This document shows, piece after piece, positions 1 through 41,880 of a DNA stretch of 41,880 bases (positions are counted from its first letter, which is position 1; each line of letters begins with the position of its first letter). The DNA comes from Candidatus Thalassarchaeum betae (GTDB lineage Archaea; Thermoplasmatota; Poseidoniia; Poseidoniales; Thalassarchaeaceae): assembly GCA_022447095.1 (NCBI GenBank), contig JAKUUP010000014.1:1-41880 (forward strand). Direction: 5' to 3'. A program made the position numbers and the translations under genes. The notes under the pieces are model-generated. The model did not search any database. It saw only the letters and a program-made list of their open reading frames with translations, and was not told the DNA's origin.

Positions 1-10
1 GGGGAGCAAG

Positions 11-1513
11 ATGTTGGAGTCTGCAGCGCAGGTAAGTCTGGAATCTCAAGACGGCCCATTGACTTTCGACAGATTCGGGGCCGAATCGGCACGTATCGGG
101 AGGGAGATCGCAGACCGTTACCACCGCTACCAAATCGAAACCGAGGAGGTCGACGACGCTAATCCACTGCCTCACAGGTTCCTAGTTAAGGTCGGCAAGG
201 TCGGCCTCGCGAAGTTCATCGCCAAGGAGATGCTGATGTACTTCGGACAGTTCGACGTAATCCTATCCAGGCCGTGCACCTACGGCGTGTTCTCGGGGCC
301 TGTGGGCGGCTTCGTCCCGAGGCCAAAACTGTGCGTCGGCTGCCTCAGGTGCGAGGTCCAGCACCCCGACTTCGTAAAAGTTGAGCACAACCCTGACCTC
401 ATGGCTCTCGGGGATTCGTACACCACGCATGGGCACATCGCTGCCATTGACGAGGAGGCCAAGAAGGGAATGGTCCCTGTACGCGGTCAGGGCTACAGGG
501 GGCGTTTTGGAGGGCCGGGCTTCGATGGGATGCTGACTGACATGTCCGAGATCGTCCGCCCGAGCAGGGACGGCATCCATGGCAGAGAGCTCATCGGCAC
601 GGCCGTCGATGTCGGCAGCAAGCCGATGCATCTCTCGTTCGATGAAGACGGAAAACTCTCCGGGAGCACCCCTGAGATGTTCACCATACAGGTACCGTTC
701 TTGTTCGACCTGCCACCGGGCGACCTTGGCTCCAACGACTTCGCCAGAGTGGTGGACTCCACAAGCAGGCGCATCGACACGCTCTCGTGTCTGGACGCGC
801 ACACTGTGGCCCGGCTCGGTTTGGACGCTCCGAACATCGTACCGGTTCTAGATAACGCTGAGGCCACTCACGCTTCCGAGTTCCCTGCTGCTAGGCTGAT
901 CGAACTCGATGGTTGGGAAGCCGACGCTTTCGAGGCGGCAAGAGAAGTCACCGATGCCATGGTTGGAGTGCGCCTGCACTTCGAAGAGGGCTGGCAGGAG
1001 TCATTCATCGCAGCTGTAGATGCAGGTGCCAAAGTCATCCACCTGCTCGCCGACCTCCACGGTCGCGGTGCTGACGGGGCCTTCATCGCGGATCTGTTCA
1101 AGGAAGCCCACATGATGTTAATCGAGCAGGGGAGGCGAGAGACCGTCACCCTCTTCGGCGGCGGCGGCATCGTTGGCGCTGATCACGTCCCGAAGGCAAT
1201 CATCAGCGGGCTCGACGCGGTCTCATTGGATCTTCCTGTCCTGTTCGCGTTTCAGGGGCGCTCGCACGGCTCGCTGAGGAAGCGCGACAAGGTCTCTGGC
1301 ACCCTGCCAACGAGGATGGATCAAGATTGGGCCGAGCAGAGGCTCGTCAACCTCTGCGGCTCTTGGAGGGATCAACTGCTTGAGATTCTCGGCGCCATGG
1401 GTATCCGCGAGGTGCGCCGTCTGAGAGGGGAATTCGGCCGCTCGATGATAGTCAAGAATCTTGAGGACGAGGCCTTCGAGGAAATTGCAGGCTATGTAGG
1501 GGGTGATTGCTGA
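11..1513 (+). CDS. Glutamate synthase-type FMN-barrel protein, first of two paralogues
   Basis: A 500-residue protein related to the FMN-binding synthase domain of glutamate synthase. Residues 100-115 hold a three-cysteine motif (C108, C111, C114) after a GGFVPRPK stretch. Next comes the GYRGRFGGPGFDGMLTDMSE type segment that opens the archaeal GltB2 domain, then a TIM-barrel-like half ending with GGGGIVG near residue 380. The C-terminus (DQDWAEQRL through RRLRGEF) aligns with the end of the next gene, so the two are paralogues. This copy lacks the C-terminal four-cysteine cluster present in its neighbour, so it may be a structural or electron-transfer partner and not a second catalytic subunit (inference). 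A GGGGAG ribosome-binding site sits 5 bases before the ATG. The frame is open to the window edge, so an upstream start cannot be excluded. The stop overlaps the next start (TGATG). Confidence 0.75.
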   Translation: MLESAAQVSLESQDGPLTFDRFGAESARIGREIADRYHRYQIETEEVDDANPLPHRFLVKVGKVGLAKFIAKEMLMYFGQFDVILSRPCTYGVFSGPVGGFVPRPKLCVGCLRCEVQHPDFVKVEHNPDLMALGDSYTTHGHIAAIDEEAKKGMVPVRGQGYRGRFGGPGFDGMLTDMSEIVRPSRDGIHGRELIGTAVDVGSKPMHLSFDEDGKLSGSTPEMFTIQVPFLFDLPPGDLGSNDFARVVDSTSRRIDTLSCLDAHTVARLGLDAPNIVPVLDNAEATHASEFPAARLIELDGWEADAFEAAREVTDAMVGVRLHFEEGWQESFIAAVDAGAKVIHLLADLHGRGADGAFIADLFKEAHMMLIEQGRRETVTLFGGGGIVGADHVPKAIISGLDAVSLDLPVLFAFQGRSHGSLRKRDKVSGTLPTRMDQDWAEQRLVNLCGSWRDQLLEILGAMGIREVRRLRGEFGRSMIVKNLEDEAFEEIAGYVGGDC

Positions 1514-2868
1514 TGGCCATACTCCAGAATCTAGTCGACGCTTACCGAGGTAAGATTGTGAAACCCAGCGATACTCTGCTCCACAAGACCACCCACCTGA
1601 TGCAGGACGGGATGAACGCAAGGGCGTTCGGCGAATATGAAAAGCCAGGGGCTCTCGGAGATGCACGTTGGACCGACGAACTGATACTGTCTACCTGGTA
1701 CATGGCCGAGACTGGCGAAGTCCCAGATGACATGAACTTCAAGACCGGTAAAAGCGACGGGGGCTTCGATAGGCTGGACTTCCAGTTTCTGCCTGAGGGT
1801 GAATGGCTGGAACACTCGGGTGACATTGACACTAGCTTGTCTCTGAACCGCCGCGGCGACGGGAAGAACGAGATCGAGATTGACATCCCTTGGTACGGCG
1901 GCGGGATGTCCTACGGCTCCGTCTCAGTCAATGTTATGATGTCCAGAGCAAGGAATGCCCGTAACTGGAACAGCTACATTTCCACGGGCGAGGGCGGTTA
2001 TCCACCGGAGTTGTTCGAAGTCAAGGAGAACGTCATCACTCAGGTAGCCACAGGGTACTTCGGTGTCGAGGAGGAGACCATCAAAGCCGCCCCCATTGTT
2101 GAATTCAAGTACGCTCAAGGCGCCAAACCTGGTCTAGGTGGGCACCTGCTCGCAGCCAAGGCCGGCGAAGAGGTCGCCAAACTGCGTGGCTCCGTTCCTT
2201 TCGTAAGTCTGTTCAGCCCGTTCCCATTCCATTCCACTTACTCGGTCGAGGATCACTCAAAGCATCTGGACTGGATCGAAACTGTCAATCCGAAAGCCAT
2301 TCTTTCTGTCAAGGTAAGTACTCCTCATGATGTTGACATGGTCGCCGTCGGCTCGTACTACGCCGGTGCTCATATCATCCATCTGGACGGCGGCTACGGC
2401 GGCACCGGGGCTGCACCGGAGATAGCCAAGAAGAATATCGCGATGCCCATCGAGCTCGCCATTCCGAAGGTGCACAAGTTCCTACAGGGAGAGGGCGTCC
2501 GCGACAAGGTCACTCTGATCGCAAGCGGCGGCGTCCGCACCACAGACGACATCGCCAAAGCCATCGCTTTGGGTGCGGACGGATGCGTTTTGGGTACCAC
2601 AGACCTCGTTGGTATGGGCTGCACCAGATGCGCAAACTGCGAAGGAGGCCCCTCCGGTCGTGGCTGCCCCTGGGGTTTGACCACCACTGATATCGAACTG
2701 CAGGAATGGGTTCAGCAAGACTGGGGTGAGAAGAGACTGGACAACCTCTACACCGCTATGCAATGGCGCCTGCGCGATATCCTACGCAAACTCGGCCTGA
2801 ACAACGTGCAGGAACTCAGGGGCCGTACGGATCTTCTGAGATACATCGGTAAGGAGGACGGCGAATGA
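1513..2868 (+). CDS. Glutamate synthase FMN/Fe-S synthase subunit (GltB2-like)
   Basis: A 451-residue glutamate synthase central subunit. In this family the barrel binds FMN and an iron-sulfur cluster and converts 2-oxoglutarate plus ammonia into glutamate. Visible signatures are GGGMSYGSVS, STGEGGYPPEL, QGAKPGLGGHL, the HLDGGYGGTGAAP loop, and the FMN phosphate-binding ASGGVRTTDD. A cysteine cluster follows at C370, C373, C376 and C385, the likely Fe-S site. ATG 1513 is chosen because it overlaps the upstream stop as TGATG; a TTG two codons earlier is possible. The end overlaps the next gene by 4 bases (ATGA), so the three genes form one operon. No NADPH-dependent GltD-type subunit is in the window, so ferredoxin may be the electron donor (inference). 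Confidence 0.9.
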   Translation: MAILQNLVDAYRGKIVKPSDTLLHKTTHLMQDGMNARAFGEYEKPGALGDARWTDELILSTWYMAETGEVPDDMNFKTGKSDGGFDRLDFQFLPEGEWLEHSGDIDTSLSLNRRGDGKNEIEIDIPWYGGGMSYGSVSVNVMMSRARNARNWNSYISTGEGGYPPELFEVKENVITQVATGYFGVEEETIKAAPIVEFKYAQGAKPGLGGHLLAAKAGEEVAKLRGSVPFVSLFSPFPFHSTYSVEDHSKHLDWIETVNPKAILSVKVSTPHDVDMVAVGSYYAGAHIIHLDGGYGGTGAAPEIAKKNIAMPIELAIPKVHKFLQGEGVRDKVTLIASGGVRTTDDIAKAIALGADGCVLGTTDLVGMGCTRCANCEGGPSGRGCPWGLTTTDIELQEWVQQDWGEKRLDNLYTAMQWRLRDILRKLGLNNVQELRGRTDLLRYIGKEDGE

Positions 2869-5444
2869 TCGACCCTGAGGTGATTATGCAGGCCCGCCGC
2901 GAGATGACGGCCAGCCATCCGAAGTTCGAACGACGCGATGAGGACGCCGCCGAAGGTGGATGCGGAGTGGTCGGACTCGCCTCCGAGATACCCGTGGCAG
3001 GGCGTCATCTGTTCGACTCGCTAGAGCAGATGAGAAACAGAGGCAACGGCAAGGGCGGAGGAGTCGCGATGGTCGGACTAGACCCTGAACAGTTCGGGGT
3101 CGATGCGGCCACCCTGTCTGGGTCATATCTCTATGCAGTGGCTTACCTCGATGCAGGCCACCGCGATGCGGTCGAAGAGTCCAGCATTCATCCCAACTTC
3201 CATATCGATCATGTCCACGAGATGCCGAAACTGCCGACTTGGCAGAGTGATCTGCCCGCGCTTGACACCCGACCACCGGACGTAGTCTGCTACTTCGTCA
3301 GGCCTCGAGAGGAGGAGTTGGACCGGTTCATCGCAGACAAACTCGACGACATCATCGACCCGAACGACAGAGAGGCGGCTTCCGAGGAGTTCGTCTTCCA
3401 CACCACCCATGCACTGAATGTCGAGTTCTACGCCAAGGATGGACGCACTGACGCATTCGTGCTGAGCCATGGACGCGACATACTGATCCTCAAGATAGTC
3501 GGCTACGCCGAGGATGTAATCCGCTACTACGGACTCGAGGAAATGACCGCCCATGTCTGGATCGGCCACCACCGCTACCCGACTCGAGGCAGGGTGACGC
3601 ACCCAGGGGGGGCTCACCCCTTCGGTCAGGGAATCGACTGCGCTTTGGTCCACAACGGCGATTTCTCGAACTACGTCTCGGTAACCGACTATCTTGCTCA
3701 AAGGGGGATGGAGCCTCTGTTCTTCACCGACACCGAGGTCGGTGCCTTGGCATTCGACCTGCATCGGCGCGTCTACGGTTACAAGATGGAACACGTCATA
3801 GAGAGTCTGGCCCCGACCAGCGAACTCGACTACATCATGCTCCCTGAGGACAAGCAGGAGGTCTACTCGGCAATCCAGAAGACGCACATTCACGGTAGCC
3901 CCGACGGTCCATGGTTCTTCATCATCGCACAGTCTGATGGACCTGCGCACCGACTGATCGGAATCACCGATACCAGCATGCTGCGCCCGCAGGTCTTCGC
4001 CTATCAGCGTGGTGAGGTCGGAATCGCGTTCTGTGCCTCCGAGAAGCAGGTCATCGACGCGGTACTGGAGAGCCTCGCCTCCGAGGACAAGCGGTTCTGG
4101 CGCCGCGCCGACGAGTACTGGAACGCTAGAGGAGGATCTTACACCGACGGCGGGGCCTTCCTGTTTGATGTCAGGCCTACCGAGGAGGGGGGCAGGGCAC
4201 TGGTCATGACCAACAAGTTCGGCGATGTTGTCGACACCCACCCAAGTGGTGATTACAAGTTGGTGCCCGCCGCTGACGAATCCCCACTTGAGTTAGCCAA
4301 GATGGATTCCAACTTAGCCTACTTCGCTGTTCTGGAGGCCCTGCCTCACATGGATTGGTCCGAGGCTCTAGCTACGCTCGAGGCCATCGAGGCCAATACG
4401 GCCAGTGCAGGGCGCGAATGGACCTGGGACTTGCTCACCCGCCTCCTCGATAGGAGGTACGACACCGGTGGACTGCGTCGCAGTCTGTGGCTTGACTTAG
4501 TAGAGACGGCCCTGACTCGAACCCTCGCTTCAGCGACCCACGAGCCCTGTGACGGCTTCGTTGGCCAGCGCACCCTCGGACATCGACCCGAACCGGCCTC
4601 AGATTCACAGAGAATCGTGATCGATGCGAGGCCATATCCGCCAGAGGGTACCGAATCGCTTGCTCTTGAGATGGTCTCCCTATACCATGGAGGATGGAAG
4701 AGATTCGTACTGCTGCATTGCCAAGGTCACCGATTCATCGGCAACGGTTTCGGCCCCGACACGTCCGAAGTAAGAATCGACGTCCTCGGGGCCATAGGTG
4801 ACTACCTCGGAAGCGGCAGTGACGGGATGGAGATACACATGCACGGAAACGCTCAGGACCAGGTCGCCCAGATACACAAGTCAGGAGAATTGGTCGTCCA
4901 TGGAGATGTGGGCCAGTGTTATGGTTACGGCGCCAAGGGGGGCCGCCTATTTGTACAGGGAAACGCCGCTGGCAGGCCGATGATCAACGCCGTCGGAAGT
5001 CCAAAACTAGTCATCAACGGGACCGCGCTCGATTACCTCGCTGAGTCGTTCATGGCTGGCGACCCATTGGATGGAGGGGGCTTCGTGATCATCAACGGGA
5101 TGCGGTTCGACGAGCGAGGAGAGCCCGAGGCTCTCGAGACTCCCTATCCCGGAGGAAACCTATTCTCGCTGGCTAGCGGCGGCGCAATCTACGTGCGCGA
5201 CCCGCACGAGCGACTCTCCGACTCGCAGCTCAACGGAGGAGCCTTCACAGACATGACCGAGGAGGACTGGGCAGTCGTAGAGCCAATGCTGCGGCGCAAC
5301 GAGGAGCACTTCGGTATTCCCCTGCAGGGGCTACTGACCGTCGATGGCGAGGTCATGAGTCCGGCCGAGGTATATCGCAAAATAATCCCAGTCAAGTCGA
5401 AGACCCTGCATGCCGAGGCCGCATGGGCCGGCCATCAGGACTGA
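2865..5444 (+). CDS. Glutamate synthase glutaminase domain fused to GXGXG domain
   Basis: An 859-residue fusion. The N-terminal half is a class II glutamine amidotransferase: CGVVGLASE starts at C33, the expected nucleophile after removal of a 32-residue leader, and it carries WIGHHRYPTRG, ALVHNGDFSNY and FFTDTEVGA. This half releases ammonia from glutamine. Residues about 620-830 form the GXGXG beta-helix domain with GHRFIGNGFG, DYLGSGSDG, VHGDVGQCYGYGAKGG and INGTALDYLAESF. In bacterial GltB these domains lie at opposite ends of one chain. In many archaea they are separate genes. Here they are fused to each other and the synthase barrel is encoded by the upstream genes. A helical, less conserved linker covers about residues 480-600. 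The 3' end overlaps the convergent oxidase gene by 10 bases. Confidence 0.88.
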   Translation: MIDPEVIMQARREMTASHPKFERRDEDAAEGGCGVVGLASEIPVAGRHLFDSLEQMRNRGNGKGGGVAMVGLDPEQFGVDAATLSGSYLYAVAYLDAGHRDAVEESSIHPNFHIDHVHEMPKLPTWQSDLPALDTRPPDVVCYFVRPREEELDRFIADKLDDIIDPNDREAASEEFVFHTTHALNVEFYAKDGRTDAFVLSHGRDILILKIVGYAEDVIRYYGLEEMTAHVWIGHHRYPTRGRVTHPGGAHPFGQGIDCALVHNGDFSNYVSVTDYLAQRGMEPLFFTDTEVGALAFDLHRRVYGYKMEHVIESLAPTSELDYIMLPEDKQEVYSAIQKTHIHGSPDGPWFFIIAQSDGPAHRLIGITDTSMLRPQVFAYQRGEVGIAFCASEKQVIDAVLESLASEDKRFWRRADEYWNARGGSYTDGGAFLFDVRPTEEGGRALVMTNKFGDVVDTHPSGDYKLVPAADESPLELAKMDSNLAYFAVLEALPHMDWSEALATLEAIEANTASAGREWTWDLLTRLLDRRYDTGGLRRSLWLDLVETALTRTLASATHEPCDGFVGQRTLGHRPEPASDSQRIVIDARPYPPEGTESLALEMVSLYHGGWKRFVLLHCQGHRFIGNGFGPDTSEVRIDVLGAIGDYLGSGSDGMEIHMHGNAQDQVAQIHKSGELVVHGDVGQCYGYGAKGGRLFVQGNAAGRPMINAVGSPKLVINGTALDYLAESFMAGDPLDGGGFVIINGMRFDERGEPEALETPYPGGNLFSLASGGAIYVRDPHERLSDSQLNGGAFTDMTEEDWAVVEPMLRRNEEHFGIPLQGLLTVDGEVMSPAEVYRKIIPVKSKTLHAEAAWAGHQD

Positions 5445-6367
5445 GCGACGAGGCCAGCCACTTCGTCGGCACAGCCCCAAGAGAGGGTCACCCCTGCTCC
5501 GCCGTGTCCGTAGTTGTGTATCACGAGTCTCCCCTCGACCTTCTCGGCCTCCAGCCGGACCTCCGTACGGGAAGGCCGCAGACCTACGTCGCCACCGACT
5601 ATCTTCGAGCGGTCTAGGTCGGGCCACAGTGCCTCAGCGTTCCTCAGTATTGCCTCGTTATCCTCTTCCCTGATATCCAGGCCCCAATCGCCGATCTGAG
5701 CAGTCCCACCCAGAACGGTAACATCACTTCTAGGGATGGTGTAAGTCAGGGTCTCTGGTTGCTGGTCGAAATGCCCGATGCCCGGATCCTGATCCAGATA
5801 GAGAACCTGCCCTCGAACCGGTCTGATATCGTCGTCTCCGCACAACTCCCGCGCCCCCAATCCGACGCAGTTGACTACTACCTCACCCGGGACTTCGGAT
5901 AGGTCGCTGACGAAGGACTGCCTGAATGAGCCACCCATCGACTCGACCTTAGAGCGGAGCCAGGGCATGTACCGGTGCATCTCGATAACGGGGGCTCTGA
6001 ACTCCCAACCGAAGACATAACCCTGTGCGATTTCATTAGCTTCAAGAACTCTGAATGAGGCTATATCGTCCTTCCAAGACGGCAAAGCTACAATCTCTCT
6101 CAGGTATTCTCTGCCATCCCTCATCACTACGCCAGACTCTGGCTCATCACGAGCTAGTCCCTGTAGCACTGAGTATGTCGTTATGCCCCACGGATCAGAT
6201 CGATTTACTGGAGCCGTCAGGAAGGGATACCAGATTGCTGCGGCGACATCAGACACCGTGTCGGGGCTGAATTTGTCCGAGATGACTTCCACCTCGTGAC
6301 CCGCTTCCAGCAGTTTAACTGCACAGGTCAATCCCGACACGCCTGCACCAACCACTGTGCAACGCAT
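5435..6367 (-). CDS. D-amino-acid oxidase-like FAD protein
   Basis: A 310-residue FAD-dependent oxidoreductase of the DAO family. It has an N-terminal Rossmann motif (VVGAGVSG, residues 5-12), AAIWYPF, a PVRGQVLYL segment, and GLRPSRTEVRLE followed by HNYGHGGAGVTLSWGCA. The last two blocks closely match the active-site arginine region and FAD loop of animal and yeast D-amino acid oxidases. Those enzymes oxidise D-amino acids to 2-oxo acids, ammonia and peroxide. D-aspartate oxidase or another deaminating activity is also possible; substrate residues cannot be assigned by eye. There is no peroxisomal tail. The gene converges on the glutamate synthase operon and is divergent from the zinc-ribbon gene. 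Released ammonia could feed glutamate synthesis (inference). Confidence 0.85.
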   Translation of the reverse strand: MRCTVVGAGVSGLTCAVKLLEAGHEVEVISDKFSPDTVSDVAAAIWYPFLTAPVNRSDPWGITTYSVLQGLARDEPESGVVMRDGREYLREIVALPSWKDDIASFRVLEANEIAQGYVFGWEFRAPVIEMHRYMPWLRSKVESMGGSFRQSFVSDLSEVPGEVVVNCVGLGARELCGDDDIRPVRGQVLYLDQDPGIGHFDQQPETLTYTIPRSDVTVLGGTAQIGDWGLDIREEDNEAILRNAEALWPDLDRSKIVGGDVGLRPSRTEVRLEAEKVEGRLVIHNYGHGGAGVTLSWGCADEVAGLVAQS

Positions 6368-6470
6368 GCCCCGCGATGCCCGCGCCCCTCAAGATAGCGT
6401 CGGCCGACGTGTTCGTTTTTTCGGGGTGAACCTCTTGAGTGACGGCCTTCTTCGGTCGCATGGTGAAGTC

Positions 6471-6656
6471 GTGCCGAAGGTGAAGCGACCGAAGAAGGGC
6501 TGGTTCAGGCCCGACAAGAAGAAGCCCAAGAGGGGACCGCGTGTCAAGCCGAGCGAGAAGGGTCTCCCCCCCTGTCCCGCTTGCGGCCAGTGGAGCATGC
6601 AGAAGGACAACACCAAGAGTGAGTTGTTCTGTGGGTCTTGCGGCGCGATAATGTGA
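6471..6656 (+). CDS. Small basic zinc-ribbon protein
   Basis: A roughly 61-residue protein of unknown function. The first half is very basic and proline-rich (KRPKKGWFRPDKKKPKRG), suggesting nucleic-acid or ribosome contact. The second half is a one-knuckle-pair zinc ribbon, CPAC followed 18 residues later by CGSC, ending in GAIM. The start is uncertain: in-frame GTG codons lie at 6426, 6471 and 6480, and an ATG at 6357 would overlap the divergent oxidase start. GTG 6471 is chosen because conserved-looking sequence begins there. The family is not recognised. Confidence 0.55.
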   Translation: MPKVKRPKKGWFRPDKKKPKRGPRVKPSEKGLPPCPACGQWSMQKDNTKSELFCGSCGAIM

Positions 6657-6761
6657 GCGAGATTCCATACGCTCGACCCTTTTCCACACCCGCCGCAGTG
6701 ATGAGGAACCGCACCGGGCGCCTCGGGCGCCGCGAGTGATGGGCGATCTGAGCGGCACCTA

Positions 6762-7544
6762 TTATGCAAACATCAACACAAATATCGTGGTGTTCCAAAG
6801 GAAGTGGCAGGCAATCGACGGCCATAGGCTGCCTGTCTGTATTCTCAACCATGCATACAGGAAGCCGCCAATTGATGCTGAGCCTATTGTATAGAAATCC
6901 CCTATGAACAGGAAAAAGGGATTATGCATCAATCCGAATAATAGCCCACTCGAAATTATTGAGACAGCGTCAGAGTGTATCGTCCTCAGCGAGTCCAAAA
7001 TATAGCCTCTGAAGAACATCTCTTCTACCAGTGGCGCACCTATGCTCATGGAGGTAAACAATAGAGCAAGAATCAGGGGGTTGTTAGCGGAATCCGGGTC
7101 GAAGAATAATTCTATTTCCCCCGGTGGGCCGAGGATAAAGTCGTAACCAATCGTGTAAACTACCACCAGCAGAAAATCAACTACCGAGACGATTATGATT
7201 AAGACAAACGCCTTCTTCTTTGGAGGCAATTCAAAAAGTTTCCATAATGACCCAAGTTTCCCCTCAATATACAAGAATGCAATCAGAATGAAGAACATGA
7301 GCACGTAGATCATAACTCCAGTTATCCCCCAAGACATGTCTTCACTAAGCCCAATCACTAGAAGAAGAAACATCGAAACTATTGCGAATAATATTGGGGC
7401 AATGACCATACAAAGCCACGATAGAATGACCAAGCCCCAAGCCTTCTTTTTGCTCCTTACTGATCCCTCCTCTGATCGTATTCCCGGGAATTCTTCAGAG
7501 TATTCCGACCAGATCAAAGAATCCGAGTCGGCAGCGCGAATCAT
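6762..7544 (-). CDS. CPBP-family intramembrane metalloprotease (CAAX-like)
   Basis: A 260-residue polytopic membrane protein with about seven hydrophobic segments. The Rce1/CPBP signature is complete: EEMFFR (E174, E175, R179), FGLMH (H207) and HFLWN (H247, N251), the glutamates and histidines that form the metal site in this family. Known members cleave prenylated proteins, process peptides or give bacteriocin immunity. The role here is unknown. The gene is visibly AT-richer than its surroundings: the line from 7201 has 23 G or C in 60 bases, against 36 in 60 from 7801. Combined with the inverted repeats next to its start, this may point to acquisition from outside. Confidence 0.88.
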   Translation of the reverse strand: MIRAADSDSLIWSEYSEEFPGIRSEEGSVRSKKKAWGLVILSWLCMVIAPILFAIVSMFLLLVIGLSEDMSWGITGVMIYVLMFFILIAFLYIEGKLGSLWKLFELPPKKKAFVLIIIVSVVDFLLVVVYTIGYDFILGPPGEIELFFDPDSANNPLILALLFTSMSIGAPLVEEMFFRGYILDSLRTIHSDAVSIISSGLLFGLMHNPFFLFIGDFYTIGSASIGGFLYAWLRIQTGSLWPSIACHFLWNTTIFVLMFA

Positions 7545-7571
7545 GACTACGGATACACGGGCATACCTTCA

Positions 7572-7664
7572 GTGCTGCCCCACCCTGCTCCTGCTAACAT
7601 TCCGTTCCATAAGGAACGGATTCCACAGAAGCGAATCCTTCATGACCGCCGCATCGGGCAGCAC
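7572..7664. repeat. Nested inverted repeats in a divergent intergenic region
   Basis: An outer perfect 9-base inverted repeat (GTGCTGCCC at 7572-7580, GGGCAGCAC at 7656-7664) encloses a perfect 8-base repeat (TCCGTTCC at 7601-7608, GGAACGGA at 7613-7620, 4-base loop). A 6-base pair GGATTC/GAATCC (7618-7623, 7633-7638) competes with the inner stem. The element could be a folded RNA, a divergent operator, or the remnant of a small inverted-repeat mobile element. No protein can be read from it. Confidence 0.5.
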
Positions 7665-7677
7665 GGAGTGATACACA

Positions 7678-8430
7678 ATGGTTGACGTCTCGGCTTTCCT
7701 CAATGAGGACCAGATGATTTCGTTGGCTCTGGTGGCAGCCCTGCTGATGATATCCAAATTGCGTGACATGCTGGACTATAGCGGTCTCATGGCTGCAATG
7801 GCAGTGGGTCTAGCGGTATCGCTGCTGGGCCACTGGACATGGCTGGTCATCCTCATCATCTTCCTCATAGTCGGCTCGCTAGCCACGAAATGGCGCTTTG
7901 AGGAGAAGCAGGCTCTCTCCATTCAGGAGGCCAATGAGGGAGTCAGAAGCTGGCGCAATGTGACGGCTAACGGCGCAACGGCATCAATAATCGCCTTCTG
8001 CAGCTGGTACTTCGGCGAAGCCGATTGGTACTACCTAGCCACAGCCTCCTGTGTGGCCGTAGCAGCATCCGACACGCTGGCCTCGGAGATAGGCAGCCTT
8101 GATCCAAGGACTCGCAGCATCATCAACCTCGAGGCCGTCCCTCCGGGGACGAACGGAGGAATGTCCCCCACTGGAACTGCTGCGGCCCTGTTCGGAGCCG
8201 TCCTTATCGCAGTGGTCGCCGTGCTCATGGCCCCTACGGCAGGTGATTCGACCGATTCCGCAACTCTGCTGGTAGTGGTCACGACGATTGGCTGGCTCGG
8301 CTGTCAAGTCGATTCGGTGCTAGGGGCCCTTTTGGAGAACGAGGGTTATATCGGCAAGCACACGGTGAATTTCCTAGCCACCCTGTCTGGGGCTGTCATG
8401 GCGGTCTATGTGGCATTCAAATTCCTTTAA
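7678..8430 (+). CDS. DUF92 family membrane protein
   Basis: A 250-residue integral membrane protein of the DUF92/TIGR00297 type. Recognisable elements are RSWRNVTANGA, AAASDTLASEIG (with the conserved D-T and E of the family) and GTNGGMSPTGT, followed by GCQVDSVLGALLEN. Six to seven hydrophobic segments are visible. The plant homologue VTE6 phosphorylates phytyl phosphate, so a polyprenyl-phosphate kinase role in archaeal lipid or quinone metabolism is plausible but untested. ATG 7678 is 13 bases after the outer arm of the intergenic inverted repeat. The next gene starts 44 bases downstream on the same strand. Confidence 0.85.
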   Translation: MVDVSAFLNEDQMISLALVAALLMISKLRDMLDYSGLMAAMAVGLAVSLLGHWTWLVILIIFLIVGSLATKWRFEEKQALSIQEANEGVRSWRNVTANGATASIIAFCSWYFGEADWYYLATASCVAVAASDTLASEIGSLDPRTRSIINLEAVPPGTNGGMSPTGTAAALFGAVLIAVVAVLMAPTAGDSTDSATLLVVVTTIGWLGCQVDSVLGALLENEGYIGKHTVNFLATLSGAVMAVYVAFKFL

Positions 8431-8474
8431 CCGGAGAGCGTGAGGTTTGTACTGTACGAAAAGAGGACTTGGAC

Positions 8475-10814
8475 ATGGCAGAGGGCGTCACAGCACATAG
8501 GACGAGCGTTCTGTTCCTGATGCTCATGCTTCTGATGGCCGTCTCGGCGAGCTCGATCGCGAATGCCCAGAACGCCGATGATTTAGAAGGCCCGGGAATC
8601 ACATGGGAACTTCCCGGGAATCACATGCTCTACATGAAGGGCACAGAGCAGCAGCCCTTCCTCGACAGGAACTGGACCACTAACACAGGCGAGCCCTTGG
8701 GCAAGGCTGAATTCACCAAGTTAGGCTCTGCGAGCAATCCCAATCTGCTGGAAATCCAGTCAGCCCCGCTCGCCGAGTCATTCCGCTTTGAAGGCAACAT
8801 CACTGTCAGGTTGTTCGCCTCGCTTGAATCGAGTAACGACGGCTGTAGGCTGACCAACGTGCTTCCCGGTGCAGCTGGCGCCGAGACTGCCTTTCAGGTC
8901 TCTCTTTCTCTCGGCAGCACCGTTGTACTGGATGGCGCCGAGACGAACTCTCTTCCTATGGAGGAGTCTTATCTTTCGGCTCATGAGTTCACCGTCCGGG
9001 CAACTGATGTGAACGTCTCCCTCGGTCCGGGAGACCTAGTCTCTATGGACATCGACGTCCAGCACGATTGCATCCAGACCGGTGTGCTGTGGTGGGGCAC
9101 CTACGATGCTACCTCTGGGATCATTCTGGATGGCGATGTCATAGATCCGCAGTTGGAATACACCATCGACTCGAACAGGATGGTAAGGGTCGAGTTCACC
9201 CCAATCTCGCCATGGGGTCCCGATGACTTCCATGGACAGGTAGTAGAAATCGTCGGCCCCATGGACTGGGATGAGATGTTCCACGGATTCGGTAAGGAGG
9301 ACCAGCGACTCGAGCACTTCGAGTCGCCGCATGGAACCCGGATTGGGGAGGCCAACAGGACCATCATCACATGGTCATCCGAGAAGCCACTGGAACCGGG
9401 CAGGTACATGGTCGATGCGTGCTTCACACTCACCGATCAGGACCCCGGGGAATTGTGTGATGCCATCGGAGTTCTGCGTTTCGAGGTTCCTGAGGACCCA
9501 AGGCCAATGGTGGCTGCCATGTGGGCCGCGGTCATTGTCCCACTGGGGATAATCTGTTGGATCGGCGCTTCTATGCGCGAGGCGATGCTGCCGATGCAGG
9601 CATACGCCGTCATTCTCCTGTTGGCGCTGGCAGCTCTAGGGCCGGCCCTTCATCTGCCTGATATCGATACCAATTCCCCTAGGAGCGAAGGCGCTGCACC
9701 ATCTTTCGCCCTCCTTTCTCACGGCGGCGGCGATATGGTGAAGCTGTCTGATCTGCTATCTGATTCAGATGCCGTCGTAGTCGGACTCTTCCAAACCAGT
9801 TCGCCCAACGCCGAGCGTCAGCACAAGGACTTCGAGGGCGCCGCCATCATGATCGATGCCGACATAGCCTTCGTTCAGATAGCGACCGGAGAGAATGTCC
9901 AATCAGTCGATCTAGACACCTACTCTCTATCGTTAAACGAGTCATGGCCACTATTGATGGACGAGTCCGACGCTTCGGTTGGGAAATCATTTCCCAGTGG
10001 TGCGACGGACGCAGTGATAGTCATAGATTCCGCGGGTTTCATCACGAGTTGGCAACCGGGGACCATGTCTGCCTTGGAGATAGAGGAGGCCGCATCCTCA
10101 GCATCCAAGGGCTCCGGGAACAACCCTCTGTCCCTGTTCTCGATGATCATCAGCACTGCTGTCCTACCTCTGTTGGTTCTGGCCATGCCACGAAAAAGGG
10201 AGATTGAGTCGCCCGAAGGGCTGATTTTCCCCGGCGCAGGATTCTTGATGACAGCCGCGGCGGCGGCTCTCGGATTCGGTTTGTGGGCACTTCCGGTGGC
10301 CCTGATGGCCGCCTTGGGTTTGGGTTCGGCCTGGATATGGATTGAGTTGCTTCTGGCAGCCGTGCTGGTCTATCATGGCCTTTCGGTCCTGCTGCGTGGT
10401 AGGATAATCGAGGTCGAAGCAATAGCGGCTAAGGGATATTCGCGCCTGCCAACGGAGTACAAGGCTTGGCGTGATGCGGCCGGATTCAGCGAGGACGCCT
10501 ATCTCGGCCTCTGGCTCGCATGGTTGCTCTGGTTGCGAAACCCCTCGATGATTCCACAAGGTGTGGGCGCCGTAGCGCGTTCGGATTTGATAGGAATCCC
10601 CCTCGCGATCCTCGCTATGCTGGGGTTCCTCATCGCAGCGGGAATCATCGTCAGCCTAGCCCGTTCCGCAGCCTTGGCCCCCGGGAAGATGGCGCGCGTT
10701 TTCGGATGGCTTAGTGTTGGTATACGCCCGCGCGCGTGGGGGCTGGCCTCAGCCACCCTAGGCGCATGGGTCCTCCTCAGCCTTCTCGTAGGCCCTATTC
10801 TCGGCTCCCTGTGA
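8475..10814 (+). CDS. Secreted/membrane protein with cysteine-less thioredoxin-like domain
   Basis: A 779-residue protein. It has a signal peptide (hydrophobic residues about 10-27, ending SSIANAQ), an extracytoplasmic beta-rich region to about residue 340, and two membrane spans near 345-390. A thioredoxin/peroxiredoxin-like domain follows at about 400-545 (APSFALLSHGGG start, later AVIVIDSAGFI). At least five more hydrophobic spans reach the C-terminus. The position where a redox CXXC would sit reads LFQTSSPNAE, with serines and no cysteine, so thiol chemistry is unlikely. Overall order resembles a DsbD-type arrangement turned inside out (inference). The ATG at 8475 is preferred over the TTG at 8469 because AGAGG lies 8 bases before it and the signal peptide follows directly. 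The specific function is not recognised. Confidence 0.6.
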   Translation: MAEGVTAHRTSVLFLMLMLLMAVSASSIANAQNADDLEGPGITWELPGNHMLYMKGTEQQPFLDRNWTTNTGEPLGKAEFTKLGSASNPNLLEIQSAPLAESFRFEGNITVRLFASLESSNDGCRLTNVLPGAAGAETAFQVSLSLGSTVVLDGAETNSLPMEESYLSAHEFTVRATDVNVSLGPGDLVSMDIDVQHDCIQTGVLWWGTYDATSGIILDGDVIDPQLEYTIDSNRMVRVEFTPISPWGPDDFHGQVVEIVGPMDWDEMFHGFGKEDQRLEHFESPHGTRIGEANRTIITWSSEKPLEPGRYMVDACFTLTDQDPGELCDAIGVLRFEVPEDPRPMVAAMWAAVIVPLGIICWIGASMREAMLPMQAYAVILLLALAALGPALHLPDIDTNSPRSEGAAPSFALLSHGGGDMVKLSDLLSDSDAVVVGLFQTSSPNAERQHKDFEGAAIMIDADIAFVQIATGENVQSVDLDTYSLSLNESWPLLMDESDASVGKSFPSGATDAVIVIDSAGFITSWQPGTMSALEIEEAASSASKGSGNNPLSLFSMIISTAVLPLLVLAMPRKREIESPEGLIFPGAGFLMTAAAAALGFGLWALPVALMAALGLGSAWIWIELLLAAVLVYHGLSVLLRGRIIEVEAIAAKGYSRLPTEYKAWRDAAGFSEDAYLGLWLAWLLWLRNPSMIPQGVGAVARSDLIGIPLAILAMLGFLIAAGIIVSLARSAALAPGKMARVFGWLSVGIRPRAWGLASATLGAWVLLSLLVGPILGSL

Positions 10815-10841
10815 TGGACGGATTAAGTCAACCGAGAGCAT

Positions 10842-10849
10842 CATAAGAG
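10842..10849 (+). promoter_or_regulatory. Possible TATA element for tRNA-Trp
   Basis: CATAAGAG lies about 28-35 bases before the first tRNA base in the otherwise GC-rich gap after the preceding gene. This is the spacing expected for an archaeal TATA box. Weak match. Confidence 0.3.
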
Positions 10850-10876
10850 TAAGGCCCTAGGGCAAAGCACTCCTAC

Positions 10877-11061
10877 GGGGGTATAGTATAACCTGGTAGT
10901 ACCGCGGGCTCCAGTTGCACGGGAATGACGACGAGAGGGTTTCTGATGGCTTTGATGACCAACTGGAGCACCGACCTGTCGCAACCCGAGAGCGTGCGCA
11001 ATCCAGGTGCACGCTAAGTGGAAGACACCCGCTGATCTGGGTTCAAATCCCAGTGCCCCCA
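10877..11061 (+). tRNA. tRNA-Trp (CCA anticodon) with a 112-base intron
   Basis: A cloverleaf is readable. The acceptor is GGGGGTA (10877-10883) with TGCCCCC (11054-11060) and discriminator A at 11061. The D stem is GTAT/GTAC. The anticodon stem is GCGGG (10904-10908) with CCCGC (11028-11032), and the anticodon CCA is at 10911-10913. The T arm is CTGGG, TTCAAAT, CCCAG. The 3' CCA is not encoded. The intron lies after position 37 (about 10915-11026). The exact splice points are assigned by the usual 37/38 convention; TCCA (10910-10913) can pair with TGGA (11019-11022), consistent with the central helix of a bulge-helix-bulge. Introns in archaeal tRNA-Trp commonly contain a box C/D guide RNA, and this one does. 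Confidence 0.93.
10925..10974 (+). ncRNA. Box C/D guide RNA within the tRNA-Trp intron
   Basis: In order: box C-like ATGACGA (10925-10931), D' CTGA (10943-10946), C' TTGATGA (10952-10958) and a D-like CCGA (10971-10974). The guide before D, 10961-10969, is exactly complementary over 9 bases to 10908-10916, which spans the anticodon loop. The fifth base upstream of D (10966) pairs with C34 (10911), so it would direct 2'-O-methylation of C34, as known for Haloferax. The D' guide (10932-10942) can pair less perfectly with A36-C41 of the spliced tRNA and points to about C40; that target is uncertain. Confidence 0.8.
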
Positions 11062-11143
11062 CCTTTTCCCAACACAGCGTCCAGTATCTCGCGCTGCTCC
11101 CTTGAAGGTTGGATTGAAAGACTACGCGCAGTTCGCGTGTTCG

Positions 11144-13279
11144 ATGGATACCAAGGTGCTCAATGCACTCCTGTGTGCCTTTCTGGTGATTCCCCTCGCT
11201 GGAAGCATAGCCCCTCCGACAGTCATGATACCGGATGAGCAGGGCTTGCTGTTGATTGAGGAGGGGCAAACTACACTCGTACCGGCACAAGCACCCGTGA
11301 CTTGGGCCAACCCCGGGCCATGGTGGTCGTGGACATCACTTGACGCAGATCGCAATGGTGTCCACGACTCTCTCCAAGTCGCTTCCGGCCCAGTCAACAT
11401 CGGTCTCTCGTACGAGCGTGCCGTCACTGATTCCAACAGGAACGCACTCACTCTGCTCGGGCATGAGATTCACCTCGAGCTCCCTGTCGTCAATGCTCTG
11501 CTGATTGGCGCTGTAGACGCTTCCGAAGTTCAAACGCTTGCCCAACTGGACGGCGTCGTGATGGTCGAGCGCTACGGCTCGCTAGTGTTCTATGGAGATA
11601 TTCAGACACCAGCGGTCAAGGCTCGCAATTCGACCGAGTATCCAATCGGCGCATGGGACCTCGGAGTCAGCGGAGAGGGAGTTAACATAGCATTGACCGA
11701 CACCGGGGTCGACAACGAGCACCCGGGGCTATCCAGCAAGTTCGTCGCCGGCTACGATGCCGTGTGCTACATGCACACAGACCCGCAGTGCCTCCTAGCG
11801 GGAGGTCGCGAGGAGGACGGCTCTTTCGACCCCGATGACGGCAACCAGCACGGTACCGCGTGCATGGGGATGGCCAGTGCCACGGGAATCGAGGCAGACG
11901 GCTCTCAGTCGGATTACTACGGCTCCGCCCCGAACGCCTCGCTGGTCGATGTAAGAATCGGTACTGACGTTGGCGCGGGACCGTTCGAGAACTACCTGCT
12001 GGAGCAGGAGTTCTACGAGTCCGCGATGAACGGGCTGCAGTGGATAATCGATCACAGGGACGATGCTTGGGCGGGGGTCGACGAGGCCAACCACGGCATA
12101 GACATCATCTCTCTGTCATGGGGGATCACCAGTCACGAGAACGGCGGCTCGGACGGTACGGACATGCACAGTAGGATACTGGATGACGCGATGCTTGCAG
12201 GGGTCACCGTTTCCAACGCTGCTGGGAACGACGGTCCGGACAACGACGGTCTGTCGGGAATGAGCGCGTCGTCGCTGTCGGTCACCGTTGCGGCAACTGA
12301 CGACCTCAATACCGTCGACCGCTCGGACGACACCATAGCCAGCTACTCCTCGCGCGGACCCCGCAAGGACAACGGCGACGGCAACCCCCTCAACGAACTC
12401 GTACCAGAACTCAGTGCGCCTGGGACCAACATAGTCCAGGCCGAGGGCTGCGTCACCAGCGGGGGGTGCAACAATTTCTTCGGTGGCGATGCCTCCGACA
12501 ACACCTACACCGGGCGCGGCAGCGGCACGTCCTACGCCACCCCCGCGGTCACCGGGGTCATCGCCCTTGTCATCGAGGCGAATGGCAACCTCACCCCCTT
12601 GCAGATCAAGGAAGTACTCAAGCAGACCGCGGAGCGCAGGGGTGAGCCCAGTGCCCTAGAAGTCGACCCCTACTGGAATCGCGACTTCGGATGGGGAATG
12701 GTCGACGCACATGCAGCTGTCTCCCTCGCCCTTCATCTCGCTGAGACCGAGCAGACAGAATTAATGAATCCCAGTCTCCAGAACCACCTGCTGAATCTTA
12801 TCAACTCGAATGGAACAATCAACGTCACCGGGCACTCTTGGGGCCAGTTGGGCAGCATCGAGCGTGTCGAGTACCGCATCGACGGAGGCGACTGGGCTGA
12901 GGCGATATATTCGGCCGAACCGGGCGAGATAGGTGCACTGACCCCATTCATGTGGCACGTCATCATGAACCCCGAAAAACTCAGTGATGGCGCCCATGAG
13001 ATAGAGGTCAGGGCGGTCTCAGGAGAGGGCAACTCCCTGCCCGTACTGGTGACAGTGCACGGTTCGGGCAGTGAAGGTAATGGATTTTCAGTGCCCCCTA
13101 TGGTTATTCTAGGGATTGCCTCAGTGTTCGCTATCTGGGTAGCATCGCTGGCCCTGCTGAGGTTCCGCTCCGACGGTGAGATAGACAGCCTGTTGTCCAA
13201 TCTGCGCAGGAAGGAGGAGAATTCCGCTATCGAAGAAGTCCTAGATGCAGAAATCGTTGACGAAGAGGCAATAGACTAG
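11144..13279 (+). CDS. Membrane-anchored subtilisin-like serine protease (S8)
   Basis: A 711-residue exported protease. After a signal peptide (MDTKVLNALLCAFLVIPLAG) and a pro-region-like segment, the S8 catalytic triad is complete: Asp186 in LTDTGVD, His236 in HGTACMG and Ser463 in GTSYATP, with the oxyanion Asn in NAAGNDG. A beta-rich domain follows, then one membrane span at about residues 650-672 and a charged cytoplasmic tail. This places the catalytic domain outside the cell, suited to degrading environmental or surface proteins. ATG 11144 is chosen over TTG 11102 because the signal peptide starts there. The gene begins 82 bases after tRNA-Trp. A short hairpin follows the stop. Confidence 0.92.
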   Translation: MDTKVLNALLCAFLVIPLAGSIAPPTVMIPDEQGLLLIEEGQTTLVPAQAPVTWANPGPWWSWTSLDADRNGVHDSLQVASGPVNIGLSYERAVTDSNRNALTLLGHEIHLELPVVNALLIGAVDASEVQTLAQLDGVVMVERYGSLVFYGDIQTPAVKARNSTEYPIGAWDLGVSGEGVNIALTDTGVDNEHPGLSSKFVAGYDAVCYMHTDPQCLLAGGREEDGSFDPDDGNQHGTACMGMASATGIEADGSQSDYYGSAPNASLVDVRIGTDVGAGPFENYLLEQEFYESAMNGLQWIIDHRDDAWAGVDEANHGIDIISLSWGITSHENGGSDGTDMHSRILDDAMLAGVTVSNAAGNDGPDNDGLSGMSASSLSVTVAATDDLNTVDRSDDTIASYSSRGPRKDNGDGNPLNELVPELSAPGTNIVQAEGCVTSGGCNNFFGGDASDNTYTGRGSGTSYATPAVTGVIALVIEANGNLTPLQIKEVLKQTAERRGEPSALEVDPYWNRDFGWGMVDAHAAVSLALHLAETEQTELMNPSLQNHLLNLINSNGTINVTGHSWGQLGSIERVEYRIDGGDWAEAIYSAEPGEIGALTPFMWHVIMNPEKLSDGAHEIEVRAVSGEGNSLPVLVTVHGSGSEGNGFSVPPMVILGIASVFAIWVASLALLRFRSDGEIDSLLSNLRRKEENSAIEEVLDAEIVDEEAID

Positions 13280-13280
13280 A

Positions 13281-13295
13281 GAATCCGCAGGATTC
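13281..13295 (+). terminator. Short hairpin after the protease gene
   Basis: GAATCC, a 3-base loop and GGATTC form a perfect 6-bp stem two bases after the stop codon. No T-tract follows, so a termination role is only suggested. Confidence 0.25.
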
Positions 13296-13336
13296 GAGGC
13301 ACCTCATTCAAAGCCTAGAACACTCGTCCACGGGCC

Positions 13337-14485
13337 ATGGTGAGGTTCTCCGAGCGTGCGAACAGCATCAATCCGACTGGCGTGCGCCGGATGTTTGACA
13401 TGGCCGACGACGACGCGGTGCAGTTCGGGCTGGGAGAGCCAGACTTCCAACCTCCAGAAATTGCCATCGAAGCCTTTGCCAAAGCAATGAAAGATGGCAA
13501 GAACAAGTACACCACGACTGCTGGTCTGCCGGCTCTCAGACAGAAGATAGCAGAGATGTGGCATCATCGCATTCCTGAGTTGAATGCATCCAATGTCTGC
13601 ATAACGATGAGCGGCACCAACGGATTGCTGGACATTTTTCTCGCTTTAGTCGGACCGGGTGACAACGTCCTAATTCCAGAGCCCTACTTCCCGCTCTACC
13701 CTTCTGATGCCCTAATCTGCGGCGGCGAACCAAATCTTTACCCTTGCACCTTCGAGAATGGCTTCGTCCCGACCATAGAAGACCTCGAATCGAGGGTCGA
13801 TGAGAACACAGTGGCCGTACTGTATAACTTCCCCAGCAACCCGACTGGCGGCAACGTGACCGCCTCCCAGAGGGACGAGTTGATCACCTTCGCCAGTGAA
13901 CATGATCTCTGGTTAATCACAGACGAGGTCTACGACCGTATCGTCTATGATGGACAGCACGTTTCCTTCCTCGGCGCTGGATATGACAAGGTGATAATGG
14001 TACAGTCGTTCTCCAAGACCTTCGCTATGACTGGCTGGAGGATTGGATATATCCTCTCCTCCGACCAAGAAGCTATGGCCCAACTGACCAAGATGCAGTA
14101 CTACGTCACAGCGTGCAGCAACGATGCCATGCAGCACGCCGTCCTTGAGGCACTGGAAGAAGCGCCGGATTACCCCCAGAAGATGTGCACCGAATTCAAG
14201 ACGCGACGAGATTTGATATGTGAACGACTCAATGCGATGCCAGGAGTCTCGTGCCATGTGCCCACGGGAGCGTTTTACGTGTTCCCTAAAGTGGATGTTC
14301 CAGGGATGAACAGCGAGGAGATTGCGATGGCCCTACTCGAAGGCGGCGTCCTGTGTTCCCCAGGAACGGCATTCGGCGCCGCAGGCGAAGGACACCTTCG
14401 CTTCGCTTACACCATCGGGCGTGAGGACATTGACAGGGGAATGGACCGAGTCGAAGCGGTGCTAGCGAGGCTGAGAGGGGACTGA
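13337..14485 (+). CDS. Class I/II PLP aminotransferase, aspartate aminotransferase-like
   Basis: A 382-residue fold-type I aminotransferase of the length usual for archaeal aspartate aminotransferases. Pyridoxal-phosphate residues are visible: Lys227 in SFSKTFAMTGWR (Schiff base), Asp196 in ITDEVYD and Asn168 in NFPSNPTGG. The substrate-carboxylate arginine is probably in the C-terminal HLRFAYT block. It would exchange amino groups between amino acids and 2-oxo acids, with aspartate/glutamate most likely; related alanine or aromatic specificities cannot be excluded. ATG 13337 gives the typical N-terminus running into LGEPDFQPP. A small membrane protein gene follows after 7 bases. Confidence 0.9.
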   Translation: MVRFSERANSINPTGVRRMFDMADDDAVQFGLGEPDFQPPEIAIEAFAKAMKDGKNKYTTTAGLPALRQKIAEMWHHRIPELNASNVCITMSGTNGLLDIFLALVGPGDNVLIPEPYFPLYPSDALICGGEPNLYPCTFENGFVPTIEDLESRVDENTVAVLYNFPSNPTGGNVTASQRDELITFASEHDLWLITDEVYDRIVYDGQHVSFLGAGYDKVIMVQSFSKTFAMTGWRIGYILSSDQEAMAQLTKMQYYVTACSNDAMQHAVLEALEEAPDYPQKMCTEFKTRRDLICERLNAMPGVSCHVPTGAFYVFPKVDVPGMNSEEIAMALLEGGVLCSPGTAFGAAGEGHLRFAYTIGREDIDRGMDRVEAVLARLRGD

Positions 14486-14492
14486 TACGCCC

Positions 14493-14705
14493 ATGAGCCC
14501 ATTCGCTTCGCTCGCCGTCTGCATGCTGTCGATGGCTGCTGGGTTGCAAGCCTCCAGCCTGAGGCCGAATCAGTATTCTGTGATCATACTATGCCTCTCA
14601 CTCGCGTGGCTCTGGTTTGACGGCCCCAACGCACCAGGTTTCGGACTCAGCTTAGGCTCTGGATGGGTAGTACTGAATCAGGCCGTCAACCGGCTGGCCC
14701 CCTAG
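14493..14705 (+). CDS. Small membrane protein of unknown function
   Basis: A 70-residue frame starting 7 bases after the aminotransferase stop. Two hydrophobic stretches (about residues 3-20 and 28-43) are separated by a short polar turn, followed by a glycine-rich segment. No family is recognised. Support comes from the tight spacing and from filling the gap exactly up to the convergent gene, 8 bases away. Confidence 0.5.
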   Translation: MSPFASLAVCMLSMAAGLQASSLRPNQYSVIILCLSLAWLWFDGPNAPGFGLSLGSGWVVLNQAVNRLAP

Positions 14706-14713
14706 ATTGAAAT

Positions 14714-15835
14714 CTAGTCCTCAAACAGTTTGAAGGGCAGGTCGATCATTCTACTACTCTCCTCCTCTTCCGACTCCTCGTCATCGCGTTCATCTTGCTC
14801 GTCATCTTCCGGCTTTGAAAAATCAGGGAGGGTGAAGGGGGAAAATCCGTCCTCCTCCTCTTCGGCATCCTCATGCGGTGTGTCCAACAGTTCCATCTGC
14901 AGATTTTCCAAACCATGCTCCTGTCCCTTCATCCAGTCAGGCATGTCGTACGCACCACCTAATACAGATAAAGTGGTGAAGGTGGCCATCGGAAGCACCG
15001 AAATCGCCACTAGAAAGTCTATGACGGCAGTATCAGGGATTGCTGAGTCGGGCACGATTGCGTTCAGGATGGCTGTCTCAAGTTGCACCTCGTTCCACTG
15101 CGTCACATCAACTTCTAGCCAGTTCAGGGAGGCCGCTAGAAAAGTCCTCGCTATAAGCCAGAACAGCAGGATTGGGAGTACCCAAGAGAAGCGTGAGACT
15201 CGCCATAGGACCGTTCGGAACATCGCAGCGATGCCAACCAGTCTCCATGAGATGACAGGTTGCATCCTAACAGCAACCCACAGCGCGATCATGTAACCCA
15301 CCATGCCAAGTTCGAAAGCACGTTCGGGTTGGATAATGCCCTCAGGCATCCCCTCCATTATCAGCAGCGGGACCGCGATTAGCAGAACCTGCATAGGGAC
15401 TGCGAGTAGTTGTAGTCCTCCGTGCACTGAAATGAGATCATACTCGTCGTCCGTGGTCTTACTGTGGACCAGCCGAGCCATCCTTCCGTACGGGCTGCCG
15501 TGGAGTGAAAGCCTCGCTCGATCGATCAGCGCAGGGTCTCCTTTCCTTCTACTTAGTCCGAGAACTGGCGTCCAGCCTCCTCGATCAATTACCGCCGTCG
15601 GTCGATAACCTCCGAATAGGAGTGCGAGCACAAGTGATAGCACCCCATATAGAAGCCCGGCTACGACTATCCAGTTCACCAGTTCAGTACGGACCGCCAC
15701 CGAGAAGTTATCCCTATCCATCTCTAGTAGATAGGTCAGCGAAAATCCGATGATAGGAATCAGGGTGACCTGGAGGAACACCACTGCGTACAGCATGGAC
15801 CTCTGACGTATTTTGCGACTCGCCACGGAAGCCAC
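14714..15835 (-). CDS. Multi-pass membrane protein with acidic C-terminal tail
   Basis: A 373-residue protein with about six or seven hydrophobic segments (for example residues 15-35, 53-74, 140-160 and 215-235). A cytoplasmic-type loop is rich in arginine. The tail from about residue 315 is strongly acidic (DEQDERDDEESEEEESS) and ends in FKLFED. The start is GTG at 15835; no ATG is available before the first span. The family is not recognised. It is divergent from the large surface protein gene, so the two may share a promoter region. Confidence 0.6.
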   Translation of the reverse strand: MASVASRKIRQRSMLYAVVFLQVTLIPIIGFSLTYLLEMDRDNFSVAVRTELVNWIVVAGLLYGVLSLVLALLFGGYRPTAVIDRGGWTPVLGLSRRKGDPALIDRARLSLHGSPYGRMARLVHSKTTDDEYDLISVHGGLQLLAVPMQVLLIAVPLLIMEGMPEGIIQPERAFELGMVGYMIALWVAVRMQPVISWRLVGIAAMFRTVLWRVSRFSWVLPILLFWLIARTFLAASLNWLEVDVTQWNEVQLETAILNAIVPDSAIPDTAVIDFLVAISVLPMATFTTLSVLGGAYDMPDWMKGQEHGLENLQMELLDTPHEDAEEEEDGFSPFTLPDFSKPEDDEQDERDDEESEEEESSRMIDLPFKLFED

Positions 15836-15996
15836 GCCTCACCAAGCGACCATAAGCCCTTCATCGTGCCCCCATCCTCATTGTGCGGTTAGCCGACCAG
15901 AATCAAACTGCCAAATACATGGGCTTCCGCCCTTCGGGCGGCGAACGCGTCAACCGAACCTTCATACATGGTTTTGAGTCCCCCGAATTCATCCTC
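15836..15996. promoter_or_regulatory. Divergent intergenic region with hairpin
   Basis: This 161-base region separates two divergent genes. CCAAATACAT at 15911-15920 is a possible TATA element for the plus-strand gene. CCGCCC-TTC-GGGCGG at 15927-15941 is a perfect 6-bp hairpin that would lie near the start of that transcript. A GTG-started reading frame runs through here from 15883 but lacks a signal peptide at its N-terminus. Confidence 0.35.
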
Positions 15997-18900
15997 ATGC
16001 GTAGCCTGTCACCATTCCTCTTGGTCTCTCTCATGCTAGCGATGAGCATGGCGCCCATGGCTGTCAACTCGATGATGGACGAGCCGGCACCCGACCTCTC
16101 AGCGACCCCGAAAGCCCTCATCGATTTCGAAGTGACCGCAATCGAGGTGGGCGCATCTTGGAACTTAGCCGAGCAATGGACACAACCGGACGGCTCAATA
16201 GAGGAATATGTAATACGGGACGAACTCACTCAGGTCAATGTCACGTTCACTCAAGTCGGCACCTCGAGCCAACCTGCTTATGCAGAGGGCTGGATGCAGG
16301 TATGGCATCCGATAGGCTTCCTAATAGAGGAGCATTACGTCAACATGACTCTGTCGGGCCTGCAGTCTACAACAGAATCCTTCTACTACACTCCCGGTGC
16401 CGCTCACAGCGCTGTCGATGATGACGGCTACCTGTACGGCGGGATTATCGTACGCGGCACTATCGACGGTGGCCTCGCCGACGATAACGAGGACAACAAC
16501 GAACTCGACAGGGAAATCCCGGTCGCGGTCTGGAATGACCCGATGGAGAACGGCTTCTGTGGTGATGTCGACGGCGATCAGATCATCGACTGCCCCAATT
16601 TACTCAACGCCAACGAGCCCACTTGGGCCGGCATCGGATACGACGCCGACGGAACACTATCCTCTGACCCTGACTATTACGGTCACTGGCGGATGGACAA
16701 CGCCTCTAGTAGTGTGGAAGACAGGCACTGGCGCGTATCGAGGCCCGGGGCCGACTATGCCAGTAACAGGCATGACAGGCTGTGGTGGGGCTGGTTCACT
16801 CCATTCGACACCTGTGAGGACCCGGGTCATGGGCTCAACTTTGGAACCCTCGACCCCTCTATCTCAGGGGTCTATGGGAACAACTTCTGCAAGATCAGGA
16901 TCAGATCATTCGACTTTATCTCGATGCAACTGGTCACCCATGCGTGGGGTGAGATGGCTGCAGGCGACGACATGCGTATCGAGGCGGACGCGGGCGGAGG
17001 GTCGCTGGAGTACTACGACTATTCTGCCCAGAACATCTCAAAAAATCACGCTGATTGGACTCAGTTGGTCTGGAATATGACTGACATCCACCCCAACGCT
17101 GACTACACCATGGCATTCCTCTTCGACTCTAACAGCTCCTTCGCGAATCAGGGAATCCACCTTGATTCCTTCCTTCTATTCGGCTTTGAGAAGGTGGCCG
17201 AGTATGTGCTCGACGTCGACTGCGACGATCCTCTCCCAAACGCGTACATGGTAGTGCCAGACGACTCCCGGCCCCCCTCGCTCCACTGCCAAATCAAGAA
17301 CAAGGGATACGTTGACATCACCCTGCGCCTCTACACTGAGATATCGAACATGACGTGGATGAACGGATTTCCACTAAGAATCGATTCCAACAACATGTTC
17401 GACCATGACAATTACGTCGTGACCGAGGTCATACATGCACTAGAAACGATGGATACATGGTTCAACCTCAGCATCCCATCAGGTGCCAGCGTCGAGGAAC
17501 TGAACTGGTTTGTCGGGATCAACGACGGCACCACAAACCTCTCCAAAGTCGACATCGATTTACCTGTTTCCGTGATTGCTGCGTACTCGGCTAGTCTGAT
17601 ACAGATGACACTCGCCAATCCCGCAGCAGTACTGTACCCCGGAGCCAATGGCAGCGTGCCCATGACACTTAGGAACACGGGCAATCAGGTCGCTACTTGG
17701 AACCTCGGCGCGACCTTCGGTGACAACCGCTGGACCGCTGAGAATCTGGCATGGTACGACTCGAACGGCACGTTGGTCACAAGTCTGGAGATGGGCATCA
17801 CAGACGAGTTCGAGCTGACCGCATTGGTGACCGCCCCAGATGAGATCACTCCTGGGACCTACTCGATAACTCTCCTTGCCAACGGAAGGGCACCGGCGAA
17901 CTTCGTGGCGGATTGGACTATCTTCATCGAGGTACCGGTCCACCACGACCTCGTTTTGATCCCTGAAGTCACTGAGATCATGGCGCCAGCGGACGGCTTC
18001 CTTAGACTCGTTGAGATCATGATGGTCAACAACGGAAACTCGGAGGAGGCATTCGACCTCTCCGTACTGTCGGATTGGAAACTCGGACTTTCTCTAAACG
18101 CAGAGCAGAGCCTCGGCATCGACCCATTCGGAGGAGACAGTACGGTCATGCTACTGCTCCCGATGCCATACGGCACCGCCAATGAGACCTACGAGATTTT
18201 CGTGCTGGCGGGCAGCCAAGACGGATCTGGATACCAGTCCAGCGTACGACTCCTGCTCACCGTGCCGGTCACGAACCTTGTCGAGGTGGAGGATCTGGAC
18301 ATGCTTCAGGAGGTCTTCAGAGGTGGAGACGATGCTAGGACGGTAAACTGGGAGATCACGAACAACGGCAATGTGAACGATGCCTTCACCATAGGTTTCG
18401 AAACCAGTCACCCCGATGTCTGGGTGCAAGCTGACGGCCTCACGAACGGCCGGACCCCCTACATCGCGCCCGGATCGTCACTCAATCTGACAGTGCGCTA
18501 CGCATTCGGTGACAATGCGTTCGGGGACCGCGACATCACCCTCATAGCGACCAGCGTGGAAGCAGCCGAGGATGACCTTGTTGTTACCGGTAGCGGCACT
18601 GCTGAGTTCCAGGTCGGTAATCAGGGCTGGATTGGACTGTTTCCAACCAATTCACCCATGACAATCACCGAGAGCGGCGACGACTACGCATTGGTCTTCA
18701 CCGTAACCAACAACCATCCGACTGACGATCAGCTTCTCCGAGCTGACATCGATCGCAATTCTGACATTTTCTTCAACATATTCGACGCGCGCGTGCACCA
18801 AGACGACAGGGATTTCGTCCTGCCTTCGCAGGAGTCGAGGTCGATTACGGTGTTCCTTACTGTGAGTGAGGAAAATCTGAACAACCTTGCCGAGAATGAG

Positions 18901-19461
18901 ATGTCGTTCGATATCACCCTCGAAGTGGACGGTGACGTGGACAAGGCCTCGAGCAACGCCTCGATAGTAATGATCAAGCCAGTTCCAGTAGACGACGGCC
19001 CCGACGTCGAAGAGTACGCATGGTTGACCGGAAACATTCTTTTCGTACTAATCGGCCTCGGTGTTATCGTTGCCGTCCTCGTCGTGTCGTTCAGAGTATA
19101 CAAGACCGCGACAGCCCCCCTTGAGGAGATATCTACTCTCGACACTTACGAGATGACAGTCGATGGAAGCGGTTGGGAGGGGCCTGAGGACGGTATTCCC
19201 GATGCTCCGATGCTTCCAGCGGACGACGAAGTGGCTAACTCGATGTACGGCGGTGCTCAGGAGATATTCGAGCAGCCGCCGGAAATGCCGCCCCCACCTT
19301 CAGAGCCCGAGCCTGAACCGGAGCCCGAGCCTGAACCGGAAGGCCCAGAACTACCATCCGGTGTCCCGCCGATTCCTGATGACGGCCTCCCTGAAGGCTG
19401 GTCCGTCGAGCAGTGGATCCACTATGGCCAGAGATGGCTCGACCAGCAGAACCGCGAATGA
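15997..19461 (+). CDS. Large anchored surface protein with C-terminal GWSVEQW motif
   Basis: A roughly 1154-residue exported protein. It starts with a signal peptide (MRSLSPFLLVSLMLAMSMAP). It continues with long extracytoplasmic beta-sandwich-like repeats of CARDB/NEW3 style (recurring NTGNQVATWNL, NNGNSEEAFDL, NNGNVNDAFTI) between about residues 400 and 1000. One membrane span follows at about 1009-1033, then a cytoplasmic tail. The tail contains a PE-repeat from about 1103 and ends in LPEGWSVEQWIHYGQRWL. ATG 15997 is chosen because it begins the signal peptide; an in-frame GTG at 15883 would bury it. Ligand and function are unknown; adhesion or substrate capture would fit the architecture (inference). 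Similar tails on other proteins of the same lineage would indicate a shared docking signal. Confidence 0.75.
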   Translation: MRSLSPFLLVSLMLAMSMAPMAVNSMMDEPAPDLSATPKALIDFEVTAIEVGASWNLAEQWTQPDGSIEEYVIRDELTQVNVTFTQVGTSSQPAYAEGWMQVWHPIGFLIEEHYVNMTLSGLQSTTESFYYTPGAAHSAVDDDGYLYGGIIVRGTIDGGLADDNEDNNELDREIPVAVWNDPMENGFCGDVDGDQIIDCPNLLNANEPTWAGIGYDADGTLSSDPDYYGHWRMDNASSSVEDRHWRVSRPGADYASNRHDRLWWGWFTPFDTCEDPGHGLNFGTLDPSISGVYGNNFCKIRIRSFDFISMQLVTHAWGEMAAGDDMRIEADAGGGSLEYYDYSAQNISKNHADWTQLVWNMTDIHPNADYTMAFLFDSNSSFANQGIHLDSFLLFGFEKVAEYVLDVDCDDPLPNAYMVVPDDSRPPSLHCQIKNKGYVDITLRLYTEISNMTWMNGFPLRIDSNNMFDHDNYVVTEVIHALETMDTWFNLSIPSGASVEELNWFVGINDGTTNLSKVDIDLPVSVIAAYSASLIQMTLANPAAVLYPGANGSVPMTLRNTGNQVATWNLGATFGDNRWTAENLAWYDSNGTLVTSLEMGITDEFELTALVTAPDEITPGTYSITLLANGRAPANFVADWTIFIEVPVHHDLVLIPEVTEIMAPADGFLRLVEIMMVNNGNSEEAFDLSVLSDWKLGLSLNAEQSLGIDPFGGDSTVMLLLPMPYGTANETYEIFVLAGSQDGSGYQSSVRLLLTVPVTNLVEVEDLDMLQEVFRGGDDARTVNWEITNNGNVNDAFTIGFETSHPDVWVQADGLTNGRTPYIAPGSSLNLTVRYAFGDNAFGDRDITLIATSVEAAEDDLVVTGSGTAEFQVGNQGWIGLFPTNSPMTITESGDDYALVFTVTNNHPTDDQLLRADIDRNSDIFFNIFDARVHQDDRDFVLPSQESRSITVFLTVSEENLNNLAENEMSFDITLEVDGDVDKASSNASIVMIKPVPVDDGPDVEEYAWLTGNILFVLIGLGVIVAVLVVSFRVYKTATAPLEEISTLDTYEMTVDGSGWEGPEDGIPDAPMLPADDEVANSMYGGAQEIFEQPPEMPPPPSEPEPEPEPEPEPEGPELPSGVPPIPDDGLPEGWSVEQWIHYGQRWLDQQNRE

Positions 19462-19495
19462 GCGGGTGATGCAGGCCGCCAGCGCCCATGCGAGG

Positions 19496-19505
19496 GCTTA
19501 TGACC
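19496..19505 (+). promoter_or_regulatory. Possible TATA element for the thermosome gene
   Basis: GCTTATGACC lies about 40 bases before the GTG start, in a GC-rich gap of 81 bases. Spacing would give a short leader. Weak sequence match. Confidence 0.3.
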
Positions 19506-19542
19506 CCCACATCGGTCGCCGAATTCCGGAGCGAGATTTCCT

Positions 19543-21156
19543 GTGTACGGCGGTCAACAACCGATTTTCATCCTTAAGGAAGGCACCGATAGGACGAGTG
19601 GCCGCTCGGCGCAGAGCAACAATATCGCAGCTGCCAAGGCCGTAGCCGACGCAGTCCGCTCGACTCTAGGGCCCAAGGGAATGGACAAGATGCTGGTCGA
19701 CAGCATGGGAGATGTTGTAATCACCAACGACGGTGCTACCATCCTCAAGGAGATGGACATCGAGCACCCCGCTGCTAAGATGATCATCGAGATTGCCAAG
19801 ACCCAGGAGCAACACTGCTACGACGGCACCACCAGCGCTGTCGTCATCGCTGGAGAACTCCTCAAGCGTAGCGAGGACCTCGTGGAGCAGAATGTTCATC
19901 CGACCGTCATCTGCGAGGGCTTCAGACTGGCTTCCGACAAGGCCTCCGAACTGATCGACACGCATTCCATAGCCGTTGACAAGTCTATGCTCGAAGAAGT
20001 CGCCAAGACAGCACTCACCGGCAAGAGCGCAGGAGCCGTGAAGGAGTTCCTCGCAGATATCAGCGTGCGCGCCGTTCTCTCAGTTGCTCACGAGGTCGAT
20101 GGTAAAATCGTCGTAGACCTCGATGATATCAAGGTGCAGAAGAAACAGGGTGGCTCGATTCGAGACAGTAGCCTAGTCGACGGCATCATCCTCGACAAGG
20201 AACGCGTCCACAGCGGCATGCCTCGCAACGTCGCCGACGCCAAGGTAGCACTCATCAACTCGGCCATCGAGGTCAAGAAGACCGAGGTTGATGCTAAGAT
20301 TCAGATTACAGACCCTGGTATGCTCTCACAATTCCTCGACGAGGAGGAGAAATTCCTCAAGTCACTGGTAGATAAGATACAGGATTCAGGGGCCAACGTG
20401 GTCATCTGCCAGAAGGGCATTGACGATTTGGCCCAGCATTACATGGCCAAGGAAGGAGTCTTTGCCATTCGGCGTGCCAAGAAGAGCGATATGGAAGCGC
20501 TGTCCAAGGCTACCGGAGGTCGAATAGTAACCAACATCGATGACCTCTCATCGGACGATCTAGGCGCTGCCTCCAAGGTAGAAGAGCGTAAGATAGGTGA
20601 GTCCGATATGGTCTTCGTCACAGGGTGCCCTCAGGCCAAGAGCGTCTCAGTGCTTCTAAGGGGAGGTACCGAGCACGTGGTTGACGAGATCCGAAGAGCG
20701 TTCGCCGACGCCATGGGCGTCGTGGCGGTCGCCCACGAGGATGGAGAGGTCTTGACGGGCGGGGGCTCTGTAGTGGCTGCAATCAGCCGTGATCTCCGCT
20801 TGTACGCAGAGGGTATTGGTGGCAGGGAGCAGATGGCAATCGAAGCCTTCTCCGGAGCCCTAGAGGTCATCCCCCGGACTCTCGCCGAGAACGCTGGACT
20901 CGACCCTGTCAACACCATTATTGACCTCAGGAAGGCCCACTCGGAAGGCAAATCGCACTACGGAGTAAACGTCTACGAGGGAGGGGTTGCTGACATGAAT
21001 GAGGGGCGAGTGTTCGAGCCGAGCCGAGTGGTCGAGCAGGCCATCCAGAGCGCTTCCGAGACCGCAGTGATGATTCTCAGGATCGATGATGTCATCTCCA
21101 GCCAAAGCTCCATGCCTGCGCCAGACGGCGCCGACTTCGACGGCCTCGGAATGTGA
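19543..21156 (+). CDS. Thermosome subunit (group II chaperonin)
   Basis: A 537-residue group II chaperonin, normal length. It assembles into double-ring ATP-driven protein-folding cages in the cytoplasm. The N-terminal equatorial domain is clear: [39 protein letters not shown], then [14 protein letters not shown]. The C-terminal equatorial half has [12 protein letters not shown] and [10 protein letters not shown]. The ATP-site block usually written GDGTT reads YDGTT here ([11 protein letters not shown]), a change of the first glycine while the catalytic-type aspartate is kept. The usual methionine/glycine-rich tail is replaced by [11 protein letters not shown]. The start is GTG 19543, matching the family N-terminus [10 protein letters not shown]. 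Other thermosome paralogues are likely elsewhere in the genome. Confidence 0.96.
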
Positions 21157-21181
21157 GTCCGACAAATCCCAATAGGTGGAA

Positions 21182-21198
21182 TACGGCCTACGGCCGTA
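21182..21198 (+). terminator. Hairpin after the thermosome gene
   Basis: TACGGCC, a TAC loop and GGCCGTA form a perfect 7-bp stem 25 bases after the stop. No T-run follows, so it may be an mRNA 3' structure or an operator instead of a terminator. Confidence 0.35.
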
Positions 21199-21259
21199 GA
21201 CTTGAGATGCACTAGATTCAATAATCGTGTTCGGGTGCCCAGAGCGCCGATAGGCGCGA

Positions 21260-23248
21260 GTGATTGACGTGGCCATCTTCAGCGTCTACATCGAAGACGG
21301 CTGCATCGTCTGTGATGCCTGTGAGGAAGCGGCCCCCAATGTCTTCGAAGTGACCGATGACACCTGCTTCATCAAACCAGATGTCAGAATCGACGGCGGC
21401 TACGACAGGAACGAGGACAAGTCTGGCTTGAAGGCCGAAGTCATCTCCGCTTTCTCAGATGATATTCTCGATGCCGCTGACGCCTGCCCGGTAGACGTCA
21501 TCATCGTGGTCGAAGGCACCGGCGAGGAACCCCCTGAACCAGAGGAAACCGCGACCCCAGAACCAGAGGAGACGATGACTGAGGAGGTCATCGCAGAGCC
21601 GGTTGAGCTCAGCGGTGATAATCTGGAAGGACTGCTGGCCACCGGCGACCGCTCTATGAGTATCATGTTCGGCTCTCAGTCTGGGAACTCCGAGGATCTG
21701 GCCTCGAAGTTCGCCAAGCGGGCCTCTGACTACGGTCTCGACGCCACGGTGGTCGACATGGATGGCTTCGATCTGGCCACTCTTCCCAGCATGAAGAGGG
21801 TCCTCATCATCTGCTCTACTTGGGGAGAGGGCGACATGCCGGACAACGCCGAGGAGCTCTGGCAGCAAGCCAGTACGGATTCGGCCCCCAAACTCCCGGG
21901 CGTGCACTTCACCGTTTTAGCCCTCGGCGATACTAGTTACGAGTTCTTTTGTGAGTCCGGCAAGGACTGGGACCGACGCTTCGAGGAGTTGGGAGCGACC
22001 CGACTGGTCGAGCGCGTGGACTGCGACGTGGACTATGACTCCGCAGCCGCTAATTGGGCGTTGGACGCACTGGCTGCCATGGCTGCGGTCGACGGCAATG
22101 GGGTGTTCCACGAGGACCAGGTTGAGGCAATCAAGGATCACACCAGTGGCGCAGCAGCAGTAGTCGCGGCCGGCGAGGACGGATTCGTAGTCCCTAACAT
22201 CACCACTGAGGCCATTAAGGTGGAAATCAACATCTTCCGATACGATCCGGTGACTTCTGCCTCTGGCAAGGATACCTGGATATGCGCACTCCCGGGGCAC
22301 ATGTCTGTCTTGGAGGCGCTGAGAGTGCTCAAGGCGACTCATGATGGTAGCCTGACCTTCAGGGACGGAACCTGCGATGACCCGACCACCGCGATCTCGG
22401 TTAACGGAAGGCTGGTCCTGCCGGGCAACATCAGGCTGGATTCGGTGGCTCCTACGCGAGACGGTGGACTGCGACTCCGCATCGAACCGCTTCCTGCGTT
22501 CGACGTTATCCGAGACCTCGTCGTCGACCACTGGACACTGGAGCGTAAGCGCGAGTCGGCCAAGCCGTGGATGGTGGCAGCGACCCGCGAAGGAGCCGAT
22601 ACCGCACAGGGAGTCATGGGGACGATGGACCCAGTGACTGCCACTTTGCTGCATTCAATGACCGACTTCTCGAGCGCCCCCCTCTTGCACTCTTGCTCTG
22701 ATGCGACACCTCATTCCGAGGAATATCTCGGTCCGTCTGTTCTGATAGGAACTTGGGCTAGGATAAACGACCCGAGAACTGCCGATTCAAATCGCGAAGG
22801 GCTACAAACAGTAATCGACTCACGAAACGGCATCAAGGCCGAGACTGATCTAGCCTCAATCCGTCGTCAAAACAACTCTTCCAGAGTGGTTGCCGAGGCG
22901 TTGCTAGACGCACGTACTTCGACACTATCTGGGGATGCTTTCAACGGTAGACATGGCAAGCACGTCTGGTGGTACACATGGACGGTCAAGAGCAGTGGCA
23001 GGGTGAATGACACGGTGATCTACAGGCAGGTCTTGGGCCCCATGGGGCTGATGGGCAACTTGTTCTCCGGCGTCACCGCGCGCATGGTCTTCGGGTTCAC
23101 TCGTACTGGCGGCAAGGTGTTCAACGACCTGCTAGGCATGTTCGCTCCGCCAGCCGGCATAGGCAAGATGCCGAAGCAGTTTAACTCACAAGTCGTCAAC
23201 CACCATGAGGTCGTCGCGATATTCAACGAAGTGGATGGTAGGTTCTGA
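21260..23248 (+). CDS. Ferredoxin-flavodoxin-SdhB/HdrC-like fusion lacking most Fe-S ligands
   Basis: A 662-residue fusion. Residues 1-85 are a single-cluster ferredoxin with C15, C18, C21 and C76 (CPVD). Residues 86-115 are an acidic PE linker. Residues 132-275 are a CPR-type flavodoxin (FGSQSGNSED, STWGEGDMPDNAEE, LALGDTSYEFFCESGKDWD). Residues 320-560 follow the entire SdhB plan: FRYDP, LEALRVLKATHDGSLTFRDG, LPAFDVIRDLVVDHW, then YLGPSVLIGTWARINDPR. However, only C372 and C479 remain of about eleven cluster cysteines. Residues 565-640 resemble the HdrC/type-E SdhB tail (SSGRVNDTVIYRQVLGPMG). Electrons could pass between the two N-terminal cofactors, but the SdhB-like part cannot hold normal clusters. 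The GTG at 21269 is an alternative start. The stop overlaps the next start (TGATG). Confidence 0.82.
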   Translation: MIDVAIFSVYIEDGCIVCDACEEAAPNVFEVTDDTCFIKPDVRIDGGYDRNEDKSGLKAEVISAFSDDILDAADACPVDVIIVVEGTGEEPPEPEETATPEPEETMTEEVIAEPVELSGDNLEGLLATGDRSMSIMFGSQSGNSEDLASKFAKRASDYGLDATVVDMDGFDLATLPSMKRVLIICSTWGEGDMPDNAEELWQQASTDSAPKLPGVHFTVLALGDTSYEFFCESGKDWDRRFEELGATRLVERVDCDVDYDSAAANWALDALAAMAAVDGNGVFHEDQVEAIKDHTSGAAAVVAAGEDGFVVPNITTEAIKVEINIFRYDPVTSASGKDTWICALPGHMSVLEALRVLKATHDGSLTFRDGTCDDPTTAISVNGRLVLPGNIRLDSVAPTRDGGLRLRIEPLPAFDVIRDLVVDHWTLERKRESAKPWMVAATREGADTAQGVMGTMDPVTATLLHSMTDFSSAPLLHSCSDATPHSEEYLGPSVLIGTWARINDPRTADSNREGLQTVIDSRNGIKAETDLASIRRQNNSSRVVAEALLDARTSTLSGDAFNGRHGKHVWWYTWTVKSSGRVNDTVIYRQVLGPMGLMGNLFSGVTARMVFGFTRTGGKVFNDLLGMFAPPAGIGKMPKQFNSQVVNHHEVVAIFNEVDGRF

Positions 23249-24108
23249 TGGCTGTGAAGTACGCTTACCATCCAGGAAACGTGGCCCACAGCAGCGCCAT
23301 AGAGGTGGCCGAGACGATGCCCCCTGTCGCGCGCTCCTTAGGTATAGAGCTAATTCCCCTCAAAGGCGCGACCAGTTGTGGCGCTGGCATCATCAGGCAG
23401 GCAAGCAGACGCCTGCAACTCACCCTCAATGCACGAACCTTCGCGATGGCTGAGGCGCTCGGACTCGAAATCATCACCCCGTGCGCTGCCACCGCTGGTA
23501 ACCTGAACGAGGATCTGACGATGTTGAAGGATGACCCGAACCTGCTGGCGGAGATAAATGAGGTTCTCCAGAGGACCTGCAGCATGACCTTCTCCGGTGA
23601 GACTGGAGTCCATCACCTTCTGCATGTCATCGTCGACGAGATCGGCCTTGAGAAACTCGAGGCCGTGGCAAAGAACCCGATTGATTTCAACGTCGCCGGA
23701 TTCTACGGCCCCAACATCCAGCAGGCCGGCGCCTGCGGAGACGACGACGTGTACGACCCCGATTACCTTGAGCAGGTCATCGCGGTCCTCGGCGGGTCTC
23801 CTGTTGACTGGGAGAGCCGGACCCAGAGCGTAGGAGTCCCAGGCCTGTTCTCAGAGGAGCCGACTGTACTGCGTCAGACCGCCGCCGTTTTGTCCGAGGC
23901 CAAGTCGGAGGGGGCTGATTTGATTGTAAGCGCCTGTAACCTCTCACACTCCGTCCTCGACATCTACCAAGGAAAGGCCTCTCGCACCACTGGGCTTGCG
24001 ACTAACATCCCGGTCATTCACCTGACTGAGATGCTGTCTTATTCGATGGGCCATCACAACACCAGACTGGCCCAGTTGCGCACCCGAATCGCAATCATCG
24101 GTGACTGA
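23248..24108 (+). CDS. HdrB/SdhE-like CCG-fold protein lacking most cluster cysteines
   Basis: A 286-residue protein with the two-repeat plan of heterodisulfide reductase HdrB and type-E succinate dehydrogenase SdhE/SdhC. Repeat one has YHPGN11 (family YYPGC), TS43C44G (family CCG) and PC79AAT82 (family CxxC). Repeat two has FYGP155 (family YGC), SVGVPG around 195-199 (family CCG) and SAC230NLS233 (family CPLC). So C44, C79 and C230 remain of about ten ligands, and the non-cubane clusters of HdrB are not expected. The PVIHLTEMLSYSMG C-terminal block is well kept. It is translationally coupled to the upstream fusion, so the two probably form a complex. No SdhA or HdrA is in the window. Function unknown. 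Confidence 0.8.
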   Translation: MAVKYAYHPGNVAHSSAIEVAETMPPVARSLGIELIPLKGATSCGAGIIRQASRRLQLTLNARTFAMAEALGLEIITPCAATAGNLNEDLTMLKDDPNLLAEINEVLQRTCSMTFSGETGVHHLLHVIVDEIGLEKLEAVAKNPIDFNVAGFYGPNIQQAGACGDDDVYDPDYLEQVIAVLGGSPVDWESRTQSVGVPGLFSEEPTVLRQTAAVLSEAKSEGADLIVSACNLSHSVLDIYQGKASRTTGLATNIPVIHLTEMLSYSMGHHNTRLAQLRTRIAIIGD

Positions 24109-24115
24109 TTACGGA

Positions 24116-25873
24116 TCAATCTGCTTGCTGCCACTGCTCGAGACCAGTCTGTCCACGCGCCCTGAAGGTCTGTGGCGGGAGGGCCTCAGAAAAACTCTCG
24201 GCACCCTTGGAATCGCTGGAGTCGACATCTGATATCTCAGTACGGTGGAACTCGCGCTGTTCGAGTACGAACTGCTCGGCCGAAACTGTCGAGTCGCCAT
24301 CACGAACTTCAAACGCTCCGAGGTTAGATAAATCGACGTGCGGGCTTCGGGGGAGCTTCCTGCGAACACGGTGTACAGCCCGCTGCATGAACTCCTCCCT
24401 CCTCTCAGCCGCCGCCTTTGCTCCCTCGTCGCGCGTGTCCTCGGCGATTAGCACCACCACCTCGCCTTCCCGGTGCCTACCTGTCCTACCTCGCCTCTGT
24501 ATAGTGCGAATCTCACTGGGCACTGGCTCGTAGAAGATGACTAAGTCCGCGCTTGGGATGTCGAGCCCCTCTTCGCCCACCGAGGTGGCGACTAGGACAT
24601 TGGCTGCGCCGGATCGGAACTCATCCAGTCTCTCAACCTGCTGCTTCGCGCTCAACCCCTCTCTACCCTCTCGACTTGATTGACCGACGAACTGCACAGG
24701 ACGCGTCCCCTCAAGTCCCTTCAGCGACTTCTCGACTGCCGCGACGGTGTCGCGGTAGGTAGCGAAGATGATGACCCGGGAATTGACATCCCGGCGCAAC
24801 CTCTCTAGAACCAACCTTCTGACTGCACCGACCTTGGTGTGAACCTCGCCCATCACGGAAAGGCTCCTGCGCAGACTGGAAACCCGCGGGTCCCTCAGGA
24901 AGTTTCGAGTCGATTTGGTTCCCGACTGCTCACCGCGGGACATACGCTCTAGGTACTCGCTGGAAGCGGCGACGCCTTGGCACAGTAGGTGGTTTATCAG
25001 ATGGTGAAGCCTCATCGCCGTAGCAATCTGGGAGACCGACTGGTAAGCACTGGACTGACCTCTGGATATCGCTGTCTGAGCGCGTTCCATCGCGTTGGAG
25101 AGCCCGGCATGGCTGATGTTCCCGGGCATGACGTACCTACCCAGTCTCTTCTCCCGGTCTACTATGCCGCTCTGCCACATTACCAGTGGCTCTGTGAGTT
25201 TTCTAATTTGGTCTGGAACCCTGACCTTCACTTCGTGTATCTCGAGACCAGCCAGATGCTTCGCCAGCATGGCCTCACCACCAGTCCTCAGGTGAATTCT
25301 CCCGATGCCAAGCCTAGAGCAGACCTCTTCGACCTGCTCAGTCTTTGAACCCGGACTTGCGGTGGTGGCGAGGACGAGTGGCTGCGAGGCCTGCGAGAGG
25401 TACAGGTCGCCGACCTGAGCCATCGCGTGGTCGCCCGTAGCATGATGCCCCTCGTCGACCACCAGCAGGGAGCAATCGGTGAGGTCGAGCACTCCTCTCA
25501 GAACATCGTTCCTGACGACCTGTGGAGTGGCTATGACTAATCTGGAAGAGCCCCACATTCCGACACGCTTCTTGACCACGTTCTGTCCGGTTATCGAAAT
25601 CGGATTCACGGCCTCGCTATCAGTGAGTACAGGCTCGATGCCGCGCAGATGCTGTTCTACGAGAGCGACGGTAGGGGCGACCATCAGGATCCAGCCGTCT
25701 GTGCTGGCGAGTCTATCTGCGATTACCATCCACGCGACCACTGTCTTACCGGCTGCTGTGGGCAGTACCAGCATCATCGATCCAGACAGTGCTTCGTCCG
25801 TAGCCTCAAGTTGGTATGCACGAGCCTCAATGACCTCTGACGAGAGGCTCGGATGGCATACTCTACGTTCCAT
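24116..25873 (-). CDS. Hef-like superfamily 2 helicase without nuclease domain
   Basis: A 585-residue SF2 helicase. Motif I is LPTAAGKT (residues 37-44). Motif II is DEGHH, motif III TTASPG, motif V SVGEEGLDIPSADLV and motif VI QRRGRTGR. A helical insertion between the two RecA domains is of the Hef/FANCM type (QIRKLTEPLVMW onward). These enzymes remodel stalled replication forks and branched DNA. Full-length Hef carries a C-terminal XPF-like nuclease with an ERKxxxD motif. None is visible here: the chain ends in a low-complexity tail, so the nuclease would have to be encoded elsewhere. The start ATG is at 25873. A TATA-like GATTTAGAA lies about 30 bases upstream on the minus strand. It converges on the HdrB-like gene with a 7-base gap. 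Confidence 0.85.
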   Translation of the reverse strand: MERRVCHPSLSSEVIEARAYQLEATDEALSGSMMLVLPTAAGKTVVAWMVIADRLASTDGWILMVAPTVALVEQHLRGIEPVLTDSEAVNPISITGQNVVKKRVGMWGSSRLVIATPQVVRNDVLRGVLDLTDCSLLVVDEGHHATGDHAMAQVGDLYLSQASQPLVLATTASPGSKTEQVEEVCSRLGIGRIHLRTGGEAMLAKHLAGLEIHEVKVRVPDQIRKLTEPLVMWQSGIVDREKRLGRYVMPGNISHAGLSNAMERAQTAISRGQSSAYQSVSQIATAMRLHHLINHLLCQGVAASSEYLERMSRGEQSGTKSTRNFLRDPRVSSLRRSLSVMGEVHTKVGAVRRLVLERLRRDVNSRVIIFATYRDTVAAVEKSLKGLEGTRPVQFVGQSSREGREGLSAKQQVERLDEFRSGAANVLVATSVGEEGLDIPSADLVIFYEPVPSEIRTIQRRGRTGRHREGEVVVLIAEDTRDEGAKAAAERREEFMQRAVHRVRRKLPRSPHVDLSNLGAFEVRDGDSTVSAEQFVLEQREFHRTEISDVDSSDSKGAESFSEALPPQTFRARGQTGLEQWQQAD

Positions 25874-26162
25874 GGACGGGTACCTTGAGAGTCAGGGTTC
25901 TAAATCGTTGCACAGGCCCACCAGTTCATTTACACCCCGTAGGGGTGGCGTGCTTCTACCCCGATTCGTTCAAATAGGGTATGTTAGTCGCAAGCCCGCT
26001 CACTACGTGAGGAACCAGACACCATAAGGCACTGCACAGCATCCTGTACACTGGGTTCGCGTTCGCGGACCGGGTTCGGTGTCACGGTTCCTCCTTAACG
26101 CAGTGGCCCGGCAGAATGCCGCTTTTGCGGCGTGATGGCGGTAAACGCATGGAGGACCCAAA
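25874..26162 (+). promoter_or_regulatory. Leader and promoter region of the ribosomal protein operon
   Basis: This 289-base gap between divergent genes contains several strong RNA folds upstream of rpl3. These are CACCCC/GGGGTG (25933-25938, 25942-25947); a long hairpin at 26048-26082 (ACACTG plus GGTTCGC with GCGGACC plus CGGTGT); and two overlapping hairpins, CGGCA-GAA-TGCCG (26109-26121) and GCCGC-TTTT-GCGGC (26118-26131), which cannot form together. TTCAAATAGGG near 25969 and CCATAAGGC near 26020 are possible TATA elements. A GGAGG ribosome-binding site at 26151-26155 precedes ATG 26163. No gene is seen. The folds may control the operon in response to a ribosomal protein (inference). Confidence 0.5.
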
Positions 26163-27239
26163 ATGGCCGACCGCAGCAAGCCCCGCCGAGGTAGCATGGG
26201 CTATAGCCCTCGTAAGAGGGCGATACGCCAATACGGTCGAATCAGTTCATGGCCCGACTCCGACTCCTCTGAGGTAAGGGTGCAGGGCTTCGCTGGCTGG
26301 AAGGCTGGGATGACCCACGTCCTAGTCCGTGACAACAACCCACATTCTCCCTCTGCCCGTCAGGAGGTCCGCAAGGCCGTCACTGTCGTCGAGGCACCTC
26401 CGATGTGCGTTCTCGCCGTCCGTGGTTACAGGATGACTCCCTATGGCATGCAGACCGCCGGCGAGGCTTGGTCCGATGCTGACGGCGGTCCCGACGGCCT
26501 GATGCCTCGCTTCGCCAACCAGAGCCGAGGTGAGAACGACAGAGATGAGGGCCGCAAACCCTCTAAGCGCGGCGGGCGCATCCCTTCTCGAAACGATAAT
26601 TCCCCAGAAGCCGCAATGGAGTCACTGCAGAATGCCGACCTCTGCGAGATTAGACTCATCGTCTCCACTCAGCCTGCCCTCGTCAAGAGCGTGACCAGCA
26701 AGACCCCCGAGATCATGGAAGTCGCTCTGGTAGGTGGCGATATTCCCTCCAAGTTGGAATGGGCCAGAGAAAGACTCGGCGGAACGATAACTCTCGAAGA
26801 CGTCTACCAGACAGGCCAGGAGATCGATGTCGTTGGCGTAACCAAGGGCAAGGGATGGCAAGGATCCATCAAGCGATGGGGCATCAAACTCCTGTCTCAC
26901 AAGAACAGCAAGCGCCGACGTCAGGGCGGCAACATGGGTGACTTCGGGACCCGCTACGTTCGCAAGACCATCCGCCAAGCAGGGCAGGTCGGTTACCACC
27001 AGCGCACTGAGCTGAACAAGCGCATCCTGAGAATCTCCAATCCTGAAGAGTCCGATATCACTCCTGCAGGCGGCTTCCTGAACTACGGAGAAGTCACCAA
27101 TCCATACATGATCATCCAGGGTAGTCTGCCCGGTCCGTCCAAGCGCATGCTTCGATTCCGCGAGGCTATTCGTTCGAGGCCGACCAAGCCGGAGGTTGAC
27201 ATCACCTACGTGAGTACCTCAAGTAAGCAGGGAGCGTGA
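26163..27239 (+). CDS. rpl3: Ribosomal protein uL3
   Basis: A 358-residue large-subunit protein, slightly longer than typical archaeal uL3. It begins with a basic N-terminal segment (SKPRRGSMGYSPRKRA) and contains FAGWKAGMTHVLV and the conserved VTKGKGWQGSIKRWG block. The latter lies near the peptidyl-transferase centre in ribosome structures. GGAGG sits 7 bases before the ATG. It is the first gene of the 25-gene cluster, preceded by the structured leader and followed after 4 bases by rpl4. Confidence 0.97.
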   Translation: MADRSKPRRGSMGYSPRKRAIRQYGRISSWPDSDSSEVRVQGFAGWKAGMTHVLVRDNNPHSPSARQEVRKAVTVVEAPPMCVLAVRGYRMTPYGMQTAGEAWSDADGGPDGLMPRFANQSRGENDRDEGRKPSKRGGRIPSRNDNSPEAAMESLQNADLCEIRLIVSTQPALVKSVTSKTPEIMEVALVGGDIPSKLEWARERLGGTITLEDVYQTGQEIDVVGVTKGKGWQGSIKRWGIKLLSHKNSKRRRQGGNMGDFGTRYVRKTIRQAGQVGYHQRTELNKRILRISNPEESDITPAGGFLNYGEVTNPYMIIQGSLPGPSKRMLRFREAIRSRPTKPEVDITYVSTSSKQGA

Positions 27240-27243
27240 TTGA

Positions 27244-28122
27244 ATGAAGACGAAGGCATACAATCTCGTTAATTCGGTCGAGCAGGAGGAACTCGACGCG
27301 GGTCTTCTGGCTGAGTATTACTTCGTCGAGGTCAACGACGGCAAGAACATCACTCTGCCAGAAGTCTTCTCCTCTGAGGTCCGTGAGGACATCATCCGCT
27401 CGGCAGTCCTAGCCTCGCGCGCCAACCGCCGCCAACCGTACGGCCACCGCGAGCACGACGGCAAGCGAGCCCCCCAGCCCGGAATGAAACACTCTGTGGA
27501 GTGGTGGGGCAAGGGCCGGGGCGTCTCGAGAATCATGCGTAAGACCGGTCAGCGAACCGGCGCCCAGAACCCGCACACACGCGGCGGCCGTCGTGCTCAT
27601 GGTCCGAAGGTCGACAAGGACTGGTCACAAAAACTCAACTCGAAGCAGCGCCGTTTGGCGCGCGACTCCGCTATCGCCGCAACCATAGATACTCAGATGG
27701 TCGCTGCTCGTGGACACAGTTTCGACGACGATATCCGCTTCCCAATAGTCATCGACGGTTACGTCGAGTCACGCAACGGCTCAGACGAGAAGTACGATGT
27801 TGAGTCCCTGCCACTGCAGTACTCGACCCGTAAGTTCGTCGCGATGATGGAGGGGCTCGGACTCAGTTCGGACCTCGAACGAGCCAAGGGAGGCCGGAAC
27901 ATCCGCGCCGGCAAGGGCAAGATGCGAGGACGCCGATACAGGACCCCAAAGAGCATCCTCGTCGTAGTCTCCAACCGAGACGGCCTACACAAGGCCGCTC
28001 GTAACGTTCCCGGCGTCGATGTCGTCGCCGCCAAAGACCTGAGCGCCGAGGACCTAGCCCCTGGCGGTGATGCAGGACGACTCACAGTCTGGACGAAGGC
28101 AGCAATAGAGGCACTGGAGTGA
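27244..28122 (+). CDS. rpl4: Ribosomal protein uL4
   Basis: A 292-residue archaeal/eukaryotic-type uL4. It contains the long arginine-rich loop that lines the exit tunnel (RQPYGHREHDGKRAPQPG, then KGRGVSRIMRKTGQRTG) and the C-terminal block RAKGGRNIRAGKGKMRGRR. Late in the chain it has the globular-domain segment ILVVVSNRDGLHKAARNVPG. ATG 27244 is 4 bases after the uL3 stop. The stop is 5 bases before the uL23 ATG. Confidence 0.97.
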   Translation: MKTKAYNLVNSVEQEELDAGLLAEYYFVEVNDGKNITLPEVFSSEVREDIIRSAVLASRANRRQPYGHREHDGKRAPQPGMKHSVEWWGKGRGVSRIMRKTGQRTGAQNPHTRGGRRAHGPKVDKDWSQKLNSKQRRLARDSAIAATIDTQMVAARGHSFDDDIRFPIVIDGYVESRNGSDEKYDVESLPLQYSTRKFVAMMEGLGLSSDLERAKGGRNIRAGKGKMRGRRYRTPKSILVVVSNRDGLHKAARNVPGVDVVAAKDLSAEDLAPGGDAGRLTVWTKAAIEALE

Positions 28123-28127
28123 TTTTG

Positions 28128-28418
28128 ATGGTAGACCCGTACGACATCATACTGATGCCTTGGATTACGGAGAAGACCCTAGAGGCACGCCGAGTCTCTG
28201 ATGAGGAAAGTGGCTACAGAGAGAACAACAACAGGATCGAATTCATCGTCCGCCGAGAGGCGACGAAGAAGGAGATTCGCGAAGCCGTCGAACAGATGTT
28301 CGATGTCAAGGTCGCCAAAGTCAACACGAGAATCACAATCACCGGCAAGCACGCCAGTGTTCGTCTTGCCGACGGTTACGACGCAGAGGAGGCCGCGCTC
28401 AAGTTAGGCGCGTTCTGA
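28128..28418 (+). CDS. rpl23: Ribosomal protein uL23
   Basis: A 96-residue protein placed at the tunnel exit, where chaperones and the SRP dock. MPWITEKTLEARR opens the fold. IEFIVRREATKKEIREAVEQMFDVKVAKVNT is the diagnostic core and is intact here. ATG 28128 is preferred over an in-frame GTG at 28119 that overlaps the uL4 stop, because GGAG at 28116-28119 is 8 bases before the ATG. The gap to rpl2 is 12 bases. Confidence 0.96.
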   Translation: MVDPYDIILMPWITEKTLEARRVSDEESGYRENNNRIEFIVRREATKKEIREAVEQMFDVKVAKVNTRITITGKHASVRLADGYDAEEAALKLGAF

Positions 28419-28430
28419 TGAGGTGAGAAG

Positions 28431-29156
28431 ATGGGTAAGCGTACACGTTCACAGCGTCGCGGGTCGAGCCCCAAGAACAAGGTCTCGAGCCACCGATTCC
28501 CAGCCTCGAACAGACTTCCACGCGTCAATGGCGAGATTGGACGAGTCGTCGACCTAGTCCACAGCCCCGCTCATACCGCCACATTGGCCAAGGTCAAGTT
28601 CGACGACGGCACGGTGGGCCACATCGCAGCTCCCGAAGGCATCTCAATCGGTCAGAGCGTTTCCTTCGGTGACAACGTCTCTCTCAGGCCAGGAAACGTC
28701 ACCTCTCTCGAGCAGATTCCCGAGGGAACTCCAATCTGCAACGTTGAGTGCCGTCCCGGCGATGGTGGTAAACTCGCCCGCTCCGGCGGTAACTCCGCCA
28801 CGCTCGAGGCTCGCATGGATGACAAGGTAAGGGTACGTCTGCCCAGCGGCAAGCACAAGGATCTGCCATCTAAGTGCCGCGCAACCATCGGCGTCCTGTC
28901 CGGCCACGGCCGCAGTGAGAAACCTCTGATGAAGGCCGGTACTGCTCACTACCGCGCCAAGGCACGAGGCAAACCCTATCCGACCGTCAGTGGCGTGGCG
29001 ATGAACCCAGTAGATCATCCGCACGGTGGCGGCAACCACCAGGCAGTCCACGGTCCGAGTTCAGTCAGCCGCAACGCTCCACCCGGCCAGAAGGTCGGAA
29101 ACATCGCCCCTAAGCGAACCGGTCGGGGAAGATCAAGGGAACAGGAGGAGACCTGA
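28431..29156 (+). CDS. rpl2: Ribosomal protein uL2
   Basis: A 241-residue archaeal-type uL2, required for subunit joining and peptidyl-transferase architecture. It has the expected basic N-terminus (GKRTRSQRRGS), the OB/SH3-like middle (GEIGRVVDLVHSPAHTA; RPGDGGKLARSGGNSA) and the conserved GVAMNPVDHPHGGG loop, whose histidine is near the catalytic centre. ATG 28431 follows a GAGGTGAGA ribosome-binding site. uS19 starts 2 bases after the stop codon ends. Confidence 0.97.
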   Translation: MGKRTRSQRRGSSPKNKVSSHRFPASNRLPRVNGEIGRVVDLVHSPAHTATLAKVKFDDGTVGHIAAPEGISIGQSVSFGDNVSLRPGNVTSLEQIPEGTPICNVECRPGDGGKLARSGGNSATLEARMDDKVRVRLPSGKHKDLPSKCRATIGVLSGHGRSEKPLMKAGTAHYRAKARGKPYPTVSGVAMNPVDHPHGGGNHQAVHGPSSVSRNAPPGQKVGNIAPKRTGRGRSREQEET

Positions 29157-29157
29157 A

Positions 29158-29658
29158 ATGGCTCGCCGAAGGTCGAAGAAGATGTTCCGCTCGCCCAAAC
29201 TGGCGAGGCGTCAGGCCCGCAAGCGACGCTCATTGATTAGCGAACGCCGCAAGAAGGAGTTCCTGTGGCGCGGCTACACGCTGGAGCAACTCCACGAACT
29301 CCCTCTTTACCCTCCAGAGGATGACCCGGATTCGGCGTGTATCGCCACTCTGATGCCGGCTCGTGCCAAGCGTTCACTATCGCGCGGCCTCAGTCCCGAA
29401 TGCCAGAAGTTCCTCGAGCGAGTGCGCTTGAGCAACGGCGGAGTCATCAGGACACACTGTAGAGGTATGTACGTCCTGCCGGAGATGATAGGCACCACAG
29501 TAGGAATCCACAACGGTAAGGAGTTCGCCAATGTCGAGATAGTCCCCGAGATGATCGGCCACGCACTGGGAGAGTTCGCTAGTACCCGCAAGTCCGTGAC
29601 CCACACCGGGCCCGGTGTCGGCGCTACCCGATCGTCCCAGCACGTGGCACTGAAGTGA
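29158..29658 (+). CDS. rps19: Ribosomal protein uS19
   Basis: A 166-residue small-subunit head protein. It has a basic N-terminal extension (ARRRSKKMFRSPKLARRQAR) and the conserved C-terminal part: TVGIHNGKEF, then MIGHALGEFASTRK and the HTGPGVGATRSS tail. ATG 29158 is chosen over an upstream in-frame start because an AGGAGGAG ribosome-binding site (about 29143-29150) precedes it and homology begins there. It is longer than many archaeal homologues, mostly through the N-terminal half. Confidence 0.95.
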   Translation: MARRRSKKMFRSPKLARRQARKRRSLISERRKKEFLWRGYTLEQLHELPLYPPEDDPDSACIATLMPARAKRSLSRGLSPECQKFLERVRLSNGGVIRTHCRGMYVLPEMIGTTVGIHNGKEFANVEIVPEMIGHALGEFASTRKSVTHTGPGVGATRSSQHVALK

Positions 29659-29668
29659 GGTAAGAAGA

Positions 29669-30193
29669 ATGAGCAGGAGAGCAGGAAAACCACAGTCTGG
29701 ATACACCCAGTTGCTGGAAGGCTCGAATCTGGTCACCGCCCGCGCAGTCAACATCGACTGTCATCACAAGCACTGCTACCACATAGCCAAGGCGATTCGC
29801 GGCATGAACGCGGCCACCGCAGTTGGGTACCTCGAGGACGTCATCGCCAAGAAGAGGGCGATACCCTACACCCGCCGCTCCCGCAGGGGCCGTGGTGGCA
29901 ACACAATGGCAGGTCACCGCAAGGGCAAGATGGGACCCGGGAAGTACCCGAACAAAGCCTCGAAGGAGTTCATCAAACTCATCAACAGCGCGATGGACAA
30001 CGCCCGCCAGCGCTTCGACACCCTCGATGCAGAGGATATGACGATCACTCACATGGCTGCCCATCGCGGACAGGTCTCGGAAAACTGGCGTCCGCGCGCA
30101 CAGGGTCGTGCCACGCCGAGCAACCACTACCAAGTCAATCTCGAGGTTTTCCTCGAGCACTCCGGCGAGGGAGAGAGTGAGGACGAATTCTGA
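29669..30193 (+). CDS. rpl22: Ribosomal protein uL22
   Basis: A 174-residue protein whose beta-hairpin lines the nascent-chain tunnel. Typical features are HKHCYHIAKAIRGMNAATAVGYLEDVI near residue 35, the AKKRAIPYTRRSRR hairpin region, and the C-terminal THMAAHRGQVSENWRPRAQGR block. A short acidic tail (GEGESEDEF) ends the chain. It lies 10 bases after uS19 and 9 before uS3. Confidence 0.96.
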   Translation: MSRRAGKPQSGYTQLLEGSNLVTARAVNIDCHHKHCYHIAKAIRGMNAATAVGYLEDVIAKKRAIPYTRRSRRGRGGNTMAGHRKGKMGPGKYPNKASKEFIKLINSAMDNARQRFDTLDAEDMTITHMAAHRGQVSENWRPRAQGRATPSNHYQVNLEVFLEHSGEGESEDEF

Positions 30194-30202
30194 GGTGAGT
30201 AC

Positions 30203-30982
30203 ATGAAACAGCAGAATACGATACGGGCTTTCATTCACCGCAATGTCGAGCGGCAGCTCGTCCGCGAGTACCTGCTCAGGGAGACCGAGCGTGCTGGCTT
30301 CGGTGGCCTGAGTTTCAACCGGACTCCAGAGGGTACCAAGGTGTCTCTACAGGCCGAGCAGGTCGGTCGCGTGATCGGCCGCCGCGGCAAGGTCATCCAC
30401 GAGTTACAGCGGCGCCTCCAGAACGACTTCACCCTCGAGAACCCTCATCTGGATGTCGAGGAAGTCGCCGAGTCTCGTCTCAATGCGCAGATCATGGCTA
30501 GCCGCCTTGCGAGTTCTCTAGAGCGCGGCTGGTTCTTCCGTCGCGCCGGCCACAGCACCGCTCAGAACATCATGGACGCCGGCGCTCGTGGCTGCCTCGT
30601 CATCCTGAGCGGCAAGATAACCGGTGCCCGCCACCGTGTTGAGAAGTTCCAGCAGGGACACATCAAGTTCTGCGGTGAGACCGCTCTAGAGTTCATGGAC
30701 ACCGGCTTCTCGACCGCCGTCAAGAAACTCGGTACAATCGGTTGCACCGTCAAGATCATGCGACCGGGGGTCAAACTGCCTCACGAGATCACCATCATCG
30801 AACGCACTGACTCGGGCCTACCGCCTCTGGAGGAGGTCGTAATGTTCGAGGTCTCGGATGGTGAGACCGTCGAGGAGGCAGATGCCACCTCGGAGGGGCC
30901 AGCAGTAGACGCTGGTGATGTGATTGACTCTGTCGTTGAGAAGTTGGCAGGAATCGAGAACCAGACACAGGAGGAGGAGTGA
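30203..30982 (+). CDS. rps3: Ribosomal protein uS3
   Basis: A 259-residue uS3 at the mRNA entry site. The KH domain is visible as VGRVIGRRGKVIHELQRRL (GRRG loop), followed by the C-terminal domain with RAGHSTAQNIMDAGARGCLV, GKITGARHRVEKFQQGHI and IMRPGVKLPHEI. An acidic, low-complexity tail of about 45 residues follows, as is common in archaeal uS3. The stop is immediately followed by the uL29 ATG. Confidence 0.97.
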   Translation: MKQQNTIRAFIHRNVERQLVREYLLRETERAGFGGLSFNRTPEGTKVSLQAEQVGRVIGRRGKVIHELQRRLQNDFTLENPHLDVEEVAESRLNAQIMASRLASSLERGWFFRRAGHSTAQNIMDAGARGCLVILSGKITGARHRVEKFQQGHIKFCGETALEFMDTGFSTAVKKLGTIGCTVKIMRPGVKLPHEITIIERTDSGLPPLEEVVMFEVSDGETVEEADATSEGPAVDAGDVIDSVVEKLAGIENQTQEEE

Positions 30983-31186
30983 ATGACGCACGTGAGGTCT
31001 AGGGACATCGAGACGATGAGCCCGGAGCAGCGTCAGGACATGCTGGAAGAGTTGGAGGAAGAACTCCTCCAATTACGGGCACAGCAGGCTCTTGGTGGCT
31101 CGGCATCGAATTCAGGAGCATACAAGCAGACGCGCAGGAGCATAGCCCGCTTGCTCACCCGGTTGAATCAGGGGACGAAGGAGTAG
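30983..31186 (+). CDS. rpl29: Ribosomal protein uL29
   Basis: A 67-residue two-helix protein near the tunnel exit. It carries the family pattern: RSRDIETMSPEQRQDMLEEL, then EEELLQLRAQQALGG and YKQTRRSIARLLTRLNQ. It has zero spacing from uS3 and 6 bases to the aIF1 gene. Confidence 0.94.
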   Translation: MTHVRSRDIETMSPEQRQDMLEELEEELLQLRAQQALGGSASNSGAYKQTRRSIARLLTRLNQGTKE

Positions 31187-31192
31187 GAGTAG

Positions 31193-31492
31193 ATGGCGGG
31201 GATTTGCAATCTGTGTGGACTGCCCGATGAACTGTGCATATGCCAAGAGATAGCGAAGGAACAGCAGAAAGCAACAATTTCAGTAGTCAGGAGGAGGTAT
31301 GGAAAGATGGTTACGATAGTAGAGGGAATCGACGACCCGGCCATCGACCTAGGCCAACTCGCTAAGATTTTGAAGGGGGCTTGCGCGAGCGGTGGCACCG
31401 TAAAGGGACGTACCATCGAGTTGCAAGGCGACCACAAGAAGAGGGCTGCCAAGGTGCTTGAGCAGAACGGCTACCAAGTGGAGGTGCGATAG
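31193..31492 (+). CDS. Translation initiation factor aIF1 (SUI1 family)
   Basis: A 99-residue SUI1-fold initiation factor that monitors start-codon recognition on the small subunit. The N-terminus has a zinc-binding pattern (C5, C8, C15, C17) seen in archaeal members. The core has RRRYGKMVTIVEGID, LAKILKGACASGGTVKG and the C-terminal GDHKKRAAKVLEQNGY. Its place inside the ribosomal operon between uL29 and the RNase P protein is the usual euryarchaeal arrangement. The stop abuts the next ATG. Confidence 0.96.
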   Translation: MAGICNLCGLPDELCICQEIAKEQQKATISVVRRRYGKMVTIVEGIDDPAIDLGQLAKILKGACASGGTVKGRTIELQGDHKKRAAKVLEQNGYQVEVR

Positions 31493-31750
31493 ATGAGCGA
31501 CGAGATCCACATGCCTTGGCTGGCCCGCAACATCACTGTTTTGGAGTCTTCGGATCCGACTTTGGTCGGGCTGAGCGGCACCATCCTCAACGAGACCCGA
31601 CGCACCATCTACGTCCAGACCGGAGAGGGTGAAGTTCGACTCGCGAAGAACGTAATCACATTCACCATCGACTCGGGTGACGCGATTGACGGGTCAACCG
31701 TTACTCAACGGCCTGAGGACCGCATCAACCGTAGATACAGGAGGGACTGA
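31493..31750 (+). CDS. rnp1: Ribonuclease P protein component 1 (Rpp29/Pop4)
   Basis: An 85-residue Sm-like protein of archaeal RNase P, which removes tRNA 5' leaders together with the RNase P RNA. Supporting features are LARNITVLESSDPTLVGLSG, LNETRRTIYVQTGEGEVRLAKN and a C-terminal RPEDRINRRYRRD, matching the Rpp29 fold and length. It sits at its conserved place between aIF1 and uS17, with no gap upstream and one base downstream. Confidence 0.9.
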   Translation: MSDEIHMPWLARNITVLESSDPTLVGLSGTILNETRRTIYVQTGEGEVRLAKNVITFTIDSGDAIDGSTVTQRPEDRINRRYRRD

Positions 31751-31751
31751 G

Positions 31752-32084
31752 ATGAGAGACATAGGCGTCGATGTCAAGACCCCAGAAGGAGAGTGGGACG
31801 GCAGCGACAGCTGCCCGTTCCACGGCAGTCTGAGACTGCGCGGGCAGATTATCGAGGGCACCGTATTCTCTTCTGGAATGACCGACTCCATTGTGGTCGA
31901 GCGCGAGACCACTCGCTACATGAAGAAGTACGAGCGCTATGAGAAGCGCACCCGGCGCTACTCCGCCCACCTGCCTTCCTGTATCGGTGGCGTCGCCGCG
32001 GGTGACAAAGTCCGCATTATGGAATGCCGACCTCTCTCGAAGACCATCAAATTCTGTGTGATTGAGAAGGAGGTAGTCGAATGA
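31752..32084 (+). CDS. rps17: Ribosomal protein uS17
   Basis: A 110-residue OB-fold small-subunit protein. It contains CPFHGSLRLRGQIIEGTV near residue 21, RETTRYMKKYERYEKRTRR and the closing AGDKVRIMECRPLSKTI block. ATG 31752 is chosen: the frame remains open upstream, but that sequence overlaps the RNase P gene. It overlaps uL14 by 4 bases. Confidence 0.96.
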   Translation: MRDIGVDVKTPEGEWDGSDSCPFHGSLRLRGQIIEGTVFSSGMTDSIVVERETTRYMKKYERYEKRTRRYSAHLPSCIGGVAAGDKVRIMECRPLSKTIKFCVIEKEVVE

Positions 32085-32479
32085 AGGGAGTAGCAGGCCG
32101 TGTGACGGCAGGTCTCCCGGTACAGGCTCGCCTAGACTGCGTTGACAACACCGGCGCCAAGGTCGTACAGGTGATAACCGTCCTGAAGAAGGGCGGGGTC
32201 GCTCGCCGCTACCCCGCAGCCGGAGTCGGCGACATGATTCGCGTGACTGTTCGCCGCGGTACTCCCGAGACCCGACGTCAGATATTCGATGCCGTAATCG
32301 TACGGCAAGCGCGTCCCTTCAGGCGCGTTGACGGGACTTGGGTGCAGTTCGAGGACAACGCTTGCATCATCACGAATAGACGCGGTGAGGTCCAGGGCTC
32401 GGACATAAAGGGCCCAGTCAGCCGCGAGGCGGCAGAGCGCTGGCCACGAATCGCTGCCACGGCGAAGCAGATAGTGTGA
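32081..32479 (+). CDS. rpl14: Ribosomal protein uL14
   Basis: A 132-residue protein at the subunit interface. The diagnostic VDNTGAKVVQVI, RRYPAAGVGDMIRVTVRRGTP and FEDNACIITNRRGEVQGSDI segments are present, closing with GPVSREAAERWPRI. It overlaps uS17 by ATGA and is followed by a GAGGTGAA ribosome-binding site for uL24. Confidence 0.97.
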   Translation: MKGVAGRVTAGLPVQARLDCVDNTGAKVVQVITVLKKGGVARRYPAAGVGDMIRVTVRRGTPETRRQIFDAVIVRQARPFRRVDGTWVQFEDNACIITNRRGEVQGSDIKGPVSREAAERWPRIAATAKQIV

Positions 32480-32485
32480 GGTGAA

Positions 32486-32929
32486 ATGATGGCGAGCAAG
32501 AATCCCGGAAAGCAGCGTCGAACCAGCAGCAAGGCCGCCTTGCATGTCCAGCGCAAGCGACTGCGTGCGCGCCTCGTCTCCGATGACCCCGAGCTGCAGA
32601 TGATCCGCACCGTCACGGTACGCGCCGGCGACGAGGTCGAAGTCCTTCGCGGAGACTTCGGTAACCCAAACAGCGTCAAGAATGACTCCAGAGGAAAGCG
32701 TCTGGGCCAGTCCAGAGGCCGTGCTGGAATCAAGGCGAACGTGGCGCGAGTGGACACCAACAAGGGCATGATATACGTCGACGGACTCACCATCTCAACC
32801 TCTGATGGAAAGGAGGAAGGAGTTCCAATCAGACCCTCCAACCTCGTAGTGACCAACCTGTATGAGGGCGACCCACTGCGAATCAAGAGACTCATGGAAA
32901 GGTTCGGAAGAGGTGATACCGATGAGTAG
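32486..32929 (+). CDS. rpl24: Ribosomal protein uL24
   Basis: A 147-residue KOW-domain protein that helps start large-subunit assembly. It begins with a basic archaeal N-terminus (KNPGKQRRTSSKAALHVQRK) and has the KOW-type block VRAGDEVEVLRGDFG, then VDTNKGMIYVDGL. Two adjacent ATG codons (32486 and 32489) are both possible starts. The end overlaps eS4 by 8 bases. Confidence 0.95.
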   Translation: MMASKNPGKQRRTSSKAALHVQRKRLRARLVSDDPELQMIRTVTVRAGDEVEVLRGDFGNPNSVKNDSRGKRLGQSRGRAGIKANVARVDTNKGMIYVDGLTISTSDGKEEGVPIRPSNLVVTNLYEGDPLRIKRLMERFGRGDTDE

Positions 32930-33617
32930 GAGCCACATCAAGCGCTTGGTAATGCCGCGAAGCTGGGCCCTTCCCAGAAAGACCACGATATGGGTACAGA
33001 AACCCAATCCTGGTGGCCACAGCATCGAGAACTGCATGCCTCTTGCGCTGATTCTGCGCGACATCCTCGGTGTCGCTCACACTCGACGCGAGGCCAATCA
33101 TATACTGCACTCGCGCCAAGTCATGGTGGATGGCAGAATCGAGACCGATGGAGGCCGCGGGGTCGGTCTGATGGATGTCCTCACTGTTGGGGGGAACAAC
33201 TACCGATGCGTACTAGACACCAACGGCAAGTTGCGATACCGCCCCATCCCCGCGCGTGACGCAGACAGCAAGGTCTGCCGCGTCATGGGCAAGACCACAT
33301 TGCGTGGCTCAAAGAGCCAACTCCACCTCCACGACGGCAGGAACCTGATAATGGACGATTCCTCGGCATACAGGAGTGGCGACACCGTCGTCATCTCTCT
33401 ACCTGATCAGAGTATCTCCGCTCACCACCCGTTCAGCGATGGAGCCACTGTCTATCTGACCGGGGGCAGTCACATAGGCGAGATTGCTACAGTACGAGGG
33501 CACGATGTCAAACGCTCCTCCAAGCCGAACGAGGTCCAGTTCGACGACTTCTACACAATCGCCGACTACGTGTTCGTCATTGGCAGCGAGTCAGATATTC
33601 CGGAGGCTGAGTCATGA
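32922..33617 (+). CDS. rps4e: Ribosomal protein eS4
   Basis: A 231-residue archaeal/eukaryotic eS4. It opens with SHIKRLVMPRSWALPRK. An S4-like RNA-binding part follows (LRDILGVAHTRREANHILHSRQVMVDG), then a KOW-like C-terminal half with GGSHIGEIATVRGH. ATG 32922 lies inside the end of uL24 and is preceded by AGAGGTGATA; longer in-frame starts would overlap uL24 more. It overlaps uL5 by 4 bases. Confidence 0.95.
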   Translation: MSRSHIKRLVMPRSWALPRKTTIWVQKPNPGGHSIENCMPLALILRDILGVAHTRREANHILHSRQVMVDGRIETDGGRGVGLMDVLTVGGNNYRCVLDTNGKLRYRPIPARDADSKVCRVMGKTTLRGSKSQLHLHDGRNLIMDDSSAYRSGDTVVISLPDQSISAHHPFSDGATVYLTGGSHIGEIATVRGHDVKRSSKPNEVQFDDFYTIADYVFVIGSESDIPEAES

Positions 33618-34141
33618 GCGAGGGGACGAACACGATGCTCGCGCCCGAGATCTCCAAGGTCACTGTGAACATCGGAGTGGGCGAGGGCGGCCAGCGACTG
33701 CAACTCGCAGAGAGAGTGCTTGAGATTCTGACCGGCATGAAGCCTGTACGGACTCTTGCCACGCAGACCAACCGAGACCTAGGAACCCGCAGAGGATCCC
33801 CGATTGGCTGCAAGGTCACGATTCGTGAGCAGGACTCTATCCGCTCCTTCCTCAAGGACGCCTTCTGGGTCCGCCAGAATACCCTTCCTGCGTACAACTT
33901 CGACTCACAGGGCAACCTTTCCTTCGGAATCTCGGACTACACCGACTTCCCGAAGCAGAAGTACGACCCTGACATCGGAATCTTCGGGATGGACGTCAAT
34001 GTGGTACTCGAGAGGCCCGGACACCGCGTATCACGCCGTCGCCAGCGCAGCGCCAAGGTGGCACGAAGTCACCGTGTCGGCCGCGATGAGTGCAAACAGT
34101 GGATTGTAGAGAATTACGAGCTCGAGATCGTAGAGGAGTGA
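33614..34141 (+). CDS. rpl5: Ribosomal protein uL5
   Basis: A 175-residue 5S rRNA-binding protein of the central protuberance. It shows [54 protein letters not shown] and the [12 protein letters not shown]-type loop (here [19 protein letters not shown]), plus a basic archaeal tail ([10 protein letters not shown]). It overlaps eS4 by ATGA and lies 5 bases before uS14. Confidence 0.96.
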
Positions 34142-34146
34142 GAAGA

Positions 34147-34299
34147 ATGGCGCACGACCACGGGAAGGAAATTGGCCGCTCCGACGGCTGCCGACGTTGC
34201 GGTCGTAAGAGGGGCCTGATTCGACGCCACGACCTGAGACTCTGCCGACAGTGCTTCCGCGATGTAGCACCCGATATAGGATTCAAGAAGTACTCATGA
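34147..34299 (+). CDS. rps14: Ribosomal protein uS14 (zinc-binding form)
   Basis: A 50-residue zinc-containing small-subunit protein. The four ligands are C15, C18, C33 and C36 (CRRC and CRQC), with [13 protein letters not shown] between and the conserved GFKKYS end. ATG 34147 gives the expected length. A longer in-frame reading from 34090 would overlap uL5 and lacks homology. Confidence 0.96.
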
Positions 34300-34309
34300 G
34301 GTGAAAGAT

Positions 34310-34699
34310 ATGCAGTTTGACCCCCTAAGTGATGCATTTACTCAGATATTCAATGCTGAGCAAGCAGGCCACTACGAAGTGACTGTCAACCCCGCCAGCA
34401 AGATGCTGGGCAGCATGCTGTCCATCATGCAGAGCTCCGGCTACGTCGGCGAGTATCAGAAGATCGATGACGGACGCGGGGGGGCCTACCGCGTCGAACT
34501 CATCGGCGCCATCAACCGCTGTGGTGTCATCAAGCCGAGGCATTCCGTCAAGCGCGCCGAGTTCGATAAGTGGGAGTCTAGGTACCTGCCTGCCCGCGAC
34601 TTCGGACTCCTCATCCTCACCACGAATCAAGGCATCATGAACCACTACGACGCCAAGAAGGAGAGAGTCGGCGGACGATTACTCGCATACATTTTCTGA
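34310..34699 (+). CDS. rps8: Ribosomal protein uS8
   Basis: A 129-residue 16S rRNA-binding protein. It starts MQFDPLSDAF, continues with PASKMLGSMLSIMQSSGYVGEY, and ends with the conserved LPARDFGLLILTTNQGIMNHYDAKK-type segment and a RVGGRLLAYIF tail. ATG 34310 is preferred over GTG 34301, since GAGGTGAAAG occupies the ribosome-binding position just upstream. The gap to uL6 is 13 bases. Confidence 0.96.
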   Translation: MQFDPLSDAFTQIFNAEQAGHYEVTVNPASKMLGSMLSIMQSSGYVGEYQKIDDGRGGAYRVELIGAINRCGVIKPRHSVKRAEFDKWESRYLPARDFGLLILTTNQGIMNHYDAKKERVGGRLLAYIF

Positions 34700-34712
34700 A
34701 GGAGGGAGAAAG

Positions 34713-35264
34713 TTGCCTAAACTAGACCACATCGCACACTCGATCACTCTTCCCGAGGGAGTGAGCGCGAGCATCGAGGGCGAGGTAGTCACCATCTCCA
34801 AGGAAGGCGAGTCGCTTTCCCGTGAGTTCCGTCACCACAAGGTGGAGATCAGATCCGTAGAAGGCAATCTCGAAGTCTTCGTCAACCTGCCACGCCGCTC
34901 CGATAAGGCACTAGCAGGGACCTGGGCAGCGCATCTGCGTAACATGGCCCGCGGCGTCAACGAGGGCTTCGAGTATCGCCTCAAAGCAGTCTTCAGCCAC
35001 TTCCCTATGAGCCTCAAGGTGGAGGGCAAGCAGTTCACCATTGCCAATCTGTTTGGGGAGAAGGTACCGCGCGTAGCCAAATTACCTTGGACCCCGGCGG
35101 AAGTCGAGGTACGCGTCGAGAGCAAGACCGACGTTGTAGTGAAGGGGGCGGACCGCGAGAAGGTCGGTCAGACGGCCGCCAACATCGAGCGTGCGTGCAG
35201 AATCAAGAAGCGAGACAGACGAGTATTCCAGGACGGCGTCTACATTATCTCGAAGGGAGTTTGA
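34713..35264 (+). CDS. rpl6: Ribosomal protein uL6
   Basis: A 183-residue two-domain protein near the factor-binding site. It has LPEGVSASIEGEVVTISKEG at the start, LRNMARGVNEGFEYRLKAVF mid-chain, and the C-terminal DREKVGQTAANIERACRIKKRDRRVFQDGVYI region. The start codon is TTG at 34713, with GGAGGG seven bases before it; no ATG is available at the family N-terminus. Confidence 0.95.
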   Translation: MPKLDHIAHSITLPEGVSASIEGEVVTISKEGESLSREFRHHKVEIRSVEGNLEVFVNLPRRSDKALAGTWAAHLRNMARGVNEGFEYRLKAVFSHFPMSLKVEGKQFTIANLFGEKVPRVAKLPWTPAEVEVRVESKTDVVVKGADREKVGQTAANIERACRIKKRDRRVFQDGVYIISKGV

Positions 35265-35276
35265 GGAGGAAGTGAT

Positions 35277-35936
35277 ATGGTGGAATATGAGGAGATGACC
35301 GTCGCCCAACTGAAGGACGTGCTACGCGAGCGCGAACTACCGGTCTCCGGCAAGAAGGCCGAACTCATCGCCCGGCTTCAAGAGGCGGACGATGCTGCCG
35401 AGGAGGAATTCACCGACGAGGTCGACGAGGAATTCACCGACGAGGTCGACGAGGACTTCGACGAGGACGATGAGTTCTTCGACGACGAGTGGGATGACTT
35501 CCACGTCGCCCGCCAGAAGCCGGTCCTTGACGAATCAACAATCTCTGACATCGAGGTCCTCAACGCTCAGAAGAAGAAGCAACCAGCCTTCCGCAGACAG
35601 GAGTGGTTCCGATACAGAAGACTCTCAAAGACTGGCTGGAGGAAGCCCAAGGGTATGCAATCCAAGCAGCGAATGAACCTCAAGTACCGCTCGCCTATGG
35701 CACGTATCGGTTACAGGAAAATAGCCTCGGTCAGGGGCTTGCACCCATCCGGATTCGAAGAGGTCCACGTCCACAAGCCCAGCGATCTCGAAGGTATCGA
35801 CCCTGAGCGCCAGGCGGTCCGTATCGGCTCTAGGGTCGGTAACAGGAAGAGGGCGCAGATCCACGACCGTGCTGACGACCTAGGCCTCAGGATACTCAAC
35901 CGGAGGCGCATCGAGCGCAGGGGGGACCTGCTATGA
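35277..35936 (+). CDS. rpl32e: Ribosomal protein eL32 with N-terminal SAP-like domain
   Basis: A 219-residue protein. Residues from about 95 form eL32 proper (RQEWFRYRRLSKTGWRKPKG, YRSPMARIGYRKIASVRGLHPSGF). The first 38 residues look like a SAP helix-extension-helix nucleic-acid-binding motif (MTVAQLKDVLRERELPVSGK, then KAELIARLQEA). Between them is a very acidic linker containing a tandem 8-residue duplication (EEFTDEVD twice), encoded by a perfect 24-base direct repeat. Other archaea carry different N-terminal extensions on eL32; a SAP form is unusual to my knowledge. It overlaps eL19 by 4 bases. Confidence 0.93.
   Translation: MVEYEEMTVAQLKDVLRERELPVSGKKAELIARLQEADDAAEEEFTDEVDEEFTDEVDEDFDEDDEFFDDEWDDFHVARQKPVLDESTISDIEVLNAQKKKQPAFRRQEWFRYRRLSKTGWRKPKGMQSKQRMNLKYRSPMARIGYRKIASVRGLHPSGFEEVHVHKPSDLEGIDPERQAVRIGSRVGNRKRAQIHDRADDLGLRILNRRRIERRGDLL
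35403..35450 (+). repeat. Perfect 24-base tandem direct repeat within rpl32e
   Basis: Two identical in-frame copies (35403-35426, 35427-35450) encode EEFTDEVD each. This is a likely recent slippage duplication in the acidic linker. Confidence 0.9.
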
Positions 35937-36409
35937 TGATCACGAATCAGAAGCGTATGGCCGCCCAGATACTTTCTCAGAGGGAGGGTCGCCAAGTTGG
36001 AATCCACCGTATCTGGATTCACCCGGACTATCTCGAGGAGGTATCGAATGCAGTTCAGAAGGACGACATCCGAGAACTGATTGAAGAGGGTCTAATCAAG
36101 GTCAGGCCAATCAAGGGTACGAGCCGGGCCCGCGCTCGCAAGGCCACAGTACAGAGGGCCAAGGGACGACGCAAGGGACATGGCTCGCGCAAGGGCAGCT
36201 CCAACTCCCGCAATCCGAGGAAGGCGCGCTGGATGAGCCTCATTCGAGCACAGCGCAGGGAACTCAAGGGTCTGCGCGCCGACGAGTCGCTAACTCCCTC
36301 GCAGTACAGGTACTACTACCGCAAGTCGAAGGGCGGCTCTTACCGCTCAATCGTGCATATGCGCTCCAATATCGAACTCGACGGCATTAAGTTAGGAGGT
36401 GGCAAGTGA
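35933..36409 (+). CDS. rpl19e: Ribosomal protein eL19
   Basis: A 158-residue archaeal/eukaryotic protein. It contains KRMAAQILSQREGRQVGIHRI, an IRELIEEGLIKVRPIKGTSR segment, then the basic GRRKGHGSRKGSSNSRNPRK stretch and a helical C-terminus (YYYRKSKGGSYRSIVHM). ATG codons at 35933 and 35936 are both possible starts. The stop overlaps the uL18 start by one base. Confidence 0.95.
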   Translation: MMITNQKRMAAQILSQREGRQVGIHRIWIHPDYLEEVSNAVQKDDIRELIEEGLIKVRPIKGTSRARARKATVQRAKGRRKGHGSRKGSSNSRNPRKARWMSLIRAQRRELKGLRADESLTPSQYRYYYRKSKGGSYRSIVHMRSNIELDGIKLGGGK

Positions 36410-36921
36410 TGGCACACGGCAAGAGTCAGAGGCTCCGATTCAAGCGCCGGCGCAACGGCAAGACAGACTACCGCCGAAGGTTGAGGATGCTGAGGGGAGG
36501 AATCCCGAGAGCAGTTGTCCGGGTTTCGAACACTCAGGTCACCTGCCAACTCGTCGAGTTCGGGATGGACGGCGACAAGGTCCTCGCATCAATCACCGGC
36601 AAGGGCATCGCCGACAAGTATGGCTGGCCTTCTGACGCCTCGAGGAAGTCCGTACCTGCCTGCTACGTTGCTGGCTACGCCCTCGCCAAGTCGGCCATGG
36701 CCGACGGCCACGACGAGGCAATCCTCGACATAGGACTCGCCGCATCGTCATCAGGGAACCGAGCCTTCGCAGCCCTCAGGGGCATGGTCGACGCAGGGCT
36801 TGAAGTCCCTCACGGCGAGGGTGTGCTGCCAGATGATGACAGAATCAACGGCACGCACATCGACGAATCGGTAGCCGCTGCGGTCGAGGCAGCCAAGAAA
36901 GCGATAGAGGGGGCTTATTGA
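36409..36921 (+). CDS. rpl18: Ribosomal protein uL18
   Basis: A 170-residue 5S rRNA-binding protein of the central protuberance. It shows RFKRRRNGKTDYRRRLRML, GIPRAVVRVSNTQVTCQLVEF, and later VAGYALAKSAMADGHDEAILDIGLA and LRGMVDAGLEVPHGE. ATG 36409 is chosen over GTG 36406 because GGAGGT lies 8 bases before the ATG. The stop overlaps the uS5 start (TGATG). Confidence 0.95.
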   Translation: MAHGKSQRLRFKRRRNGKTDYRRRLRMLRGGIPRAVVRVSNTQVTCQLVEFGMDGDKVLASITGKGIADKYGWPSDASRKSVPACYVAGYALAKSAMADGHDEAILDIGLAASSSGNRAFAALRGMVDAGLEVPHGEGVLPDDDRINGTHIDESVAAAVEAAKKAIEGAY

Positions 36922-37721
36922 TGAGTGAAGAAGAGAACACCGAAGCAGCCACTGAGCAGATCAGCGAGGAGCCGGGACCGGAGAATCTGGCGCCCGGGCT
37001 CGCCATGGCCCTTGCTCCCCCAGAGGAGCAAGAGGGCGACGCTCGACGCCGCCGCGGCCCAGACCCGCTGGCCGCCTTGAGGGCATGGCAGCCACGCACC
37101 CGTCTGGGCAGGATGGTGATGAACGGACAGGTCTACACCTACGAGCAGGCCATCGAAACCGGCCTGCCGATGCGCGAGATCGAGATCGTCGATGCACTCC
37201 TGCCCGACCTCACCGACGACGTGCTCTCGGTCAACATGATCCAGAGGATGACCGACTCGGGCCGCAGAGTCCGATTCAACGTCCTCTGCGCTGTCGGCAA
37301 CGGCGACGGCTACGTCGGTATCTCGGTGTGCAAGGGGAAGGAGGTCGCGAGCACCATCCGCAAGGCCATCGATAGGGCAAAACTCAATCTCATTCCAGTA
37401 ATGCGAGGAAACGGCTCATGGGAGTCCTCGGAAGGCCCCGGTACCAGCGTCCCGTTCAAGGTGACTGGACGCTCGGGCTCCACACGAGTCACCCTGATGC
37501 CCGCTCCCGCTGGGAAGGGCCTAGTCATCGGCGACTACGGCCGTCGCGTCCTGAACCTCGCTGGGATCACCGATGTCTGGTCGCGCTCGGCCGGCCAGAC
37601 TCGAACCACCATCAACTTCGCTCGCGCGACCTACAACGCGCTCGTGGAGTTGAATCTCACTCGAATCACCGACGAGGAACGACGTCGGCTGAACATCACC
37701 CAGGGGAGGACGATGAAATGA
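36921..37721 (+). CDS. rps5: Ribosomal protein uS5
   Basis: A 266-residue uS5, involved in decoding accuracy. The double-stranded-RNA-binding part (VRFNVLCAVGNGDGYVGISV, GKEVASTIRKAIDRAKLNLI) and the C-terminal half (PAGKGLVIGDYGRRVLNLAG, QTRTTINFARATYNAL) are intact. The first 60 residues are an acidic, proline-containing extension (EENTEAATEQISEEPGPENL onward) before the conserved WQPRTRLGRMV. This makes the protein about 50 residues longer than many archaeal forms. It overlaps uL30 by 4 bases. Confidence 0.95.
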   Translation: MSEEENTEAATEQISEEPGPENLAPGLAMALAPPEEQEGDARRRRGPDPLAALRAWQPRTRLGRMVMNGQVYTYEQAIETGLPMREIEIVDALLPDLTDDVLSVNMIQRMTDSGRRVRFNVLCAVGNGDGYVGISVCKGKEVASTIRKAIDRAKLNLIPVMRGNGSWESSEGPGTSVPFKVTGRSGSTRVTLMPAPAGKGLVIGDYGRRVLNLAGITDVWSRSAGQTRTTINFARATYNALVELNLTRITDEERRRLNITQGRTMK

Positions 37722-38188
37722 CCTTCCTAGTGATACGCGTCCGAAGCGACCGGGGCGTCAAGCCGAAGATCCGCGATACCATGTCGATGCTGAACCTGTC
37801 TCGCGTCAACCACGCGGTGCTGATTCCCGAAACCCCCGCCTACGCCGGGATGCTCCAGAAAGTCAAGGACTACGTCACTTGGGGCGAGATCGAGGCCGAC
37901 ACCATCGCCAGTCTGCTCAAAGAGCGTGGACGGATGACCGGCGACAAACCCGTCACCGACGCGGGAATCAAGGCAGGCAGCGAATACTCCACCATCAAGG
38001 CACTTGCCAAGGCAATCGCTGCCGGAGATGCTAGGACGAACGACGTCGAGGAACTCAAACCGGTCTTCCGCCTGCACCCTCCGAGGGGCACCAAGGGCTG
38101 GGGCGGCATCAAGCGCGGATTCTCCATCGGCGGCGCCCTAGGCTTCCGGGGCGAGGCCATCACAGAACTGGTCGGAAGGATGATCTGA
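37718..38188 (+). CDS. rpl30: Ribosomal protein uL30
   Basis: A 156-residue archaeal-type uL30, longer than the bacterial form. It starts TFLVIRVRSDRGVKPKIRDT, includes LNLSRVNHAVLIPETPAYAG, VKDYVTWGEI and the C-terminal FRLHPPRGTKGWGGIKRGF segment. ATG 37718 overlaps the uS5 stop by ATGA. The frame continues open upstream but only inside uS5. Confidence 0.95.
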   Translation: MTFLVIRVRSDRGVKPKIRDTMSMLNLSRVNHAVLIPETPAYAGMLQKVKDYVTWGEIEADTIASLLKERGRMTGDKPVTDAGIKAGSEYSTIKALAKAIAAGDARTNDVEELKPVFRLHPPRGTKGWGGIKRGFSIGGALGFRGEAITELVGRMI

Positions 38189-38197
38189 GGTTTTCAC

Positions 38198-38626
38198 ATG
38201 GTATCGCGCACTAACAAGTTCCGAGGTCGCAGCCGCTATCACGGCCGCGGCAAGAAGGCTGGCCGAGGCGCTGGCAAGCGCGGCGGTCGAGGTAACGCAG
38301 GAATCAACAAGCACAGGCTGATGACCAGGCTGAAGTACATGCCAGGGCACTGGGGGATGCACGGCTTCAACCGTCATCCGAGCCTGCGCAGCGTCAACGT
38401 CTCAATCAATGTACAAGGGGTGCAGGATTTAGCTGAGGGCGACTCAATCGACCTCGGCGAGTTGGGCTATGACAAACTCCTCGGCAAGGGCCGAATCGAC
38501 CGCGCCATACACATCACCGTCGCCGAGGCCAGTTCTCGCGCAATAGAGAAGGTCGAGGCTGCGGGCGGATCCGTCACCGTCGAAGACCCTGACGACGATA
38601 ACTGGGGCGAGTGGGAAGAGGAGTGA
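38198..38626 (+). CDS. rpl15: Ribosomal protein uL15
   Basis: A 142-residue protein that helps bind other large-subunit proteins late in assembly. It has the classic glycine/arginine-rich N-terminus (RGRSRYHGRGKKAGRGAGKR) and the C-terminal KLLGKGRIDRAIHITVAEAS, then EKVEAAGGSV. A short acidic tail follows. The secY start codon lies 5 bases downstream. Confidence 0.95.
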   Translation: MVSRTNKFRGRSRYHGRGKKAGRGAGKRGGRGNAGINKHRLMTRLKYMPGHWGMHGFNRHPSLRSVNVSINVQGVQDLAEGDSIDLGELGYDKLLGKGRIDRAIHITVAEASSRAIEKVEAAGGSVTVEDPDDDNWGEWEEE

Positions 38627-38631
38627 GCCAA

Positions 38632-40554
38632 ATGGTCGAGCGCCGTCCCAATGCGATTGGCCTGACGATAATGGCCACCATCTACTGGGGGGCTCTGTTC
38701 TACTGGCTCAGGGGAGACCTGCTTGACGGCGCGGCCGACGAGCAGACCCGAGCTCTGAAGATGCTCTTCGTTTCCTTCCCGTACGTCGGCTTCGTCATGT
38801 GGTCGGCGATGACCGACCTTCCCGAGAACATCAGAGAGATACCCTACCTGGGCAGGAGTCTGAAAGGGGTAATTTGGCTCGCCTTCGTACTCTCTCTGGC
38901 ATACTGGGGGTGGGTAGACAAGGCCGCAATCGGCTACCTGTTGGTCGGAGTCGCCCTATTGGGGCTGGGTGCTTCAATGGCCATGGTCTGTCTACTATAC
39001 TCTGGAACTGAATCCAGTAGGCTGTACGGCCTGTCGCGATTGGTCGACGTCTACCCTAGTATCACCAAGCCCGAGGGCCACGTCCGATTCAACCAGAAAC
39101 TGTGGACCACCGTCCTCGTCCTGATCATCTACTTCATGATGACCAACGTGATGATTTACGGGCTGTCCTCTTCGACCCTCGACATCTTCTCGTCGTTCAG
39201 AGCCATCATGGCGGGAGCCTCAGGTTCGATCATGCACCTCGGAATCGGACCGATAGTCACCGGCTCGATCATCATGCAGTTGTTCGCCGGTGCTAAGATC
39301 ATCCAACTCGACCTGCAGGACTCAGGCGACAAGCAGCTGTACCAAGGGGTCCAGAAACTGCTCGTTCTGTTCATGATCCCTATCGAGTCAATCCCGCAGG
39401 TCTACGGTTTCCTCGACCCAAGCGTGGCAGTAATCGATGATTACGGAATAGGTTGGGCAAACGCCATTATCGTTTCCCAGTTGTTCATCGGCTCGTACCT
39501 CGTGTTCCTGCTGGACGAGTTGGTCAGCAAGTGGGGCATCGGCAGCGGCATCTCGCTGTTCATCGCCGCTGGTGTTGCCCAGTCCACCTTCGTTGGGACC
39601 CTATCCCCGCTGCCTACCGTGCAGGGCACACCCCTGTCGTTCGATAATCCACCTTCAGGCACCCTGCCTATGATATTCTACACTCTGAGGACGGCCACCA
39701 ACTCACAACTGGTATCGGAGAATGGCTTTGAGCTGATACTGCTGAATCACGCCAACCCAGTCGCTGCTCTGGCCTCGTCAATCATCGTGTTCCTAGTCGT
39801 GGCATACGCCGAGTCGAGCAAACTAGAGCTACCGCTGACTCACGGCAAGGTCCGTGGGCACAGGGGGCAGTATCCTATCCGCCTCGTTTATGCGAGCAAC
39901 ATACCAGTCATCCTGATGGCCGCCCTTCTGGCCAACGTCAACATGTTCACGCTTCTGTTCTGGAGCCACCCTGTCCTGTCCACCGTTCCGATATTGGGTC
40001 GGAACGGTGCGTGGAGCAAGGCGCATTGGTTCGGTGCCTATGAGGTCGGAGCGACCACCCCCTCGGACGGCTTCGCCTGGTACTCCTCCATGGTCAACGG
40101 CGTTGGTGACTGGCTCATCCCACTGCTCAACCAGACAGGCGACGCCTACGGTCACAGCTTAGGCCAAGTCATGGTCCACGTATTCGTCTATGTGTTCTTC
40201 ATGACCGCCGGCTCGACCGTCTTCGCGAAGTTCTGGATCGAGACCACCAACATGGGTACCAAAGACGTCGCCAAGCAGATCGAGCGCACCGGAATGCAGA
40301 TCCCTGGGTTCCGCAAGAACCCCGTCGTTCTTGAGCGCATCCTCGAGCGCTACATCCCGCCCGTGACCCTGTTCTCCGGTGCCTTCGTCGGACTGTTGGC
40401 TTCCGGTGCCGACTTACTGGGAACGGTCGGTAACGCAACCGGCACTGGACTGCTCCTAGCCGTAGGCATCATCCTGCGAACATACGAGCAGATACAGAAG
40501 GAGCAAGCCATGGAGATGCACCCAATGTTACGCGAGTTCTTCGGAGCGGAGTGA
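38632..40554 (+). CDS. secY: SecY protein translocase subunit with extra N-terminal membrane domain
   Basis: A 640-residue protein-conducting channel subunit. The SecY core begins at about residue 132 (LSRLVDVYPSITKPEGHVRF) and runs through TM1 (NQKLWTTVLVLIIYFMMTNV), a plug-like region with GIGPIVTGSIIMQLFAG, KWGIGSGISLFIAAG, the cytosolic loop PLTHGKVRGHRGQYPIRL and the C-terminal FAKFWIETTNMGTKDVAKQI. It ends with LREFFG. Before the core are about 130 residues with four hydrophobic segments, absent from ordinary archaeal SecY of about 450-490 residues. ATG 38632 is chosen over GTG 38611, which overlaps uL15. It is the last protein gene of the operon. Confidence 0.95.
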   Translation: MVERRPNAIGLTIMATIYWGALFYWLRGDLLDGAADEQTRALKMLFVSFPYVGFVMWSAMTDLPENIREIPYLGRSLKGVIWLAFVLSLAYWGWVDKAAIGYLLVGVALLGLGASMAMVCLLYSGTESSRLYGLSRLVDVYPSITKPEGHVRFNQKLWTTVLVLIIYFMMTNVMIYGLSSSTLDIFSSFRAIMAGASGSIMHLGIGPIVTGSIIMQLFAGAKIIQLDLQDSGDKQLYQGVQKLLVLFMIPIESIPQVYGFLDPSVAVIDDYGIGWANAIIVSQLFIGSYLVFLLDELVSKWGIGSGISLFIAAGVAQSTFVGTLSPLPTVQGTPLSFDNPPSGTLPMIFYTLRTATNSQLVSENGFELILLNHANPVAALASSIIVFLVVAYAESSKLELPLTHGKVRGHRGQYPIRLVYASNIPVILMAALLANVNMFTLLFWSHPVLSTVPILGRNGAWSKAHWFGAYEVGATTPSDGFAWYSSMVNGVGDWLIPLLNQTGDAYGHSLGQVMVHVFVYVFFMTAGSTVFAKFWIETTNMGTKDVAKQIERTGMQIPGFRKNPVVLERILERYIPPVTLFSGAFVGLLASGADLLGTVGNATGTGLLLAVGIILRTYEQIQKEQAMEMHPMLREFFGAE

Positions 40555-40608
40555 ACCGATAAACGATACACTGCTCGGCACCATTGATACTGCCCCCCTC
40601 GTCACGTT

Positions 40609-40616
40609 GAAATACC
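40609..40616 (+). promoter_or_regulatory. Possible TATA element for the structured RNA
   Basis: GAAATACC lies about 24-27 bases before the first stem base at 40636, the distance expected for an archaeal promoter. The sequence match to a TATA box is moderate. Confidence 0.35.
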
Positions 40617-40633
40617 GTAGGAAGGTCGGCGGA

Positions 40634-40800
40634 ACGCTGCGTCAAACCGGCGTTGGAGATTGAGCACCTAGGTGCGATGATATCCTCCTTCAGGTAGGAC
40701 GCAGCCGAGGAAGTGCGGCCACGAACCTTTCGTGGTTGAGGAGGTTAACCACAATTATGACTTGACCCCCGTTTCAAGGGGGTGCAAGAAGCAGATTTTT
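40634..40800 (+). ncRNA. Candidate structured RNA upstream of 16S rRNA
   Basis: No protein is readable here. An 8-bp stem, GCTGCGTC (40636-40643) with GACGCAGC (40698-40705), closes a domain. Its tip is GCAC-CTAG-GTGC (40664-40675), flanked by GA on both strands and followed by TGA, which resembles an L7Ae-type kink motif. A second hairpin follows, CCACGAA/TTCGTGG (40719-40725, 40729-40735). A third is CTTGACCCCC with GGGGGT-G-CAAG (40761-40788), and a T5 run follows at 40796-40800. It has no recognised match to 5S, 7S/SRP or RNase P RNA. It could alternatively be part of the 16S transcript leader. Confidence 0.5.
40761..40800 (+). terminator. Terminator-like hairpin and T-run between secY and 16S
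   Basis: A 10-bp stem with one bulged base (40761-40770 with 40778-40788) is followed 8 bases later by TTTTT. It would end either the structured RNA or the secY transcript before the 16S promoter. Confidence 0.5.
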
Positions 40801-40904
40801 ACATTCAATCATTTTAGATTTGAAGGTGCATCTGCGCCAATAACCAATTAGTGACAACTTGTGATAAACAGACTCTGAAAGGATCGGTGATTCCGCTCAC
40901 GCGA
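40801..40904 (+). promoter_or_regulatory. AT-rich promoter/leader of 16S rRNA
   Basis: The composition turns AT-rich just before 16S. ATTTTAGATTT at about 40811-40821 is the best TATA-like stretch. The remaining bases to 40904 would be the pre-rRNA leader. The downstream half of any processing stem is outside the window. Confidence 0.4.

Positions 40905-41880
<976 letters not shown>

Follow-up and report, generated by a model that had tools for sequence, protein, structure and literature searches.

Two former iron-sulfur subunits in marine Poseidoniales: a conserved gene pair that suggests a repurposed low-iron electron-handling complex

Two overlapping genes in a genome of Marine Group IIb (Thalassarchaeaceae) encode what appear to be an SdhB and an SdhE subunit that have shed cluster ligands and acquired tethered electron carriers. 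Together, these two former iron-sulfur subunits suggest a repurposed low-iron electron-handling complex. The window, i.e. the whole stretch of DNA that was analysed (41,880 nucleotides), carries both genes downstream of a thermosome subunit gene (Table 1). The stop codon of gene 1 and the ATG of gene 2 overlap by one base (TGATG), and both frames are open and well formed, in agreement with the original prediction, which had been made from the letters of this DNA alone.

Table 1. Positions of the gene pair, its domains and its upstream neighbour in the window
Feature	Coordinates	Strand	Remark
Thermosome subunit gene	19543..21156	+	Unvarying upstream neighbour in Poseidoniales (synteny)
Gene 1, ferredoxin-flavodoxin-clusterless SdhB fusion, 662 aa	21260..23248	+	GTG start
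Ferredoxin domain, residues 9-86, C15/C18/C21/C76	21284..21517	+	Second flavodoxin instead in 12 homologous loci
CysJ-type flavodoxin domain, residues 129-285	21644..22114	+	Sole Flavodoxin_1 domain found in genome
SdhB-like part, residues 317-545	22208..22894	+	All 12 cluster cysteine columns replaced
Gene 1 C-terminal extension, residues 546-662	22895..23245	+	Well conserved; also in family f6 SdhB
Gene 2, HdrB/SdhE-like, 286 aa	23248..24108	+	ATG start overlaps gene 1 stop
Codon of invariant C79, gene 2, first CCG repeat	23482..23484	+	
Codon of invariant C230, gene 2, second CCG repeat	23935..23937	+	

The pairing of these genes is not due to chance, since it is conserved throughout the order. 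Gene 2 is 91% identical to its homologue in Candidatus Thalassarchaeum betae, the nearest named genome, and a homologue was present in 37 of 40 relatives, all of them, to judge from their titles, assembled from metagenomes or from single cells. In a phylum-wide sample, gene 2 occurred in nearly all Poseidoniales genomes, the pair being single copy with open frames throughout; none of the six family f3 genomes yielded it. This family, presumably Marine Group III, is the only other one of the same class in the sample. Wherever the contig extends far enough, the order thermosome, gene 1, gene 2 is invariable in Poseidoniales; both the recurrence of the pair in related genomes and its synteny with the thermosome gene, which had been proposed as checks, therefore hold across the order. 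The same gene order was observed in Marine Group II contigs by Pereira et al. 2019 (PMC6741140), where the labels "succinate dehydrogenase cytochrome b subunit" and "sulfite reductase flavoprotein" are used; the passages of that paper on these contigs make no remark on lost clusters. In one genome (G018, L068:5841-8831) gene 1 and gene 2 are naturally fused in one frame from which roughly 20 residues of the gene 1 C-terminus are missing, a fusion that could stem from an assembly error.

Gene 1 starts with two complete carrier domains, as had been predicted. A Fer4_13 match (residues 12-82, E 8e-7) spans the four cysteine ligands of a single-4Fe-4S ferredoxin, and a Flavodoxin_1 match (residues 135-259, E 1.5e-33) marks a flavodoxin that is closest to CysJ (1YKG). 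All three FMN loop motifs are present (GSQSGN, STWGEGDMPDNA and GDTSYEFFC), from which FMN binding is predicted, and the loops are intact in the homologous flavodoxin domains that we checked. A domain search found the FAD/NADPH reductase module of diflavin reductases to be absent from gene 1. Two linkers are predicted to be disordered (AlphaFold2 pLDDT about 30-45). In a search of viral structures, an ordinary flavodoxin was the sole match.

The N-terminal carrier is exchangeable. At 12 loci gene 1 has a second flavodoxin where the ferredoxin would be, an exchange that requires seven changes on the tree of the SdhB part and eight on the thermosome tree. The N-terminal flavodoxins form at least three separate groups; that of L052 is a recent tandem copy (80% identical) and others look as if they had been swapped between lineages. 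Flavodoxin-flavodoxin homologues paired with a gene 2 that lacks the first ligand set as well, described below, have no iron site recognisable from their sequences. At a locus from a deep Cayman metagenome (L036:8586-9998), the flavodoxin is absent and the ferredoxin kept, so the protein can do without one of its two carriers. Since the swap between ferredoxin and flavodoxin matches known iron-saving systems, we argue that this slot handles single electrons.

The second half of gene 1 retains the SdhB fold, which upholds this part of the original prediction. SdhB models matched residues 319-521 (best E 1.6e-16), Fer2_3 matched residues 323-425 (E 8e-10), and this half of the AlphaFold2 model aligned to E. 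coli FrdB/SdhB chains with a target TM of up to 0.84. The cysteine ligands of the three clusters are gone. When the ligand columns were defined against the SdhB that family f6 of the same phylum encodes in its SdhA-SdhB-SdhE operons, they held Cys in 12 of 12 family f6 rows, and none of the 12 columns held Cys in any of the 36 Poseidoniales rows. The replacement residues, e.g. S480 and E528, are themselves fixed. C372 and C479 had been taken for residual SdhB ligands, and this claim failed: both adjoin the ligand columns without lying in them, and they vary, being Cys in 3/34 and 6/34 homologues, respectively.

Gene 2 has the two-repeat CCG fold of HdrB and SdhE. It matched the CCG profile (E 2.5e-8), HdrB TIGR03288 (E 2.7e-35) and SdhE NF042965 (E 1.4e-32), and its AlphaFold2 model (pLDDT 89.6) aligned to HdrB with a TM of 0.90. 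A lack of any structural match to SdhB or HdrB folds had been named as grounds for giving up the idea; both proteins gave such matches. Of the ten cysteines that bind two noncubane clusters, gene 2 keeps three (C44, C79 and C230), exactly those foreseen: the first set reads N11, S43, C44, C79 and T82, and the second P155, S194, V195, C230 and S233. Loss of the second set is order-wide, with S194, V195 and S233 nearly fixed and C230 retained, and no Poseidoniales locus examined has more than one full set. Only eight loci have a complete first set (C11, C43, C44, C79, C82), four in family f1 (L054, L064, L124, L125) and four in family f2 (L063, L127, L128, L137). These loci are early branches of both families, in the tree of the SdhB part as well as in a joint tree rooted with family f6 and built with the ligand columns taken out, the placement of L063 being weak (85/82). 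A single clade of the one-cluster members was rejected (p-AU 0.015). Consequently, the first noncubane set was lost at least twice, separately in two families. In both loss lineages C11 became N and C43 became S (once G); the f1 lineage kept C44 and has C82T, and the f2 lineage has C44D with C82S or C82A. Close relatives with all cysteines, which would have pointed to a local artefact, do not occur among the Poseidoniales, where the eight early-branching loci keep the first five HdrB ligands only. An uncharacterised 514-aa Helicobacter pylori protein (PDB 3KWL) has an HdrB-like part (TM 0.75) and may, judged from this model comparison, be another modified CCG protein.

Two cysteines of gene 2 call for a separate explanation. 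Every homologue (52/52) has C79 and C230, in contrast to the other ligands, which vary or vanish; in the model these two cysteines lie at matching sites of the two CCG repeats, at the start of a helix after a strand. A pure scaffold does not account for them. With the carriers retained as well, gene 2 could instead be a cluster-free thiol enzyme in which C79 and C230 would form a redox dithiol or a two-thiol active site within the former heterodisulfide cavity and receive electrons from the carriers. A weak racemase-like match might have lent this some chemistry, but it is uninformative because intact SdhE shows the same match, and on balance we regard a thiol enzyme as rather unlikely. Racemase-like chemistry at C230 was itself rejected: the PF01177 match is weak, it is also found in the intact SdhE of family f6, and the fold match has a TM of about 0.35.

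Outside Poseidoniales, the best matches were the SdhE proteins of family f6, in which none of the ten ligands is missing, and in that family the genes for SdhA, SdhB and SdhE are adjacent. The C-terminal SdhB extension is common to gene 1 and the SdhB of these operons. We infer from sequence that the ancestors of the pair were the SdhB and SdhE of an SDH or fumarate reductase of the SdhA-SdhB-SdhE type. Gene 1 is not paired with an SdhA; as had been stated, neither SdhA nor HdrA lies nearby, and the one clear SdhA of the source genome sits beside its own SdhB on another contig (C45). This SdhB keeps all SdhB cysteines, is adjacent to a 296-aa membrane protein and groups with the SdhB of family f3, so that the survey for a separate intact succinate dehydrogenase had a positive outcome. 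The SdhA and SdhB of this contig each score above threshold with one bacterial SDH model, and we take these models to be of actinobacterial type. By these assignments, the catalytic SDH of Poseidoniales is a separate bacterial-type enzyme that would handle succinate. Because this SDH is bacterial-type and its SdhB falls together with the family f3 SdhB, we consider it probable that the ancestral SDH was replaced and that the orphan pair was kept and repurposed in Poseidoniales only.

Such a replacement might have left the pair without a function. If selection had been relaxed thereafter, the orphan SdhB-SdhE would be slowly decaying and only the ferredoxin/flavodoxin part would matter, and the unrelated SDH in Poseidoniales and family f3, as well as the variable domain content of gene 1, fit this course. 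However, dN/dS between close pairs was about 0.035-0.068 in the SdhB part (0.15 in one short fused pair) and 0.02-0.10 in gene 2, a few-fold above that of the thermosome gene. As these values are mostly 0.03-0.1, the gene pair is under purifying selection and is not decaying. Near-universal retention in single copy with open frames, and the fixation of new residues at former ligand columns, likewise speak against relaxed selection, which we consider very improbable. Local decay or sequencing error was ruled out by the conservation of the pair and by dN/dS. The codon-level analysis, together with retention across the order, bears out the proposal that ligands were lost in parallel in both partners without decay, and favours the repurposed complex that had been suggested.

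Candidate partners were sought in the genome context. The source genome encodes two 2-oxoacid:ferredoxin oxidoreductases, and these are the putative donors. Sulfite reductase, at which the CysJ-like flavodoxin hints, was rejected as a partner, PF01077 being found in 0/30 Poseidoniales genomes. NuoF was absent from 21/21 Poseidoniales genomes searched (G000-G012, G025-G032), and the complex I operon of the source genome runs from NuoA to NuoN with no NuoEFG beside it. Because the flavodoxin of gene 1 is the only one found, PF01077 and NuoF are absent and the NuoA-NuoN operon lacks NuoEFG, a NuoEFG-less complex I is on this context the best candidate acceptor, if a doubtful one. Family f3 has complex I and lacks the gene pair; such a complex I can therefore, in general, do without the pair, and the acceptor stays a guess. 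Complex I and SDH of Marine Group II have been called canonical (Tully 2019, PMC6336850), with which, for complex I, the absence of NuoF contrasts. On contig C45, a NuoI-like protein (L148:9567-10628) has an insertion between its two 4Fe-4S motifs, which are about 110 residues apart, far above the usual distance.

We propose the following course of events. In the Poseidoniales ancestor, to judge from the state of all descendants, SdhA would no longer have stood beside the pair; SdhB would have gained the N-terminal ferredoxin and the CysJ-type flavodoxin and would already have been stripped of all its cluster ligands, and SdhE would have lost one noncubane ligand set. The remaining set then disappeared separately in the two families, and the ferredoxin slot was refilled repeatedly with a second flavodoxin, as the trees show. 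The SdhB/SdhE heterodimer would serve as a docking scaffold, and carriers on flexible acidic linkers would provide one-electron transfer in place of the fixed iron-sulfur wire. They would take electrons from 2-oxoacid:ferredoxin oxidoreductases to a docked acceptor, for which complex I without NuoEFG is our guess.

The loss of the internal wire from a conserved fold, next to a chaperonin gene as constant neighbour, would also suit a redox-sensing factor, with the flavin or the cluster as sensor, that acts in the assembly, maturation or regulation of complex I, SDH or the 2-oxoacid oxidoreductases. The link to the thermosome is weak, however, because the locus adjoins ribosomal-protein genes in a slowly changing region, and the repeated exchange of ferredoxin and flavodoxin points to electron transfer; such a non-redox role seems to us a minor prospect. 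Since the fixed wire is gone, a scaffold with tethered carriers is the simplest reading, and to the whole explanation, an orphaned and iron-stripped SdhB-SdhE pair that docks tethered one-electron carriers, we give about an even chance. A bolder version, in which an iron-free complex with tethered flavodoxins, converted stepwise and in parallel in two families, is the missing input module of the NuoEFG-less complex I, appears distinctly improbable. The driver of the ligand losses may have been oxygen rather than iron, given the expected oxygen sensitivity of noncubane clusters and the drifted ligation in EtfD of aerobic bacteria.

Marine Group II ranks among the most abundant archaeal groups in the surface ocean, and to our knowledge none of its members is in culture. 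The pair would mark a conserved, uncharacterised part of their energy metabolism. A nearly universal complex that sheds its iron sites stepwise, in two families in parallel, would be a clear case of evolution to low iron (or to oxygen tolerance), and the electron feed to a NuoEFG-less complex I becomes a testable question here.

Among known systems, the SdhA-SdhB-SdhE succinate dehydrogenases and methylmenaquinol:fumarate reductases (TfrB, MfrABE) share with the pair an SdhB fold that bears a C-terminal extension, and an SdhE/HdrB gene downstream of it. Unlike them, the Poseidoniales pair has no SdhA, no SdhB cluster ligands and at most one noncubane set in SdhE, and it has additional ferredoxin and flavodoxin domains. 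HdrB/HdrC of heterodisulfide reductase (PDB 5ODC, 8RVU) resemble gene 2 in fold, whereas gene 2 has lost the catalytic noncubane ligands and is not adjacent to HdrA. The flavodoxin domain of gene 1 is nearest to that of CysJ, but the FAD/NADPH module that accompanies it in CysJ and cytochrome P450 reductase is missing, as is PF01077 from the genomes. Drifted cluster ligation in a CCG protein is known from EtfD of aerobic bacteria (PDB 9OJN, PMC13083937), which has a linear [3Fe-4S] cluster with Thr for one Cys and for which the authors propose aerobic adaptation; EtfD retains its clusters and a membrane part, whereas the ligands are gone in most Poseidoniales members. Finally, flavodoxin replaces ferredoxin as carrier in iron-poor phototrophs (PMC5322553, PMC10287166). 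In Poseidoniales, by contrast, the exchange took place in archaea, repeatedly and within one fused protein, and up to five other cluster sites disappeared alongside.
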